From NCBI GenBank assembly GCA_017938765.1, contig JAGBAX010000005.1, positions 1-64,000 of the forward strand: a stretch of 64,000 nt of DNA, given 5' to 3'. Made by a program: the position numbers and the translations under genes. The notes beneath the pieces are model-generated. The model had not been told where the DNA came from, did no database searches, and saw nothing but the letters and a program-made list of their open reading frames with translations. Positions 1-64,000 of the stretch are shown here, one piece after another. The first letter of the stretch is position 1. Each line of letters starts with the position of its first letter. The stretch comes from Alistipes sp. Its GTDB lineage: Bacteria > Bacteroidota > Bacteroidia > Bacteroidales > Rikenellaceae.

Positions 1-27
1 ACAACGAAGTTTGCGCTTTTTTACCAT

Positions 28-69
28 AAAAAATAGAGATTAGTAGAAAACGGTTTCTACTAATCTCTA
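28..69 (-). terminator. Hairpin with U-tract on the minus strand
   Basis: A perfect 16-bp inverted repeat (34-49 with 54-69) closes a 4-nt loop. On the minus strand it is followed by a run of six T (28-33), which is the form of an intrinsic terminator for leftward transcription. It lies beyond the first ybaN terminator and could catch read-through, or serve a gene left of the window. Nothing else recognisable was seen in 1-200 except the conserved element at 168-199. Confidence 0.6.
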
Positions 70-167
70 AAATATCGCTGTAATATCCAAATTTATAGGC
101 AATTACATTTTTAGTCAAGCGCCGCTTTTGGCATCATTACCTTGTTTGGTAATTTCAAAGACGAATC

Positions 168-199
168 AGCCAATGGCTAATGACCAACAGCTAATAGCT
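168..199 (-). repeat. Post-terminator conserved element, copy A
   Basis: This 32-nt sequence matches about 27 of 32 positions with 21881-21912 (copy B). Read in the direction of the upstream gene, both copies begin directly after the T-run of an intrinsic terminator: ybaN here and the acyl-CoA synthetase gene at copy B. The element is built from GCTATTAGC and TTAGCCATT-like words. Function is unknown; an intergenic repeat family is the simplest reading. Confidence 0.55.
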
Positions 200-200
200 A

Positions 201-230
201 AAAAAGTAGATGAGGCTTCATCTACTTTTT
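201..230. terminator. Bidirectional intrinsic terminator overlapping the ybaN stop
   Basis: A 13-bp stem (201-213 with 218-230) encloses the loop GGCT, with A-run and T-run arms on both sides, so it can work in either direction. The ybaN stop codon (222-224, TAG on the minus strand) lies inside the stem. The last sense codons of ybaN therefore form part of its own terminator. Confidence 0.8.
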
Positions 231-587
231 TAATGTCTTATAACTCAATATATGCCAGCTAATTGCTGTGGCGAGGAGTGCCATAAGGATTTGCGCCCAG
301 AGGTATTCATTAACGACGGCAAAGATGCAGTAGCCGATAGTTATCCAGACGAGCGAGACGGCATAGATTTTGACCTTGAGCGGTATTGCGCGGTGTTTCT
401 GGAAGTTTTGTATATACTCGCCAAAGACGCGGTGGTTTATCAGCCAGTTATAGAGTCTATCCGACGAACGAATCCATAGTGCCGCAGCCAGTAGCAAAAG
501 GGGCGTTGTTGGCAGCAGTGGCAGGAAGATTCCAGCCACAGCAAGCGAAAAAGAGATACCTCCGAGTATTATCAATATTATTTTCAC
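222..587 (-). CDS. YbaN/DUF454 family inner-membrane protein
   Basis: This 121-residue protein starts at a GTG. Its N-terminus (hydrophobic segment, then GIFLPLLPTTPLLLLAA at about residues 19-35) is the signature of the YbaN/DUF454 family of small inner-membrane proteins, and a further hydrophobic stretch lies near residues 75-110. The conserved ILGG...LPTTP block begins only a few residues after the GTG, so no later start is plausible. The biochemical role of the family is not established. The gene is divergent from rpiB. Its -7 box (592-599) ends 4 nt before the GTG, so the mRNA may be leaderless. Its stop codon is embedded in a terminator stem. Confidence 0.85.
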   Translation of the reverse strand: MKIILIILGGISFSLAVAGIFLPLLPTTPLLLLAAALWIRSSDRLYNWLINHRVFGEYIQNFQKHRAIPLKVKIYAVSLVWITIGYCIFAVVNEYLWAQILMALLATAISWHILSYKTLKK

Positions 588-591
588 GCCG

Positions 592-599
592 CAAAGGTA
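592..599 (-). promoter_or_regulatory. Bacteroidota -7 box (TACCTTTG) for ybaN
   Basis: The minus strand reads TACCTTTG, an exact match to the TAnnTTTG -7 consensus of the Bacteroidota primary sigma factor. Only four bases separate it from the GTG start at 587. No TTTG -33 element is visible at about 19 bp upstream. Confidence 0.55.
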
Positions 600-620
600 T
601 TAAATTAAAAGAATTTTACA

Positions 621-628
621 TAACTTTG
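621..628 (+). promoter_or_regulatory. Bacteroidota -7 box (TAACTTTG) for rpiB
   Basis: TAACTTTG matches the TAnnTTTG consensus and sits 35 nt before the rpiB ATG, giving a normal-length leader. It is arranged back to back with the ybaN -7 box. No clear TTTG -33 element is present. Confidence 0.5.
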
Positions 629-663
629 TAGCATTAATAACCATAGAATACATCAAATAGGCT

Positions 664-1104
664 ATGAACAACAAAATAGGTATTGCTTGTGACCACGCAG
701 GCTATCAGATGAAGGAGTTGCTGACAGGCTATCTCTCGGCAAAGGGTTTTGAGATTTTGGATTTCGGTTGTAACTCTGAGGAGAGTTGTGACTATGCAGA
801 CTATGCCCATCCTATGGCAGAGGCTCTGGAGAGTGGCGAGTTTGACCGTGCAATAGGCATCTGTGGCAGTGGTGAGGGTATGGCTATAACTCTTAACAAG
901 CACCAGAAGGTGCGCGCATCAATCTGCTGGCTACCAGAGATTGCACAGATTACTCGTCAGCACAACGACTGCAATGTGCTTGTTCTGCCTGCACGATTTA
1001 TTGATAACGACACCGCAATAGCCATTCTTGAGCAGTGGCTTGTTACCCCATTTGAGACTGGTGGTCGCCACGAGCGCAGAATTGCAAAAATTGCAGTAAA
1101 GTAA
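664..1104 (+). CDS. rpiB: Ribose-5-phosphate isomerase B
   Basis: The 146-residue product matches the RpiB/LacAB family in length and motifs: IGIACDHAGYQMKE near the start (Asp10 and His11 of the phosphate-binding and ring-opening region), a GSGEGMAITLNK loop at about residues 77-88, and a C-terminal NVLVLPARF segment. RpiB interconverts ribose 5-phosphate and ribulose 5-phosphate in the cytosolic non-oxidative pentose phosphate pathway. The GSCFA gene starts 7 nt downstream, so the two are probably co-transcribed. No anomaly was seen. Confidence 0.95.
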   Translation: MNNKIGIACDHAGYQMKELLTGYLSAKGFEILDFGCNSEESCDYADYAHPMAEALESGEFDRAIGICGSGEGMAITLNKHQKVRASICWLPEIAQITRQHNDCNVLVLPARFIDNDTAIAILEQWLVTPFETGGRHERRIAKIAVK

Positions 1105-1111
1105 CCCCACT

Positions 1112-2080
1112 GTGAAGTTTCGCACAGAGATTGAAAGCTTATCACTTACGACAAAGATTGACTATAGCACAAAAATCTTTGCCGTAGGTAGTTGTTTTGC
1201 ACAAAACATAGCCAAAAGACTATTTAAGGCGAAGTTTAAGATTGATTTCTGCCCTACTGGCATACTCTTCAACCCCGCATCTATCGCCTCGGCTCTAAAC
1301 GCATTTGCTGTTCAGCAAACAGCCAACAGCGCGCGAGTAGTTACTCGTGGAGATAGTTTCGTTAGCCTTGATGTGCACTCAGACCTTGCTGAAGATAGTT
1401 TTGATAGTGCTGTAGATGCGGTAAATCATGCCTACAGCATTGGGCATAAGCAACTTTCAGATGCTCAGTGCGTCATTATAACCTTCGGCACTGCATGGGT
1501 CTACGAGCATAAAGCAACAGGCGCTGTTGTGGCAAACTGCCATAAACTTCCGCAGAGCGAGTTTACACGCCGCCGCCTCTCGGTAGCAGAGATTGTTGGG
1601 ACGTTCAAGCCTCTACTGGAGGGTATCTTGCGCAATAAAAATGTGATTTTTACACTCAGTCCTGTAAGGCATATAGCCGATGGACTTGCTGAAAATTCGC
1701 TAAGCAAAGCCACCCTTCGTCTTGCCATTGCAGAGCTATGTGAGCAGTACGACAATGTAGACTATTTCCCTGCATATGAGATAGTTACAGACGACTTGCG
1801 AGATTATCGTTTCTACGCAGACGACCTTGTACATCCATCGGCGCAGGCTGTTGAGTACATCTGGGAGCACTTTGTCACATCTGCCCTAACACCTATGGCA
1901 CAGGAGCTTGTGCCACGAGTAAAAAAGGTTGTTGATGCAGCTGCGCATCGTCCAGCAAACCCACACAGTGAGCAGTATAGACTCTTCTGTGAGCGATATC
2001 TGCAAGAGGCGCAATCTATTTCTGAAGTAGATTTTAGCGAGGAATGTGCGATTTTTAGGCAATATTCTAATAAAAGTTAG
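1112..2080 (+). CDS. GSCFA domain protein
   Basis: The protein has 322 residues and a GTG start 7 nt after rpiB. It carries the name-giving motif at about residues 26-30 (FAVGSCFAQNIAKRL), followed by a predicted SGNH/GDSL-like hydrolase fold with FTLSPVRH in the middle and a YADDLVHPS block around residue 236 that looks like the catalytic Asp-His of SGNH enzymes. GSCFA proteins are widespread in Bacteroidota and often lie near cell-wall or rpiB-like genes. Their substrate is unknown, and an esterase or acyltransferase role is inferred from the fold. There is no signal peptide, so it is probably cytosolic. Confidence 0.85.
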   Translation: MKFRTEIESLSLTTKIDYSTKIFAVGSCFAQNIAKRLFKAKFKIDFCPTGILFNPASIASALNAFAVQQTANSARVVTRGDSFVSLDVHSDLAEDSFDSAVDAVNHAYSIGHKQLSDAQCVIITFGTAWVYEHKATGAVVANCHKLPQSEFTRRRLSVAEIVGTFKPLLEGILRNKNVIFTLSPVRHIADGLAENSLSKATLRLAIAELCEQYDNVDYFPAYEIVTDDLRDYRFYADDLVHPSAQAVEYIWEHFVTSALTPMAQELVPRVKKVVDAAAHRPANPHSEQYRLFCERYLQEAQSISEVDFSEECAIFRQYSNKS

Positions 2081-2088
2081 TACATTTG
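2081..2088 (+). promoter_or_regulatory. -7 box (TACATTTG) before the phosphatase-like gene
   Basis: TACATTTG lies directly after the GSCFA stop codon and ends 8 nt before the ATG at 2097 (17 nt before the in-frame ATG at 2106). It fits TAnnTTTG. It implies either a very short leader or start-codon use at 2106. Confidence 0.45.
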
Positions 2089-2096
2089 CACCTTAA

Positions 2097-3662
2097 ATGA
2101 TTGTTATGCGCAAATTTTTAGTCACAATACTCGCTCTATCGGCTATTTTTGGAGCATCAGCTCAGCCCAAGTTGGTCGTCAACATCGTTGTTGGCGGACT
2201 CTCTGCCACAGATATTGACCGCTACAGCAGTAACCTATCATCTAATGGACTGCTACGCCTCAAGAGTGGCGGGGCAAACTTTACAGAGTGCTACACCAAC
2301 TTCGTACCTACATCAGAGCAGATATCCCTTGCTACGATAGCCACCGGCGCATTGCCCTCAATACACGGAGTATCATCTACGCGCTGGTATGACCGCACAA
2401 GTGGCAACAGCAGGGTACATCTCTGCAAAAATAGCAATGGAGAGTATACCACCGAGCACTTCCTTGCGCCGACACTCTCGGAGACATTGCGCACTGAGAA
2501 GGCCTTGTCGCAAACTGTAACCATAGCCCACAATGCCACCTCAGCGATGAACCTTGCAGGCAGAGGAGGAGAGTGCTACTGGGTTGACTCTTTGGGTAAC
2601 TGGAGCAGTGCTGCCTGCTACACAAAGAGACTCCCAAGTTGGATAAATGCCCATAATGAGATAGGCTTTAACCGCATACAGACCTCAGGCAGTTGGTTCG
2701 GCAGACTGACAAAGAGTAAGTATATCAACAGCCGCTCTACCGACATTCAGATTTATGACCTCTATAATAAATCTCGCAATGCTAACAACCGCAAAAATAG
2801 TAACGACTGGGTTGCTGAGTTTATGAACACCCCTGCGGGTAACAATGCGCTATTTGATTTTGCATCAAAGGCTCTAAATCAGATGGTTGCCAACAAGGAG
2901 CTCAGTGGCGTAAAGTTGCTCAACATATGCCTTGATGTCTCTCGCAACATTGCCCAGAAGTATGGGACAGACTCTATTGAGTATGAAGATATGATTTACC
3001 GCCTTGATGGAGCTATTGAGAGTTTTATGAAGGTTGTAGAGAGTTGCTTCCCAAAGCAGCAGGACTACCTTATCATCCTTACATCTGATCATGGCATGGG
3101 CAAGAGCGACCTTACTGGCGGGCAGAATAGCTTTAACACACGCCAAGCCGAGGTTATTCTCAACGCCTTTCTAAGTGCTCAGTATGGACAAGGAAGTTGG
3201 GTACTAAGTTGCGAAAATGGTGCGATATACCTCAACCGTGACCTTGTTTACGCAAAGAAGTTATCCATCGCGCAGGTACAAAACGAGGCTGCGACCTTTG
3301 CCCTCCAGCTCCGAGGTATGGCAAATGCTGCTACAGCCACAGCACTACAGGGTGGAGCAATGAGCAACCTTACCCTTAGCCTTATGCAGAATGGGTTTTA
3401 CCCTCGTCGCTCAGGCGACATACTCTACTGTCTACAGCCGAACTATAATGAGTATAACCCCGACAAGATTGCACAGAGCGGCTCTCCATATAACTACGAC
3501 CGCCATATCCCGCTAATTTTCTACGGCGGAGGGTGCCCAAGTAGCAATATCGGGCGAAAAGTTAGCAACACTGCTATTGCTGTAACTACAGCCTCACTAC
3601 TCGGCATAAAAAAACCAGATTGCGCCGATGGAGAGGTTATTTATGAGTTGATAAATAGATAA
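2097..3662 (+). CDS. Secreted alkaline-phosphatase-superfamily protein, catalytic residues degenerate
   Basis: The protein has 521 residues with a cleavable signal peptide (residues 1-22, ending GASAQ); ATG 2106 is an equally good start. The overall pattern is that of PafA/type I phosphodiesterase proteins: LVVNIVV..., VPT...TIATGALPSIHGV, RWYDR, LTSDHGMG and YDRHIPLIFYGGG. Key residues differ, however. The metal-binding Asp of the family VVDQM motif is Gly33. The nucleophile position (Thr in PT.TAPGHAS) is Glu74. The D-x-x-x-H ligand pair reads Arg283 and Gln287. The SDHG Asp/His and the late His are kept. I infer a periplasmic or outer-membrane-facing protein that probably lacks phosphatase activity and may act by binding. 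It is followed by sufE after 10 nt. Confidence 0.75.
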   Translation: MIVMRKFLVTILALSAIFGASAQPKLVVNIVVGGLSATDIDRYSSNLSSNGLLRLKSGGANFTECYTNFVPTSEQISLATIATGALPSIHGVSSTRWYDRTSGNSRVHLCKNSNGEYTTEHFLAPTLSETLRTEKALSQTVTIAHNATSAMNLAGRGGECYWVDSLGNWSSAACYTKRLPSWINAHNEIGFNRIQTSGSWFGRLTKSKYINSRSTDIQIYDLYNKSRNANNRKNSNDWVAEFMNTPAGNNALFDFASKALNQMVANKELSGVKLLNICLDVSRNIAQKYGTDSIEYEDMIYRLDGAIESFMKVVESCFPKQQDYLIILTSDHGMGKSDLTGGQNSFNTRQAEVILNAFLSAQYGQGSWVLSCENGAIYLNRDLVYAKKLSIAQVQNEAATFALQLRGMANAATATALQGGAMSNLTLSLMQNGFYPRRSGDILYCLQPNYNEYNPDKIAQSGSPYNYDRHIPLIFYGGGCPSSNIGRKVSNTAIAVTTASLLGIKKPDCADGEVIYELINR

Positions 3663-3672
3663 AGTTAAGAAT

Positions 3673-4089
3673 ATGACTGACAAAGTTCAAGAGGAGATAA
3701 TTGAGGAGTTCGCAATGTTTGATGATTGGTTAGATAAGTATGACTATCTAATCTCTCTGAGCGATAACCTACCAGTAATAGATTCTGCCCACAAGACCGA
3801 CCAGTACATCATTGAGGGGTGCCAGTCTCGCGTATGGGTAGACGCGCGACTTGAGGATGGAAAGGTATACTACTCGGCCGATAGCGATGCTATAATTGTC
3901 AAGGGTATACTTGCTCTGCTTATTCGCGCTATGGAGGGTCGTACTCCACAGCAGATTGTAGACCTGGACCTCTACTTTATAGACGCCATCGGTCTTCAGG
4001 AGAACCTCTCCCCTACACGAGGTAATGGCGTAGTTTCAACAATCAAGCAGATGCGACTATTTGCTCTCGCATTTAGCTCAACAAAGTAA
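3673..4089 (+). CDS. sufE: SufE family Fe-S cluster assembly protein
   Basis: The 138-residue product has the SufE/CsdE layout: an N-terminal helical region, then IIEGCQSRVWV with the sulfur-accepting Cys at residue 50, the YYSADSDAIIVKGILALL block and a C-terminal NGVVSTIKQMRLFA segment. SufE accepts persulfide from the cysteine desulfurase SufS and passes it to the SufBCD scaffold in the cytosol. The DUF59 gene follows after 2 nt, another Fe-S maturation factor, so the pair forms a small Fe-S unit apart from the main suf operon, which is not in this window. Confidence 0.92.
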   Translation: MTDKVQEEIIEEFAMFDDWLDKYDYLISLSDNLPVIDSAHKTDQYIIEGCQSRVWVDARLEDGKVYYSADSDAIIVKGILALLIRAMEGRTPQQIVDLDLYFIDAIGLQENLSPTRGNGVVSTIKQMRLFALAFSSTK

Positions 4090-4091
4090 AT

Positions 4092-4412
4092 ATGACACCA
4101 GAAGAGATTTTAGAGGTTGAGAAGGATATAGTCCTGACTCTCAAGAATATATACGACCCAGAAATACCCGTAAATATCTACGACTTGGGACTGATTTACG
4201 ACATTGATTACAACCCTTCGGGTGAGGTTACAATACAGATGACCCTCACCGCTCCAAACTGTCCTATGGCAGATATGCTCGTTGAGGATGTGAATATTCA
4301 GGTGGCAAAAGTTAAAGGTGTTAATAAGGTCAATGTTATCCTTGTCTTTGAGCCCGCTTGGGACAAGAGTATGATGAGCGAGGAGGCTCTATTAGAGTTA
4401 AACCTCTTTTAA
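4092..4412 (+). CDS. DUF59/MIP18 family (SufT-like) Fe-S maturation protein
   Basis: The 106-residue protein carries the DUF59 signature DPEIPVNIYDLGLIYDI (about residues 22-38) and TLTAPNCPMADML with the conserved Cys. Proteins of this family (SufT, PaaD, MIP18) assist maturation of Fe-S proteins. The position 2 nt after sufE supports that role. Its 3' end lies 5 nt before the ATG proposed here for the DUF2851 gene. Confidence 0.88.
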   Translation: MTPEEILEVEKDIVLTLKNIYDPEIPVNIYDLGLIYDIDYNPSGEVTIQMTLTAPNCPMADMLVEDVNIQVAKVKGVNKVNVILVFEPAWDKSMMSEEALLELNLF

Positions 4413-4417
4413 TAGTT

Positions 4418-5308
4418 ATGGGGCAGTTAGCGTGTAATACAACTCTTTCAAAGGCTTCAGAGAGTGAGCTACAAACTCTTTATGAGCACTTAGTTCATGC
4501 CCGATTAGTGCGCAAAGTTGGTGATGTATACCAGATATATGAGAGCGCCTATAAAGATTGGAATCAGACATGCTACCAGATTCTGTTCCGAATGATGGAT
4601 GTAGGCGCAAATAAGGAGGCTTACAAACGCCTATCTGTCACTATTCCATATCGTTATATACTTCGCGAGCATAGCTCTTTGCAGGCATTAGAGGCTCTAC
4701 TTTTAGGTGGCTCTGGCCTGCTATTTATCTATCCTGAGGATGATTATACGGCAAGTCTAAAAGAGTTATGGAACCACCTCGCAAACAAGTATAATCTCTC
4801 TCCAATGCGCACTACCGACTGGGACTTTTCCAGAGTGCGACCATACAATCATCCAGCGCTACGTCTTGCCCAGTTAGCAACTCTACTCCACGACCGAGAG
4901 TTTATTGTCAATCGAATTGTAAGCTGTCGCACAACCAAAGACGTTGAGACACTATTCTGTGTAGAGGCATCAGAGTACTGGAAGAGACACTTTATCCCAG
5001 CCAGAGAGTCAATAGACGTACCAAAGCGTATCGGCAAAGCAAAGAGCCACATCCTTGGTATTAACCTTGTTGTGCCGATGCAAATAGCATACTCCGAGAA
5101 TATCGGTCAGCAACACCTCAAGCAGAGTGCCATGAGTCTACTCTACGCCATACCCGCCGAGGATAACCGATATATCCGTCAATGGAACCATCTTGGCATT
5201 TTCCCTAAAAATGCGCTTGAGAGCCAAGCCATTATCCAGATTATCACCGAATACTGCAACAAAGGTCGTTGCACTGAATGTCCAGTACTGAGTATTACTG
5301 AAAGGTAA
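4418..5308 (+). CDS. DUF2851 family protein, N-terminally short
   Basis: I place the start at ATG 4418 (296 residues). The frame is open back to 4358, but that part overlaps the DUF59 gene. The sequence aligns from memory with the C-terminal two thirds of DUF2851: DWNQTCYQILFRMM, LQALEALLLGGSGLL, SPMRTTDWDFSRVRP, LRLAQLA, IRQWNHLGI, and a Cys-rich end (YCNKGRCTECPV). Usual family members are roughly 420 residues, so the N-terminal domain of about 120-150 residues is missing. No remnant of it is visible upstream because the DUF59 gene occupies that DNA. Function is unknown. It may be a shortened lineage-specific form or the result of a deletion. Confidence 0.75.
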   Translation: MGQLACNTTLSKASESELQTLYEHLVHARLVRKVGDVYQIYESAYKDWNQTCYQILFRMMDVGANKEAYKRLSVTIPYRYILREHSSLQALEALLLGGSGLLFIYPEDDYTASLKELWNHLANKYNLSPMRTTDWDFSRVRPYNHPALRLAQLATLLHDREFIVNRIVSCRTTKDVETLFCVEASEYWKRHFIPARESIDVPKRIGKAKSHILGINLVVPMQIAYSENIGQQHLKQSAMSLLYAIPAEDNRYIRQWNHLGIFPKNALESQAIIQIITEYCNKGRCTECPVLSITER

Positions 5309-5347
5309 TGTTTAATTAATAATCTAACACCAAAAACTATAAATACT

Positions 5348-6670
5348 ATGAAAAAATTTCTCTTTATTCTCGCAACCTTATCGTTGGTAGTAAGCCTATC
5401 ATCTTGCAATAAAGATGAGGTTAAATATGCTGTACAAGTTGATGATGTGGCGCAAATACTTTCAGCCTCAGAAATTGAGCAGTTACAAGCAACCGACATT
5501 CATGCTGGTTATCAAGTTGTTATTGTATCAGCTGACTCTATTGATGGGCAGAACATTTACAAGCATATGCGTAAACAGTATCGTCAGATTAAGAAGCAGT
5601 CAGATAGTCAGTACTGTGTCGTAATATTCTGCTTTAAGGACAAAGATTTTATAACAACAAAACTTCCCGTATCATTACAAAATATTATTGACTCTGAATA
5701 CCTAAGCCAATACTTTAAAAGTCAAAAGATTCAAAAAAATAGCAGTTGTGGAAAACAAGCACTTCAAGTTTTAGGAATCATCAACAACTCAATTGCTAAA
5801 CACGAAGAGTTATCAGGCTTAAAAAAAGGAGCTGTTGCCGATGGTATTTTTGATGTTTTTGACTTTATCATTAGATACACTATTCCTCAAGACTCTTGGG
5901 TTTATAAAGCAATCTTCTCTATTCCTCTACACATTGCGCTCTTTTTAGGGTACATTGTAGGCTCTTCATCAATGTGGGCTATTTTATTATTTATTGCAGT
6001 GTTGCTAATCTACCAATTATATACTCGCAAACTTGTAAAGAAGAATGGCGTTAAACCAATTTATGCTTTGCACAATATAGCGTTATTAGCCCTTAAAATA
6101 TTAATAGTTTTGACAATAGTTTGCCTATATACCACCTCTGTACCTAGGCTTGAATTAGTGTGGACAATGCAAGAGCACGGTATATCTAATATACTAACAG
6201 ATAGCCTTTTGAACAACTTTTCTTGCGCCACAACACCTCACTTTGGATGGCTAGGTTGTGTAATATTCTGTTTATATATGATATTGGCGTCTGCAATCAG
6301 TCAACCTGATAAATTCTTGTATGCATTCTACAAGCCTGAAATTCAACAAAAAATATACCGACAAAATAGAGAACAAGTAAAGAAAGAATTAAATATTGAA
6401 AGGGTATTTGACTCTGCTTCTCAAGGGTATGATGACGACTCAATGAATATAGATAAACTGGATGAAGCTACTAAACCATATACAGATTGGCTTATATATC
6501 GAGTTGGTAAGAATGCAAGCTCGTCATTGCTCTTTCTTATTCCTATGTGCTTGGTTCTCAATGCAAATTTTATTATGATTTTTGCGCTATATAAGAGTGT
6601 ATCATTTTGTGGAAACGTATTAATACTTATAGATGAGTTTACAGACAGCCGCAAACTAGGATTACTTTAA
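5348..6670 (+). CDS. Membrane lipoprotein with TPM-like N-terminal domain
   Basis: The protein has 440 residues. A lipoprotein signal ends at Cys20 (SLSSC). Residues 29-120 (VDDVAQILSASEIEQL..., GYQVVIVSADSIDGQNIY) resemble the TPM domain found in photosystem-repair and membrane proteins, though only weakly. A central and C-terminal part holds about five hydrophobic segments (around 190-225, 240-265, 300-320 and 390-435). The gene is visibly more AT-rich than its neighbours and uses many TTA and AGA codons, which may indicate foreign origin. It is isolated by 39 nt upstream and a terminator downstream. Function is unknown; the TPM call is tentative. Confidence 0.6.
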   Translation: MKKFLFILATLSLVVSLSSCNKDEVKYAVQVDDVAQILSASEIEQLQATDIHAGYQVVIVSADSIDGQNIYKHMRKQYRQIKKQSDSQYCVVIFCFKDKDFITTKLPVSLQNIIDSEYLSQYFKSQKIQKNSSCGKQALQVLGIINNSIAKHEELSGLKKGAVADGIFDVFDFIIRYTIPQDSWVYKAIFSIPLHIALFLGYIVGSSSMWAILLFIAVLLIYQLYTRKLVKKNGVKPIYALHNIALLALKILIVLTIVCLYTTSVPRLELVWTMQEHGISNILTDSLLNNFSCATTPHFGWLGCVIFCLYMILASAISQPDKFLYAFYKPEIQQKIYRQNREQVKKELNIERVFDSASQGYDDDSMNIDKLDEATKPYTDWLIYRVGKNASSSLLFLIPMCLVLNANFIMIFALYKSVSFCGNVLILIDEFTDSRKLGLL

Positions 6671-6695
6671 CATATTAAAATACAAAGCAAATAGA

Positions 6696-6725
6696 GAGTT
6701 CAAAGAGAAATCTTTGGACTTTTTT
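6696..6725 (+). terminator. Intrinsic terminator after the TPM-like gene
   Basis: A stem of about 10 bp (6697-6706 with 6711-6720, one G-T wobble) with a GAAA loop is followed by a T-run from 6721. It separates the AT-rich gene from secA. Confidence 0.7.
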
Positions 6726-6747
6726 ATTACGCTATTAGTACAATCGC

Positions 6748-6778
6748 TTTCAATTTCCATTTATTTTTACTATCTTTG
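6748..6778 (+). promoter_or_regulatory. secA promoter (TTTC-N19-TATCTTTG)
   Basis: A TATCTTTG -7 box at 6771-6778 is preceded at 19-bp spacing by TTTC (6748-6751), a one-base variant of the TTTG -33 element. The secA ATG at 6810 gives a leader of roughly 25 nt. Confidence 0.65.
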
Positions 6779-6809
6779 CGCGCATTGTGTATGTAAAAAC
6801 TTTTAGAAT

Positions 6810-9800
6810 ATGGATATTTTATCAGGTATCATTAAATTTTTCTTCGGCAGCAAAGCCGATAAAGACCGCAAAGAGGTTGAACCTTACTTGCTTAAAATCA
6901 AGGAGATATATCCTAAAATCAAGGAGCTAACAAACGACGAACTCCGTGAGCGCACTGCCGCTCTGCGCCTTCAGATTGCCCAGTATATTGCTGCTGACGA
7001 GGCTCATATTGCCGAGCAGAAGGTTAAGTTAGAGAATCCAGAGATTTCAGTATCTGAAAAGGAGAAGATTGCTAAGGATATTGAGCATACCGAGACTGTC
7101 GTAAAGGATAAAATCCAGGATATTCTCAAGCAGATTCTGCCAGAGGCATTCGCCATTATGAAGGATACGGCTCGTCGTTTTGCCGAGAACGAGACAGTCG
7201 TTGTTACAGCAAACGACTTTGACCGCAATCTCGCTGCAGAGAAGGATTTTGTAACTATTGAGGATGACAAAGCTATCTACTCTACCCGTTGGACTGCTGG
7301 TGGTAATGACATCAAGTGGGATATGGTTCACTACGATGTTCAGCTCTTTGGTGGCGTTGTTCTGCACCTCGGTAAGATTGCCGAGATGGCAACTGGTGAG
7401 GGTAAGACTCTGGTAGCGACACTCCCAGTATTCCTTAATGCTCTTCCGGGCAAGGGTGTTCATATGGTGACTGTGAACGACTACTTGGCTCGCCGAGATG
7501 CTGAGTGGATGGGACCTCTCTATCAATTTCACGGTCTTTCAGTGGACTGTATTGACCTTCATCAGCCAAACTCTGCTGCCCGCCGTAAGGCATACATGGC
7601 AGATATCACTTTCGGTACAAACAATGAGTATGGCTTTGACTACCTGCGTGACAATATGGCATCAGCACCTGCTGACCTTGTGCAGCGCAAGCACAACTAT
7701 GCTATTGTGGATGAGGTCGACTCTGTGCTTATTGACGATGCGCGTACTCCGCTTATTATCTCTGGTCCAGTACCAAAGGGCGAGGATCAGCTCTTTGAGC
7801 AGTACTGCCCATCTATCCAGTACCTCTATGGCTTGCAGCGCGACTTTGTAACATCACTGCTTGCTGAGGCTCGTTCACTGGCCGCTGAGGGTAAGATGGA
7901 GGAGTGCGGATTGCTCACCTACCGTGCATATAAGGGTCTTCCAAAGTACAAGGCGTTGATTAAGTTCCTCTCTGAGCAGGGAATCAAGGTGCAGATGCAG
8001 AAGACCGAGAATATCTATATGGCAGACAACAACCGCCGTATGCCAGAGATTACAGATGAGCTATTCTTTGTTATTGACGAGAAGATGAACACCGTAGAGC
8101 TTACAGATAAGGGTCACGAGGTGCTCTCTCGTTACTTCAAGGAGGATGGTTTCTTCGTACTTCCAGATATCGGCGCCGAGATTGCAGAGCTTGAGGCCAA
8201 CAGCGAGCTTAGCCTTGAACAGAAGGCTCAGAAGAAGGATGAAATTATCAACGAGTACTCTACCAAGTCAGAGCGCGTACATACTGTACACCAACTTCTG
8301 AAGGCATACGCAATGTTCGAGAAGGATGTTGAGTATGTCGTTATGGACAACAAGGTAAAGATTGTAGATGAGCAGACAGGTCGTATTCTTGACGGTCGTC
8401 GCTACTCAGATGGTCTACATCAGGCTATTGAGGCAAAGGAGCGTGTTAAGGTTGAGGCTGCAACACAGACTTTTGCGACAATTACTCTGCAGAACTACTT
8501 CCGTATGTACAACAAGCTGGCAGGTATGACCGGTACTGCCGAGACTGAGTCTTCAGAGTTCTGGAACATCTACAAGCTTGACGTTGTAGTTATTCCGACA
8601 AATAAGCCAGTACAGCGTATTGACCAAGATGATGTCATCTACAAGACCAAGCGCGAGAAGTACAATGCCGTTATCGCAGAGATTGAGAGTCTTGTAAAGC
8701 AGGGTCGTCCAGTGCTTGTTGGTACAACATCTGTTGAGATTTCCGAGCTCTTGAGTCGTATGCTCAAGATTCGCGGTCTGAAGCACAATGTGCTTAATGC
8801 AAAGCAGCATCAGCTTGAGGCTCAGATTGTTGCTGAGGCAGGCCGTCCAGGTCAGATTACCATTGCAACAAATATGGCAGGTCGTGGTACCGATATTAAG
8901 CTTACACAGGAAGTTAAAGATGCGGGTGGTCTTGCCATTATCGGTACAGAACGCCACGAGTCTCGCCGTGTAGACCGTCAGCTTCGTGGACGAAGCGGTC
9001 GTCAGGGAGATCCAGGTTCAAGCCGCTTCTACGTCTCTTTTGAGGACGATTTGATGCGTCTGTTCGGCTCTGACCGTATCGCAGCAATGATGGACAAGAT
9101 GGGTATTCAAGAGGGTGAGGCCATTGAGTCTGGAATGATGTCAAAGGCTGTTGAGCGCGCGCAGAAGAAGGTTGAGGAGAACCACTTCGGTACTCGTAAG
9201 CGTCTGCTTGAGTATGATGACGTGATGAACTCACAGCGTGAAGTTATCTACACTCGTCGTCGTAACGCACTCTATGGCGAGCGTATTGAGATTGACCTCA
9301 ACAACCTTATGTGCGACTTCGCTGAGGCATTTATGAATGAGAACGAGGGTATAGACTTTGAGAGCTTCAGCTTTGAGCTTATCCGCGAGGTGGGTATGCA
9401 GCCATCGTTTACAGCAGAGCAGTATGAGAAGGCTAAGCGTGCAGAGATTATAGATATGATTGTCAGCGACTTGCAGGCACACTATGCTCGCCGTGCAAAG
9501 GCTGTTGCGGACACTGTTCGCCCAGTGATGACTCAGATTTACGAGCAGCGCAAGGATAACCTTGAGGGCAATATGTACTTCCCTCTGACAAACGGACATT
9601 TGGGCTACAACATCCCTGTAAGCCTTCAGAAGTGCAAGGATACAGATGGAGCCGAGATTTTCCGCGCCTTTACAAAGGTCGTTATGTTTACCATGATTGA
9701 CGACGCTTGGCGTGAGCACCTTCGCGAGATGGATGATCTGCGCCAGAGTGTTCAGAATGCATCATACGAGCAGAAGGACCCACTGCTTATATACAAGTTT

Positions 9801-10100
9801 GAGTCGTTCAACCTCTTTGCAAAGATGCTGGAGAAGATTAACCGCGATGTACTTGCGGTGCTCAATAAGGCTTATATCCCTGTTCAGCAGCAGAATCCAG
9901 AGGCAATTCAACGCGCACGTCAGCAGAAGGCTAAGGTTGATGTAAACAAGCTCCAGGCTTCTCGTATGGCAGCAGCGGCAGCAGCAGGCCAGGGCGATAA
10001 GAGCAAACCTGCACCAATTCACGTAGAGAAGAAGGTTGGCCGCAATGACCCTTGTCCATGCGGTAGTGGTAAGAAGTACAAGCACTGTCACGGTAAGTAG
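6810..10100 (+). CDS. secA: Preprotein translocase ATPase SecA
   Basis: The 1096-residue protein has all SecA parts: an N-terminal [11 protein letters not shown] helix, Walker A MATGEGKT (193-200), a DEVD box near residue 300 ([17 protein letters not shown]), [17 protein letters not shown] in NBD2, helical scaffold and wing domains, a flexible linker, and a C-terminal zinc-binding SEC-C tail [14 protein letters not shown]. It drives Sec-dependent export with SecYEG (secG lies at 54503-54862). It is longer than E. coli SecA because of insertions, including an acidic stretch around residues 440-490, as is usual in Bacteroidota. A dCMP deaminase gene follows 4 nt downstream. Confidence 0.98.
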
Positions 10101-10104
10101 TAGT

Positions 10105-10533
10105 ATGGGATACGCAGAGCAAAAACAGCTTCAGTTAGATATTCGCTATCTTAAGATGGCACGAATTTGGGCAGAGAACTCCTACTGTGTTCGCCGCCAG
10201 GTTGGTGCGCTTATTGTCAAGGATAAGATGATTATCTCAGACGGCTACAATGGCACTCCATCAGGCTTTGAGAATATCTGCGAGGATGATATGGGACAGA
10301 CAAAACCATACGTTCTCCACGCAGAGGCCAACGCAATTACAAAGGTTGCAAAGAGCGCCAATAATTGCGACGGAGCAACGCTATACATCACCACTTCGCC
10401 CTGCATTGAGTGCGCAAAGCTGATTATTCAGGCGGGCATTAAACGCGTTGTCTATGGCGAGAAATACCGCTGCGAGGAGGGACTTGAGCTACTCAAGCGC
10501 GTCGGTATTGAGTGCGTTTTTGTTGAGTATTAG
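10105..10533 (+). CDS. Deoxycytidylate (dCMP) deaminase family protein
   Basis: The start is ATG 10105 (142 residues); the longer frame upstream overlaps the secA 3' end. Zinc-binding motifs HAEANAI and TTSPCIECAKLI are those of cytidine/deoxycytidylate deaminases, and GYNGTPSGFENICEDD with ALIVKDK is typical of dCMP deaminase (ComEB-like). The enzyme makes dUMP from dCMP for thymidylate synthesis in the cytosol. It lies 4 nt after secA and is followed by a terminator, so it is the last gene of the secA unit. Confidence 0.9.
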   Translation: MGYAEQKQLQLDIRYLKMARIWAENSYCVRRQVGALIVKDKMIISDGYNGTPSGFENICEDDMGQTKPYVLHAEANAITKVAKSANNCDGATLYITTSPCIECAKLIIQAGIKRVVYGEKYRCEEGLELLKRVGIECVFVEY

Positions 10534-10559
10534 TGTACTAAAGATATTAAACTTGCATC

Positions 10560-10587
10560 AAAACTGCTCCTATGGGCAGTTTTTTTT
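10560..10587 (+). terminator. Intrinsic terminator after the dCMP deaminase gene
   Basis: AAACTGC pairs with GCAGTTT around a short loop and is followed by a run of T to 10587. It ends the secA-dCMP deaminase transcript. Confidence 0.75.
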
Positions 10588-10620
10588 GTTAAAAAAGTCG
10601 TATTTTTCAGTAAAATTTTA

Positions 10621-10628
10621 TATCTTTG
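10621..10628 (+). promoter_or_regulatory. -7 box (TATCTTTG) for the sugar-nucleotide dehydratase gene
   Basis: TATCTTTG matches the Bacteroidota -7 consensus and lies 40 nt before the ATG at 10669. A TTTG -33 element at proper spacing is not evident. Confidence 0.5.
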
Positions 10629-10668
10629 TTCGTAAAAACATTTTCGCAAACAACCAAACTCAATATTT

Positions 10669-12588
10669 ATGTACAACATTATTGATTTAATCAAAAAATA
10701 CGCAATTGAGCGATACGTAAGTTCAGGTATTATTGCAATGATTGACATAATCATATCAACAATTGCAAGTATACTTACAATTGTAGTTGTAGAAGTAATA
10801 TTATCAAACATAAGCATATCTACACATACGGCTATCCAGTTGGTTATCAGTGCTATTATTGCTACACTTATTGGAGTGTTGGCAATGCGCACACATCGCA
10901 TAATTATCCGTCATAGCACAATCAGTGATATATGGAAATTAGCCATTGCAACTCTTATCAAAGAGATGTTTATTGCTATATGCGTCATTACATTACTGAA
11001 CTTTTATGAGCTAAATTTAGTAGTAATACTGATATTTGACTCGCTACTCACATTCTGCTTTTTTGTTTTGATGCGAATGGCAATGGTTGTAGTTTATGAT
11101 ACTATCAAGCACAACTTTATTTCAACCGACTTGCGCCGCAACATATTCATCTATGGTTCATCAGATAAATCTACAGCTCTCAAAGTGCGTCTTGAAAATT
11201 CGCCACACTATAAAGTTGTAGGATTTATCCAGTATGAGGCTTCTAGCGCAAACCTATCAGGACTCAAACTCTACCACTTTAAGGGCTCCTCAACTGAAGA
11301 TTTGGAGAAGTTCTTTGCTAACAGAGGTGTTAAGCACGTGCTCTTCCCAAACTATGATACACTCAAAGATGAAAGTGAGCGTCTAATCCCATTCTGCACA
11401 TCTCACAACATCAAGATTCTCGTAGCACCACCTATTGATGAAGCAATAGATGGAAATATACCACAATCTGCTATTCGTGAGATAAAGATTGAGGATTTGC
11501 TGGGCCGTGAAGAGATAAAAATCTCTATGAATGAGATTATTAGCAACTTCTCTGGCAAGACTGTTCTTGTTACAGGTGCTGCAGGTAGCATCGGCTCGGA
11601 GCTATGTCGCCAATTAACAGGCTTCGGAATCAGCAAGCTGGTTATGTTTGACAATGCCGAGACTCCAATGCACAATATCCGCCTCGAGCTTGAGGATAAA
11701 CACAAGAACCTACCAATCGTCCCTATTGTCGGAGATGTTCGCCAGCCTAATCGCCTTGAGTATGTCTTCTCTAAGCATAAGCCGCAGATTGTTTTCCACG
11801 CTGCAGCTTATAAGCACGTTCCGCTGATGGAGGAGAATCCTTGTGAGGCTGTTCTTGTCAATGTATTCGGCTCTCGTAATGTTGCCGACATGTGTATCAA
11901 GCACGGCGCAGAGATGATGGTGATGATTTCTACAGACAAGGCTGTCAATCCTACAAACATCATGGGTTGTACTAAACGCTTAGCTGAAATTTACGTCCAG
12001 TCATTAGGCACAGCTCTTGCAAATGGCAAGGTTGAGGGTAAGACAAAGTTTGTCACCACTCGTTTTGGTAATGTTTTAGGTAGCAATGGATCCGTAATTC
12101 CTCGCTTCCGTGAGCAGATTATCGCAGGTGGTCCTGTAACTGTTACACATCCAGAGATCACACGATTCTTTATGACCATTCCAGAGGCATGTCGTTTGGT
12201 AATGGAGGCGGCAACGATGAGTGGTGGTAATCAGATTTTCGTCTTTGACATGGGCGAAAGCGTAAAGATTGTCAAGCTTGCTGAACGAATGATAGAACTT
12301 GCAGGATTTAAGGTTGGCAGGGATATTGAAATTAAATTTACAGGTCTGCGTCCTGGAGAGAAACTCTATGAGGAGGTGCTCTCAAATAGCGAGAATACAA
12401 TTGAGACCGACCACGCCAAGATTCGCATTGCCAAGGTTCGCGAGTACGACTACAACGATGCAGCAGAGGGTGTTGATAAACTACGAGAGTTAGCTTATGA
12501 CGTCCAAATTATAGAGATGGTAAAACTCATGAAGCAAATAGTACCAGAGTTCAAGAGTCAAAACTCTGACTTTGCTAAACTTGATTAA
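10669..12588 (+). CDS. Polytopic nucleotide-sugar 4,6-dehydratase/epimerase (WbpM/CapD type)
   Basis: The 639-residue protein has four hydrophobic N-terminal segments (about residues 18-130), a CoA-binding-like region (IFIYGSSDKSTALKVRLE, about 160-180), and a C-terminal SDR domain with the Rossmann motif TGAAGSIGSELCRQ near residue 302 and STDKAVNPTNIMGCTKR near 425. In this large membrane family the usual catalytic Tyr of SDR enzymes is Met, as seen here. It probably acts on UDP-GlcNAc or a related sugar nucleotide in capsule, O-antigen or glycan synthesis at the inner membrane. No glycosyltransferases are nearby. The N-terminal half is AT-rich. The aminotransferase gene follows 11 nt later. 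Confidence 0.88.
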   Translation: MYNIIDLIKKYAIERYVSSGIIAMIDIIISTIASILTIVVVEVILSNISISTHTAIQLVISAIIATLIGVLAMRTHRIIIRHSTISDIWKLAIATLIKEMFIAICVITLLNFYELNLVVILIFDSLLTFCFFVLMRMAMVVVYDTIKHNFISTDLRRNIFIYGSSDKSTALKVRLENSPHYKVVGFIQYEASSANLSGLKLYHFKGSSTEDLEKFFANRGVKHVLFPNYDTLKDESERLIPFCTSHNIKILVAPPIDEAIDGNIPQSAIREIKIEDLLGREEIKISMNEIISNFSGKTVLVTGAAGSIGSELCRQLTGFGISKLVMFDNAETPMHNIRLELEDKHKNLPIVPIVGDVRQPNRLEYVFSKHKPQIVFHAAAYKHVPLMEENPCEAVLVNVFGSRNVADMCIKHGAEMMVMISTDKAVNPTNIMGCTKRLAEIYVQSLGTALANGKVEGKTKFVTTRFGNVLGSNGSVIPRFREQIIAGGPVTVTHPEITRFFMTIPEACRLVMEAATMSGGNQIFVFDMGESVKIVKLAERMIELAGFKVGRDIEIKFTGLRPGEKLYEEVLSNSENTIETDHAKIRIAKVREYDYNDAAEGVDKLRELAYDVQIIEMVKLMKQIVPEFKSQNSDFAKLD

Positions 12589-12599
12589 CAACAGAAAAT

Positions 12600-13805
12600 A
12601 TGCCAAAGATTTCAGAGAGAGCAGAGCTTATGCCTGCCTCGCCAATTAGACGATTAGCGCCTCTTGCGGAGGCTGCAAAACGTCGCGGTACGAAGGTCTA
12701 TCACCTCAATATTGGTCAGCCTGATATTGAGACGCCGCAGGAGGGATTAGAGGCTCTAAAACATATAGATCGCAAGATTCTTGAGTATAGTCCAAGTGAT
12801 GGCTTTTACTCATTTAGAGAGAAGCTTGTCGGTTATTACGACCAGTATCAAATTAAACTATCTCCAGATGATATAATCATCACTTCTGGAGGCTCTGAGG
12901 CTGTGCTATTTGCATTTATGTCCTGCCTTAACCCTGGCGACGAGATTATCGTTCCAGAGCCAGCATATGCGAACTATATGGCTTTCGCTATATCGGCAGG
13001 TGCGGTTATTCGCCCTATCACATCTACCATTGACGAGGGTTTTGCCCTTCCATCAATAGAGAAGTTTGAGGAGCTTATCAACGAGCGCACCAGAGGTATT
13101 CTTATCTGCAATCCTAACAACCCTACAGGTTACCTCTATACCCGCAAGGAGATGAATCGCATTCGCGACCTTGTAAAGAAGTATGATTTATTCCTCTTCT
13201 CCGATGAGGTATACCGCGAATTTATCTATACTGGCTCGCCATATATCTCGGCTTGTCATCTTGAGGGTATTGAGCAAAATGTAGTACTAATAGACTCTGT
13301 ATCAAAGCGTTACTCAGAGTGTGGAATCCGTATCGGAGCACTTATTACAAAGAATAAGACACTTAGAAACGCAGTGATGAAGTTCTGTCAGGCGCGCCTC
13401 AGCCCACCACTTCTGGGTCAGATTGTAGCTGAAGCCTCTTTAGATGCACCACGCTCGTATGCAATCCACACATACGAAGAGTATATTGAGCGCCGTAACT
13501 GTTTAATTGATGGACTTAATAAAATTGACGGCGTCTACTCCCCTATTCCGATGGGTGCATTTTATACCGTTGTGCGACTACCAATAGATGATAGCGACCG
13601 CTTCTGCGAGTGGTGTCTAACAGACTTTGAGTACGAGGGCGCAACAGTGATGCTTGCTCCAGCATCAGGCTTCTACTCCGAGAACGACCTGGGTCGCGAC
13701 GAGGTTCGTATCGCCTATGTATTAGATAAGGATGAGCTAAAGAAGGCCCTAATCATTCTCTCAAAAGCCCTTGAGGCCTACCCAGGAAGAAAAACCAACC
13801 GATAA
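12600..13805 (+). CDS. PLP-dependent class I/II aminotransferase (AspC-like)
   Basis: The 401-residue protein has fold-type I aminotransferase motifs: YHLNIGQPDIETP near residue 37, CNPNNPTGYLYT around 175, FSDEVYREF around 204 and the PLP-lysine motif DSVSKRYSECGIRIGA near residue 240. This is the family that includes aspartate and aromatic aminotransferases. The exact substrate cannot be read from sequence. It follows the dehydratase gene by 11 nt, so co-transcription is likely. An amino-sugar-forming role is possible but not supported by the class, because sugar aminotransferases belong to the DegT/ArnB group. Confidence 0.88.
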   Translation: MPKISERAELMPASPIRRLAPLAEAAKRRGTKVYHLNIGQPDIETPQEGLEALKHIDRKILEYSPSDGFYSFREKLVGYYDQYQIKLSPDDIIITSGGSEAVLFAFMSCLNPGDEIIVPEPAYANYMAFAISAGAVIRPITSTIDEGFALPSIEKFEELINERTRGILICNPNNPTGYLYTRKEMNRIRDLVKKYDLFLFSDEVYREFIYTGSPYISACHLEGIEQNVVLIDSVSKRYSECGIRIGALITKNKTLRNAVMKFCQARLSPPLLGQIVAEASLDAPRSYAIHTYEEYIERRNCLIDGLNKIDGVYSPIPMGAFYTVVRLPIDDSDRFCEWCLTDFEYEGATVMLAPASGFYSENDLGRDEVRIAYVLDKDELKKALIILSKALEAYPGRKTNR

Positions 13806-13827
13806 TTATGGTAGGTGCAGATAGACA

Positions 13828-13863
13828 AAAAGCAGTGGACAGTACAAGCTGTCCACTGCTTTT
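13828..13863. terminator. Bidirectional terminator between convergent genes
   Basis: A 12-bp perfect stem (13831-13842 with 13849-13860) is flanked by A-run and T-run, so it functions for both the aminotransferase transcript and the leftward lpxK-punA-ssb transcript. Confidence 0.88.
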
Positions 13864-13880
13864 ATGTCATAGTTCAACCG

Positions 13881-14393
13881 TTAGAATGGTAGATCATCGT
13901 CCTCAGCAGGGGCTGCAGGCTGAGGTGCTGGAGCAGGAGCGGGTGCTGGCTGAGGTGCTGGATACTGCGGAGCAGTGTACTGCGGCTCAGGCTGGCGCAC
14001 ATACTGTGGTGGCTGAGATGGCTGTCCATACTGCTGTGGCTGTGGCTGAGTTTGGTTTGACTCAGTGCGACGGCCAAGGAGTTTTAACTCCGATGCAGTA
14101 ATCTCTGTAACAAAGTGGCGCTGGCCATCATTACCCTGCCAATCACGGTAGTGAATAGAGCCCTCAACATATATCTGGCTACCCTTACGGACATACTTAT
14201 CTACCACATCAGCAAGACCGCGCCAGAAGATTACTGTATGCCACTCTGTCTGCTCTGTTGTCTCATTGGTCTGGCGATTATAAAAGCGCTCCGTAGTTGC
14301 AATGCGCACACGAGCAGTCTTAACGCCACTCTCAAGGCTTCTAACCTCAGGGTCGGCACCTACATTGCCGACAAGAATTACTTTGTTTATCAT
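13881..14393 (-). CDS. ssb: Single-stranded DNA-binding protein
   Basis: The 170-residue protein starts MINKVILVGNVGADPEVRS, the canonical SSB OB-fold N-terminus, with EWHTVIFWRGLADVVDKYVRKGSQIYVEG in the fold. A Gln/Pro/Ala-rich disordered linker (about 113-163) leads to the acidic tip DDDLPF that binds partner proteins. It protects ssDNA in replication and repair. Its ATG overlaps the punA stop codon by 4 nt (ATGA), which indicates translational coupling. Last gene of the lpxK-punA-ssb operon. Confidence 0.97.
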   Translation of the reverse strand: MINKVILVGNVGADPEVRSLESGVKTARVRIATTERFYNRQTNETTEQTEWHTVIFWRGLADVVDKYVRKGSQIYVEGSIHYRDWQGNDGQRHFVTEITASELKLLGRRTESNQTQPQPQQYGQPSQPPQYVRQPEPQYTAPQYPAPQPAPAPAPAPQPAAPAEDDDLPF

Positions 14394-15199
14394 TGATATA
14401 ACTGCTTTATTAACTCTACAAACAATTTACTCATGCGCTCACCTGCAAGTTTACCCTGAAGCTGAACATCCTCGTGGTCGCCCTTCTGGTCGCTAAGACC
14501 GCAGTTAGTAATAACAGACATTCCAAACACTGGCACGCCCATGTGGCGAGCAACAATAGTCTCAGGAACGGTGCTCATACCCACAGCATCGCCGCCAATA
14601 GCCTTGAAGTAACGGTACTCTGCCTGAGTTTCAAAAGTAGGACCTGTAGTTCCGACATAGACGCCATACTGAAGCTTAATATTAAGGTCATTAGCAATAT
14701 TTGTCGCCTTATCTCTTACTGCCTTGCAATAGCAGTCGTGCATATCTGGGAAGCGAGGTCCAAACTCAGCCATATTAGGTCCGATAAGTGGATTTGGCAG
14801 CAGGTTGATATGGTCTGTAATAACCATAAGGTCGCCAACGCAGAAAGAGGTATTTATTCCGCCACTTGCATTTGAGACAAAGAGATAATCAATACCCAAT
14901 TTCGCAAGCACACGCACTGGGAAGGTCACCTGCTTCATATCATATCCCTCGTAGTAGTGGAAGCGACCCTGCATAGCCACAACATTTACAGAGCCTACGG
15001 TACCAAAAATCAGTCGGCCGGCATGTCCCTCAACAGTTGAGACAGGCATATTTGGTATATCACCGTAAGGGATAGAATACTTAACATCAATATTCTCTAC
15101 AAAGCCACCTAAGCCCGTACCAAGAATAATGCCCACAGCGGGCTTAAACTCTGAAGTTGTGCCGTTAATAAAATTAACAGCCTCTAATATGCGTTCCAT
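14390..15199 (-). CDS. punA: Purine-nucleoside phosphorylase
   Basis: I choose ATG 15199 (269 residues), since upstream sequence overlaps lpxK. Motifs of trimeric PNP are present: VGIILGTGLGGF, VEGHAGRLIFGTV, MQGRFHYYEGY, SNASGGINTSF, GPTFETQAEYRY and GMSTVPETIVARHMG. It cleaves inosine and guanosine with phosphate in purine salvage. Its 5' end overlaps lpxK by 26 nt and its 3' end overlaps ssb by 4 nt. Confidence 0.95.
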   Translation of the reverse strand: MERILEAVNFINGTTSEFKPAVGIILGTGLGGFVENIDVKYSIPYGDIPNMPVSTVEGHAGRLIFGTVGSVNVVAMQGRFHYYEGYDMKQVTFPVRVLAKLGIDYLFVSNASGGINTSFCVGDLMVITDHINLLPNPLIGPNMAEFGPRFPDMHDCYCKAVRDKATNIANDLNIKLQYGVYVGTTGPTFETQAEYRYFKAIGGDAVGMSTVPETIVARHMGVPVFGMSVITNCGLSDQKGDHEDVQLQGKLAGERMSKLFVELIKQLYQ

Positions 15200-16262
15200 C
15201 GTTAAATCTTTTAATCTCTTTATCCAATAACTCATAGAGTGAATCCTCAACCTTGGCAGCACTGTCGTCAGTATTATATGGGATAAACTCCATGCCAATA
15301 CACTCATAGAAAATTCGGCCACGCAGTGACTCTGGCAGAGAATCTAAACTTGCGAGTTTTACGGCATCCTTTTCGGTAGTAATAATAAACGACGCCTCTG
15401 GGTTCTGCTCAAAGGCTGCTGTAAACAGCTCTACATCAGTATTGAGATAGTGATGATGGTCCTCAAAACCTATCTTATGCAACACACGATAGCGAGTAGC
15501 AAGCCCATCAAAGAACGAGTCGTTATTTCCGATACCAGATAGTGCAATAACCTTGCTATGCATTGGTAGCAGCACTGGAATACCATCCAGAGAACGAATA
15601 TCACGACAAGTAGGTCGTGTAAAATATGTTGCTTGAGAAGGCTTCTTCTTAAGCCCCGCAATCATAAGGCTCATATCGCGCTGAAGAGTATTCTGTGGAC
15701 ACTTTGTAAAGACAAAAATGTTTGCTCTATGCAGTGAATCCATACTGTCACGCAACTGACCCAGGGGCATAAAACTATCCTTATCAACTGGACGAGTATA
15801 GTCTATCATTACAATATTGATGTACGGCTTTACCCAACGGTGCTGGAAGCCATCGTCCATAATAATCAGATTGACATCCTCAAACTGCTGACGCAAGCGG
15901 TTGATACCCTCTACACGACGCTCACACACAACAACAGGAACCTGCGGAAACTTGCGCTTAATCTGCAATGGTTCATCGCCAACATCAATATAGCTGTCAA
16001 AAGCATCAACAACCTTATACCCCTTTGTCTTTCGCTTATAACCACGCGAGAGAACAGCAACACTATGGGTCTTAGAGAAGTGAGCTATCATAAGCTCCAC
16101 CATTGGAGTTTTGCCAGTACCACCAGCAGTAATATTACCTATGCAGACGATAGGAATATCGTACTGCACACCCTTTAATATATCTTTATCGAACAGCATA
16201 TTGCGTACGCGAATAACCATTCCGTACAATAGAGCCGCTATTTTTTGCAAGAACATTTTCAT
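15174..16262 (-). CDS. lpxK: Tetraacyldisaccharide 4'-kinase
   Basis: The start at ATG 16262 (362 residues) gives MKMFLQKIAALLYGMVIRVRN, the typical membrane-associated N-terminus. An in-frame TTG at 16280 lies only 4 nt from the -7 box and is less likely. A P-loop NITAGGTGKTPMVE lies around residues 47-59, followed by LSRGYKRKTKGY, IIMDDGFQHR and a C-terminal TTEKDAVKL. LpxK phosphorylates the lipid A disaccharide to lipid IVA. With lptD and lptE in the window it shows an LPS/LOS-bearing outer membrane. Confidence 0.95.
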   Translation of the reverse strand: MKMFLQKIAALLYGMVIRVRNMLFDKDILKGVQYDIPIVCIGNITAGGTGKTPMVELMIAHFSKTHSVAVLSRGYKRKTKGYKVVDAFDSYIDVGDEPLQIKRKFPQVPVVVCERRVEGINRLRQQFEDVNLIIMDDGFQHRWVKPYINIVMIDYTRPVDKDSFMPLGQLRDSMDSLHRANIFVFTKCPQNTLQRDMSLMIAGLKKKPSQATYFTRPTCRDIRSLDGIPVLLPMHSKVIALSGIGNNDSFFDGLATRYRVLHKIGFEDHHHYLNTDVELFTAAFEQNPEASFIITTEKDAVKLASLDSLPESLRGRIFYECIGMEFIPYNTDDSAAKVEDSLYELLDKEIKRFNDGTHIRGC

Positions 16263-16284
16263 ATACACAATATCTTTCAACTTT

Positions 16285-16315
16285 CAAAGTTAATCAAAAA
16301 ATTTCATATTACAAC
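16285..16315 (-). promoter_or_regulatory. Promoter of the lpxK-punA-ssb operon
   Basis: On the minus strand a TAACTTTG -7 box (16285-16292) is preceded after 19 bp by GTTG (16312-16315), close to the TTTG -33 element. The leader to ATG 16262 would be about 18 nt. Confidence 0.6.
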
Positions 16316-16388
16316 CCTTCAAAGTGATTTAAATATAATTTTTCATAAAAAACGAAGTTTTTTTTATAGATTATAAAGCCATTTTTAT

Positions 16389-16396
16389 TACCTTTG
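16389..16396 (+). promoter_or_regulatory. -7 box (TACCTTTG) abutting the M23 gene start
   Basis: TACCTTTG matches the Bacteroidota -7 consensus and ends 6 nt before ATG 16403. A TTG at 16394 that would extend the reading frame lies inside this box, which argues against it as a start. Confidence 0.6.
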
Positions 16397-16402
16397 CACA
16401 TT

Positions 16403-17668
16403 ATGAGACAATTTGTACACTTATTAGCTATAGCAATAACAGGCATCAGCCTAACAGCCTGTTCTCACAACAGTGAGCAGATTACCGAGGAGGAGAAGCC
16501 CCGTAACATCATCTACGGCATTGATGCCGACGGGTATCAGGTTGACAACTATGAGGTTGTAAAGGGTGACACTTGGGGAGGCATCCTTGACAGTTATGGC
16601 ATCACTACACAGAAGGTAAACCGACTGGATGCTCTTACAAAGGAGATATGCCCTCTGCGCACCATTCGCATAGGTCACAAGTATACAACATTTACCAAGC
16701 GAGATACAGTAGATACTGCCCGTATGAAGTTAGACTATCTTGTCTATGAGCAGGATGTTGTAAACTATGTTGTCTTTGCTTTTGTGGGTGACACAGTAGC
16801 TGTTCGCAAGGACTCAAAGCCCGTAACACTCCGCCGTACAAAGAGCAGCGGTGTGATTGAGAGTTCCCTTTGGGGTACAATTATGGAGGAGAATATGCCG
16901 TATGCCCTTGCAGCCGAGATGGAGGATATCTACCAGTGGACCGTTGACTTCTTCGGTATTCAGCAGGGCGACAGCTTTACTGTTATCTACGACGAGAAGT
17001 TCGTTGATACGCTCTCTGTTGGTATTGGCCGCGTGTGGGGCGCTAAGTTCAACCACCTTGGCAAGGATATCTACGCCATTCCGTTCCCTCAGGATGGCAA
17101 GGTGCAGTATTGGGAGGCAGATGGAGGCTCGTTGCGCAAGCAATTGCTTAAAGCACCGCTAAAGTTTACCCGCATATCTTCTAAGTTCTCATATTCGCGC
17201 TACCATCCAGTGCTGAAGAAGTATCGTCCACATACAGGTGTTGATTACGCTGCTCCAGCAGGAACTCCAGTGCGCGCAGTAGCAGATGGAGTTGTTACTC
17301 TGAAGGGTTATAAGGGCGCAGGAGGTCATACGGTGTACATCAAGCACCCAGGTAAGTTACAGTCTGGATACCTCCACTTGCGAGGTTATGCTAAGGGTAT
17401 CGCTGTAGGCAAACGCGTATCACAAGGTCAGGTTATCGGATATGTTGGTAGCACAGGTCGCTCAACAGGCCCTCACCTTGACTTCCGCCTCTGGAAGAAT
17501 GGTCAGCCAATAAATCCGCTCAAGGTACCACAGAAGCCTGCCGAGCCTATCAAGGAGGCTAATCGTGAGAAGTTTGAGTGGGTAAAATCTCGCATTATTG
17601 CCGAGCTTGAGGGCGAGGTACCAGACTCAATGAAGATTACAGTAATTGACTCTGTAGTAATTAAATAG
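16403..17668 (+). CDS. M23 (LytM) family peptidase lipoprotein
   Basis: The protein has 421 residues from ATG 16403. A lipoprotein signal ends at Cys20 (SLTAC). A middle region recalls LysM/opacity-like domains (VVKGDTWGGILDSYG). The C-terminal LytM domain carries HTGVDYAAPAGTPV, SGYLHLRG and STGRSTGPHLDFRLW. The first zinc His, the Asp and the LHL His are present. The usual HxH motif reads HLD, so one zinc ligand is Asp instead of His. It is probably a periplasmic peptidoglycan endopeptidase anchored in the outer membrane, or an activator of amidases. The -7 box lies 6 nt before the ATG, so the transcript may be leaderless. Confidence 0.88.
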   Translation: MRQFVHLLAIAITGISLTACSHNSEQITEEEKPRNIIYGIDADGYQVDNYEVVKGDTWGGILDSYGITTQKVNRLDALTKEICPLRTIRIGHKYTTFTKRDTVDTARMKLDYLVYEQDVVNYVVFAFVGDTVAVRKDSKPVTLRRTKSSGVIESSLWGTIMEENMPYALAAEMEDIYQWTVDFFGIQQGDSFTVIYDEKFVDTLSVGIGRVWGAKFNHLGKDIYAIPFPQDGKVQYWEADGGSLRKQLLKAPLKFTRISSKFSYSRYHPVLKKYRPHTGVDYAAPAGTPVRAVADGVVTLKGYKGAGGHTVYIKHPGKLQSGYLHLRGYAKGIAVGKRVSQGQVIGYVGSTGRSTGPHLDFRLWKNGQPINPLKVPQKPAEPIKEANREKFEWVKSRIIAELEGEVPDSMKITVIDSVVIK

Positions 17669-17672
17669 AGAT

Positions 17673-18089
17673 ATGGAGTTAGATAAGAGGATAGTAGATT
17701 TTATGGCGCGCCACCACGTGCTTACTCTGGCAACAGCGACCACTGAGGGTATGCCCTACTGCGCAGCTTGTTTCTACGCTTACGACAAGCGCCGAAATCT
17801 TATTATCTTCACATCTGACGAGACAACACTTCACGCACAACAGATGGCTGCAAATAGCACTGTTGCCGTAGCAATAAATCTTGAGACTCGTATTGTGGGT
17901 AAGGTGCAGGGCATTCAGATATGCGGCACAGCAAGACGAGGCGATGAGGCGGACAAGAGCATCTACATCAAGCGTTTTCCCTATGCAGCACTCGCACCGC
18001 TCAATATTTGGGTTGTAGAGCCTACATTTATGAAACTTACCGACAACACGCTCGGTTTTGGAAAGAAACTTATATGGAACAAGGCGTAG
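17673..18089 (+). CDS. Pyridoxamine 5'-phosphate oxidase-like FMN-binding protein
   Basis: This 138-residue protein has the split-barrel pattern of the PNPOx-like superfamily: ARHHVLTLATATTEGMPYCAACFY near the N-terminus, LIIFTSDETTLHAQQM, and VAVAINLE.....VGKVQGIQICGTARR. It is short and lacks the PNPOx C-terminal dimerisation region, so it resembles YhbP-type proteins of unknown substrate that bind FMN or heme. It sits 4 nt after the M23 gene, and its 3' end overlaps ispD by 16 nt. Confidence 0.8.
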   Translation: MELDKRIVDFMARHHVLTLATATTEGMPYCAACFYAYDKRRNLIIFTSDETTLHAQQMAANSTVAVAINLETRIVGKVQGIQICGTARRGDEADKSIYIKRFPYAALAPLNIWVVEPTFMKLTDNTLGFGKKLIWNKA

Positions 18090-18760
18090 TAGGAGTAGTT
18101 ATTGTCGCAGGTGGTAGCGGCACACGCATGGGCGGCACTCTACCGAAGCAGTTTGCACTGGTAGATGGACTACCTATACTTGCAAGGACGATAAACACCT
18201 TTGCACGCGCGTTTGCAGGCGCAAAGATTGTTGTTGTGCTTCCTGCCTCACAGATAGATTTCTGGAAGAACTACTCGGCTCGTTTTACTGTCGCTCGCCA
18301 CTCAATAACCGAGGGTGGGCAGGAGCGCTTTCACTCTGTAAAGCGTGGCATTGAGGCTCTTAGTGATGCTGTAGACCTTATTGCAGTACACGATGGAGTG
18401 CGCCCATTTGCCAGTGTTGAGATGATTCGTCGCGTAGCAGAGTGTGCGGCTGCAAATGGTGCTGCAATACCAGTAGTTGAAGCTGTAGACTCGTTTAGAG
18501 TAACGACAGAGGCTGGTAGTGAAGCAATAGACCGCAGAGTGTTGCGCGTTGTACAGACACCGCAGATTTTTGAGGCCTCACTACTGCGTGCGGCATATGA
18601 TACAGAGTATCAGCCGTCGTTTACCGACGATGCTTCAGTAGTTGAACAGACTACCCCTTGTCGCGTGACACTATGTCAAGGCGAGAGGAGTAACATTAAG
18701 ATTACCACACCAGAGGATATGGTTATAGCCCGTGCTATAGCCGAATCATTAAAGGAGTAG
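18074..18760 (+). CDS. ispD: 2-C-methyl-D-erythritol 4-phosphate cytidylyltransferase
   Basis: The start is ATG 18074 (228 residues), just before VVGVVIVAGGSGTRMGGTLPKQF, the nucleotide-binding signature of IspD. Other motifs are the GGQERFHSVKRG block, AVHDGVRPF, RVVQTPQIF and TDDASVVE. It makes CDP-methylerythritol in the MEP isoprenoid pathway. It overlaps the preceding gene by 16 nt and is followed 5 nt later by the PH-like membrane protein gene. Confidence 0.95.
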   Translation: MEQGVVGVVIVAGGSGTRMGGTLPKQFALVDGLPILARTINTFARAFAGAKIVVVLPASQIDFWKNYSARFTVARHSITEGGQERFHSVKRGIEALSDAVDLIAVHDGVRPFASVEMIRRVAECAAANGAAIPVVEAVDSFRVTTEAGSEAIDRRVLRVVQTPQIFEASLLRAAYDTEYQPSFTDDASVVEQTTPCRVTLCQGERSNIKITTPEDMVIARAIAESLKE

Positions 18761-18765
18761 AGAGA

Positions 18766-19281
18766 ATGTTTGAGTACAAATATACTATTGACAACAAGAC
18801 AAAGTATCGCACGGTGGTACACTTCCTCATCTTTGCAGGTGTGGCTACGGGGCTGTTTGTACTCTTTGAGGGTGGATATATCCTTGCGTGGTTTATCTCA
18901 ATAATTGTGGCTGTGCTTGCCCTTATGGCACTATCTATTCCGCGTAAGGTGGTAGTTGGCGAGGATGGCATAGATATATGCTGCATATCGGACTACACAT
19001 ATATTGCCTACAACGAGATTGCCTCAGTGCGCACAGTTGAGAGTAGTGAGATGAAGTTTACTATTCCCATCTTTGCCGCTGCAGGATTTTTTGGATACTA
19101 CGGCTGCTACCTTAACTTGAGGGGGATGGACTTTGTGAAAATCTACGCCTCAAAGTGGAGCGGTTTTGTAGAGATTACAGATATATACGAGGATAAATAC
19201 TATATTTCGTGCGACGATGAGAGAGAGATGGTGGAGAGGGTTTTGGAACGAGTGTCGCTCAGACCAGAAGATAATGAATAG
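18766..19281 (+). CDS. Small membrane protein with bacterial PH-like domain (paralogue 1)
   Basis: The 171-residue protein has two hydrophobic segments (about residues 18-55), then a region reading KVVVGEDGIDICC, YNEIASVRTVE and AAGFFGYYGCYLN..., ending with YYISCDDEREMVERV. The layout (two membrane helices plus a PH-like beta domain with an FFGYYG motif) is shared with the protein at 62353-62853. Function is unknown. Its 3' end overlaps the LytTR gene start by 8 nt, so the two are translationally coupled. Confidence 0.65.
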   Translation: MFEYKYTIDNKTKYRTVVHFLIFAGVATGLFVLFEGGYILAWFISIIVAVLALMALSIPRKVVVGEDGIDICCISDYTYIAYNEIASVRTVESSEMKFTIPIFAAAGFFGYYGCYLNLRGMDFVKIYASKWSGFVEITDIYEDKYYISCDDEREMVERVLERVSLRPEDNE

Positions 19282-20164
19282 AGATATATTTGATCAACAT
19301 ATTCCAAAGTCTGTATTTACAATACCAAAGCAGGCGCTGGTAGTCTTTGTCATGGCAGTAACCACTGTCGTATTTATCACTATTTTCAGACCATTTAGAA
19401 TATACGAGTCACTGGACTTTCTTGTTTCACAGAAACCTACTCACCTTATTGACTCGCCAGAGGATGCCTTCTACCTTGCTATGACATCTGTTGTGCTTCT
19501 GGGCTCACTGATGGTATTTTGCTCACGCATAATACTTGTCAAGAGTGTGCGCGACAAACTCTCATACAGAGGTTTTCTTCTCTGGTGTGGGCTGGAGTTT
19601 GTTGTCGTGGCATTGGGAATTACAGTGTGGTCGTCGGCTCTATTTCATCAAGAGAATATCGGCATACTGAGCCTATTCTTTAAGGTGCTGGGTCGTACGA
19701 CATGTATACTATTTATACCATATCTCTTCTGTTGGCTCTATATCATCATCTTAGATAAGGCCTCACAGATTAAGGCTCTGCGTGAGAGTATGGACAAGGA
19801 TGATACAGCACCGCAAAAATCACATATACTCTTCTATGATGACCACTCAGAGATGCGACTGAGCGTCAAGCGCGAGGATTTATTGCTTATTGAGTCGGCT
19901 GATAACTACATCTGCGTGTGGTATATGAACAACGACCAAGTAAAGAAGAGTATGATTCGTAATACTATGAAGCGCGTTGTTGAGCAGCTTAAAGATAGCT
20001 CTGTACAGCGCTGCCACCGCTCCTATATGATTAATATGGACAAGGTCAAAATCTTGCGCCGAGACAAGGAGGGGGTATTTATAGAGTTCGGCATTGAGGG
20101 CGTTTTTGATGTGCCTATATCAAAGACCTACCTTAAGAATATTACCGAATGGCTAATGAAATGA
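19274..20164 (+). CDS. Membrane-bound LytTR transcriptional regulator
   Basis: I start at ATG 19274 (296 residues). Four hydrophobic segments span about residues 17-165. A C-terminal LytTR DNA-binding domain follows (HILFYDDHSEMRLSVKREDLLLIESADNYICVWY ... CHRSYMINMDKV ... VPISKTYLKNI, about 190-293). There is no receiver domain and no histidine kinase gene nearby, so signalling is probably direct through the membrane part. It overlaps the PH-like protein gene by 8 nt, which suggests that protein could be a partner. LytTR proteins bind pairs of 9-bp repeats; no target site was identified. Confidence 0.85.
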   Translation: MNRDIFDQHIPKSVFTIPKQALVVFVMAVTTVVFITIFRPFRIYESLDFLVSQKPTHLIDSPEDAFYLAMTSVVLLGSLMVFCSRIILVKSVRDKLSYRGFLLWCGLEFVVVALGITVWSSALFHQENIGILSLFFKVLGRTTCILFIPYLFCWLYIIILDKASQIKALRESMDKDDTAPQKSHILFYDDHSEMRLSVKREDLLLIESADNYICVWYMNNDQVKKSMIRNTMKRVVEQLKDSSVQRCHRSYMINMDKVKILRRDKEGVFIEFGIEGVFDVPISKTYLKNITEWLMK

Positions 20165-20214
20165 CACACACATTATCTAACAGATAATTATTAACCAATA
20201 AACAACCAAAGTGT

Positions 20215-21852
20215 ATGAAACATTTTATTGAAAGATTTGCCGAGTCGGCGCAAAACAACTGGCACAAGCCAGCTGTGTGTGACTATCACGGTGAGACTTT
20301 CTACTATGCAGATGTAGCAACACACATTGCTAAACTGCACATTGTTTTTGAGAAGTTGGGTGTAAAGGTGGGAGACAAAATTGCCATCAGCGCTAACAAC
20401 ACAGCTCGTTGGGGTATCTCTTATCTTGCAATTATCGCCTACCGCGCAGTTGCAGTGCCTATTCTGAATGGCTTCTCAGCAGAAAACCTTCAGAAACTTG
20501 TAGACCACTCTGACAGCGTAGCTCTGTTTACAGAGCGTAAGATGTGGGCAACAATGTCTGCTGAGCATATGCCACAGCTTAAGGGTGCTATCTGCATTGA
20601 GGACTTTACAGAGTTGTGGTCTAAGGATAATGTCCTGAGTGACATTATTCCAAATCTCCAGCAGCTCTTTAGAGCAAAGTACCCACAGGGTATGAAGCGT
20701 AAGTTTGTACAGTATGAAGTTGGTGAGCCAGATGACCTAAATACTATCAGCTACACCTCTGGTACTACATCTTCGCCAAAGGGCATTATGCTCTCAAACA
20801 ACAACATTTCGTCTAACATTACCTTCGGCGTAAACCGCATTAAGCTACCTCTTGGCTCTAACATCGTATCTATGTTGCCACTGGCGCACCTCTACGGTCT
20901 TGCCTTTGAGTTTATCTATCCTGTGTGCTCTGGCGCTACAGTATACTTCCTCGGCAAGATGCCAACCCCTACCCTGCTGATGCAGGCATTCAAGGATGTT
21001 AGACCTTATATGCTCATTACAGTGCCTCTGGTGCTTGAGAAAATTATGCGCAACAAGGTTATCCCAACACTTGAGAGACCTATGCTAAAGATGTCCCTTA
21101 AGGTTCCAGGACTTAGAAACATCATCTACAAGTCTGTACGCAAGAAGATTCTCGCATCATTTGGTGGCAATATGAAGCATATCATCGTTGGTGGCGCAGC
21201 AATTAGCGGCCCTATTGAGGTGCTTCTAAAGCAGATTAAACTCCCTTATACCGTTGGATACGGTATGACCGAGTGCGGTCCACTTATCGGCTATGAGGAT
21301 TGGTACGACTTCGCTATCCGCTCATGTGGCAAGCCTGTAGACGGTATGGAGGTGCGCATTGCATCGCCAGACCCAACAAGTGGCATTGGCGAGATTCAGG
21401 TGTGCGGAGATAACGTTATGCTCGGATACTATAAGCAGCCAGATATCACCGCCGCAACATTTACCGATGACGGATATATGCGCACTGGCGACCTCGGTGT
21501 TATGGATAAGTACGGAAATATCTATATCAAGGGCCGCTCAAAGAATATGATTCTTACAGCAAATGGCCAGAATGTCTACCCAGAGGAGATTGAGGAGCTG
21601 CTCAATGCAATGCCTCACGTGCGCGAGTCAATTATCATCAGCCGCAAAAACCGCATTATCGCAATCGTGGCTACAGAGAACGACGATAGCAACCCGCTGA
21701 CAAAGTCACAGCTCAAGACCATTATGGAGTCAAACCGCATTATGCTCAACCAAAAACTTCCAGCATATGCCCAGGTCTACGACATAGAGATGCTTGACGA
21801 CGACTTTGAACGCACACCAAAGAACTCCATCAAACGATTTATGTATAAGTAA
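20215..21852 (+). CDS. AMP-dependent acyl-CoA synthetase (long-chain fatty acid ligase family)
   Basis: The 545-residue protein has the adenylate-forming motifs: SYTSGTTSSPKGIMLS (about residues 179-194), PLAHLYGLAFE, VGYGMTECGPLIGYE, YMRTGDLGVMDKYGNIYIKGRSKNMI (about 420-445) and a C-terminal PKNSIKRF with the catalytic Lys. It activates fatty acids to acyl-AMP and then acyl-CoA at the inner membrane. Chain length is not predictable here. It is monocistronic by context: a 50-nt AT-rich gap separates it from the LytTR gene, and a strong terminator follows. Confidence 0.9.
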   Translation: MKHFIERFAESAQNNWHKPAVCDYHGETFYYADVATHIAKLHIVFEKLGVKVGDKIAISANNTARWGISYLAIIAYRAVAVPILNGFSAENLQKLVDHSDSVALFTERKMWATMSAEHMPQLKGAICIEDFTELWSKDNVLSDIIPNLQQLFRAKYPQGMKRKFVQYEVGEPDDLNTISYTSGTTSSPKGIMLSNNNISSNITFGVNRIKLPLGSNIVSMLPLAHLYGLAFEFIYPVCSGATVYFLGKMPTPTLLMQAFKDVRPYMLITVPLVLEKIMRNKVIPTLERPMLKMSLKVPGLRNIIYKSVRKKILASFGGNMKHIIVGGAAISGPIEVLLKQIKLPYTVGYGMTECGPLIGYEDWYDFAIRSCGKPVDGMEVRIASPDPTSGIGEIQVCGDNVMLGYYKQPDITAATFTDDGYMRTGDLGVMDKYGNIYIKGRSKNMILTANGQNVYPEEIEELLNAMPHVRESIIISRKNRIIAIVATENDDSNPLTKSQLKTIMESNRIMLNQKLPAYAQVYDIEMLDDDFERTPKNSIKRFMYK

Positions 21853-21879
21853 AAAAAGACCCTTCGGGGTCTTTTTTTT
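21853..21879 (+). terminator. Intrinsic terminator with UUCG loop
   Basis: GACCC-TTCG-GGGTC with flanking A and T runs starts directly at the stop codon of the acyl-CoA synthetase gene. The T-run leads into the conserved element copy B. Confidence 0.9.
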
Positions 21880-21880
21880 G

Positions 21881-21912
21881 GCTATTAGCTGTTGGCCTTT
21901 AGCCATTAGCCA
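21881..21912 (+). repeat. Post-terminator conserved element, copy B
   Basis: This sequence aligns without gaps to 168-199 on the opposite strand at about 27 of 32 positions. It has the same placement, directly after the terminator T-run of the gene upstream. Confidence 0.55.
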
Positions 21913-22043
21913 ACAGTAAAATTTAATGAGATTAGGGGAATTAGTGAATTTAGCGACAATATGCCTTAAACTCACTAAACTCCTTAAGTTCACTACTTGA
22001 CAAAACAAAAATTGATTTTAAGGCGGTGGTTACCACGCTCAGC

Positions 22044-22096
22044 AAAAAAATTAGCTATGGATAGTACATCGCTGTACAGCCATAGCTAATTTTTTT
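22044..22096. terminator. Large bidirectional hairpin between convergent transcripts
   Basis: AAAAAAATTAGCTATGG (22044-22060) pairs perfectly with 22080-22096. The loop contains a further GTACA/TGTAC pair. A-run and T-run flanks make it a plausible terminator for the leftward nqr operon and a back-up for the rightward gene. Confidence 0.75.
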
Positions 22097-22127
22097 GTTA
22101 GCGGAAGTAAATGTCCAGTTCAAGTTG

Positions 22128-22253
22128 TAAATCTGATTTTAGGCGAGTATTTACAAGGCACACAAGAAGCCGAGCGCGCAGCATACTAAAGCGTATGTGA
22201 GCAGCTCGGCTATCGCAGTGTAACGCAGTAAATACCGCTTAAAATCAGATTTA
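22128..22253. repeat. 126-bp imperfect palindrome at the nqrF 3' end
   Basis: The outer arms 22128-22154 and 22228-22253 are inverted repeats matching about 24 of 26 positions with one gap. Inside lie AGCCGAGC (22168-22175) and GCTCGGCT (22204-22211), and GCATAC/GTATGT near the centre. The right arm ends on the nqrF stop codon. It could fold as RNA in either direction or as a cruciform. It resembles a miniature repeat or a REP-like element; no transposase is near. Confidence 0.65.
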
Positions 22254-23507
22254 TGCGCCGAAGTTATCGTACAAAATATTCTCTGGCGGCACTCCGAGTG
22301 AATCAAGAAGCTTCTCTACTGAAGCAACCATCATTGGAGGTCCACACATAAGGTAGATACATCCCTCTGGATCCTCGTGGTTCTTGAGGTAGTTCTCAAA
22401 CAGAACATTGTGAACGAAGCCCACCTTATAGTCTACACCTGCTGCATCTGCCTCTGGATCTGGGCGGTCAAGAGCAAGGTTGAACTTAAAGTTAGGGAAG
22501 TCGCGCTCAATGGCTGCGTAATCCTCAAGATAGAATGCCTCCTTAAGTGAACGAGCACCGTACCAGAATGTTACTGGGCGCTTTGTCTTCTCAGTCTTAA
22601 ACAGGTGCATAATGTGGCTACGCATAGGCGCCATACCTGCACCACCACCGATAAAGATAAGCTCCTGATCATCTGGAAGGTTATCTGGCAAGAAGAACTC
22701 ACCAAATGGACCAGACATTGTAATCTTATCGCCTGGCTTGAGTGAGTAGATGTAAGAAGAACATACACCTGGGTTTACAGGGAGCATCTTACGATCTGGG
22801 CCAAATGGAGGGGTTGCGATACGAACATTAAGACGGATAATATCGCCCTCAGCAGGGTAAGTTGCGCAAGAGTATGCACGAACCTGTGGCTCTGGGTTGA
22901 CCATCACAAGGTCACGAAGACCGAACTTAACCCAATCCTCCTCGTACTGTGGATCAACATCAATATCCTTATAGTTCACAGTGATTGCTGGCACATCAAT
23001 CTGGATATAACCACCAGAACGGAAGTTCAGGTGCTCACCCTCTGGAAGCTTAACGACAAACTCCTTGATAAATGTAGCCACATTGTGGTTAGAGACAACC
23101 TCGCACTCCCACTTTTTGATGCTAAGCACTGAAGATGGAACAGCGATACGCATATTCTCCTTAACCTTTACCTGGCAACCAAGACGCCAGTGGTCACGAA
23201 TCTGTGCGCGGTTAAAGAAGCCCTTCTCGGTTGGCAGCACCTCGCCACCACCCTCAAGAACCTGACACTTGCACTGACCGCAAGCACCCTTACCACCACA
23301 AGCTGATGGAAGGAAGATATTGGCAGTAGCAAGAGTAGCGAGCAGGTTACCACCTGCCTCAACATCAACGACCTTCTTACCGTCGTTGATATCAATTGTA
23401 ACCTTACCAGATGTGGTAAGTTTTGCCTTTGCAAAGAGTAGCAGAGCCACCAGAAGAAGTGTCACTGCAAGAAAGGCAACAATTGCAACTAAAATTACTT
23501 TTCCCAT
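22251..23507 (-). CDS. nqrF: Na+-translocating NADH:quinone reductase subunit F
   Basis: The 418-residue protein has one N-terminal membrane helix (residues 4-26), a ferredoxin domain with CGGKGACGQCKC and a later Cys (GCQVKV) for the [2Fe-2S] cluster, the FAD motif RAYSCATYP (around 216), and NADH-binding FIGGGAGMAPMRSH and YLMCGPPMMVASV. It oxidises NADH and feeds electrons into the pump. It is the last gene of the nqr operon and its stop codon lies in a 126-bp palindrome. Confidence 0.97.
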   Translation of the reverse strand: MGKVILVAIVAFLAVTLLLVALLLFAKAKLTTSGKVTIDINDGKKVVDVEAGGNLLATLATANIFLPSACGGKGACGQCKCQVLEGGGEVLPTEKGFFNRAQIRDHWRLGCQVKVKENMRIAVPSSVLSIKKWECEVVSNHNVATFIKEFVVKLPEGEHLNFRSGGYIQIDVPAITVNYKDIDVDPQYEEDWVKFGLRDLVMVNPEPQVRAYSCATYPAEGDIIRLNVRIATPPFGPDRKMLPVNPGVCSSYIYSLKPGDKITMSGPFGEFFLPDNLPDDQELIFIGGGAGMAPMRSHIMHLFKTEKTKRPVTFWYGARSLKEAFYLEDYAAIERDFPNFKFNLALDRPDPEADAAGVDYKVGFVHNVLFENYLKNHEDPEGCIYLMCGPPMMVASVEKLLDSLGVPPENILYDNFGA

Positions 23508-23528
23508 TGTTATACTCTTTATAAAGGT

Positions 23529-24137
23529 TTACAACTGAATACCAGAGAAGATCATAAACGCGATACCGAGCAGACCTGTGATAATGAAGGCGATACCCGG
23601 ACCCTTCAGAGCTGCAGGGATGTTTGAGTAGGTACAACGCTCGCGGATAGCAGCCATCATAACGATAGCAATCCACCAACCAATACCAGAACCCAGACCG
23701 TATACTACAGACTGACCGAAGTTGTTAATCTCTCCAGCACCTACCATCTGCTGCATAAAGAGTGAACCACCCATGATTGCGCAGTTTACAGCGATAAGCG
23801 GCAAGAAGATACCAAGCTGGTTATAGAGTGTAGGCGAGAATTTCTCAACAACCATCTCTACCAGCTGCACGAATGCTGCAATAACGGCAATAAAGATGAT
23901 AAATGAGAGGAACGACAAATCAACACCCTCAACAAGTGCATTTGGAGCAAGTACATACTCATTAAGCAAATAGTTGAGTGGTACTGTCATTGTCTGCACA
24001 AAAGTTACTGCAAGACCAAGGCCAAGAGCTGTCTTTACACTCTTAGATACAGCGATATAGGAGCACATTCCGAAGAAGAATGCGAACACCATGTTGTCGA
24101 TAAAAATCGAGCTGATAAATAAATTCAAAGTCTCCAT
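23529..24137 (-). CDS. nqrE: Na+-translocating NADH:quinone reductase subunit E
   Basis: The 202-residue polytopic protein starts [31 protein letters not shown], a classic NqrE N-terminus, and contains the paired Cys positions ([11 protein letters not shown] and [11 protein letters not shown]) that hold the intramembrane iron centre shared with NqrD. Six membrane segments are expected. It lies 11 nt after nqrD and 21 nt before nqrF in the operon. Confidence 0.97.
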
Positions 24138-24148
24138 TGTCTATCCTC

Positions 24149-24778
24149 CTATTTTTCCTGTAAATCCTTATTAAATGAACGATGAGCCCAGATAATGCAA
24201 CCTACGATAATCAGTGCCATTGGTGGGAAGAGCATAAGACCGCAGTTTGAGTAGAAACCGCCCTCTGCAAGGTACCAGCTCTCTGGAATAATGCGGAAAC
24301 CAAAGAGAGTACCAGAGCCGAGAAGCTCACGGAAGAATGCGATAATCACCAAAATAGATGCATAACCAAGACCATTGCCAATACCGTCAAGGAAAGAGTC
24401 CCAAGGCTTGTTCTGGAGAGCAAATGCCTCAACACGACCCATAACGATACAGTTTGTAATAATCAGACCCACATAGACAGAGAGCTGCTTTGAGACATCA
24501 TAAACAAATGCCTTAAGCACCTGGTCTACAAGGATTACCAACGCTGCGATAACCACAAGCTGAACGATAATTCGGATGCGAGAAGGCACACCGTTACGCA
24601 GCAGGGACATCACAAGGTTAGAGAATGCTGTTACCACCATCACTGACAAGCCCATAACAATTGCAGGCTTGAGCTGTACGGTAACCGCCAAAGCTGAACA
24701 GATTCCCAGAATCTGTACGATGACAGGGTTATTGCCAGAGAGTGGCGCTGTCAAATTTTTCAAACTCTTACTTGCCAT
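24149..24778 (-). CDS. nqrD: Na+-translocating NADH:quinone reductase subunit D
   Basis: The 209-residue membrane protein has [20 protein letters not shown] and [16 protein letters not shown], the two Cys-containing half-helices that match those of NqrE and form the iron centre in the membrane. It is separated from nqrC by 4 nt. Length and motifs are normal for the family. Confidence 0.97.
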
Positions 24779-24782
24779 TGTT

Positions 24783-25508
24783 TTACTCGTTTAAAGTGTT
24801 AGACTCAGCCTCAACCTCTGCAGTCGCAGCAGCGCGAGCAGCATCAAAGTAAGGCTTGTAATAATTGAGGCAGTCAGAAATCATTGCTGAAACACCGTCA
24901 GAGGTCTTTGTACCACCTGTAATGGCGTCAACCTGATGAGGGTTACCCTTCTCTGCACCACCCTTCTTAAGAGTGATACCTACGAGCTGGTCGTTCTCAT
25001 AAACACTCTTGCCAACATACATTGCCTGGTGCTTTGGAGTAGTAATCTCTGCACCAAGACCTGGAGTCTCACCAGAGTGGTCAAGAACGATACCCTTTAC
25101 GGTATTCATATCAGTATCAAGAGCGATATAGCCCCAGATTGGGCCCCAAAGACCTGCGCCATAGAGAGGTGCAACAACGCCTGATGTAGCAACGAAGAGC
25201 GGGAAGCGGTTAGCCGCAAAACTACCCTTAAGGTCGTTAAGAGCTGCGAACACCTCGCTAACATCCTCTGAAACTACTGCGCCAGTCTGATCAAGGATAA
25301 CTGCCTTTGTAATTACGCTATCGTAAGCTACTGTTGCAGGATCCTCGCCCAGTGCCTTTACAATCTGTGTCTTCTTCTCGTTAAGCATATTCTCCTGCTG
25401 GCGTGGTGCAAGACCAAGAGCTGCTACAGCAAGCAGAACGGCAACGATAACTACCATTATTACCGAGTAGATAATAATATAGGTATTACTATTTGTATTT
25501 ACTTTCAT
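24783..25508 (-). CDS. nqrC: Na+-translocating NADH:quinone reductase subunit C
   Basis: The 241-residue protein has an N-terminal membrane helix (residues 8-32) and a periplasmic FMN domain. The covalent FMN site is the Thr in [16 protein letters not shown] (around residue 200). [13 protein letters not shown] and [13 protein letters not shown] are family-typical. The acidic Ala/Glu-rich C-terminal tail extends beyond the core. Confidence 0.96.
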
Positions 25509-25519
25509 AACCCCTCCTC

Positions 25520-26650
25520 CTACTTTACAGATTTAACACGATTTGCACGACGACGAATGTTTGCCTCAACAACAAAGTAGTCTACAAGTGGAGCAAGAGC
25601 ATTCATAAACAGGATTGAGAGCATCATACCCTCCGGATATGCAGGGTTTACCTGACGGATGAGGATTGCAATAGCACCTGTCATGAAACCTACGATGTAC
25701 TTACCAGTAGAGGTCTGTGCAGAGGTTACTGGGTCAGTTGCCATAAAGACAGCACCGAAAGCAAAACCACCTACAATAAGGTGATAGTATGCTGGATAGT
25801 CAAAGCAACCAAGTGCGCTGAACAAGTAAGCTGTAGCAGCACCACCGACAAATACTGAAACCATAGTCTTCCAAGATGCGATACCTGTGAAGAGCAGAAT
25901 GGCAGCACCGATAAGGATTGCAAGTGTTGATGTCTCGCCAAATGAACCTGGGATAAAGCCGAGGAATGCATCAAGTGCGCTCCACTTCATAGAACCAGTA
26001 GTTGCGAGCTGCTCAAGAGCAGTAGCACCAGTTACACCATCAACCTGCGCGCCCATCATTGTCCAGTCAGAGTACCAAACCTTCTCACCTGACATCTGCG
26101 GAGTGTAAGCAAAGAATACGAATGCACGAGCAAGAACTGCAGGGTTGAATACATTCATACCAGTACCACCGAATACCTCCTTACCAAAGATAACTGCAAA
26201 TGCAGTACCTACAGCAACCATCCAAAGTGGGGTGCTTACAGGCATTACAAGTGGAATAAGCAGACCAGAGACAAGGAAACCCTCGTTAATGGCGTGACCA
26301 CGAAGCTGTGCTGCGGTAAACTCAATACCCAAACCAACGATATAAGTTGTAGCAATCATTGGAAGGATACGAACAAGACCATAGAAGAATGCTGTCCAGC
26401 CCTCAAGGCCTACCTGGATACCGGTGTTGTAGCAACCGAAGAGCAGTGCAGGGATAAGAGCAATGACAACCATAATCATAGTACGCTTCATATCGTTACA
26501 GTCACGAACATGCGCACCGTGCTGGGTAGTCTTGTTAGGAACAAAAAGGAAAGTCTCAAATCCATCAAAAGTGGACTCAAGGAAAGCCAACTTACCTCCC
26601 TTGGAGAAAGTAGGCTTGAGTTTATCAACTATTGAACGAAGTGCCTTCAT
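25520..26650 (-). CDS. nqrB: Na+-translocating NADH:quinone reductase subunit B
   Basis: The 376-residue polytopic subunit carries DGVTGATALEQL, whose Thr is the covalent FMN attachment site, and GKEVFGGTGMNVFNPAVLARAF and FMATDPVTSAQT as in NqrB/RnfD. It holds the sodium and quinone-reduction path in the membrane. Its ATG overlaps the nqrA stop codon (TAATG). Confidence 0.97.
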   Translation of the reverse strand: MKALRSIVDKLKPTFSKGGKLAFLESTFDGFETFLFVPNKTTQHGAHVRDCNDMKRTMIMVVIALIPALLFGCYNTGIQVGLEGWTAFFYGLVRILPMIATTYIVGLGIEFTAAQLRGHAINEGFLVSGLLIPLVMPVSTPLWMVAVGTAFAVIFGKEVFGGTGMNVFNPAVLARAFVFFAYTPQMSGEKVWYSDWTMMGAQVDGVTGATALEQLATTGSMKWSALDAFLGFIPGSFGETSTLAILIGAAILLFTGIASWKTMVSVFVGGAATAYLFSALGCFDYPAYYHLIVGGFAFGAVFMATDPVTSAQTSTGKYIVGFMTGAIAILIRQVNPAYPEGMMLSILFMNALAPLVDYFVVEANIRRRANRVKSVK

Positions 26651-27993
26651 TACTCACCCTCCTTAATCATTAAGTTAATACCATTGCGGATAATCTGCTG
26701 CATCTCGGTCTTAGATGGGTCAACGAACTCACACAGAGCGAAGTCCTCCTCAACAACCTCATAGATACCCAGAGCCTCCATCTTATCCAAATCGCCAGCA
26801 AGGATAGCCTTGAGCAGGTGCATTGGATAGATATCCATTGGCAGATACTTCTCATAAAGGCCTGTAACAACGAAAGCACGCTCCTCACCATTAAGATTGG
26901 TATCAAGATTGTACTTACGGTTAGGGAACAACCAAGAGAAGTATGCGCGAGATACTGAGAACTTGCTAAAGCGAGGCATTGCCCAGCCAAGAAGCTCATA
27001 GTCGTCGCCCTCAGGGATAACTGTAATCTGGTTTGCATAGTAGCCCAGATAGCCCTCTGCGCCAACATTGCGACCAGTAAGAACATTACCAGAGATGTAA
27101 CGAACATTTGCACCATCTGCAATCTGACCCTTAAGGATAGAGTCAAGCTTTGCACCTGCAACAACCTTTACATATGCAGGAGCGTTAACCTCTGCACCAG
27201 TAACGGCAATAGTACGGGTCATATCAACCTTACCAGTGAGGAAGAGGCGACCGATGATAGCAACATCGGCGTAACCAACAGTCCAAACCTTCTCACCCTT
27301 GTTAATTGGGTCAATGTGATGAATCTGAACACCTACATTACCTGCTGGGTGCTTGCCCTGGAATGCGTGAAGCTCAACACCTGTGAATGCTGGAGCCTCT
27401 GCCTGAGCATTGTAGCTCAAGTGTACCTTACCAGTAGTAAGGCGAGCCAGAACCTCAAAACCCTTCTGCAGAGCCTGCTTGTCAGCAGCCAGAGTGTAGC
27501 CATAATCTGGAGCAAGTGGAGCAGAATCAAATGCAGAAACAAAAATCGACTTAGGCATATCTGCAGGATTTGCAATAATGCCATACGGACGCTGAACGAG
27601 CAGTGTCCAAAGACCCGACTTAAGCAAAAGTTCAACAATCTGGTCGCGAGTAGCCTTTGCAACATCAAGGGTCTCAAACTCCTCGTATGCGATAGTCTGG
27701 TCAGCAGCAATCTCAACAGCAAGGATACGGCGCTTCTCACCACGAACCACAGCAGCAACAGTACCGCTTACTGGTGAAGTGAAAACAACCGACGCGTTAT
27801 TCTTGTTGAAGAACAACGGTGTACCCGCCTTAACTGCATCGCCAACCTTAACTAGCATCTTAGGAACGATACCCTCAAAGTCCAGCGGCGAAACTGCATA
27901 TGTAGAAGCCAAACCAACAGCGGTTGTCTTCTTCTCAGCAGCACCCTGCAACTTGATATCCAAACCTTTGCACAGCTTAATAGTTTTTGACAT
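26650..27993 (-). CDS. nqrA: Na+-translocating NADH:quinone reductase subunit A
   Basis: The 447-residue first subunit starts MSKTIKLCKGLDIKLQGAAE and includes VKVGDAVKAGTPLFF (biotinyl-like fold), VQIHHIDPINKGEKVWTVGY and MPRFSKFSVSRAYFSWLFPNRKYNLDTN, all characteristic. It is a cytoplasmic peripheral subunit near the quinone site. No exact -7 box precedes it; the closest is TACCTTCG on the minus strand at 28055-28062, a one-base variant. Confidence 0.97.
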   Translation of the reverse strand: MSKTIKLCKGLDIKLQGAAEKKTTAVGLASTYAVSPLDFEGIVPKMLVKVGDAVKAGTPLFFNKNNASVVFTSPVSGTVAAVVRGEKRRILAVEIAADQTIAYEEFETLDVAKATRDQIVELLLKSGLWTLLVQRPYGIIANPADMPKSIFVSAFDSAPLAPDYGYTLAADKQALQKGFEVLARLTTGKVHLSYNAQAEAPAFTGVELHAFQGKHPAGNVGVQIHHIDPINKGEKVWTVGYADVAIIGRLFLTGKVDMTRTIAVTGAEVNAPAYVKVVAGAKLDSILKGQIADGANVRYISGNVLTGRNVGAEGYLGYYANQITVIPEGDDYELLGWAMPRFSKFSVSRAYFSWLFPNRKYNLDTNLNGEERAFVVTGLYEKYLPMDIYPMHLLKAILAGDLDKMEALGIYEVVEEDFALCEFVDPSKTEMQQIIRNGINLMIKEGE

Positions 27994-28105
27994 TGTTAAA
28001 ACTGTTTTAAATGTTTGATGTTATAATTGTGATTAAATAGACATTTTCGCCCGCGAAGGTACTAATTTTTTTCCAGTTAAACGAAGTTTCTCATACTTTT
28101 TTTGC

Positions 28106-28113
28106 TATTTTTG
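28106..28113 (+). promoter_or_regulatory. -7 box (TATTTTTG) abutting the tatD-like gene
   Basis: TATTTTTG fits TAnnTTTG and ends 4 nt before ATG 28118, which predicts a transcript starting at or near the start codon. The -33 region is not clear. Confidence 0.5.
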
Positions 28114-28117
28114 CGTT

Positions 28118-28699
28118 ATGAAAATCAATATTCACACACATAGTCCCAAGCAGGGCGAGCTAACTCTCTCTACATTAGGCATTCACCCCTACGATGCAGA
28201 GGTCGCTACGACAGATGCTATACTATCTATTGAGCGAATGGCGCAGAGTGTTGATGCCATTGGCGAAATAGGGCTTGACTACAGCTGCAAGGCGGATAGA
28301 GAGAGTCAAGAATTAGTTTTTAAGGCGCAGTTAGAGGTTGCCCAACAATATGGCAAGGGTGTTGTTCTGCATTGTGTAAGAGCTTTTGAGCCAACGATGA
28401 AGATATTAGAGAAATATCGTCTAAAATTTGTTATCTTTCACGGCTTTATAGGCTCGCCAGAGCAGGCTCTGTCTGCAACAAGTCGCGGATATTACCTCTC
28501 TTTTGGCGAGCGCACTTTCCGCTCTCCAAAGAGCATAGAGGCGATGAAAGCCACACCCATAGACCGCCTATTCTTTGAGACAGACGAGAGTAGCGTGGAT
28601 ATTGAGGAGATATACAGCAAGGCGGCAGAGGTGCTTGCTGTACCAGTAAAGATTTTGGAGTATATAACACACGAAAATTTCAAGCATATATGTGGTTAG
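28118..28699 (+). CDS. TatD family metal-dependent hydrolase
   Basis: The 193-residue protein is short for TatD (about 260). It keeps the metal residues: HTHSP near the start, GEIGLDYS (Glu), VVLHCVRA (His), VIFHGFIG (His) and FFETDESS (Asp). TatD proteins are cytosolic DNases or phosphoesterases; the short form is common in Bacteroidota. Its 3' end overlaps tcdA by 10 nt. The -7 box lies 4 nt before the ATG. Confidence 0.85.
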   Translation: MKINIHTHSPKQGELTLSTLGIHPYDAEVATTDAILSIERMAQSVDAIGEIGLDYSCKADRESQELVFKAQLEVAQQYGKGVVLHCVRAFEPTMKILEKYRLKFVIFHGFIGSPEQALSATSRGYYLSFGERTFRSPKSIEAMKATPIDRLFFETDESSVDIEEIYSKAAEVLAVPVKILEYITHENFKHICG

Positions 28700-29409
28700 A
28701 GCGAAGCGAGCTACTACTTGGCAAAGAGGGTATTGAACGACTTAAAGAGTCAAATGTTCTTGTTGTGGGAGTTGGTGGAGTAGGAGCATATGCCGCCGAG
28801 ATGCTTGTTCGCGCAGGTGTAGGCAGAATGACTATAGCCGACAGTGACTCTGTAAGTCTGAGCAACATTAATCGCCAACTTATTGCCCTACACTCAACTG
28901 TCGGCCGCCAGAAGACCGAGGTACTCGCAGAGCGACTTTTGGACATCAATCCAGAACTCCAACTGCGTGTTGTTCCAGAGTATATCAAGGACGAGAAGAC
29001 TGACGAAATTTTAGATAGTGAGCGTTTTGACTACATCGTTGATGCTATAGATACCCTATCGCCAAAGTTGGCACTTATCAAGGGTGCGCTTGACCGCAAT
29101 ATCCCTCTTGTAAGTTCTATGGGCGCAGGTGCTAAACTTGACCCAACAAAGATGGAGATTTGCGATATCTCAAAGACTCACCACTGCCCTCTTGCACATA
29201 TGCTCCGCAAGCGACTACACAAAATGGGCATCCGCCGAGGATTTAAGGCCGTCTTTTCAGCCGAGCCACCCGTTGAGGGGGCGATGATACTATGTGAAGA
29301 GCAAAACAAGAAGTCAAATGTCGGCACAATATCTTACCTCCCCGCGCTATTTGGCATCGGTTGCGCATCTGTTGTAGTCAGGGATTTAACAAGCAATGAA
29401 AACGAATAA
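28690..29409 (+). CDS. tcdA: tRNA threonylcarbamoyladenosine dehydratase
   Basis: The 239-residue ThiF/E1-like protein begins WLERSELLLGKEGIERLKESNVLVVGVGGVGAYAAEML and has NINRQLIALHSTVGRQKTEV for ATP and Mg binding and DYIVDAIDTLSPK. These match TcdA (CsdL/YgdL), which cyclises t6A at tRNA position 37 to ct6A. It overlaps the TatD gene and is 2 nt from the dehydrogenase gene. Confidence 0.92.
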   Translation: MWLERSELLLGKEGIERLKESNVLVVGVGGVGAYAAEMLVRAGVGRMTIADSDSVSLSNINRQLIALHSTVGRQKTEVLAERLLDINPELQLRVVPEYIKDEKTDEILDSERFDYIVDAIDTLSPKLALIKGALDRNIPLVSSMGAGAKLDPTKMEICDISKTHHCPLAHMLRKRLHKMGIRRGFKAVFSAEPPVEGAMILCEEQNKKSNVGTISYLPALFGIGCASVVVRDLTSNENE

Positions 29410-29411
29410 AT

Positions 29412-30350
29412 ATGGCAAAGATTGTATTTTTAGACGAGTATTCACTCGGTGGTTATGACCTAAGTGCAATAAGTTCATTAGGCGAGTACACGGGCTACGA
29501 CCGCACTACAGCTGAACAAGTACTTGAACGCTGCAAAGGAGCGACTGTTGTAATCTCAAACAAGGTCTACATCTCGCGCGAAACGATGCAGCAGCTACCC
29601 GACCTAAAGATGATTGCCATATCTGCAACAGGAATGAACAATGTCGATATTGAGGCCGCTGATGAACTTGGTATCGTGGTTAAGAATGTATCTGGCTACT
29701 CTACTGACTCGGTTGCCGAGGCTACTTTAGGCTCTGCCCTTGCACTGCTTCGCAACTCTGTCTACTACGACCGTTACTTCAAGAATGGAAGTTATGCGGC
29801 TACATCTGACATCTTCCACTTTGGTCGGCCAATATCGCTATTAAAAGGTAAAAATTGGGGTATCATCGGTCTGGGGACTATAGGTCACAGAGTGGCATAT
29901 CTCGCCGAGGCTTTTGGTTGCAATATTGCATATACATCCACTTCTGGAGTTGCTCGCGAGGAGCGTTTTCCACGCAAAGAGCTGAACGAATTGTTACAGT
30001 GGGCAGATGTGGTCTCTATACACTCGCCACTAAACGCCAAGACAGCGGGTCTTATTGGCAAAGCTGAGCTTGAAACAATGAAACCGACATCTATAATTAT
30101 CAACGTTGCGCGAGGAGGCATTATTGACGAGGCGGCGTTAGCAGATGCGCTAAACAGCGACACAATAGCAGGTGCGGCGCTTGACGTATTCTCCAGTGAG
30201 CCACTACCCGCTTCCCCACTATACGACCTTAAAGACCCAGACTCACTACTCGCCTCGCCACATACAGCATGGGCAGCAGATGAGGCTGTGAAGGTACTTA
30301 TTGAGGGGGTTGCTACCAATATTAAAAACTTTTTACTACCTTTGCGCTAA
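29412..30350 (+). CDS. D-2-hydroxyacid dehydrogenase (NAD-dependent)
   Basis: The 312-residue protein has the two-domain 2-hydroxyacid dehydrogenase pattern: an NAD-binding GIIGLGTIGHRVA motif around residue 155, INVARGGIIDE with catalytic Arg, ALDVFSSEPLP and the catalytic His in LASPHTAWAA. It resembles glycerate or hydroxypyruvate reductases. Exact substrate cannot be assigned. Its last codons contain the -7 box of lysA. Confidence 0.9.
   Translation: MAKIVFLDEYSLGGYDLSAISSLGEYTGYDRTTAEQVLERCKGATVVISNKVYISRETMQQLPDLKMIAISATGMNNVDIEAADELGIVVKNVSGYSTDSVAEATLGSALALLRNSVYYDRYFKNGSYAATSDIFHFGRPISLLKGKNWGIIGLGTIGHRVAYLAEAFGCNIAYTSTSGVAREERFPRKELNELLQWADVVSIHSPLNAKTAGLIGKAELETMKPTSIIINVARGGIIDEAALADALNSDTIAGAALDVFSSEPLPASPLYDLKDPDSLLASPHTAWAADEAVKVLIEGVATNIKNFLLPLR
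30337..30344 (+). promoter_or_regulatory. -7 box (TACCTTTG) for lysA inside the preceding gene
   Basis: TACCTTTG lies within the final codons of the hydroxyacid dehydrogenase gene, 33 nt before the lysA ATG, so lysA may have its own promoter. No TTTG -33 element at proper spacing is seen. Confidence 0.45.
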
Positions 30351-30377
30351 TATTTTTAACACAAAATTAGTTAGTTT

Positions 30378-31535
30378 ATGCTGAGCAGACAGGTTGCCGA
30401 CAAGTTGGCAAAGTACGAAACCCCATTCTATCTCTATGACATTGAGTTGCTAAGCCAGACTCTTGAGAGTCTTATGAGCATAGCAAACAAATATAACTAC
30501 AAGATTCACTACGCCATAAAGGCTAACTATGATGCGCGTCTGTTGCAGATTATTCGCAAGTATGGCGTTGGCATTGACTGCGCAAGTGGTAACGAGGTGC
30601 GTTGCGCTATTGAGGCGGGATTTGACCCCAAGACTATTGTCTACGCTGGTGTTGGTAAGCGCGATAAGGAGATTCACTACGCTATTGAGCAGAATATTCT
30701 GGCTATTAACTGTGAGTCTATAGAGGAGATTCATCTTGTAAATGAGCTTGCTGCTGAGGCTGGCAAGGTAGTGAGTATCGCCCTGCGAGTAAACCCCGAT
30801 ATTGACCCAAAGACCAACCACTGCATTGACACTGGTCAGGCAGATAGTAAGTTTGGTATCTCATACGAAGAGATTCTCTCAAGCGTTGATGATATCCGCT
30901 CGCTTAAAAATATTGTCGTTATCGGTATGCACATCCACATCGGCTCGCAGATTCGTGAGCTACATGTCTTTGAGAATATGTGCAACAAGGTCAATGCTAT
31001 TGTAGAGTATCTGACAAAGCTCGGCTTTGAGATTGAGTTTGTAGATGTTGGTGGTGGTCTGGGTATCAACTACGATATGCCAGAGAACGAGCCAATTCCG
31101 AACTTTGCCTCTGTATTTGCCATTATCAAGCAGCACCTAAAGGTTGGCAATCGCGAGGTTCACTTTGAGTTTGGTCGCTCTATCGTTGGTCAGTGTGGAG
31201 AGCTGATTACCAAGGTGTTGTACAATAAGACCACAGCTACTGGTCGTCGTCTTGTGATTGTTGATGGCAGTATGACAGAGCTTATCCGCCCTGCCCTCTA
31301 CGGCTCTTATCACAACATTGAGAATATCACCTCACAGGCAGAGCAGCGACTCAAGTATACCATCGTAGGTACAGCCTGCGAGTCTACAGATGTCTTTGAT
31401 GAGAACGTCTCTCTGCCACTGACAAAGCGTGGTGATTTGCTGACAATAAAGTCTGCTGGCGCATATGGAATGTCAATGGCATCGCAATACAACCAGCACG
31501 ACCTTCCAGCGGCGGTATATAGCGACGAATTGTAG
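30378..31535 (+). CDS. lysA: Diaminopimelate decarboxylase
   Basis: The 385-residue fold-type III PLP enzyme has YDIELL, HYAIKANYDARLL (PLP Lys near residue 49), VDVGGGLGINYD, FEFGRSIVGQCGELITKVLY and GTACESTDVFDENV with the active-site Cys. It makes lysine from meso-diaminopimelate in the cytosol. A strong terminator follows at 31590. Confidence 0.95.
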   Translation: MLSRQVADKLAKYETPFYLYDIELLSQTLESLMSIANKYNYKIHYAIKANYDARLLQIIRKYGVGIDCASGNEVRCAIEAGFDPKTIVYAGVGKRDKEIHYAIEQNILAINCESIEEIHLVNELAAEAGKVVSIALRVNPDIDPKTNHCIDTGQADSKFGISYEEILSSVDDIRSLKNIVVIGMHIHIGSQIRELHVFENMCNKVNAIVEYLTKLGFEIEFVDVGGGLGINYDMPENEPIPNFASVFAIIKQHLKVGNREVHFEFGRSIVGQCGELITKVLYNKTTATGRRLVIVDGSMTELIRPALYGSYHNIENITSQAEQRLKYTIVGTACESTDVFDENVSLPLTKRGDLLTIKSAGAYGMSMASQYNQHDLPAAVYSDEL

Positions 31536-31589
31536 GGATTTCTCCGATTTTGAGGTATTTTTTACCGAATAACATATAAAATCAATATA

Positions 31590-31636
31590 AAAAAACAGAA
31601 TTTCTATACAAAAGTATTGAAATTCTGTTTTTTGTT
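31590..31636 (+). terminator. Intrinsic terminator after lysA
   Basis: A 15-bp stem (31590-31604 with 31619-31633), with further TATAC/GTAT pairing in the loop and A/T-run flanks. Confidence 0.85.
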
Positions 31637-31672
31637 TATACCTTTATGGTGGAATTTAATACATATTAAGAT

Positions 31673-33571
31673 ATGAACAGATTTTTATTATTTACTATCA
31701 TTATTATCTCGCTCTCGGCGTGTACAAAAGAGGTGTATGACATTGATACACCAACAGTGCCGAGCGATAAGATTTTCAACTATAACGAGTCGGCGGCGCT
31801 TGGTCGCCTAATGGTGCGAATGGTAGATACTCAGGGGGATATTGCGGTTGATGGTATCAACCTTGATGTAGAGCCACTATTTCCTAATACAACAGGTAGC
31901 GACAAGCTCAGTCGTTGGATGTTGGTACAATTTAATGAGACTCTTGATCTAAAGAGTGTTGCAGAGAAGATAGCTGCACTTGAGACTGTTGAACGCGTTG
32001 AGTATGACATCAAACTCAAGCTCGTCAAATCAGAGTCGGCTCCAGCCCCGACATCACGCCCTGAGCCCACCCGCTCTCAAAGCATGCCTTTCAATGACCC
32101 TGAGTTGCCTTATCAGTGGCACTACTACAACGATGGCTGGTTAAGCAGTGAGGTAGATGACCCAAACAAGTGTTTGGCTGGTGCTGATATTAACCTCTTT
32201 AATGCTTGGAAATATACTACTGGAGATCGTCGCGTTATTGTAGCGGTAATGGATGACGGTGTTAATGTGAATCACAAAGATCTTAAGGCTAATATCTGGG
32301 TTAATGAGGCAGAGCTGAATGGGCAATTAGGTATAGATGACGATATGAACGGCTATGTTGATGATATTAACGGCTATAACTTTGTGCAAGGTAATGGCAA
32401 AATAACAGCAGGAGATCATGGAACACATATCGCCGGTACCATCTCGGCAGTGAATAACAACAATTACTGTGGTTGCGGCATTGCTGGTGGTACAGGCAAT
32501 GACGACGGTGTACGCATTATGCCAATCCAAATTTCCTCCCCCTCCTCCAACACATACTCATACTATATAGCGCAAGGTTTCGCGTATGCCGCCGACAATG
32601 GCGCGGTGCTTATCTGCAGTTCATGGAGCTATGATGCGGGGGCTTTTGCATTTGATGAACATTTTGAACTGAGTGATTCAGCTATTAAGGATGCTATTGA
32701 CTACTTCCAGACAAAAGCTCGCTTAGATGGCGTTATGGAGGGCGGTGTTGCAATCTTCGCAGCAGGCGATGAAACATATCCCGCAGCCTGTTATCCGGGG
32801 GCTTACCACGAGTATATTAGCGTTACAGCTATGTCACCCGACTTTACTGCAGCACCATACACCAACTATGGTCCAGGATGTAATGTTGTAGCCCCAGGTG
32901 GTGATTATATGTATACTGTTTTCGGCATATCATCAACATCAGCGAATGATAACCGCGACGGCTATGAGTATCAGCATGGTACGGCAATGGCGGCATCTCA
33001 CGTTACGGGCTGTGCTGCTTTGGCTCTCTCGTATGCACTTAAACAGGGCTACACACTGTCGCCCGACTACCTGCGTACACTTATTCAGACCTCGGTACAC
33101 GATATAAATCCTTACCAGACAGGGTCGAGGTGGATTTTTGATTATGATCTTGGAGAATATTATACGATGGAGCTTGATTTGTTTGCAAACAAACTCGGCT
33201 CAGGGTATATTGATGCACACCTGCTACTTATGCAGCTCGACTCAACACCTTGTCTATACTTTAAGAGCGGTGTGGCAGCATTACTATCGCTTGATGAGTA
33301 TTTTGGCAGCGGCTCAAAGTCGCTTACATATCAGGGTTGCGAGGTAACAGACTCTGTACGCAGCGACCTTGGCATTGAGGGTGAGCCTTGCATAGAGGAT
33401 GGCAAGCTATCAATTAAGTGCAACAAGCCAGGCTTAGGACGAATCAAGGTTAGCGCCATTATTGGAGGCAACGAGGTTGGCGGTGGCGACAAAATGGGCG
33501 GCATGGTCGTAGAGCGAGAGTTTGAGTTAGTAGTTCGCGGTTCGGTAGCAAGTAACGGCGGCTGGTTATAA
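31673..33571 (+). CDS. Subtilase-fold (S8) lipoprotein with catalytic Ser replaced by Ala
   Basis: The 632-residue protein has a lipoprotein signal ending at Cys17 (SLSAC), a prodomain-like N-terminal region (about 40-125) and an S8 domain from about 150 to 480. Asp194 (VAVMDDGV) and His249 (GDHGTHIAGT) match the catalytic Asp and His. The nucleophile motif, normally GTSMAxP, reads GTAMAASH with Ala438 at the Ser position, and the oxyanion Asn (AAGN) is Asp366 (FAAGDET). A C-terminal domain of about 150 residues follows. By these changes the protein should be proteolytically inactive or severely impaired. It is probably exposed on the outer membrane. The next genes encode a 45-residue peptide and a fimbrillin-like lipoprotein. 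Confidence 0.85.
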   Translation: MNRFLLFTIIIISLSACTKEVYDIDTPTVPSDKIFNYNESAALGRLMVRMVDTQGDIAVDGINLDVEPLFPNTTGSDKLSRWMLVQFNETLDLKSVAEKIAALETVERVEYDIKLKLVKSESAPAPTSRPEPTRSQSMPFNDPELPYQWHYYNDGWLSSEVDDPNKCLAGADINLFNAWKYTTGDRRVIVAVMDDGVNVNHKDLKANIWVNEAELNGQLGIDDDMNGYVDDINGYNFVQGNGKITAGDHGTHIAGTISAVNNNNYCGCGIAGGTGNDDGVRIMPIQISSPSSNTYSYYIAQGFAYAADNGAVLICSSWSYDAGAFAFDEHFELSDSAIKDAIDYFQTKARLDGVMEGGVAIFAAGDETYPAACYPGAYHEYISVTAMSPDFTAAPYTNYGPGCNVVAPGGDYMYTVFGISSTSANDNRDGYEYQHGTAMAASHVTGCAALALSYALKQGYTLSPDYLRTLIQTSVHDINPYQTGSRWIFDYDLGEYYTMELDLFANKLGSGYIDAHLLLMQLDSTPCLYFKSGVAALLSLDEYFGSGSKSLTYQGCEVTDSVRSDLGIEGEPCIEDGKLSIKCNKPGLGRIKVSAIIGGNEVGGGDKMGGMVVEREFELVVRGSVASNGGWL

Positions 33572-33592
33572 TCATATTAAAACAGATAAACA

Positions 33593-33730
33593 ATGAAACA
33601 GAGATTATACATAGAGCCTTCAATAGAGATAATCTATATGGCAGCAGAGAGAGGTTTTTTGGTCTCATCAGATCAAGATTGGGGACTTCCAGGCAAGAAT
33701 CCAACAACGAATGATTATGGGGATTTTTAA
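33593..33730 (+). CDS. 45-residue peptide of surface-locus type
   Basis: A complete ATG-TAA frame of 45 codons fills the gap between the subtilase-like and fimbrillin-like genes, 21 nt after one stop and 15 nt before the next start. It begins MKQRLYIEPSIEIIYMAAER, continues GFLVSS and ends in an Asp/Gly/Asn-rich tail (NDYGDF). Short proteins with a basic start, a YxxP..E.. core and a G..xSS turn are, from memory, often found beside fimbrillin or lipocalin-like genes in Bacteroidales. No signal peptide is obvious. Function is unknown. Confidence 0.6.
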   Translation: MKQRLYIEPSIEIIYMAAERGFLVSSDQDWGLPGKNPTTNDYGDF

Positions 33731-33745
33731 TTAGGCATAAAGATT

Positions 33746-34984
33746 ATGAAGAAGATACTTTATATCGTTCTATTTGCAGCTCTTGCTTTGCAGGGCTGTA
33801 ACACAGAGAGTGTTGATAGCATGTCAAAGCTCACAAAGAGTACCATCAGAATTGTTACCGAGATTGGCGATACGCGCACCTATATAACAGACGACAACAA
33901 GATTCATTGGGCTGAGAGTGGCGAACAACTCAATATTATATACTACTCTGACAACAACTCTTCGGAGCTTAGTCAAACACCTACGCATGCAGACTATACA
34001 ATAGAGAGTGATGGTCGCATTATATTCTCTGCGGATATTATGACTGTTGAGGGTGTTGCAAGCCATACTCTCGGCGCCTTCTACCCCTACCAGCACGTTG
34101 CTCAGAGTTCAAGCGTGGTGCTGACCATTCCACAAGCACAAAGTCCTACAGCAGAGAGCTACGACCCAACGAGTGACATTCTTGTATCCAGAGAGCCTAT
34201 AGTAATTGAGGGGGATGTTGAGGGTATAAAGGTTAGCCTTTCGCGTATGGTTGCCTTTGCCAAGATGACCCTTAAGGGCATTGGCGCAGGCGAGATTATT
34301 GAGAAGGTAATCTTCTCATCATCAGCAAAACCTGCTGGTAGTGTAGAGTTTAAGGTACACGAGGCGGCAACAGTAGAGAACGCTGTGTGGTATAATGAGT
34401 ATGAGGATATAGAAATTACACGCGAAAATTGGGTAGCAACAGGCGAAGATGTGGTATGGATGACCACCGTACCTACAAACCTTAGCGGCACAGACTTTAC
34501 CGTAACCGTAGTTACAGATAAACACTCCTACACAAAGAGCGTAGATTTGACCAGCCGAACTCTTGATTTTAAGCGTGGAGATATTGCAACCTTCAGAGTT
34601 ACTCTTGAGCCTACCTTAGACCTCTCAGGTAGCTGGAAGCTAACCGAGTGGCGTGGTGTTAAGCCTTCATTTGAGGTCTACATGCAGATTGACCAGAATA
34701 ATAACGTCACTATGTGGCAGCGCATCACCAGCCGCGAGTGGGAGCGTTATCAGAGTGAGGCGACCATAGAGAGCGGTGTAATCTCAGGCATCTATAGCGA
34801 CGGCGTTGAGTGGCGAGCGTCGTATAACGTAACGATAGATGGCGACTCTATGACATGGACAGATACTACAGATGCCACAGACATTTCGGTGTATAGTCGC
34901 GTAGAGCTTCCTGAGGAGCTGCCTCAGAGTTCACCTACAACACAAACATCAGCTACGCGTGCCGTATCAGAGCGTTTCCTATAA
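33746..34984 (+). CDS. Fimbrillin-like lipoprotein with C-terminal lipocalin-like domain
   Basis: The 412-residue protein has a lipoprotein signal ending at Cys18 (LQGC). The next part (RTYITDDNKIHWAESGEQLNI, about 48-68) is the W-x-x-G-E-Q/D pattern of fimbrillin-type (Mfa/FimA-like) beta domains. Around residues 290-385 a segment starting LSGSWKLTEW resembles lipocalin-like domains that begin with a GxW motif. It is probably a surface or periplasm-facing outer-membrane lipoprotein. It lies 15 nt after the 45-residue peptide and ends before a bidirectional terminator. Confidence 0.65.
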   Translation: MKKILYIVLFAALALQGCNTESVDSMSKLTKSTIRIVTEIGDTRTYITDDNKIHWAESGEQLNIIYYSDNNSSELSQTPTHADYTIESDGRIIFSADIMTVEGVASHTLGAFYPYQHVAQSSSVVLTIPQAQSPTAESYDPTSDILVSREPIVIEGDVEGIKVSLSRMVAFAKMTLKGIGAGEIIEKVIFSSSAKPAGSVEFKVHEAATVENAVWYNEYEDIEITRENWVATGEDVVWMTTVPTNLSGTDFTVTVVTDKHSYTKSVDLTSRTLDFKRGDIATFRVTLEPTLDLSGSWKLTEWRGVKPSFEVYMQIDQNNNVTMWQRITSREWERYQSEATIESGVISGIYSDGVEWRASYNVTIDGDSMTWTDTTDATDISVYSRVELPEELPQSSPTTQTSATRAVSERFL

Positions 34985-35000
34985 CCTAAATAGGATAATA

Positions 35001-35045
35001 AAAAGTATGGGATGGCTATCTTTCAAATAGTCATCCCATATTTTG
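35001..35045. terminator. Bidirectional terminator between convergent genes
   Basis: A 14-bp stem (35006-35019 with 35027-35040, one G-T wobble), with an A-run before and T-run after. It serves the surface locus and the leftward mutS2-murF/alr-methyltransferase unit. Confidence 0.85.
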
Positions 35046-35059
35046 TTTACAGATAGGCT

Positions 35060-35770
35060 TTAGCCGATAATAAAAATCGTAGGGCGCTTTTGTATATCTG
35101 GCATTGTACTTTTGCACCACTGAGCGACGGTTTGAGTGCGGATATACTCGCTCTTGGAGGTAATATCGCAAGCGACACAGAGTCGGGTATCAGGGTTTAG
35201 GCTCTTGAGCATCTGCTCAAGTAGTTTAACATTGCGATAAGGCGCCTCAATAAATAGTTGCGACTGATGTTCTGTTCGGGCACGAGACTCAAGGCGTTTG
35301 ATTGTCTTACTACGCTCTGGCTCTTTAATTGGCAGGTATCCATTAAAGGCAAACGATTGACCGCTCAGTCCCGATGCCATAACGGCCATAAGTATTGACG
35401 AAGGGCCTACAAGTGGAACAACGCGGATATTATGCTTATGGCACAGCTCAACAACAGCCTGTCCAGGGTCGGCCACTGCAGGTACACCAGCCTCGGAGAT
35501 AACGCCCGCACTACGACCTGCCTTGAGTGGCTCTATCATTCGGGCAATCTCTGTTGGGGAGGTTGTATGCTCGTTAAGCTCGACAAAAGTAGCCTCGTCA
35601 ATAGCCTTTGCATAGCCACTCTTTGACAGAAAGCGACGCGCCGAGCGGGTATTCTCCACTATAAAGTAGTCCAGGCTATCAATTATTGCTTGGTTTGCTG
35701 CAGGGGTAACATCCGCGACTGCCGTATCGTCTGATATTGGGCAAGGAATAAGATATAGTGTCGCACTCAT
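35060..35770 (-). CDS. RsmI-like tetrapyrrole-methylase-fold SAM methyltransferase
   Basis: The 236-residue protein has LYLIPCPISDD at the start, ENTRSARRFL, GVISEAGVPAVADPG, VVPLVGPSSILMA and FIEAPYRNVKLLEQML, all typical of the RsmI family that 2'-O-methylates C1402 of 16S rRNA. The N-terminus differs from standard RsmI (LYLVATPIGN), which fits a second Bacteroidota subgroup whose target is less certain. It follows murF-alr by 3 nt. Confidence 0.82.
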   Translation of the reverse strand: MSATLYLIPCPISDDTAVADVTPAANQAIIDSLDYFIVENTRSARRFLSKSGYAKAIDEATFVELNEHTTSPTEIARMIEPLKAGRSAGVISEAGVPAVADPGQAVVELCHKHNIRVVPLVGPSSILMAVMASGLSGQSFAFNGYLPIKEPERSKTIKRLESRARTEHQSQLFIEAPYRNVKLLEQMLKSLNPDTRLCVACDITSKSEYIRTQTVAQWCKSTMPDIQKRPTIFIIG

Positions 35771-35773
35771 AGG

Positions 35774-38125
35774 TTACTCGTATATATAAATTCGTTTAAC
35801 ACGCTTAGATACAGAGGTTAAAATCTCATATGGGATAGTATCAAGAACCGCAGCCATATCCTCCGCACTATTTCCACTATGGGCCGAGAAGATAGTAACA
35901 CTATCGCCCTCCTTGACATCTGGGATATCTGTAACATCAATCATACAGCTATCCATACAGATTCTACCCACTGTAGGTGCGCTCTGTCCACCAACAATCA
36001 TACTCCAGCGGCCACAACCCAAGTGTCTATCAAGGCCATCAGCATAACCGACTGGGATAGTAGCTATACATCTCTGACGCTCAAGCACACCTGCCCTACC
36101 GTAGCCAACAGTCTGTCCAGCCTCAACAGTTCGCACTTGCACAATACGTGTGCGCAGTGTAGAGGCAGGCTCCAGTGACTCATTATGCTCATATCCATAG
36201 CCATACATTCCCAGACCCAAGCGGCACATATCAAAGTGTGCCTCCGGAAAACGAACAATAGCTGCCGAGGCTGCCGCATGGCGAAGCACAGGGTAGCCGA
36301 CATGGTCTGCTATACGGCGACTCAATCTATCATAAAGCGCAATTTGACCCCTTGTAAACTCATCCTGCGAAGGGTCATCTGCCACACATAGATGGGTAAA
36401 TATAGATGCCACTCGGAGCGTAGAGCTGTAGCGGTCAAGTCGCTCAAGAAGTGCCTCAATATCCGCCTCACAAAAGCCCAGACGGTGCATCCCCGTATCC
36501 AACTTAATATGAACTGGATAGCCCTGCTCTGCGCGAGCAGCAAAGGCAAAGGCATCTAACGACCGAAGTGAGTAAATCTCTGGCTCAAGGTGCGAGGCTA
36601 CCATAGTATCAAAGCTATTGTCGTCGGCATTAAGCACCACAATAGGGGCTGTAATACCACCAGCGCGAAGCTCCGCTCCCTCATCGGCAAAGGCTACGGC
36701 AAGGTAACTAACACCCTGCTTTACAAGCATCTGCGCCACCTCTGTATCTCCCGCACCATAACTTGAAGCCTTAACCATTGCCACGAGTTTTGTCGTAGGC
36801 GACATCTTTGAGCGGAAGTAGTTGATATTACGCTCTACAGCCCTTAGATTGACCTCCAAAACGGTTGTATGGCTCTGCAACTCAAAGGCATGCGAGATGC
36901 GCTCTGTGCGCGAGAGTCTATTTCCCTTGATAAGCACAGCCGAGGAGGCTATATCTACATTGTCAATATCTGCCAGCAACTCCTCTGTACTGCCATAAAA
37001 TCGTGTAGGAACACTAAACACCGAAGCGTAGGTAGAAATCTTCTCCCCCACACCCACAAAAAGTTCTACACCACTCTTGTCAATCTTCTGCGCCACAAGT
37101 TCATAGAGTTCCGCCTCACTCATCTCACTCTGCAAAATATCAGAGAGGATAACCACCTTACGGCGTGACTGGGCAACAGAGTTAAGGTAGTCAAGGGCGA
37201 TTGTAAGCGAGTCTATATCACAGCTATAACTATCATCAACAATCACAGCATCCCTAACACCCTGCTTAACCTCAAGGCGCATAGCAAGTGGTTGGAGTTG
37301 TGAGAAATCGGGCGCATCAAAGCCAAAGGTGCGACAAAATGCCGAGACTATGCGCGCATTACCAGACCAAATACCATCTGGCAGATTTCCTACGTTTTCC
37401 ATTGCGCAATCAATCAATTCACAGCCGAAGTATTTATCCTCTATAGCTGCTGCAAGCTGCTTATATTCAGAGTTATAGATAATTCTCTTGGCAGACTTAG
37501 CGAGGTAAATCTTCTCGTTAATTTTCTGCTCTAAACTACAGAAATTAGACTGGTGAGCATCGCCAATATTGGTAAAAATTACCGTCTGTGGTGCAATCAT
37601 CTGCTCAAGGCCTGCCATCTCCCCAACCTGCGATATTCCCGCCTCAATAAGTGCTATCTGCGCATCATCTGGCATCATCAGCAGTGACAGTGCCACACCA
37701 AGCTGCGAGTTATAGCTGCGTGGCGAGCGGTATAACCTCACACTTTGACCCACGCTCTGGGCAATCCACTCCTTGACCGTAGTCTTACCATTTGAGCCAG
37801 CGATAGCCACTACATGACCGTCAAAGTGCTGACGGCGGAAAGCAGCAAGCTGTTGTAGTGCCTTTAGGGCGTTATCAACAACCACAGCACCACAACCATC
37901 TGGTAGCTCAACCTCCCTCTCAACGATATATGCAGAAACTCCACGCTCAACCATATCGCCAACAAACATATGCGCATCATGATTAACACCGCGCATAGCT
38001 ACAAACAGAGCATTGCCTGCGGGCAGTGTGCTGCGACTATCTGTAACAAAGGAGTCTACAGAACTATCTGCTCCATAGAGCTTTCCAGAACATATCTGGG
38101 CTATCTGTGAGAGTGTAAACTGCAT
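35774..38125 (-). CDS. Bifunctional MurF-alanine racemase
   Basis: This 783-residue fusion has an N-terminal Mur ligase (residues 1-410; ATP loop AGSNGKTTVKEW around 112, Mur central and C-terminal domains) and a C-terminal alanine racemase (about 420-783; PLP Lys in MVKASSYGAGDTEVA, KLDTGMHRLGF, and GRICMDSCMIDVTD). It supplies D-Ala and adds D-Ala-D-Ala to the UDP-MurNAc tripeptide. The fusion is known in Bacteroidota. It lies 5 nt after mutS2. Confidence 0.95.
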   Translation of the reverse strand: MQFTLSQIAQICSGKLYGADSSVDSFVTDSRSTLPAGNALFVAMRGVNHDAHMFVGDMVERGVSAYIVEREVELPDGCGAVVVDNALKALQQLAAFRRQHFDGHVVAIAGSNGKTTVKEWIAQSVGQSVRLYRSPRSYNSQLGVALSLLMMPDDAQIALIEAGISQVGEMAGLEQMIAPQTVIFTNIGDAHQSNFCSLEQKINEKIYLAKSAKRIIYNSEYKQLAAAIEDKYFGCELIDCAMENVGNLPDGIWSGNARIVSAFCRTFGFDAPDFSQLQPLAMRLEVKQGVRDAVIVDDSYSCDIDSLTIALDYLNSVAQSRRKVVILSDILQSEMSEAELYELVAQKIDKSGVELFVGVGEKISTYASVFSVPTRFYGSTEELLADIDNVDIASSAVLIKGNRLSRTERISHAFELQSHTTVLEVNLRAVERNINYFRSKMSPTTKLVAMVKASSYGAGDTEVAQMLVKQGVSYLAVAFADEGAELRAGGITAPIVVLNADDNSFDTMVASHLEPEIYSLRSLDAFAFAARAEQGYPVHIKLDTGMHRLGFCEADIEALLERLDRYSSTLRVASIFTHLCVADDPSQDEFTRGQIALYDRLSRRIADHVGYPVLRHAAASAAIVRFPEAHFDMCRLGLGMYGYGYEHNESLEPASTLRTRIVQVRTVEAGQTVGYGRAGVLERQRCIATIPVGYADGLDRHLGCGRWSMIVGGQSAPTVGRICMDSCMIDVTDIPDVKEGDSVTIFSAHSGNSAEDMAAVLDTIPYEILTSVSKRVKRIYIYE

Positions 38126-38130
38126 ATAAT

Positions 38131-40608
38131 CTACAATGAAAATGTAACAATAGTAATTCCCGATCCACCATGATCTGGATGGTCATCTACGGCACTCTGA
38201 ACAGCTGGCACTGTGCGTAAGAAGCGACGAATCTCCTCCTTCAGCGCACCTGTACCCTTACCGTGCAGGATTGTCACCGACCCAACGCCAACCATCAGCG
38301 CATCGTCTATAAAATCACGCACGCGGTCCAGAGCATCTACAACCCTCTCGCCACGCACGTCAATCGTGCCCTTAAAATCTAATCTACGCTGTGATATCTC
38401 CGTGCCGATAACTGTTCGCGGAATCTGTGGTCGCGTAGCGCGATGATACTCCGCCGATGAGATAGCCTCAAGGCGAACAGTATCTACAGTCGTAAGCATC
38501 TGTCCAAAAGCCACTTGAGCCTTCTTGCCACGTATAGACTGGACTACGCCAACACCCTCATGACCCACAAGGCGCACCTTTGAGCCTACTTCAATAGGAA
38601 GTCTCTTCTTCTCAACCTCCGTCTGCTGGCTCTGCTCACTCTTATTGGCCTTGCGCTCCTCGCGGCGCTGACGACGACGAGCAATGCGCTCCATCTCGCG
38701 CTCTATCTGCTCGTTATTCTCGGCAGAGTCAACCTCCTCAACGCTATCCTTAAACTCATTAAATGACTGGCGGAGGCTACGAGTCTGCTCCTTCTCTGCC
38801 TGCGCCTCGCGGATAGCACGAATTGTACCCTCAATCTGGCGATTTGCCTCGGCAATAAGCTCCTTAGCGCGTGTTTTCGCCTCATGAAGAATCGCACGGC
38901 GCTCCTCACGGATTGCAGCAAGGTGTTCGTGGTAACTCTGCTCAAGCTCCTCTACCTTACGGTCTGTCAGGCGAATCTTCTCGCGCTTCTGCTCCCAGTA
39001 GCGCTTATCGCGAGCAATCTCGCGCAACTGTTTCTCAATATCTATATGTTCCGAGCCGACCTTCTCACGTGCCGAGGCGATGATAGCCTCTGGAAGACCA
39101 ATCTTACGGGCAATCTCAATAGCAAAAGAGCTACCCGGCTTACCAGTCTCAAGGCGGAAGAGCGGGCGGATATTCTGCACATCAAACATCATCGCACCAT
39201 TGATAACTCCATCTGTTGACGATGCGTAGTACTTGATATTTGAGTAGTGGGTAGTAATAACTCCAAAGCAGTTACTATCAACAAGTTTCTCAAGCACAGC
39301 CTCGGCAATAGCCGCACCAATAACTGGCTCTGTACCAGTACCAAACTCATCTATAAGCACCAGCGAGCGGCTATCTGCACCTGCAAGCATAGCCTTCATA
39401 TTTATAAGATGTGAAGAGTATGTTGACAGGTCATTCTCAATAGACTGTTGGTCGCCAATATCAATAAAGAGTTTGTTAAACACTGGCAGTTCTGTACTCT
39501 GCGCAACGGTAACTGGAAAACCGCACTGGAACATATACTGCAAAATTCCAAAAGTCTTAAGGCAGACCGACTTACCACCTGCATTAGGGCCCGAAATTAC
39601 AAGTATTCTACTCTTACTATCAAGTCGCGCATCAAGAGGCACAAGTTCTCTGCCATTACGCTTAAGTGTCTGTGCAAGCAGCGGGTGACGCGCCTTTACA
39701 AGCCACAGTTCGCCATCACTTACTATAGGCTGCACAGCATCATTCTCGGCTGCCCAACGAGCCTTGGCACGAATCATATCTATAGTTGCCACATACTCGC
39801 CAGCACGAGCAACTGCCTCTATATCATCACGAAGAATATCTGCAAAGGCTGTAAGCACCTTGACAATCTCGCGGCGCTCGGTATACTCAAGTTCCTTAAG
39901 GCGATTATTCAGCTCTACAACCTCTACAGGCTCTACATAGAAGGTCTTTCCCGTAGCCGACTCATCGTGGATAAATCCCTGAAGTTTTCGCTTATTTGCC
40001 GCCGCCACAGGAATCACTGCACGACCCTCACGGATAGATATTGCCGCATCTGCATCTACAATACCCGCACTCTTAGCGCTCTGAAGCACCGCCTGCAGAC
40101 GCTTTGAGACTTGACCCTCCGACTGACGAATCTCGCGGCGCACAGCCGCAAGCTCTGGCGAGGCGCTATCGCGCATATTTCCACGCTCGTCTATAATACG
40201 GTCTATCTCTTTTATTATATGTGAGAGTGGCGCTATACCAACAGAGAGACGGTTGAGAGCCTTAAACTGCTCGCCACCGCGAATAATATCCACCACCGCT
40301 GCAGCAGCCGAAAGGGTAATACCCAAGCGCATAACCTGCTCGCAGTCAAGGAATGTTCCCTGAACACGCACAGTCTCAACAAGGGTATCAATATCGTAAA
40401 ACTCATCCTTCAGCACACCGCAGTTCATAGTAAGCAACGTACCCATCTCGGCCGCAAGAGCCTGACGAGTAGCAATCTGGCGGGCAGAAGTAGAGAATGT
40501 CTCGCAATCCAACAGTTCCACAGAGCGGCGCATTGTACACAGCTCGCGGCACTGATTACGGATGATATCAAATCCTATCTTACTCTCAAAATTTTCTGGA
40601 TATACCAT
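38131..40608 (-). CDS. mutS2: MutS2 family ATPase/endonuclease
   Basis: The 825-residue protein has a MutS-like core, Walker A ISGPNAGGKSVCLKT (near residue 340), LIDEFGTGTEP, a long charged coiled coil (about 520-640) and a C-terminal Smr domain (IDVRGERVVDALDRVRDFIDDA... HGKGTGALKEEIRRFL). It lacks the MutS mismatch-recognition domain. In other bacteria MutS2 acts in recombination control or in rescue of collided ribosomes. First gene of a unit with murF-alr and the methyltransferase. Confidence 0.95.
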   Translation of the reverse strand: MVYPENFESKIGFDIIRNQCRELCTMRRSVELLDCETFSTSARQIATRQALAAEMGTLLTMNCGVLKDEFYDIDTLVETVRVQGTFLDCEQVMRLGITLSAAAAVVDIIRGGEQFKALNRLSVGIAPLSHIIKEIDRIIDERGNMRDSASPELAAVRREIRQSEGQVSKRLQAVLQSAKSAGIVDADAAISIREGRAVIPVAAANKRKLQGFIHDESATGKTFYVEPVEVVELNNRLKELEYTERREIVKVLTAFADILRDDIEAVARAGEYVATIDMIRAKARWAAENDAVQPIVSDGELWLVKARHPLLAQTLKRNGRELVPLDARLDSKSRILVISGPNAGGKSVCLKTFGILQYMFQCGFPVTVAQSTELPVFNKLFIDIGDQQSIENDLSTYSSHLINMKAMLAGADSRSLVLIDEFGTGTEPVIGAAIAEAVLEKLVDSNCFGVITTHYSNIKYYASSTDGVINGAMMFDVQNIRPLFRLETGKPGSSFAIEIARKIGLPEAIIASAREKVGSEHIDIEKQLREIARDKRYWEQKREKIRLTDRKVEELEQSYHEHLAAIREERRAILHEAKTRAKELIAEANRQIEGTIRAIREAQAEKEQTRSLRQSFNEFKDSVEEVDSAENNEQIEREMERIARRRQRREERKANKSEQSQQTEVEKKRLPIEVGSKVRLVGHEGVGVVQSIRGKKAQVAFGQMLTTVDTVRLEAISSAEYHRATRPQIPRTVIGTEISQRRLDFKGTIDVRGERVVDALDRVRDFIDDALMVGVGSVTILHGKGTGALKEEIRRFLRTVPAVQSAVDDHPDHGGSGITIVTFSL

Positions 40609-40623
40609 ACTATCTACAAACTA

Positions 40624-40658
40624 CCCGACCACACAGCACACTACAGCCATTGGTCGGG
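40624..40658. other. Inverted repeat between mlaD and mutS2
   Basis: CCCGACCA (40624-40631) and TGGTCGGG (40651-40658) form an 8-bp stem with a 19-nt loop in the 64-nt gap. No T-run follows on either strand, so it is a weak terminator at best. It could be a processing or attenuation structure. Confidence 0.35.
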
Positions 40659-40672
40659 CATTTAACATCTCA

Positions 40673-41632
40673 CTACTCAGCCTTCTGAACTGCCTTAGCG
40701 GCCTTCTTCTCAGCCTTAGAGGCCTTCTTCTCAGCCTTAGCATCCTCACTACCAAAGAGCGAGAAGTGTACATAACGCTTAGGATTCTGCTTTAAATCAC
40801 CGAGCAGAGCAGAGAGATTCTCTGACGCCTGAGTAAGATTTGCATAGAGCTCCTTATCGTTCATAAGACTACCTACAGTACCATCCGCAGTGTTTAACTT
40901 AGCCAGTAGAGTGCTAAGATTCTCAACCGCCTCTGTGAGTTTAGCACCCATCTGCTGCTCGTCAAGTGTGGTTGTAAGGTTGTTCACACTCGTAACAATA
41001 CTGTCAATCTTCTCTCCATTGTTCTTAAGTGTGCCAGTAAATGAGTCAATATTTGCCACTATCTGAGACTTCTCAAGCTCTGCAAGAATACCATTAAGGT
41101 TTGCAATCGCAGATGAGATATTTGCATTATTGCTATCAACAAGAGAGTTAAGTGTAACAAGAGTGGTGTTGATATTATCAACCATCACAACCAGCTTCTC
41201 CTTAATATCGCCGAACTGAGCACCTATAGCATCAAACATTCCCATCTCTACAGCTGCTGTAATTGTTGCACCTGGCTCAAGATATGTCTGCGAGCTACCA
41301 AGAACAATCTCAACAGCCTGACCACCCATAAGGCCTGCACTAAATATTTCAGCCTTTGAATCTGACGGAATCTGATAATCCTTTGATATAGCGAGCGCTA
41401 CCTTAACCTTAGTAGGGTCCTCTGGTGAGATAGCAATCTCTGAGACTTGACCCACCTTGACACCTCTGATAACAATTGACGAAGCAGTCTGGAGTCCGCT
41501 TGCATCCTCGTAGTACGCATAGTAGACGTCACTACGGCCAAAGATGTCGGCACCGCTCAAAAAACGGATACCAGCCCACGAGCCGAGAAAAATCAAAAGC
41601 GCATAAATTCCAATTTTAACCTCTTTTTTCAT
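40673..41632 (-). CDS. MlaD/MCE domain lipid-transport protein
   Basis: The 319-residue protein has one N-terminal membrane helix (about 7-24), an MCE domain (VYYAYYEDASGLQTASSIVIRGVKVGQVSEI..., about 35-115) and a long helical C-terminal region, ending in a Lys/Ala/Glu-rich tail. MlaD-type proteins form hexameric rings that carry phospholipid across the periplasm. The partner ABC genes (mlaE, mlaF) are not in the window. It follows the amidase by 8 nt. Confidence 0.9.
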   Translation of the reverse strand: MKKEVKIGIYALLIFLGSWAGIRFLSGADIFGRSDVYYAYYEDASGLQTASSIVIRGVKVGQVSEIAISPEDPTKVKVALAISKDYQIPSDSKAEIFSAGLMGGQAVEIVLGSSQTYLEPGATITAAVEMGMFDAIGAQFGDIKEKLVVMVDNINTTLVTLNSLVDSNNANISSAIANLNGILAELEKSQIVANIDSFTGTLKNNGEKIDSIVTSVNNLTTTLDEQQMGAKLTEAVENLSTLLAKLNTADGTVGSLMNDKELYANLTQASENLSALLGDLKQNPKRYVHFSLFGSEDAKAEKKASKAEKKAAKAVQKAE

Positions 41633-41640
41633 ATCTTTTT

Positions 41641-42825
41641 CTATTTATTCGTTACAACTTTACCATCCTTAACAGCAATTACAAATGCCTGCGGGAATGA
41701 CTTGCGCACAGAAGCTACTGCTGCCTGAGCACTCTTGCGGTCTGCATAGTCGCCAACACAATATTTGTAGGAGAAGGCTCCATCTGCCCTCACCTGACGC
41801 ACCTTGCCTCTATATGAGCCAAAGCGAGAGTCCTTTGTTGATACAGCACTCTTGCTTGCCATAACCTGCACAGTATAACGCACCGTAGACTTACTCTTAT
41901 CCACCGCAGGTTTTGGCTGAGGTTTTGGTTGAGGCTTTGGTTGAGGCTTTGGTTGAGGCTTAACCTCTGGTTTTGGTTGTGGTTTTGGCTGCACAGCAGG
42001 TTTTTCCTGCGTCTGTGCTTGCTCCGTAGCATCTACATCTACAAGAACACTCTTGCGGACATAATCAACATACTCCTTAACAGCCTTATAGAGAGCCGTT
42101 ACAAGCTCGGTCTGTCCCCTCTCCGAAGTGATATACTTCAGCTCGGCAGAGTTTGACATAAAGCCAATCTCTGTAAGAATACTCGGCATATCTGTGGCGT
42201 AAAGCACACGCAGCGGTTGCTTACGTATTCCACGATTAGCACGTCCAATAGATGCATAATGCTTCTGCACCAGACGAGCCATCACCTCGCTATACTCGCC
42301 ATATGTAAACTGCAAATTCTGAATGTGAGCGCGAACAATAGCAGCTGTTCCCTGGTCGGACATATCCAGAAACTCCTCCTTATTATTGGCAAAAAGGATT
42401 GCCTCATTCTCACTGGTCTCCAACTCACTCTCTCCCATAATAAGGGTCTCAACGCCACGAATACCCGTATTGCGATGTGCATTGGCGTGAATAGAGATAA
42501 ACAGATCGCCCCCAGCATTATTTGCGATATCTGCTCTGGCCTGCAAATCGGCACGCAGGTTTGTAGAGAAGTGCTTCTCACTCTTGCGGGTATAGACCAC
42601 CTTGATATTTGGCATATTCTTCTCTATCATCGCACCGAGCTTGAGAGCCATCTGCAAATTGATGTTCTTCTCCGCATAGCCTCCATAACGGGCACCTGGG
42701 AAGTATCCTCCGTGACCTGCGTCAATAACAATCACCTTTACACCTTGATTACTACTCTCTGCCTTTGCATCGGTAATATGCAGAGACAGACAGAAAAGTA
42801 ACATAATTGCTAAAAGTCTATTCAT
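41641..42825 (-). CDS. N-acetylmuramoyl-L-alanine amidase with SPOR domain
   Basis: The start is ATG 42825 (394 residues), which gives a proper signal peptide (MNRLLAIMLLFCLSLH). The Amidase_3 domain has VIDAGHGGYFPGARYGG, AEKNINL, FISIHANAH and SILTEIGFMSN, with zinc His/Glu and catalytic Glu all present. A Lys/Pro/Gln linker (about 276-305) joins a C-terminal SPOR domain that binds denuded glycan at the septum. It cleaves peptidoglycan stem peptides during division. Confidence 0.93.
   Translation of the reverse strand: MNRLLAIMLLFCLSLHITDAKAESSNQGVKVIVIDAGHGGYFPGARYGGYAEKNINLQMALKLGAMIEKNMPNIKVVYTRKSEKHFSTNLRADLQARADIANNAGGDLFISIHANAHRNTGIRGVETLIMGESELETSENEAILFANNKEEFLDMSDQGTAAIVRAHIQNLQFTYGEYSEVMARLVQKHYASIGRANRGIRKQPLRVLYATDMPSILTEIGFMSNSAELKYITSERGQTELVTALYKAVKEYVDYVRKSVLVDVDATEQAQTQEKPAVQPKPQPKPEVKPQPKPQPKPQPKPQPKPAVDKSKSTVRYTVQVMASKSAVSTKDSRFGSYRGKVRQVRADGAFSYKYCVGDYADRKSAQAAVASVRKSFPQAFVIAVKDGKVVTNK
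41909..41990 (-). repeat. 12-bp tandem repeats in the amidase linker
   Basis: Several copies of a 12-bp unit (on the plus strand TTTTGGTTGAGG or close variants) encode Lys-Pro-Gln-Pro repeats. In-frame length change by slippage is likely between strains. Confidence 0.7.
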
Positions 42826-42909
42826 AACTTTGGTTTCTACAGTTTTTTTCACTACCTTTACGCGCTGAAAAAACGCGTACACACACGCACAACAGCGTTA
42901 TTTTGCGTT

Positions 42910-42929
42910 TTTGCCGGCTTGCCGGCAAA
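42910..42929. promoter_or_regulatory. Candidate operator between amidase and lptD
   Basis: TTTGCCGGC-TT-GCCGGCAAA is an inverted repeat with 9-bp arms and a 2-nt spacer. It overlaps the minus-strand -7 box (42926-42933) and lies just upstream of the lptD start region. A dimeric regulator could bind here and affect both genes. Confidence 0.45.
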
Positions 42930-42933
42930 GGTA
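42926..42933 (-). promoter_or_regulatory. -7 box (TACCTTTG) for the amidase-mlaD unit
   Basis: The minus strand reads TACCTTTG. A TTTC lies 20 bp upstream (42954-42957 on the plus strand as GAAA). The leader to ATG 42825 is about 95 nt and contains the GCCGGC inverted repeat. Confidence 0.55.
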
Positions 42934-42951
42934 CTAAAAATTATTGAATTT

Positions 42952-45717
42952 TTGAAACATTTTAGGCTAAAATATCTTATTGCGTCACTCGTTACGCTCT
43001 TTATGGTGCAATCTATGTTCGGATTTGCGCAAGACAAGCGTATAGGTAGTGATATTCTCGCCAACACACCTGTTCTGGCGAGCGACTCTATTACTCCTCA
43101 AGCCCCAACCAAGGACTCTGTGCCTACAGCAAGGCAGGCTCGCTCTGCCCGCCGCAACAGAGTATTAAAAAGTGACAGTTCCGCAACTGTTACTCAGCCA
43201 GCTCCTGCGCTACCTAAGGCAGACACTACTCGCCGCAAGCGTAGCAGCGGCCTTGATCAGGTTGTTGAGGGTAAGAACACAGACTCTCTCTACTACGATG
43301 TTGTAAATCGCAAGGTATATATATACAATCAAGGCGATATAAAGTATGAGGATAAGTCACTAAAGGCTGACTATATGCGTATTGATATGAACACCAAGGA
43401 GATATACGCATACGGCAAGCCCGATACTGTAGATGGCAAGGCAACAAAGACTCAGCCAGTGTTTGCTGATGGTGGTGGCAGCTACACAATGGACACCATT
43501 ACATACAACTTTGACTCTGAGAAGGCTCTTATTCGTGGCGTGGCAACACAACAGGGTGACGGTTGGCTCGTTGGTGGCCGTATTAAGAAGCAGCCAGACA
43601 ACTCTATCAACATCCAGCAGGGTAAGTACACCACTTGTGAGCATACAGACCACCCGCACTTCTACCTTGCTATGACCAAAGCAAAGGTTATCCCTGGAAA
43701 GAAGATTATCACTGGTCCGGCATACCTTGTTATGGAGGATGTGCCTATCTACCCTCTCTGTATTCCAGAGGGTTTCTTCCCAGTAAGTTCAGGCGCCAAG
43801 TCGGGTCTACTGATGCCAACATATGGCGAGGATGGTGCGCGAGGCTTCTTCCTGCGTGGTATGGGTTACTACTTCATCATCAGCCCACATATGGACTTAG
43901 CGCTTACGGGTGGCTTCTATACTCTCGGCTCATGGGAGGTAAACGCCTCTTCGCGCTACGTGAAACGCTATAAGTATACGGGTAATGTAAACTTTGACTT
44001 CTCAAGCATCAAGACGGGCGACAAGGGTGAGCCAGACTACATCAAGCAGAACAACTTTAAGTTCACTTGGACCCACTCGCAGGACCCAAAGGCTAACCCT
44101 GGCTCTACATTCTCTGCATCGGTAAACCTTGCAACAAGTGGATATAGCAAGTACTCGGCAAATACGCTAAACGACATCCTTGCTACGCAGACCAACTCAT
44201 CTATCTCCTACTCTAAGAGCTGGGCAGGTACTCCATTCTCATTCTCAATGAATATGGCTATCTCTCAGAACTCGCAGACAAGAGCCCTATCTATAACCTT
44301 CCCGAATATGGTCTTCAACGTGGCGCGTGTATACCCATTCAAGCGCAAGGAGGCCGTTGGCAAGCAGCGCTGGTACGAGAAGATTTCGTTTACATACACC
44401 GGTAAGCTAACAAACTCGGCTTCAGCACAAGAGAGCGAGATATTTACGGCAAAGACTCTCCGTGATATGAAAAATGGCGTGGAGCACTCTATTCCTGTAT
44501 CATCAAGTTTTACACTGTTTAAGTATATCAACCTCACTCCTTCATTCAACTATACTGAGCGTTGGTACTTTAAGCGTCAGATGCAGGAGTGGAACCCTCA
44601 GACAAACCAGATAGACAAGCTCGACCCAGAGTATGGCTTCTACCGCATCTACAACTACAACGCCTCAGTATCTCTCAACACCACAATCTATGGAATGTGG
44701 CAGATGAAGAAAAAGACGGCTAAGGTGCAGGCAGTGCGTCACACAATCACACCATCTGTCGGCGGCTCGTATATGCCTGACTTCGGAAATCAGAAGTACG
44801 GCTTCTATCGCATCGTGCAGTCCGACTCATTGGGTGGACATACGCTCTACTCTCCATATTCTGATAATGCGTATGGTGTTCCAGGCAAGGGTGCAGCAGC
44901 ATCTATCAACTTCTCACTCAAGCAGAGCCTTGAGATGAAGGTGCTCAGCAAGCGCGATACATCTGGTGTGAAGAAGATTAAGATTATAGACGACCTATCT
45001 CTCAGTGGCTCGTACAACTTCCTTGCAGACTCGCTCGGTCTGTCCAATATCAGCATGTCGCTCCGTACAACTATCTACGGCAACTTCGGAATTAACCTCT
45101 CGGCAACCCTTGACCCTTATCAAGTTACGCCGCAGGGTGTGAGAATAAACAAACTTATGTGGGCGAAGGGTCTGCCTGGCCGAATTATGAGTACTGGCTG
45201 GAGCTTCGGATACACCTTCAAGTCGCGTAACGACAAGTCGCAGGCGGCTATGAATGATATCAACACCATACCGCCAGAGTACTTCAACCCATTCTCCGAC
45301 CCTTATGGACTGATGGACCCAGTACTGCGAAGGCAGTATATGGCACAGGCGTATTATGACTTCTCAATACCTTGGAACATCGGTTTTAACTACGTTATTA
45401 GTTATAGTGCGCAGTATACAAACAATGGAACGACGGGATACCGTAAAAACGTAAACCAGACTATCGGCTTCAATGGTAGTGTCAACCTCGGTGAAAAGAC
45501 GGGTATCACATTTACCAGTGGTTTTGACATACAGAATAAGAAACTGACAACCACATCTATATCCATTACCAGAGATTTACACTGTTGGCAGATGTCGTTT
45601 GTATGGATTCCATTCGGCACGCACCGAAGTTGGAGCTTTAATATTGGAGTTAAGGCAGCATCTCTTGCCGACCTAAAGTACGACAAGAGCCAGACGATGT
45701 ACGACAACCTCTTCTAA
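42952..45717 (+). CDS. lptD: LPS assembly outer-membrane protein LptD
   Basis: I place the start at TTG 42952 (921 residues), giving a signal peptide MKHFRLKYLIASLVTLF... ending FGFAQ; another TTG at 42919 is possible. The N-terminal OstA-like domain (VNRKVYIYNQGDIKYEDKSLKADYMRID, from about residue 125) precedes a long beta barrel with CEHTDHPHFYL, VPIYPLCIPEGFFPV and SGLLMPTYGEDGARGFFLRGMGYYF. LptD with LptE (55322-55828) inserts LPS into the outer leaflet. Transcribed away from the amidase. Confidence 0.9.
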   Translation: MKHFRLKYLIASLVTLFMVQSMFGFAQDKRIGSDILANTPVLASDSITPQAPTKDSVPTARQARSARRNRVLKSDSSATVTQPAPALPKADTTRRKRSSGLDQVVEGKNTDSLYYDVVNRKVYIYNQGDIKYEDKSLKADYMRIDMNTKEIYAYGKPDTVDGKATKTQPVFADGGGSYTMDTITYNFDSEKALIRGVATQQGDGWLVGGRIKKQPDNSINIQQGKYTTCEHTDHPHFYLAMTKAKVIPGKKIITGPAYLVMEDVPIYPLCIPEGFFPVSSGAKSGLLMPTYGEDGARGFFLRGMGYYFIISPHMDLALTGGFYTLGSWEVNASSRYVKRYKYTGNVNFDFSSIKTGDKGEPDYIKQNNFKFTWTHSQDPKANPGSTFSASVNLATSGYSKYSANTLNDILATQTNSSISYSKSWAGTPFSFSMNMAISQNSQTRALSITFPNMVFNVARVYPFKRKEAVGKQRWYEKISFTYTGKLTNSASAQESEIFTAKTLRDMKNGVEHSIPVSSSFTLFKYINLTPSFNYTERWYFKRQMQEWNPQTNQIDKLDPEYGFYRIYNYNASVSLNTTIYGMWQMKKKTAKVQAVRHTITPSVGGSYMPDFGNQKYGFYRIVQSDSLGGHTLYSPYSDNAYGVPGKGAAASINFSLKQSLEMKVLSKRDTSGVKKIKIIDDLSLSGSYNFLADSLGLSNISMSLRTTIYGNFGINLSATLDPYQVTPQGVRINKLMWAKGLPGRIMSTGWSFGYTFKSRNDKSQAAMNDINTIPPEYFNPFSDPYGLMDPVLRRQYMAQAYYDFSIPWNIGFNYVISYSAQYTNNGTTGYRKNVNQTIGFNGSVNLGEKTGITFTSGFDIQNKKLTTTSISITRDLHCWQMSFVWIPFGTHRSWSFNIGVKAASLADLKYDKSQTMYDNLF

Positions 45718-45778
45718 CGGAACGACATTCGGTACACCTTTTGCCCTCATATAGTTAAAGACAAAAAAATTACAGAAT

Positions 45779-46345
45779 ATGAAAAAAGAAAACACTGAAA
45801 ATCAAGAGATTAAAGACCAGACAGAGGCTACAAACACCGAGGCGAACAATAACACAACTGACAATGTGTCAGAGCAGGATAACACCCAGGCTGACAATAT
45901 GGCAGAAGAGAAACCCGCCGAGGAGCAGATTGATTGGCGAGACCAGTATCTTCGTCTGCAGGCCGAGTTTGACAACTTCCGCAAACGCACTCTTCGCGAG
46001 AAGATGGAGCTTGTGCAGAGTGGTGGTAGTGACGTGCTAAAGTCTATCCTTCCGATTCTTGACGATATGCAGCGCGCCACAGCCGCATCAGAGAAGAGCG
46101 ACGACATTGCCGCATTGCGTGAGGGCGAGCGTCTTGTAGTGCAAAAGTTTATTGACACACTTCGTCAGTTGCGCGTCGTTGAGATTGAGGCCCTTGATGC
46201 CCCATTTGACGAGAACCTACACGAAGCCGTAGCCCGTTTTGCCGCTGGAGAGGATAAGAAGGGTAAGGTTATAGATGTTATTGAGCGTGGATATATGCTC
46301 GGCGAGAAGGTGTTGCGTTTTGCAAAGGTTGTTGTTGGAGAGTAA
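45779..46345 (+). CDS. grpE: Nucleotide exchange factor GrpE
   Basis: The 188-residue protein has a long acidic, Asn/Thr-rich N-terminal tail (1-50), then the coiled-coil and core (DWRDQYLRLQAEFDNFRKRTLREKMEL, LDDMQRA, and C-terminal EAVARFAAGEDKKGKVIDVIERGYMLGEKVLRFAKVVV). It releases ADP from DnaK. dnaJ follows 14 nt later; dnaK is not in this window. Confidence 0.96.
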   Translation: MKKENTENQEIKDQTEATNTEANNNTTDNVSEQDNTQADNMAEEKPAEEQIDWRDQYLRLQAEFDNFRKRTLREKMELVQSGGSDVLKSILPILDDMQRATAASEKSDDIAALREGERLVVQKFIDTLRQLRVVEIEALDAPFDENLHEAVARFAAGEDKKGKVIDVIERGYMLGEKVLRFAKVVVGE

Positions 46346-46359
46346 AATGATTTTCAATT

Positions 46360-47529
46360 ATGGCAAAGAGAGATTATTACGAGGTGCTTGGCGTTGAGAA
46401 GGACGCAAGTGCTGAAGAGATAAAGAAGGCATATCGTAAGACTGCCCTCAAGTACCACCCAGACCGCAACCCAGACAATAAGGAGGCTGAGGAGAAGTTC
46501 AAGGAGGCAGCTGAGGCATACGATGTGCTGTCTAACCCAGATAAGCGCGCCCGCTACGACCAGTTTGGTCATGCAGGTATGGATGGCGGTGCTGCAGGCG
46601 GTGGCTTCGGCGGATTTGGCGGAGGCTTCGGCGGATTCTCTATGGAGGATATCTTCGCACAGTTTGGCGACATCTTCGGTGGCGGTTTTGGTGGTGGCAG
46701 TGGCAGCAGAGCACGCCAGAGAACCAATCGCGGCTCGGACATACGTGTTCGCGTGAGTCTTACACTTGAGGAGATTGCAAATGGCGTGACTAAGAAGCTC
46801 AAGCTCAACAAGAATATCGTCTGCGATGCTTGTGGCGGTAGCGGTGCTAAAGATGCATCTTCACGCACAACTTGCTCACACTGTAACGGTCAGGGAGTGG
46901 TTACGCAGGTGCAGAACACCATCTTTGGTCGTATGCAGTCACAGACCGTCTGTCCTGTCTGCGGCGGTCAGGGCACTGTTATCAAAGACAAGTGTAGCAA
47001 GTGCTCTGGCGAGGGATATGTTAAGGGCAGCGAGGTTGTAGAGTTCAACATCCCTGCTGGTGTTGCCGAGGGTATGATGATAACCGTATCTGGCAAGGGT
47101 AATGCGGCTCGTCAGGGTGGCGTAAATGGAGATTTGCTTGTTGTTATTGAGGAGCAGGCCGACCCGCGCTTTATCCGCGATGGAGCAAACCTTATCCACA
47201 ACCTTACTATTCCAGTCACAACCGCACTTATTGGTGGCGAGGTTGAGGTACCGACTATCTCAAGCAAGGCAAAGATTAACATCGCTCCGGGCACACAGGC
47301 TGGAAAGGTGCTTCGCCTGCGTGGTAAGGGTCTGCCATCAATAAACAGCTATGGCAACTACAGCGGCACGGGAGATTTGCTTGTGGTGGTTGATATCGCA
47401 ATACCATCTTCACTCAATAGCGAGGAGAAGGAGTTAGTCTCAAAACTTGCACAGCAGCCTCACTTCCGCAATCCAGAGAAGACAAGCAAGCAGAACATCT
47501 TTGAGCGAATGAAGGACTTTTTTAATTAG
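46360..47529 (+). CDS. dnaJ: Co-chaperone DnaJ
   Basis: The 389-residue protein has a J domain with the HPD motif ([10 protein letters not shown], about 30-40), a Gly/Phe-rich region (about 73-110), four zinc motifs ([36 protein letters not shown]) and C-terminal substrate-binding domains. It is a full type I DnaJ and stimulates the DnaK ATPase. Confidence 0.97.
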
Positions 47530-47557
47530 TTATTAAGATTAAGCAATAACAATAGTT

Positions 47558-47968
47558 ATGGGACTATTCTCACCTCCAAAGAAGCGACCAAATCAGTTTA
47601 ACTACATTCCTCGCTACTTCGATCCAGAGAAGGAGCGCAGGGAGGCTCGTCGTCGTGAGTTACGCGGAGAGAGTAGCAATGATACTACGGAGTACACCCC
47701 TGGCAAGTATATCCGCACCGTCCGAGAGGCACGTGCCGAGCGTAAAGCGCAGCAGAAGCAGTCTAACGGCACACCAAGGGCTGTCATCGCCTTTGGTATT
47801 GCTATTGCCGTTGTTATTCTCTATATGCTTGTGCCACGAATTGTGAACATTATTACCCTTGCAGGTCAGAAGACCAACCCAGAGGTTCGTCAGGCGGAGT
47901 TGGAGACCGAGGCCTTCAACCCATATACGCCTATTACCATTGTACCAAACGACTACACGGAGGAGTAA
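47558..47968 (+). CDS. Small single-pass membrane protein of unknown function
   Basis: The 136-residue protein begins MGLFSPPKKRPNQFNYIPRYFDPEKERREARRRE, has a highly charged region to about residue 70, one membrane helix (about 72-95, AVIAFGIAIAVVILYMLV) and a short tail. A similar gene lies by mutL in other Bacteroidales, from memory. It is 28 nt after dnaJ and 6 nt before mutL. Function is not known. Confidence 0.7.
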   Translation: MGLFSPPKKRPNQFNYIPRYFDPEKERREARRRELRGESSNDTTEYTPGKYIRTVREARAERKAQQKQSNGTPRAVIAFGIAIAVVILYMLVPRIVNIITLAGQKTNPEVRQAELETEAFNPYTPITIVPNDYTEE

Positions 47969-47974
47969 ACAGAT

Positions 47975-49822
47975 ATGGCAGATTGTATAAGATTGCTTCC
48001 AGAGATTATCTCTAACCAGATTAAGGCGGGAGAGGTTGTTGAGTACCCTTCGTCTGCAATCAAGGAGATGATGGAGAACGCTATTGACGCCGGAGCTACA
48101 AAAGTTACGGTAAACTTTGTCAATGGCGGTCGTGACCTTATACAGATTATTGACAATGGCTGCGGCATGTCGCCAAGTGATGCCCGAATGGCCTTTGAGT
48201 GCCACGCAACAAGTAAAATCAAGGAGTTTGACGACATCTACACTCTTCAGACCTTTGGTTTTCGTGGTGAGGCACTTGCCTCTATTGCCGCAATCTCACA
48301 AGTAGAGCTTACAACGCGTCAGGCAGATGCCGAGATTGGCACAAAGGTGGTTATGTCGGGTGGAGAGTTTGTTTCTCAGACTCCTGTAGCAGCCCCTATA
48401 GGCTCGCAGTTTGTTGTCAGAAACATATTCTACAACACACCTGGTCGCCGTAAGTTTATTGACGAGAGGCACACGCAGCTGCCAAATATGATTAAGACAG
48501 AGTTCCGCCGCGTTGCGCTCTGTCATCCAGAGGTGGCTATGGAGCTGATGTCTGACCGCTCGCCAGTATACTCGCTTCAGAGTAGTACACTCCTTGAGCG
48601 TATAATCAGCATTATTGGTCAGTCGGCAAAGAAGAATCTGCTTGAGGTGGGCGTAGAGACCTCTATTGCTAAGATTGAGGGATATGTCTGCCGAGCTTCG
48701 GCTGCCAAGGTGCGTCCAGACCAGTATATGTTTGTCAATGGTCGTTACTTCAAGTCTCCATATCTTAACAAGGCTGTTACAAAGGCATACGAACACCTTA
48801 TACCAAATGGCTCACAGCCCTCATTCTTCATCTACCTTACCGTAGACCCAGAGCGCGTAGATGTGAATGTACACGCGCAGAAGATTGAGGTGCGCTTTGC
48901 CGATACAGATGCCATCTGGCAGATTATCAACGCCGCCGTGCGAGAGACACTTGCCAAGACGGGTTCAGTGCCGATGATGGACTTTGATGCTGAGGATTTG
49001 ATTGATATTCCCGTTGCAACTACGGGCGTAAGCTACCAGATGCCGAAGGCTACAACCTGCGACAACTACAATCCGTTTGCATCTGATGTTGCCCAGCCAA
49101 ATAGCAAGCCATCTAAAAGCCTTTTGTACGACATCGTGCAGGACTTTGACAGCCGTACTGTCGGTCAGGACTTTAATATTCCTATGACAGCTGCTCCAGA
49201 GTTTGAGTATATTGACTCGGAGCAGACGGAGCTGTATATGGAGCTGGAGTCAAGCGCCAGCAATAGCATCAGCGCCGTTCACTACATCGGCCGTCGTTAC
49301 GCATCGTTGATGCTGGGCGGTGTTTTGTGCGTCGTAGACCTTACAAGAGCGCGCGAGCGTATCCTCTACGACCGCTACATGGCCACCCTTGATGGTGGCA
49401 AGAGCATCTCGCAGCAGCTACTCTTCCCGCAGACTCTAACCCTCTCGGAGGCGGAGTTTTCACTGCTTGAGGAGTGGATGGTAGACTTTGCGGCATTGGG
49501 ATTTGATATTACTACGCACACTGGTGGCGTTATTGATGTCAATGGCATTCCGTCAGAGGTCAGCGCCGAGAGTGTAGACACAACTATCTACCAACTGCTC
49601 CAGACTCTTGCTCTGCCTCATCAGGTAGAGACTATGCGTCGTGAGCAGATGGCTCTTACCCTTGCCCAGAGTGGCGCGGCAGGCCGAGTGCAGTATACTC
49701 AAGCGGATGCTGAGGCTATCATGAGCCAACTTGTTGAGTGCAAAGAGTACAACTACTCCCCTACTGGTAAGAGTATTATAACTTTCATCACCCTTGATGA
49801 GATACAACAGAAATTATCATAA
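47975..49822 (+). CDS. mutL: DNA mismatch repair protein MutL
   Basis: The 615-residue protein has the GHKL ATPase motifs: LLPEIISNQIKAGEVVEYPSSAIKEMMENAIDA, IDNGCGMSP and TFGFRGEALASI, plus YMFVNGRYFKSP and VDVNVHAQKIEVRF in the transducer. The C-terminal dimerisation domain starts near residue 430. There is no DQxxxE(X)4E endonuclease motif obvious in a quick read, but the C-terminus was not aligned. mutS is not in the window. Confidence 0.95.
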   Translation: MADCIRLLPEIISNQIKAGEVVEYPSSAIKEMMENAIDAGATKVTVNFVNGGRDLIQIIDNGCGMSPSDARMAFECHATSKIKEFDDIYTLQTFGFRGEALASIAAISQVELTTRQADAEIGTKVVMSGGEFVSQTPVAAPIGSQFVVRNIFYNTPGRRKFIDERHTQLPNMIKTEFRRVALCHPEVAMELMSDRSPVYSLQSSTLLERIISIIGQSAKKNLLEVGVETSIAKIEGYVCRASAAKVRPDQYMFVNGRYFKSPYLNKAVTKAYEHLIPNGSQPSFFIYLTVDPERVDVNVHAQKIEVRFADTDAIWQIINAAVRETLAKTGSVPMMDFDAEDLIDIPVATTGVSYQMPKATTCDNYNPFASDVAQPNSKPSKSLLYDIVQDFDSRTVGQDFNIPMTAAPEFEYIDSEQTELYMELESSASNSISAVHYIGRRYASLMLGGVLCVVDLTRARERILYDRYMATLDGGKSISQQLLFPQTLTLSEAEFSLLEEWMVDFAALGFDITTHTGGVIDVNGIPSEVSAESVDTTIYQLLQTLALPHQVETMRREQMALTLAQSGAAGRVQYTQADAEAIMSQLVECKEYNYSPTGKSIITFITLDEIQQKLS

Positions 49823-49841
49823 CGACAAAAAAATAGAGAAA

Positions 49842-50450
49842 ATGAATCCATACTTTAAGACCCCACCAGCAGTCAAAAACCTTATTATTGCCAACTGCCT
49901 ATTCTTCTTGGCAACATACCTCATTCCTCAGGCAAACAGCTTCCTTGCAACCTACGGACAGCTATTCTGGGTCGGCTCGCCATACTTCCACTTCTACCAG
50001 TTTGTGAGCTATATGTTCCTACATGGTAGCTTCAGCCACCTATTTTTCAATATGTTTGCGCTCTGGATGTTTGGCCGCACGCTGGAGTATGAGTTGGGTA
50101 CAAAGCGCTTTTTGATATACTACTTTGTCTGCGGTGTTGGTGCAGCAATATTCCAGATGCTTGTTGCTTGGGCATTTGGCGAGACTGGCTTTACAATGCT
50201 CGGTGCCTCAGGCGCAACGATGGGTCTACTGATGGCATTCGGCGTGATGCATCCAAACAATCAGATATTCATCTTTCCTTTCCCTATGCCTATTAAGGCA
50301 AAGTGGTTTGTTATTGGATATATCGTTCTTGAGCTTTTCCAGGGCTGGGGCGTAAATGATGGTGTTGCGCACTTTGCTCACGTGGGCGGTATGCTCTGGG
50401 GATGGGCATTGCTATACTACTGGAAGAATAACCGCAAAATATACTTCTAA
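49842..50450 (+). CDS. Rhomboid family intramembrane serine protease
   Basis: The start is ATG 49842 (202 residues, MNPYFKTPPAVKNL). Six hydrophobic segments are visible. The catalytic motif GASGATMGLL (Ser) and HFAHVGGMLWGW (His) are intact, and HGSFSHLFFNMFALWMFG matches the conserved helix-2 block. It cleaves membrane-spanning substrates; no substrate can be named. It lies 19 nt after mutL and 2 nt before the next gene. Confidence 0.92.
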   Translation: MNPYFKTPPAVKNLIIANCLFFLATYLIPQANSFLATYGQLFWVGSPYFHFYQFVSYMFLHGSFSHLFFNMFALWMFGRTLEYELGTKRFLIYYFVCGVGAAIFQMLVAWAFGETGFTMLGASGATMGLLMAFGVMHPNNQIFIFPFPMPIKAKWFVIGYIVLELFQGWGVNDGVAHFAHVGGMLWGWALLYYWKNNRKIYF

Positions 50451-50452
50451 CG

Positions 50453-51604
50453 ATGGCTCGCACAAACGGATACATATATAGAGACTATCGCAAAGGCAAG
50501 AGTGGCGGAAAGAAGAGGCGCTTTAGTGTCTCTCTGCTTCTATTTATAGTTGATGTTATAATGACAGCAGTAATGCTTCTCGCTGCTGCTGCAACTATCA
50601 TCTGCACTATAACACCAAACGTTGAGCCTGAGAGTCTGGGAATAGTGTCAACAGTAGTTCTCGGTGCTCCTATTATATATATAGTACTGTTCTGCACCCT
50701 CTTCTATTGGGTGCTGCGCTGGAAGTGGGGCCTTGTTGTCACTACCCTTGTATTTGTTATTGTCGGAGCGTTCTCTATCGGAGGATACTACCAGATATAC
50801 TTCAAGCAGCAGGCTACAGCCTCCTACCCTACACATATAAAGCTGATTAGCTACAACATCTGCAACAACCACTCAGAAGATATTGTGGATAGCATTGCTT
50901 CACTGCGTCCAAATATTCTCTGCTTGCAGGAGTACAAGTCAGAGGGTGGCGAGGCGTGGAATAGTGTGGGCAAACGCCATAAATCAAAGTACAGCCGAAA
51001 GATTAACTCTACGGTAAAGGAGGGTGTAGACTTCTCGTGCGAGATATTTACTAATCAGCGTATTATCCGCACTGGACTGATTGACTCTCTACCTCGTTAT
51101 AATGCTATTTGGGCTGATATTTTGTGCAACAAAGACACACTGCGCGTTATCAACCTACACCTTCAGTCTACGACTATTACAGCCCAAGATATAGAGTTTG
51201 TTGAGGGTCATCAGTATGTTATGGATAGCGCTCGCAACTCTAAAATTAAAAGCATTGCAGACCGATTAGTAGAGAACAATATCTACCGTAGCGCTCAGGC
51301 TCGTAAGGTTGCGCAGTTTATTGAGCAGTCTCGCCCAATGAAGATGGTCGTTTGCGGTGATTTTAACGATGTTCCTCTCTCGTATACCTATAAGACTATT
51401 GCCAAGGGTCTTACAGATACTTACAAGGCTGCTGGCTCAGGATATAGATACACCTTTGACGGATTTTTCAAGCTGTTGGCTATAGACCATATTCTTGTCA
51501 GTGACAATGTTGCTGTTCTCTCATACGAGGTGGACTATAAGAATGAACTATCTGACCACTATCCAGTAATTACACGACTGAAATTAGATAAATTAGAGAA
51601 ATAA
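50453..51604 (+). CDS. Membrane-anchored endonuclease/exonuclease/phosphatase (EEP) family protein
   Basis: The 383-residue protein has three hydrophobic segments near residues 22-118, then an EEP domain with SYNICNN, LCLQEYKSE, GDFNDVPLSYTY, IDHILVSDN and SDHYPVI, so the metal and catalytic residues look intact. EEP proteins hydrolyse nucleic acids or phospholipids and cannot be told apart here. It follows the rhomboid gene by 2 nt. Confidence 0.87.
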   Translation: MARTNGYIYRDYRKGKSGGKKRRFSVSLLLFIVDVIMTAVMLLAAAATIICTITPNVEPESLGIVSTVVLGAPIIYIVLFCTLFYWVLRWKWGLVVTTLVFVIVGAFSIGGYYQIYFKQQATASYPTHIKLISYNICNNHSEDIVDSIASLRPNILCLQEYKSEGGEAWNSVGKRHKSKYSRKINSTVKEGVDFSCEIFTNQRIIRTGLIDSLPRYNAIWADILCNKDTLRVINLHLQSTTITAQDIEFVEGHQYVMDSARNSKIKSIADRLVENNIYRSAQARKVAQFIEQSRPMKMVVCGDFNDVPLSYTYKTIAKGLTDTYKAAGSGYRYTFDGFFKLLAIDHILVSDNVAVLSYEVDYKNELSDHYPVITRLKLDKLEK

Positions 51605-51623
51605 TTAACAAAACGATACTACT

Positions 51624-52076
51624 ATGATTTTAGATTCTATCAAGAATGCAGAGCTCTACTACGCTCTCAACCCACGCTTCAAGGCAGCATTTGACTTCCT
51701 TGCACAGTGCAATCCTAAGACTATCTCTGTCGGCCGACATGATATTATCGGAGATGAAGTCTTTGTAAACGTTATGGAGGTAGACCTTAAGCCACGCTAC
51801 GAGGCTCTTCTTGAGGTGCACGATAAATACATTGATATTCAGGTAATTATCGGCGGCGCTACAAAGGAGGAGTTTGGATGGTCAGAGCGTAAAGACTGTA
51901 AGAAGGCTAAGGGGGAGTTTAACACCGAGAAGGATGTACAGTTCTACACTGACGAGCCACAGGTATTCTACACTATGCGCGAAGGTCAGTTCTCTATCCT
52001 CTATCCAGAGGATGCTCACGCGCCTATGCTTGGCACAGGAAAGATTAAGAAGATGATTTTCAAGATTCTAAAGTAG
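51624..52076 (+). CDS. YhcH/YjgK/YiaL family protein
   Basis: The 150-residue protein has the cupin-like DUF386 pattern: KYIDIQVIIGGATKEEFGW, FYTDEPQVFYTMREGQFSILYPEDAHAPMLG and KIKKMIFKI. YhcH-type proteins are linked to sugar catabolism (anomerase activity proposed in the family), but no sugar genes lie nearby. It lies 19 nt after the EEP gene. Confidence 0.85.
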   Translation: MILDSIKNAELYYALNPRFKAAFDFLAQCNPKTISVGRHDIIGDEVFVNVMEVDLKPRYEALLEVHDKYIDIQVIIGGATKEEFGWSERKDCKKAKGEFNTEKDVQFYTDEPQVFYTMREGQFSILYPEDAHAPMLGTGKIKKMIFKILK

Positions 52077-52095
52077 TCTCTTCTTTATCAATTGA

Positions 52096-52129
52096 TGAGG
52101 TTGCACAACAACGCGACCTCACTTTTTTT
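52096..52129 (+). terminator. Intrinsic terminator after the YhcH gene
   Basis: TGAGGTTGC pairs with GCGACCTCA (52113-52121, one G-T wobble), followed by a T-run. Confidence 0.75.
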
Positions 52130-52189
52130 GTGGTAGAAATTATTGACACTTTTTGCTGTCAAGAAGCAATATAGAAAAATAACATAACT

Positions 52190-53476
52190 ATGCTAACCAA
52201 ACTTTTCGGTTTTGACCCCAAAAATACGACTGTTCGCACTGAGATTATCGCTGGTCTGACAACCTTCCTTACTATGGCTTACATCCTTGCCGTAAACCCC
52301 GCAATTTTGAGCGATGTGGGTATGGACAAGGGTGCGCTTTTTACAACAACTGCTCTTATTTCTGCTATAGCTACGCTACTAATGGCTGTTATTGCAAAGC
52401 TACCTTTTGCCCTTGCTCCAGGAATGGGTCTGAATGCCTTTTTTGCCTACACAATCTGCCTGGCAATGGGGTACTCTTGGCAGTTTGCCCTTACGGCAGT
52501 ATTTCTTGAGGGCGTAATCTTTATACTGCTGACTGTAACAAACTTACGAGAAATGATAGTCTACTGTCTTAGTGACAGTATAAAGAATGCTATTAGCGTG
52601 GGTATAGGTATGTTTATCGCCTACATCGGCCTTCAGAATGCAGGCATTATCGTTGGCAACAACGCCACACAGGTAACTCTGGGAGATATAGGCGCAGCAA
52701 CACCTATATTGGCTATTGCTGGAACAATTATCACAGCAGTACTGCTTGTTAAAAACATCAAGGGAGCGTTGCTCATCGGCATCCTACTCATCACTATCAT
52801 TGGCATCCCTTGTGGTATTACCACAATGCAGGGTGTAATTAGTACTCCGCCATCTATTGAGCCAATTTTCTGCAAGATAGAGTGGAGCAATATCTTTACA
52901 ACCGATATGCTGCTGGTTGTATGTACACTGCTCTTCCTCGACCTTTTTGACACTATGGGAACACTTATCGGCGTATGTAACAAAGCGAACATCTACACCC
53001 CTGACGGTAAGATTCCACGCCTCAAGCAGGCCTTTTTGGTAGATGCTCTTGCAACAACCCTCGGCGCTGTTATGGGTACAAGTACCGTCACGACATTTGC
53101 CGAGAGTGCTACTGGTGTCAGCGAGGGTGGACGAAGCGGACTAACGGCATTTGTAACGGCGATGTGTTTCCTTGTAGCACTCGTCTTTGCACCGCTCTTC
53201 CTCTCAATTCCAAGTGCAGCCACTGCACCAGTGCTTATCCTTGTGGGTGTGATGATGATGGGCTCTGTAACGAAGATTGACTTTACAAACTTCGCCGATG
53301 CAGTACCAGCATTTATCTGCATCATCTTTATGCCACTCTCTTACAGCATCTCAAATGGCATTCTCTTTGGACACCTTGCATTTGTAGCAATCAACCTCTG
53401 CTCTGGAAACCATAAGAGAGTAACGACCGGTATGATTGTTCTGGCAATAATCTTCCTGCTAAGATTCTTACTGTAG
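52190..53476 (+). CDS. NCS2 family purine permease
   Basis: The 428-residue polytopic protein has TVRTEIIAGLTTFLTMAYILAVNPAIL at the start, APGMGLNAFFAYTI, DTMGTLIGVCNKA and TSTVTTFAESATGVSEGGRSGLTA, the signature of the AzgA/PbuG-type branch. It probably imports hypoxanthine, guanine or adenine by ion symport. This fits with the purine salvage gene punA elsewhere in the window. Monocistronic, with terminators on both sides. Confidence 0.92.
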   Translation: MLTKLFGFDPKNTTVRTEIIAGLTTFLTMAYILAVNPAILSDVGMDKGALFTTTALISAIATLLMAVIAKLPFALAPGMGLNAFFAYTICLAMGYSWQFALTAVFLEGVIFILLTVTNLREMIVYCLSDSIKNAISVGIGMFIAYIGLQNAGIIVGNNATQVTLGDIGAATPILAIAGTIITAVLLVKNIKGALLIGILLITIIGIPCGITTMQGVISTPPSIEPIFCKIEWSNIFTTDMLLVVCTLLFLDLFDTMGTLIGVCNKANIYTPDGKIPRLKQAFLVDALATTLGAVMGTSTVTTFAESATGVSEGGRSGLTAFVTAMCFLVALVFAPLFLSIPSAATAPVLILVGVMMMGSVTKIDFTNFADAVPAFICIIFMPLSYSISNGILFGHLAFVAINLCSGNHKRVTTGMIVLAIIFLLRFLL

Positions 53477-53492
53477 AGACTCTTACAGAGTT

Positions 53493-53525
53493 AAAACACC
53501 GCACTAATTTAGTGCGGTGTTTTTT
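53493..53525. terminator. Bidirectional terminator between NCS2 and WYL genes
   Basis: ACACCGCACTA (53496-53506) pairs with 53510-53520 around a 3-nt loop, flanked by A and T runs. Confidence 0.9.
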
Positions 53526-53527
53526 GT

Positions 53528-54430
53528 CTACTTATACAGAGTGCCCATACGTTCAATAACTGCGCGCATCTGCTCACGAAGATGGTTGGGACTAAGCACT
53601 TGAGCAGAATCTCCGAGGCTTAACAGAGCTTGACAGAAATCTATCGTAGGGCTGAGGAAGTACTCAAAAACAGAATACTCTTCATCTGTCTGAATCTCCT
53701 TCTGACTACTATGTAGCGGTAGAGTACGCAGGTAGTTTCGCTGGTTTTTATCGACACTGATGCGTATAATCTCTCTCTTGCATCCATTGTTGACAATTAC
53801 TCCAAAGCTACCAGCAAAGTATGTCTCTGCGTCAAAATCTCGCGGAAGAACAAATGAGTTTTCAGAAATCTGAAGCTCCACAATGCGGTCAAGGGCATAT
53901 ATTCTCAACTTACGGTCAGAGAGACTTCTGGAGAGCATATACCAACGACGGGCATACACCTTAACACAGTACGGCTCTACCTCAGTATTGCTAAACGAGT
54001 CGCCAAAGGTGCGATAGTGCAACCTCAGAGTGCGATTGTCGCGCATAGCCTCAATAATCTGCTCCAAGTATTGCTGTCCAGAGGGTATATCCTCAAAGAG
54101 TATTCTACCCTTCAGATGTTTAGCCTCACGCGACAACTGGTCAACGGCAAAGGTACCGAGCAGCCACTTGCGCATATAGTTATTCTCCAGCTCCTCTTCA
54201 TTGGCAATATAGTAGCGATTTGAATCACTGCGGTCACACTTAATATCAACATCAAAAAGAGTCTTAATAGCCTCCTTATGGCGATGAAACGTACGCTCAG
54301 GGATAGTATCGTGCGACTCATTATATGGCGAAATTCGCCAACACTCGTTAATCTCTTCCAACGAAATCTTTCCTCGTCGCGAGATGATATTAACAAGCCA
54401 AATATACCTATTAAACAACGATGCTGACAT
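53528..54430 (-). CDS. WYL domain transcriptional regulator
   Basis: The start is ATG 54430 (300 residues, MSASLFNRYIWLVNII). An N-terminal winged-helix region (SLEEINECWRIS..., RTFHRHKEAIKTLFDVDIKC) is followed by a WYL domain: LRLHYRTFGD, VEPYCVKVYARRWYMLSRS, RIYALDRI. WYL domains sense nucleic acids or small ligands in many stress and defence regulators. No defence genes are adjacent and the regulon is unknown. Transcribed alone. Confidence 0.88.
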   Translation of the reverse strand: MSASLFNRYIWLVNIISRRGKISLEEINECWRISPYNESHDTIPERTFHRHKEAIKTLFDVDIKCDRSDSNRYYIANEEELENNYMRKWLLGTFAVDQLSREAKHLKGRILFEDIPSGQQYLEQIIEAMRDNRTLRLHYRTFGDSFSNTEVEPYCVKVYARRWYMLSRSLSDRKLRIYALDRIVELQISENSFVLPRDFDAETYFAGSFGVIVNNGCKREIIRISVDKNQRNYLRTLPLHSSQKEIQTDEEYSVFEYFLSPTIDFCQALLSLGDSAQVLSPNHLREQMRAVIERMGTLYK

Positions 54431-54456
54431 ACTCCTAAATCCGAATAAACAGATAA

Positions 54457-54478
54457 AGTCGGGTAGCAATACCCGACT
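54457..54478 (-). terminator. Terminator after the secG operon
   Basis: AGTCGGGTA pairs with TACCCGACT around a 4-nt loop, followed on the minus strand by TTAT only, so the T-run is weak. Confidence 0.6.
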
Positions 54479-54502
54479 AATATCAAAAAGCTGAATACCT
54501 AA

Positions 54503-54862
54503 TTAGTTCTGAGTAGGAGCCTCTGGCTGAGCCTCCTCTGCAGGAACAGCTGCCTGTGGTACTACAACCTCGCCCTCAGCTGTTGCATTAATATCCTCAA
54601 CAAGTGCTGAAGCCTCAGCTGCTGCAGGGCTCTGAGCTGGCTTTGTATCCATAGCCATTGTTGCAAAGAGGCTAAGTGCAAAGATTGCAACTGCAAGACC
54701 CCAAGTTGCCTTCTCAAGGAAGTCTGCGGTCTGACGAACACCCATAACCTGGTTAGAAGCACCGAAGTTAGATGCCATACCGCTCTTAGGATTCTGAACA
54801 AGTACTGCAAGCACCATAAGAACGCTTGCGATAAGAACTAATACAATACAAAGTGTATACAT
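54503..54862 (-). CDS. secG: Preprotein translocase subunit SecG
   Basis: The 119-residue protein has LVLIASVLMVLAVLVQNPKSGMAS and a second helix at about residues 55-70, typical of SecG, with a Glu/Ala-rich tail (about 80-119) longer than in E. coli. It aids SecYEG-SecA export. Last gene of the operon at 54503-57635. Confidence 0.94.
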   Translation of the reverse strand: MYTLCIVLVLIASVLMVLAVLVQNPKSGMASNFGASNQVMGVRQTADFLEKATWGLAVAIFALSLFATMAMDTKPAQSPAAAEASALVEDINATAEGEVVVPQAAVPAEEAQPEAPTQN

Positions 54863-54877
54863 ACTATTAACTTAAAT

Positions 54878-55318
54878 TTATAAATTTCTCAATTTTTCTA
54901 TTTGGTCTGCAAAGTAAGCACTTTTTTTCGGATTTAGCAAACTTAATTTGCGATATATTTCAATTGCCTGCCTTTTTAACCCCTGCTGAGCGTAAATTTC
55001 TGCAAGTTCTTCGCTTACAAGGTCATCTTCCTCATCAAAAGTAGCCTCTGTGGTTATCTGTTCATCATCGTCACACTCGCCTGCTTGAGCCACAACACGA
55101 TACTCGCCCACCTTCAAAAAACGGTCAATAAGCTGACTGCTTGTTACTGCCGAGAGGCTCTGAATATCTATCTGGCACAACTCAAGGGAACTGACACTTC
55201 GCGCTGTAGAGAGCAGGCTCTGCATCGGAGTATGGTTATCCTCTATAGCGCGTAACACTGTGCACCAAGGGTAAGATGACACAGGATAGCTATCAAGTAT
55301 ACTCTTTACACTCTCCAT
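54878..55318 (-). CDS. Conserved TPR-like protein between lptE and secG
   Basis: The 146-residue protein has an acidic middle (AGECDDDEQITTEATFDEEDD, about 79-99) and a C-terminal TPR-like pair of helices (ELAEIYAQQGLKRQAIEIYRKL, about 104-125). There is no signal peptide. It lies 3 nt after lptE and 15 nt before secG. Similar genes occur at this place in other Bacteroidetes, from memory. Function unknown. Confidence 0.7.
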   Translation of the reverse strand: MESVKSILDSYPVSSYPWCTVLRAIEDNHTPMQSLLSTARSVSSLELCQIDIQSLSAVTSSQLIDRFLKVGEYRVVAQAGECDDDEQITTEATFDEEDDLVSEELAEIYAQQGLKRQAIEIYRKLSLLNPKKSAYFADQIEKLRNL

Positions 55319-55321
55319 ACT

Positions 55322-55828
55322 CTACCAGTTAGATGCTGCTGCTTGGAAAACATCTGTCACAAGTTGCTCTACAATCTGAGGAATAAGCTCACCCTCAACC
55401 TCTGTAAGAAGCTTTGTAGAGTCGTAGTCTGCATAGGCCGAGAAGTTTCGATTGAACGACATCTTGTCGTCAATAGCATTTGTAAACTTAACCTTTATAG
55501 AGATGGTCAGTCGGTTCTGCAGCGCATAGTCGCCACTTGAGACAGAAGAAGTAGTAGAGCTATAACCCACAATCTCACCCTCAAAGGCAAAGTCGCCACC
55601 CTCCTCTACCTGCACAAGCGATGTTCGGCTGGCAAAGCGCTGTGTAAGCTCGTCGGTAAGCGTAGCGCTCAGAATTGGCGCAACCATCGGTGCATTATTT
55701 GGGAAATAGGCAACACTGAAGGTCTTGGCATCGGGTGGAATAGAGGCACCCGAAAGCGAATACTTCACTGTACAAGCCGTTGCAAACAGCGTAAAGGCAA
55801 CTATTAGTGATAATAATATTCTCTTCAT
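55322..55828 (-). CDS. lptE: LptE family LPS-assembly lipoprotein
   Basis: I take ATG 55828 (168 residues); ATG 55837 is also possible. A lipoprotein signal ends at Cys19 (FATAC). The mature part (YSLSGASIPPDAKTFSVAYFPNNAPMVAP, then LTDELTQRFASRTSLVQVEEGGDFAFEGEIVGY) matches the Bacteroidota LptE pattern, which forms the plug of LptD. It starts within a few nt of the sigma54-activator stop. Confidence 0.88.
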   Translation of the reverse strand: MKRILLSLIVAFTLFATACTVKYSLSGASIPPDAKTFSVAYFPNNAPMVAPILSATLTDELTQRFASRTSLVQVEEGGDFAFEGEIVGYSSTTSSVSSGDYALQNRLTISIKVKFTNAIDDKMSFNRNFSAYADYDSTKLLTEVEGELIPQIVEQLVTDVFQAAASNW

Positions 55829-55838
55829 AACAATCATT

Positions 55839-57029
55839 TTACTCCTCAATACCCAACTCCTTTATACGGCGATAGAGCGTACGCTCGGACATAAATAGCT
55901 CTGCCGCAGCGGCACGACGGGAACCCCCATTTCGGCGCAATGCGCGGACAATCTGCTCACGCTGCATATCTGCCTTTGTTGCAGGGATTGGATTCTCATC
56001 AATAATCTCCTCTGCATACTCAACCTGCTGAGATACAGGCTTTGGCAGCAGAGCTGTAACCTCCTGTCTCGGCGGCTCAGGCGTAATTGGCTGCATAGCT
56101 CCATAGCCTCCCATACGATAGAGCATCTGCTTCAACTCGTTGATATCTGCGCGCATATCAAAGAGAATCTTGTAGAGAATCTCGCGCTCGGTGTTCATAT
56201 CATCAAACGATGCTGCACCTGAAACAGATGGTGCTCCACTCTTATGGTCTGGCGTGAGGTATCGCTCCAGAATAGGCGCTGTAATATCACGCTCAGCTTC
56301 AATAGCAGATATCTGCTCGGCAACATTCTTCAGTTGGCGAACATTACCAGGCCATGAGTAGTGCTCAAGCATATTTCTCGCTGCCGCATCAAGAGTTATC
56401 GCAGGCATACGGTATCTTACTGCCACATCAGAGGCAAACTTACGGAAGAGCAGATATATATCCTCTGGACGCTCTCTGAGGGCTGGCACTGAGATTGGCA
56501 CAGTGGCTAATCGGTAGTACAAATCCTCACGGAAGCGACCCTCGCTAATGGCGCGAAGCAGGTTGTTATTTGTAGCCGCCACAACACGCACATTGGTCTT
56601 CTGCACACGCGCAGAGCCTACACGGATAAACTCTCCCGTCTGAAGCACACGCAGCAGACGCACCTGAGTAGAGAGTGGAAGCTCGCCCACCTCATCAAGG
56701 AAGATTGTTCCACCATCAGCCTCTTCAAAATATCCCTTGCGTGAATCTACAGCACCTGTAAAGGCGCCCTTCTCATGTCCAAAAAGCTCAGAGTCTATAG
56801 TACCCTCTGGAATAGCACCACAGTTCACAGCAACATACTTTCCGTGCTTACGAGCCGATGCGGAGTGGATAACCTGCGGGAAGAACTCCTTACCCACACC
56901 ACTCTCTCCAGTAATGAGCACGGTAAGGTCTGTCGGAGCTACACGAAGCGCTATTTCAAGCGCACGATTTATCAGCTCGGAGTTACCGATAATCCCAAAT
57001 CGCTGTTTTATAGAGACTAAATCTGCCAT
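55839..57029 (-). CDS. Sigma-54-dependent activator without receiver domain
   Basis: The 396-residue protein begins directly with the AAA+ domain (about 10-240): GESGVGKEFFPQVIH (Walker A), GAFTGAVDSRKGYFEEADGGTIFLDEVGELP (GAFTGA loop and Walker B) and the WPGNVRQLKNV sensor region. A linker is followed by a Fis-type helix-turn-helix (GGSRRAAAAELFMSERTLYRRI, about 368-390). It has no receiver or GAF domain, so it resembles PspF, which is controlled by a partner protein. It lies 3 nt after the HU-like gene and is followed by lptE. Confidence 0.93.
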   Translation of the reverse strand: MADLVSIKQRFGIIGNSELINRALEIALRVAPTDLTVLITGESGVGKEFFPQVIHSASARKHGKYVAVNCGAIPEGTIDSELFGHEKGAFTGAVDSRKGYFEEADGGTIFLDEVGELPLSTQVRLLRVLQTGEFIRVGSARVQKTNVRVVAATNNNLLRAISEGRFREDLYYRLATVPISVPALRERPEDIYLLFRKFASDVAVRYRMPAITLDAAARNMLEHYSWPGNVRQLKNVAEQISAIEAERDITAPILERYLTPDHKSGAPSVSGAASFDDMNTEREILYKILFDMRADINELKQMLYRMGGYGAMQPITPEPPRQEVTALLPKPVSQQVEYAEEIIDENPIPATKADMQREQIVRALRRNGGSRRAAAAELFMSERTLYRRIKELGIEE

Positions 57030-57032
57030 ATG

Positions 57033-57635
57033 CTACTCTCCCCCTTTTTTTGGAATCTCAATCAACGGTATTCGCTGCGCCTCCATCTGCATATCCAAAT
57101 CTTCATCTGGAGCAGTAGCCATTGTATAGAGGCCATATGCCAAGGCAAACAGTGCACCAGCAATAACAATAGCCGCAAACCACATCACAAAGCCTCCACC
57201 ACGAGTTGCTCTCGGCTTTTTGCGCACAGGAGCTACTGGATTTACAGGTATTGGCGTAACTGGTGTAACGGGAGCAACTGGAGTAGCTGGCTCGGCAACT
57301 GCTGCGGCAGGAATAGCCACTGCGGCAGGCTTTGTCGGGTCAAAGGTAATAACCCCGTCCTCCGAGCGATAGAATGTACCTAAGTCTGCTACTGGGCACA
57401 CACCGCTCTGCATAAGGGCGTGGCGAATTTCAAAAATAAAGCGGTCAATCTTTCCAGCGGCCTCAATCTCTCGCATACCATTTGCTACGAGCAATCCTCT
57501 AAGCACACCGTCATCCTTCTTTAGCAGTTCTGAGAATATAATCTGCCCATCCTCCTTTGTCACAAACGCTCCAAAAGAGGGGATTACAAGCCTACGATTG
57601 CTCTTTAAGTATTCGTTAATTATATCTACTACCAT
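57033..57635 (-). CDS. HU/CCDC81-type domain protein with one membrane helix
   Basis: The 200-residue protein has an N-terminal HU-like CCDC81 domain (IINEYLKSNRRLVIPSFGAFVTKEDG, GVCPVADLGTFYRSEDG), a Pro/Ala/Val-rich linker (about 125-165) and one membrane helix (about 150-172, FVMWFAAIVIAGALFALAY). Many relatives end in a SPOR domain; this one stops after a short acidic tail. It may link envelope and DNA or peptidoglycan, but the role is unknown. Confidence 0.8.
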   Translation of the reverse strand: MVVDIINEYLKSNRRLVIPSFGAFVTKEDGQIIFSELLKKDDGVLRGLLVANGMREIEAAGKIDRFIFEIRHALMQSGVCPVADLGTFYRSEDGVITFDPTKPAAVAIPAAAVAEPATPVAPVTPVTPIPVNPVAPVRKKPRATRGGGFVMWFAAIVIAGALFALAYGLYTMATAPDEDLDMQMEAQRIPLIEIPKKGGE

Positions 57636-57652
57636 ACTATTCTAATTCACCG

Positions 57653-57683
57653 CAAAGTTAGCAAACTTTTGCCAAACAACAAA
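57653..57683 (-). promoter_or_regulatory. Promoter of the HU-like/sigma54 activator/lptE/secG operon
   Basis: On the minus strand TTTG (57680-57683) is separated by exactly 19 bp from TAACTTTG (57653-57660), an ideal Bacteroidota promoter. The leader to ATG 57635 is about 12 nt. Confidence 0.75.
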
Positions 57684-57690
57684 CAGCAGA

Positions 57691-60594
57691 TTAATAGCCA
57701 AAAATCTGCTCTTGGGTAACAAACTCTATATCTCCTAATGTTTTCAGATACTTCATATCAACATCACGTCGGTCGCCAAGGATGCAGTAGAGGTAGTTGC
57801 GACCCTTAATATGGCTCTGCTGGAAAGCTACAACATCCTCAAGGGTCATTGTCTGAATAGCATTGTAGATAGCCTCTGTACGGTTAAAGTCGGTAATACC
57901 AAAGCGGTTGTCGCCAACATACTTCCACAGCACATCCATCTTTGTAGTTCTTCCAGTACCCATATTTGTGATAATACCCTGACGAGTAAGTTCAAAGGCT
58001 GCCTCTGACTGTGGCATATTCTCAATAATCTCATCAAAAGCCTCAATAGCCTGCTGCATCTTATCGTTTTGTGTAGCGATAAAGGCGTAGAAGTGGTAAG
58101 GCTCCTTGCAGGTGTTTCCCTGTCCCAGATATGCGTATGATGAGTATGCAAGACCACGAGACTCGCGCATCTCCTGAAAGACAATAGCATTCATACCTCC
58201 ACTGAAGTACTCATTATAGAGGCGCACAACAGGGTCAAGAGTCACATCAAACATATCGTCTCCGCAAGTGTACTGCATATAGTAAATCTGCTTTGCATCG
58301 TACTGCGCAAAGATAACCTTTGGCTCAGTAACAGGGATATTTGGAGTACTCTTATACTCTACTGGTATCAGATTCTCTGCCACAGCGTGATTTTTATTGA
58401 GCATATCAACAAGGCTCTTTTTACTCTGCGGTCCATAGTAGAGTACGCGGTGCTGATAGTTCTTCAGACCCTTAATCTTCTCAATAAGGTCATCCGAGGT
58501 AAGAGCCTCAAGTTCTGCGTTTGAGAGCGTTGTGCGCTCAACATAGTCGCCACCAAAGGTTGCGTAACGCTGGAGAGCCGAGTAGTTTGCACGCTGACTG
58601 CTCTTATCGTTCTTACGCTCCTGAACAATATCGCGCTTAATCTCGGCAAGCACATCTTCGTCGCCCTTAATATTTGACAGATACTCCTCGGCAAGGGCCA
58701 GAGCCTTATCCGCATTCTCTGCAAGGCCAGAGATTGTCACATATAGATTTGTCTTTGACGCCGACAGAGAGATATCGCAAGCGAGGTTATACTGCTCAAG
58801 TTGCATCTGCTTTAGGCTCTTATTCTCTGTGCCGAGCATAGACATATACCTACCCACATATGATAGCGCAGGGTCTGACTCGGCACCAAAGTTGTAGAGA
58901 TACACAAGCTCAAAGCGGTCATTCAGCTCATTGCGCTTATAGAGCAGCTCCAGCCCATTATCCATAGCCACGATATCCATATCGCGCTTGTAGTCTGTAA
59001 ATCGCGGAGCAATTGGCTCAACCTCACTGTTTGCAATCTGAGCCAAAAACTCCGATTGCGCATTACGGTTGCTCGGAATAGGTGTAATCTGAGGCTTAGA
59101 AATCTTCTTCTGATTCTTATCCTCGCCCTGACGCTTGTAGACAGTTACAAGAGTATCGTCAGTAAGTTTCTCATTTACCCAAGCAACAACATCGGCCTTA
59201 GTAATCTTTCCAACACGGTCAAGAGTAGTTACGACACTCTCCCAGCTCTGTCCATTGATAAACGAGAGCACCATAGAGTAGCAACGCTCAAAATTATCCT
59301 CATAAGAGGTTGTAAGCTCGCGCTTGTAGTTTGCAATAATGGCATTAAGAATGCTCTCATCAAACTCGCCACTCTTCAACTTTGCAACTTGCTCAAGAAG
59401 TAGCGCCTCTACCTGCTCAAGGGTCTGGCCATCCTTTGGCATACCCATAAGCGTTATAAATCCCGCATCAGAGAGTTGGTCTCCCGAAGCTCCTGCATAG
59501 AGCACCTTCTGCTCCTGAATAAGATTCTGGTCAATAATTCCGCAATAAGCGTTGCTAAGAATCTGAGGAACAATCTCAAGCATCAGAGCATCATCGCTTG
59601 TTGCCGAGCCAGTGAGCCAACCTGCATATAGCATCTCGCTCTCAAGGCCATAGACCTCTGCACGGCGAGGCTCAGTGACAGCAGTAATGCTACCCTCTAC
59701 ACCCTTAGGCAGATTCTCATTGGGCGTCATATCGCCAAAGTATGCATCGATAATCTTAATTACCTCATCTGGGTCAAAGTCGCCAGACATACATATAGCC
59801 ATATTATTTGGCACATAGTAGGTCTTGTAGTAGTTCTTGATATTGGTAATAGAGGGATTTTTCAGATGCTCCTGCTTACCAAGCACAGAGTGCTGACCGT
59901 ATGGATGATTTGGCACCATCAGGCCAAGAAACTTTTCAAACATCTTACGAGAGTCGCGTGTAAGGCTCATATTATACTCCTCGTAGACAGTCTCAAGCTC
60001 TGTATGGAAGCCACGAATAACGGCGTTCTTAAATCTATCAGACTCTATCTTCGCCCAATTCTCAATCTGATTTGATGGTATGACAGACATATAGCTTGTC
60101 TCGTCGTAAGATGTCCAAGCGTTACAGCCATCGCCTCCTATGCTCTGCACAAGTTTGTCGTACTCATTTGGAATAGCATATTTAGCAGCCTCCTGTGACA
60201 GACTATCAATCTTTGCATAGAGAGCCTTGCGCTCCGCCTCATCCTCACTCTTGCGATAAACCTCAAACATCGCCTCTATCTGGTCAAGCACAGGCTTCTC
60301 TGCCTCGTAGTTACTTGTTCCATACTTCTCTGTACCCTTAAACATCAGGTGCTCAAAGTAGTGAGCAAGGCCAGTAGTCTCCGTTGGGTCGTTCTTTGCA
60401 CCTACGCGCACTGCAATCATTGTCTGGATGCGTGGCTGCTCCTTATTAACTGAAAGGTAGACCTTCAGTCCATTATCAAGCGTATAGATACGCACATTCA
60501 TCGGGTCAGAGCTGACCTTCTCGTAACTATACTTAGAACAAGATGACAGAGCAAAAAGTGCAACTGCCATCAAAAGCAATCTCAAATGTTTCAT
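57691..60594 (-). CDS. M16 family zinc peptidase lipoprotein
   Basis: The start is ATG 60594 (967 residues). A lipoprotein signal ends at Cys19 (ALSSC). The first M16 domain has the inverted zinc motif GLAHYFEHLMFKG (His78, Glu81, His82) and the downstream Glu in ELETVYEEYNMS; a second, non-catalytic M16 half follows, as in pitrilysin-type proteins. It is probably periplasmic and outer-membrane-anchored and degrades peptides. It lies 2 nt after the DUF456 gene. Confidence 0.93.
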   Translation of the reverse strand: MKHLRLLLMAVALFALSSCSKYSYEKVSSDPMNVRIYTLDNGLKVYLSVNKEQPRIQTMIAVRVGAKNDPTETTGLAHYFEHLMFKGTEKYGTSNYEAEKPVLDQIEAMFEVYRKSEDEAERKALYAKIDSLSQEAAKYAIPNEYDKLVQSIGGDGCNAWTSYDETSYMSVIPSNQIENWAKIESDRFKNAVIRGFHTELETVYEEYNMSLTRDSRKMFEKFLGLMVPNHPYGQHSVLGKQEHLKNPSITNIKNYYKTYYVPNNMAICMSGDFDPDEVIKIIDAYFGDMTPNENLPKGVEGSITAVTEPRRAEVYGLESEMLYAGWLTGSATSDDALMLEIVPQILSNAYCGIIDQNLIQEQKVLYAGASGDQLSDAGFITLMGMPKDGQTLEQVEALLLEQVAKLKSGEFDESILNAIIANYKRELTTSYEDNFERCYSMVLSFINGQSWESVVTTLDRVGKITKADVVAWVNEKLTDDTLVTVYKRQGEDKNQKKISKPQITPIPSNRNAQSEFLAQIANSEVEPIAPRFTDYKRDMDIVAMDNGLELLYKRNELNDRFELVYLYNFGAESDPALSYVGRYMSMLGTENKSLKQMQLEQYNLACDISLSASKTNLYVTISGLAENADKALALAEEYLSNIKGDEDVLAEIKRDIVQERKNDKSSQRANYSALQRYATFGGDYVERTTLSNAELEALTSDDLIEKIKGLKNYQHRVLYYGPQSKKSLVDMLNKNHAVAENLIPVEYKSTPNIPVTEPKVIFAQYDAKQIYYMQYTCGDDMFDVTLDPVVRLYNEYFSGGMNAIVFQEMRESRGLAYSSYAYLGQGNTCKEPYHFYAFIATQNDKMQQAIEAFDEIIENMPQSEAAFELTRQGIITNMGTGRTTKMDVLWKYVGDNRFGITDFNRTEAIYNAIQTMTLEDVVAFQQSHIKGRNYLYCILGDRRDVDMKYLKTLGDIEFVTQEQIFGY

Positions 60595-60596
60595 AT

Positions 60597-61109
60597 CTAA
60601 AATATATTTGAAAACCAATCTCCTATAGCTGGAAAGAGCTCTGAAAAAATCTTTATCAGAATTACCAAGCTGAGTATTACCTTAAAGCCCGTGCCGACAA
60701 GAAACGACAGAAATGAGCCAATACCCACCTTAACAGCACGACCTACATCAGAGTTATCCTTGATAAGCTCGCCCACAATAGCTCCGATAAATGGGCCGAT
60801 AATTGCTCCAATGACACTTCCAAGGAGCATACCCACAATAAGACCCGCTGTTGCACCTCGCTCGCCTGCCTTACTACCACCAAAGAGCTTTGCAAAGTAT
60901 GCTGGCAGCAAAAAATCAATAATAGAGACAACAATCGTAAGAGCAAGGTATATCCAAAGTGTTGAAGTTGATATATCAGAGTATGAACAGAAGTAGCAAC
61001 ACAGTAGCGCTCCATACGAAAGGAACTGACCCGGAAGTGCTGGCACAATACAGCCTATTATACCTATTATGACAAGCAGAATAGCTGATATAGAGAGGAA
61101 AATGTCCAT
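60597..61109 (-). CDS. DUF456 family membrane protein
   Basis: The 170-residue protein has the DUF456 pattern: LLVIIGIIGCIVPALPGQFLSYGALL, and a glycine-rich GLIVGMLLGSVIGAIIGPFIGAIVGELI segment. About five membrane helices. Its ATG overlaps the panD stop codon (TAATG). Function unknown. Confidence 0.9.
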   Translation of the reverse strand: MDIFLSISAILLVIIGIIGCIVPALPGQFLSYGALLCCYFCSYSDISTSTLWIYLALTIVVSIIDFLLPAYFAKLFGGSKAGERGATAGLIVGMLLGSVIGAIIGPFIGAIVGELIKDNSDVGRAVKVGIGSFLSFLVGTGFKVILSLVILIKIFSELFPAIGDWFSNIF

Positions 61110-61462
61110 TATTTAACCAATTTATTAGTAGCCGTCTGAGGGAAAATAACCCAAGGCTTAAAACTCTTAGCCTCTTCAAAATCCATAGATGCGTAGGAGA
61201 TAATTATTACCACATCACCCACTGATGCCTTATGTGCGGCTGCACCATTGAGACAAATTACGCCGCTACCAGCCTCCCCTGGAATGGCATAGGTCTCTAA
61301 TCGCTCGCCGTTTGTAACATTTACCACCTGTACCTTCTCGCCACGAATAATGTTTGCAGCCTCAAGAAGCTCGCTGTCAATAGTAATACTACCCACATAG
61401 TCCACATTTGCCTGTGTGACTGTCACGCGATGAATCTTGGATTTGAGTACTTCAATAGTCAT
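61109..61462 (-). CDS. panD: Aspartate 1-decarboxylase
   Basis: The 117-residue proenzyme has [24 protein letters not shown]; self-cleavage at Gly-Ser (about residues 25-26) makes the pyruvoyl group. [27 protein letters not shown] is typical. It makes beta-alanine for pantothenate. It starts 1 nt after the panC stop codon. Confidence 0.97.
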
Positions 61463-61463
61463 C

Positions 61464-62300
61464 TTACTTCAATTTTATATTGTCAATAAGGCGAATTTCG
61501 CCCGCCTGAACTGCTATGCAACCCTGAATACGACTGCACTCATCCCAACTCGTAACGCTCTGCATTGTAAGGGCATCCACAGCCTGAAAGTAGATAACCT
61601 TGAGCAGTGGATTCTTCTCCACCTCTGCAGTAACCCAAGCAGTCAGAGCCTCTGGGCTCATCTCTCCAACTTTTGTTACTGCCGCTGAGAGAACTTCGTA
61701 GATATGAGGCGCTGCAGCGCGATGCTCTGCTGTAAGCAGCGTATTTCGCGATGAGCGAGCAAGGCCGTCTGTGTCGCGAATAATAGGACAATCTACAATC
61801 TCAACATTAAGACCCAACTGAGCAACCATAGCACGAACAACAGCAATCTGCTGAAAGTCCTTCTCGCCAAAGTATGCCTTTGTAGGCTCAACGATATTAA
61901 AGAGTCGGCTAACAACCTGCGCCACGCCATTGAAATGTCCTGGGCGAGTCGCTCCCTCCATAACCTTATCTATCTGGCCAAAGTCAAAAACGCGTGTATC
62001 TGGCTCTGGATAGATCTCCTCAACGCTTGGGAAGAGCACATAGTCCACACCCGCAGCCTCTAACATAGCAGCATCAGCCTCTGGGGTACGAGGGTAGTGT
62101 TTCAGGTCGTTTTTATCATTAAACTGTGTTGGATTTACAAAGACGGATACCACAACAGTATCGCACTCACGGCGTGCGCGCTCAACAAGAGAGATGTGAC
62201 CCTGATGCAGCGCACCCATAGTAGGCACAAAGCCTATTGTCTTATCACGAAGCGGAAGCAGTGCCTCTCGCAACTCTGACACGGTAGAAAATGCTCTCAT
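61464..62300 (-). CDS. panC: Pantothenate synthetase
   Basis: The 278-residue protein has [19 protein letters not shown] (HIGH-like), [37 protein letters not shown] and [12 protein letters not shown]. It joins pantoate and beta-alanine using ATP. First gene of the panC-panD-DUF456-M16 operon. Confidence 0.97.
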
Positions 62301-62319
62301 TTTACTATATTTAATGGCA

Positions 62320-62349
62320 CAAAGTTATAAAAAATTCAAAAAAGGCAAA
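62320..62349 (-). promoter_or_regulatory. panC operon promoter (TTTG-N18-TAACTTTG)
   Basis: The minus strand has TTTG (62346-62349) 18 bp before TAACTTTG (62320-62327), a near-ideal promoter with a leader of about 15 nt to ATG 62300. Confidence 0.7.
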
Positions 62350-62352
62350 CGA

Positions 62353-62853
62353 TTAAAGCAATAATTTTGGCTCTGTACATCCAATGACTATCTTTCTACC
62401 ATCAGATAGAGTAATAAGATAGAGATTATCCATTGATGTAGCATACATCTTGAAGCGTCCCAACTGCTTACTTCTAAACCCTCCAAAGTAGCCAAACAAT
62501 CCTGCACAACCACCGTCAGTATATACCCTTTTCATATCTTTAGGTTCTAACTGCACTATGGACACTATCATAGAGCGGGGTATTGTTATGCTCTCATATC
62601 TACGCAAAACGGTTATCTTAGACTGAGAGATCTCAAGACGTTGTGGCGAGTAGCCCTCGCAAAATATCATAATACCTACAAGTACAGGCAATGCCACAAC
62701 AAGTCCCGCCACAGCCGCTACGGTAGTACCATTGAAAATCAGATATACAAGCATACCAATATAAATTACCGAGCCGGCAAAAAATATCAGAGTAAATGCC
62801 CACACTGTTTTACTCCATACAAAAGGAAGCGTATATACCCTCTCACGAACCAT
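62353..62853 (-). CDS. Small membrane protein with bacterial PH-like domain (paralogue 2)
   Basis: The start is ATG 62853 (166 residues, MVRERVYTLPFVWSKT), which overlaps the stop codon of the upstream barrel gene by 1 nt (TAATG). Two hydrophobic segments (about 14-60) are followed by a PH-like region with SITIPRSMIVSIVQLE, GCAGLFGYFGGFRS and a DGRKIVIGC end. The FGYFG motif and layout match the protein at 18766-19281. Function unknown. Confidence 0.7.
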   Translation of the reverse strand: MVRERVYTLPFVWSKTVWAFTLIFFAGSVIYIGMLVYLIFNGTTVAAVAGLVVALPVLVGIMIFCEGYSPQRLEISQSKITVLRRYESITIPRSMIVSIVQLEPKDMKRVYTDGGCAGLFGYFGGFRSKQLGRFKMYATSMDNLYLITLSDGRKIVIGCTEPKLLL

Positions 62854-64000
62854 TAGAATTGAACTTTTATTCCCACAACTGCACCTGCACCCAATCTGCG
62901 GTAGAGTGCCCAATCGTAAATCTTTGCATTTGCAAGGTTACGACCCTCAACATATACTGTACACTGCTTTGCCACAAACCAGTCAAAAGTAAGTCCCAAA
63001 TCCACACAGGCAGGGTACTTATGGCTACTAATACCCTCGCCATTAGCCGCTGTAGTATCTATAAATGTCCAACTTCTGCTACCCATAGCCTCTGCCGTAG
63101 CACCAATAGCGAACTTGCGGTGAGTGTATCGTACGGCGAAGTCTGCCAAAAATGCAGGCTTGCCACTCTCAACATCGGCACCATTGTCGTAGTACATACC
63201 CTTAAATCCCGCACCGAGAAGTAGTGACGAGAATGGCTTATACTCTACCGATGCGTTGAGCGAGATAATGTTCTGACTATCAGTGATAACATCAAAGCCG
63301 ATATTATCAACATTAACCCAATATAGCGCATCGGACATAGATGCCACATTTGCATAGAGGCGGTAGCTAAACTTGTTGTTCACAGTGTGTCCCGTAAAAC
63401 CTGCACGCAGATTATACACAGCCGTATTTGGCACTGACATATACTCCAAATCGCGAAGCAGAATATATGGATTTACACCCTGCAACGACTGGTAAGAGTT
63501 GTTCTCAATGTAGCTATCAACCTCTACATACGGAACAAAGACGCCCCTCTTACCCACATTAAATCCCACATAGAGATTTGGAAGAATGCGGTGGCGACTC
63601 TTTTGTCCTGCGATTTTGTCGTTTGTATACTTAAGTTCTGCCTTTATATCAAGCAGTGACTTGAGGTTATAGTCAAACTTCACAGCGCCACTAAACAGAG
63701 TATTGCTATAACCCTTCATATACTTAAGGCCATAGTATCCCTTATAGTCAAAAGTTGCGTACAGACAGCCCCTTGTACCCACATTACGCCCCATCTTCAC
63801 ACCTGCCGCTACATTAAACTGTTGCATCTTGCGCTCAACACCAACAACAGGCAACTGCTCTGACTTATCGTTATAGTAGTCCGCTAATGCGTAGATACCG
63901 AAGTTCAGTTTACTCATATCGGCAAACGAATCACCGAAGCTCATCGTAAGAGCAATATCCTCATAGTTTATCTCATCAACAGCATCCTCGCTCTCTGGTT
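62853..64000 (-). CDS. Outer-membrane beta-barrel protein (5' end beyond the window)
   Basis: The frame is open to the right edge, so only the C-terminal part (382 codons and stop) is seen. Alternating hydrophobic strands, many Tyr/Asn turns and a C-terminal end VVGIKVQF are those of an outer-membrane barrel of the TonB-dependent receptor type (VYVEGRNLANAKIYDW near the C-terminus). A family cannot be fixed without the N-terminus. It is translationally coupled to the PH-like protein gene. Confidence 0.7.
   Translation of the reverse strand, partial: PESEDAVDEINYEDIALTMSFGDSFADMSKLNFGIYALADYYNDKSEQLPVVGVERKMQQFNVAAGVKMGRNVGTRGCLYATFDYKGYYGLKYMKGYSNTLFSGAVKFDYNLKSLLDIKAELKYTNDKIAGQKSRHRILPNLYVGFNVGKRGVFVPYVEVDSYIENNSYQSLQGVNPYILLRDLEYMSVPNTAVYNLRAGFTGHTVNNKFSYRLYANVASMSDALYWVNVDNIGFDVITDSQNIISLNASVEYKPFSSLLLGAGFKGMYYDNGADVESGKPAFLADFAVRYTHRKFAIGATAEAMGSRSWTFIDTTAANGEGISSHKYPACVDLGLTFDWFVAKQCTVYVEGRNLANAKIYDWALYRRLGAGAVVGIKVQF

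Follow-up and report, generated by a model that had tools for sequence, protein, structure and literature searches.

The S8-family lipoprotein encoded at 31673-33571 of the window (the whole stretch of 64,000 nucleotides of Alistipes sp. DNA that was analysed) has lost both the nucleophile Ser and the oxyanion-hole Asn, within an open reading frame that is under real purifying selection, though weaker than in its active relatives. With a probability of roughly one half (about 0.52), it is a young, unprocessed and still-constrained pseudoprotease that would act by binding from the membrane, after the loss of its nucleophile, its oxyanion Asn, part of its cleft and its partner gene. Such a protein would be ordinary in kind: a lineage-specific pseudoprotease of a known fold family, and probably a young one.

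Architecture of the S8 lipoprotein

The gene and the parts of its product that are referred to below are the following.

31673..33571, + strand: S8-family lipoprotein gene with lost catalytic residues (pseudoprotease), 632 aa; from the ORF, the Pfam matches PF00082 and PF16361, and residues read by alignment
31721..31723, + strand: Cys17, predicted lipid-attachment cysteine in the lipobox LSAC; from sequence and conservation
31907..32137, + strand: prodomain-type N-terminal region, Peptidase_S8_N, residues 79-155; Pfam match
32228..33097, + strand: subtilase domain, residues 186-475; Pfam match
32252..32254, + strand: Asp194, catalytic Asp retained; by alignment, motif AVMDDGV
32417..32419, + strand: His249, catalytic His retained; by alignment, motif AGDHGTHI
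32768..32770, + strand: Asp366 at the oxyanion-hole Asn position; by alignment, motif FAAGDETY
32984..32986, + strand: Ala438 at the nucleophile Ser position; by alignment, motif HGTAMAASH
33128..33568, + strand: C-terminal region (residues 486-632) with a terminal GWL; from its conservation relative to the catalytic domain

The frame opens with ATG and is intact, without stops. Membership of the subtilase family follows from homology, as the Pfam profile Peptidase_S8 (PF00082) matches with 133.1 bits (cut-off 21.8), its best stretch covering residues 186-475. Peptidase_S8_N (PF16361) matches residues 79-155 with 60.1 bits (cut-off 30.5), and NCBIfam profiles gave only matches below the cut-off. 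The N-terminus, MNRFLLFTIIIISLSAC, was read by eye as a signal peptide with a lipobox cysteine, from which lipidation is predicted; the Cys17 column is invariant across the 37 active homologues compared. The preliminary description of this DNA, which spoke of a lipid-anchored protein with a normal signal peptide and an otherwise intact frame, agrees with these features. The Peptidase_S8_N region sits after the lipid anchor and before the catalytic domain, and would correspond to a prodomain of the cleaved type. At the other end of the protein, the last three residues read GWL in 93, GWM in 4, AWL in 3 and GWF in 1 of 101 distinct aligned S8 proteins, and so form a conserved signature.

The altered active site

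Of the residues expected in an active S8 peptidase, the catalytic Asp and His are present in normal motifs, and the GTS Ser and the oxyanion Asn are absent. When aligned to solved subtilases, GTAMA falls opposite GTSMA (3vv3, 3lpd) and AAGDE opposite AAGNE (3lpd). The alignment of homologues agrees, and all four residues are thus as they had been called from the sequence at the outset. The preliminary description had also proposed to look for another Ser at the nucleophile position. None occurs at that column of the alignment; a Ser that is new in the dead form, Ser442, lies four residues further on, at a position where all 37 active homologues have Pro.

Altogether, the window protein and its sister copy (the dead pair, see below) alter 7 of the 119 columns that are invariant across 37 of the 40 active homologues, L061, L062 and L077 having been omitted as N-terminally short. 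The changes are V253I, N315C, N316S, N366D, S438A and P442S, with D308N in the sister alone. Residues 315-317 presumably form part of the substrate strand, whose end is close to Ser125 in subtilisin numbering, while we take 253 to lie beside the catalytic His and 442 to follow the nucleophile. For comparison, 11 invariant sites are lost in the distant active homologue L016_1348 and 4 in L015. Seven lost sites are therefore not exceptional as a number; it is their location in the active site that counts.

Could the window enzyme still be active by an altered chemistry, for instance with another residue as nucleophile? Asp194 and His249 are retained and Ser442 is close by in the chain, yet in the subtilisin structure this Ser would sit about one helical turn away. 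As the nucleophile and oxyanion positions have both changed, together with the substrate strand and Pro442, such an activity is very improbable.

Distribution of the loss among homologues

Homologues were collected by a scan of named genomes (31 loci) and by a search of 180 genomes of the genus, 43 of which gave a match at E<=1e-150. The catalytic residues were read in 42 orthologous ORFs, in 60 further ORFs of the genus (a selection from the matches listed) and in the two S8 paralogues of the window's own genome, L002 and L003. A first count of 104 contained one duplicate (L108 = L016_1348), leaving 103 distinct homologues; 18 distant loci (L017-L034), several of which could not be reliably aligned at the Asn, are outside this count.

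The full set Asp/His/Asn/Ser is found in 101 of the 103 and Asp/His/Asp/Ala in 2, namely the window protein and its counterpart in genome G098. This sister copy (G098/SIG178) is 96% identical to the window protein and carries both substitutions. A further locus, L004 (SUZO01000017.1, MAG SIG178), coincides letter for letter with a section of the G098 contig, so that the two represent one genome. The loss of the catalytic residues is lineage-specific and confined to two genomes among those examined.

The preliminary description had warned that orthologues might expose the substitutions as a sequencing error or as a recent mutation. A lineage-specific mutation is indeed what is found. A sequencing error was rejected as the cause of Ala438 and Asp366, since both recur in the second genome. 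An anciently conserved pseudoprotease subfamily was rejected as well, because 101 of the 103 homologues keep the full set. The term pseudoprotease thus stands in the sense that the Ser and the oxyanion Asn are gone from a frame that is still constrained, and not in the sense of an established family.

L002 and L003 have full catalytic sets and are 40-44% identical to the window protein. Elsewhere in the genus, S8 lipoprotein genes also occur as tandem or near-tandem pairs (G050:C32, G091:C1, G080:C24, G004:C5). Their products are 47-60% identical to the window copy and show the full catalytic set in those residues that were read.

The neighboring genes and the missing partner

Three prime of the S8 gene, two further features are of importance.

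33593..33730, + strand: 45-aa ORF with counterparts in the sister genome (96% identity) and in L008 (58% identity), the latter located after the partner gene
33746..34984, + strand: 412-aa lipoprotein with a fimbrillin-like N-terminal and a lipocalin-like C-terminal part, both named after matches of homologues

In the active orthologues, a lipoprotein gene starts 12-110 nt after the protease gene in 36 of the 38 assessable loci (40 active loci in total; L057 and L078 could not be assessed, and L058 and L060 are without such a gene). The encoded partner is typically 470-515 aa long, with three shorter forms of 250-357 aa, and a simple lipocalin-type motif is present in 28 of the 36. With a partner query, tblastn found the gene in all 13 active loci tested. 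At both dead loci it is absent, and in the window genome and G098, which are 87% and 89% complete, the query matches nothing but other lipoproteins, at their lipocalin-like ends. The gene order in L008 is S8, partner, 45-aa ORF and fimbrillin/lipocalin lipoprotein; in the window and in the sister it is S8, 45-aa ORF and fimbrillin/lipocalin lipoprotein. The 45-aa ORF gave no match in Pfam and NCBIfam searches and, from its conservation, is probably a real small gene.

The labels "lipocalin" and "fimbrillin" are based on some homologues only. In an alignment of 16 sequences, Mfa_like_1 matches 1 (E 1e-8) and Lipocalin_4 matches 6 (best E 5e-4); the 412-aa window lipoprotein itself has no Pfam match, and no Lipocalin profile of Pfam matches the complete partner proteins from L012 and L008. 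RFL forms the C-terminus of many lipocalin-ended lipoproteins. The neighbor that had been described as fimbrillin-like deserves that name for its N-terminus, but it is a two-part protein with a lipocalin-like C-terminus, and the gene that usually follows the protease is missing.

The paralogues bear on another explanation, in which the dead protein would be a decoy or moderator. By occupying the substrates or the partner lipoproteins of active S8 paralogues, either the two in its own genome or those of neighbors, it would limit their proteolysis. Both paralogues with full catalytic sets are accompanied by a small lipoprotein gene, directly downstream in L002 (Lipocalin_4, 22.8 bits, cut-off 22.4) and, at similar size and without a Lipocalin_4 match, one gene further on in L003. 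A protein whose fold region overall and C-terminal region are kept while its active site is lost would suit such a role. The low identity of the paralogues to the window protein speaks against it, however, and the changed substrate strand (N315C, N316S) is contrary to the same cleft specificity. This explanation is improbable.

Origin of the cassette

In a protein tree of 42 sequences, the dead pair is nested within the active orthologues on a long stem (0.36). It groups with L006 at 97% ultrafast bootstrap, and with L005 added at 93%; a tree of 16 sequences gives the same groupings with supports of 86 and 80. All of these supports are from unrooted trees. Most active relatives (L005, L007-L016) come, by their record titles, from samples of the ruminant hindgut; for L004 and L006 the titles are silent on the host.

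The MutS2 of the window genome tells of a different affinity. It is 75-95% identical to that of ten genomes (G028, G036, G003, G175, G125, G129, G006, G122, G063 and G029) and just 59-61% identical to that of carriers of the active orthologues such as G126, G072, G039, G136 and G043, to whose S8 proteins the window protein is 63-70% identical. None of the ten MutS2-close relatives, several of which are incomplete genomes, is among the 43 with a strong S8 match. The space that separates the decarboxylase gene from rsmI measures 90 nt in G129 and 388 nt in G003, while in G028 and G122 it holds another lipoprotein gene of little over 310 aa, which in G028 matches DUF6562. Since the dead copies lie among active orthologues but their host genomes belong to another clade, the S8 cassette was probably acquired horizontally, together with the downstream lipoprotein, between the decarboxylase gene and rsmI; this is the simplest reading. 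The interval between 31535 and 35060, which holds the S8 cassette in the window and in G098, is variable across genomes and looks like an insertion hotspot.

A second transfer appears to have followed, as indicated by a tract of high identity between the window and the sister.

31501..36000, no strand: approximate high-identity tract, window versus sister, 0.91-0.99 per 250 nt, boundaries not sharp

Among the 24 genes compared between the two genomes, the S8 gene has the smallest dS (0.054), followed by the next gene (0.089); the value is 0.21 in rsmI and 0.50, 0.66, 0.68 and 0.70 in nearby genes on either side. From these values, the tract probably passed between the two dead copies at a later time, through recombination between two species of the genus. 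The genes at 24152-27993, which read as an Rnf/Nqr-type cluster, also have a low dS against the sister (0.10-0.34), reflecting codon bias or another exchange; this low upstream dS and the lack of sharp tract edges count against the proposed exchange. Presence in two species was rejected as proof of long retention because the recombination tract is probably shared. The ORF at 35774-38125 encodes a 783-aa protein that reads as a Mur ligase/alanine racemase fusion, a kind which we take to be common in Bacteroidota.

Selection after the loss

Selection was estimated by a codon model on 16 of the 42 orthologues (both dead copies and 14 active ones, 622 codons). The tips of the dead pair have an omega of 0.40 against a background of 0.15, i.e. 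2.7 times as high; omega over short timescales tends to be inflated. The tips differ both from omega=1 (2dlnL 9.4, p 0.002) and from the background omega (2dlnL 11.4, p 0.0007). As both tips postdate the shared substitutions, the constraint that is measured is post-loss. On the stem to the dead pair, which is saturated, omega does not differ from the background (0.13 versus 0.15, 2dlnL 0.9). For the amount of synonymous change seen, neutrality would predict about 69 nonsynonymous changes and about 3.7 stops, and 32 and 0 were observed (p 0.026 for the absence of stops). For the adjacent lipoprotein omega is 0.16 by counting, the contrast with the S8 gene being borderline (p 0.056). Purifying selection on the dead copies is present, yet weaker than in the active relatives. 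The two marks of a pseudoprotease, lost residues and a frame under purifying selection, are hence both found, the latter relaxed relative to the background.

The changes are distributed unevenly over the protein. Among sites that are constant in eight close active relatives, the dead pair differs at 38 of 233 within the catalytic domain and at 4 of 86 within the C-terminal region (p 0.005). A significant excess in the catalytic domain is seen in none of the five lineages used for comparison: the counts are 38/233 and 19/86 for L009/L011/L014 (p 0.25), 34/233 and 6/86 for L044 (p 0.086, leaning the same way as the dead pair) and 17/233 and 13/86 for L045 (p 0.05, in the opposite direction), while L067 gives p 1.0 and L006 p 0.19, the latter again in the opposite direction. 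The ratio of catalytic to C-terminal dN is 0.83-1.02 when the window is compared with five active relatives; three pairs of active proteins give 0.37, 0.50 and 0.60.

The serious rival of the main reading is early decay, in which catalysis is gone, the cell could do without the protein and the frame has stayed open merely through short time or through hitchhiking with the selected neighboring lipoprotein. Only two genomes, both incomplete, carry the dead form, and their copies probably do not represent two long independent retentions owing to the shared tract, in whose exchange the lipoprotein gene was probably included. The raised omega at the tips along with the unchanged stem fits a late loss, and the otherwise invariant Asp308 is lost in the sister alone. 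Against decay, branches that postdate the shared losses over their entire length have an omega significantly below 1, the expected stops are missing, the C-terminal region is better kept than the catalytic domain, and the start, the lipobox and the C-terminal GWL are all intact. On this evidence, early decay is less likely than the main reading, although the raised omega fits it as well. The stem without relaxation and a low dS that is not unique to the cassette make the main reading, and likewise the far-reaching scenario described below, slightly less likely and decay slightly more so. The original verdict of "maintained and not decaying" is accordingly borne out in part: constraint is visible in the omega below 1 and in the lack of stops, but it is weaker than in the active proteins, and early decay keeps an appreciable probability.

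Proposed mode of action

In the main reading of a tethered binding pseudoprotease, the position of the anchor is decisive. In an active member, the anchor Cys17 precedes the prodomain, and maturation should therefore free the catalytic part from the anchored part. Without the Ser and the oxyanion Asn, the window protein would be unable to cleave its own prodomain. The prodomain, the subtilase domain and the C-terminal region would remain one chain, tethered via Cys17. The uncleaved prodomain would stay in or over the cleft, and such occupancy would favor binding by other surfaces over an open cleft that takes up peptides. Binding would then take place chiefly via the C-terminal region, which is the better kept and the best candidate, and via the body. 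The binding partner would probably be the fimbrillin/lipocalin lipoprotein of the same cluster, and the protein may serve as a receptor or scaffold, or more specifically as a cell-envelope scaffold or decoy.

A more far-reaching scenario is tentative and rather doubtful. Within one recent lineage, a self-releasing anchored zymogen may have turned into a permanent tethered binder: the loss of the nucleophile would block prodomain cleavage, the lipocalin-ended partner would become superfluous and be deleted, and the dead cassette would spread between species by recombination. If true, this would be a natural before-and-after pair for the birth of a pseudoprotease. Pseudoproteases are usually met long after the event, when the ancestral function and the partners have become obscure. 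Here, the active orthologues (68-70% identical), the missing partner and the two dead copies together make it possible to test in which order the events took place and which function was retained. The analysis also reveals a recurring unit of a gut genus, i.e. an S8 lipoprotein with a downstream lipocalin-ended lipoprotein. Within the collection searched, and judged by titles and the beginnings of abstracts, literature searches brought up no paper on this unit or on this protein family.

Comparison with known systems

The closest counterparts are the active S8 lipoproteins of Rikenellaceae/Alistipes (L006, L005, L008, L012), orthologues that are about 68-69% identical over the full length. Like these, the window copy has a lipobox, a prodomain region, a subtilase domain and a C-terminal region with the GWL end. 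Unlike the window copy, they keep the Asp/His/Asn/Ser set and the following lipocalin-ended lipoprotein.

PCSK9 is a eukaryotic protein with the S8 fold whose biological role is binding and whose prodomain remains attached. It retains the triad and performs a single auto-processing. It thus resembles the role proposed for the window protein as an S8-fold binder with an attached prodomain, but differs in keeping its triad and in processing itself once.

The Csp proteins of Clostridioides difficile are described in PMC6636752. There, CspC has an uncleaved prodomain and a role in germinant sensing, with Gly485 and Thr170 replacing the Ser and His, and CspC and CspA are soluble spore proteins with a jelly-roll insertion (PMC6636752). 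They share with the window protein the S8 fold and the loss of catalytic residues, and CspC is the precedent of an S8 pseudoprotease whose prodomain stays uncleaved. In contrast to the window lipoprotein, both are soluble, carry the jelly-roll insertion and, by the same account, have lost different residues.
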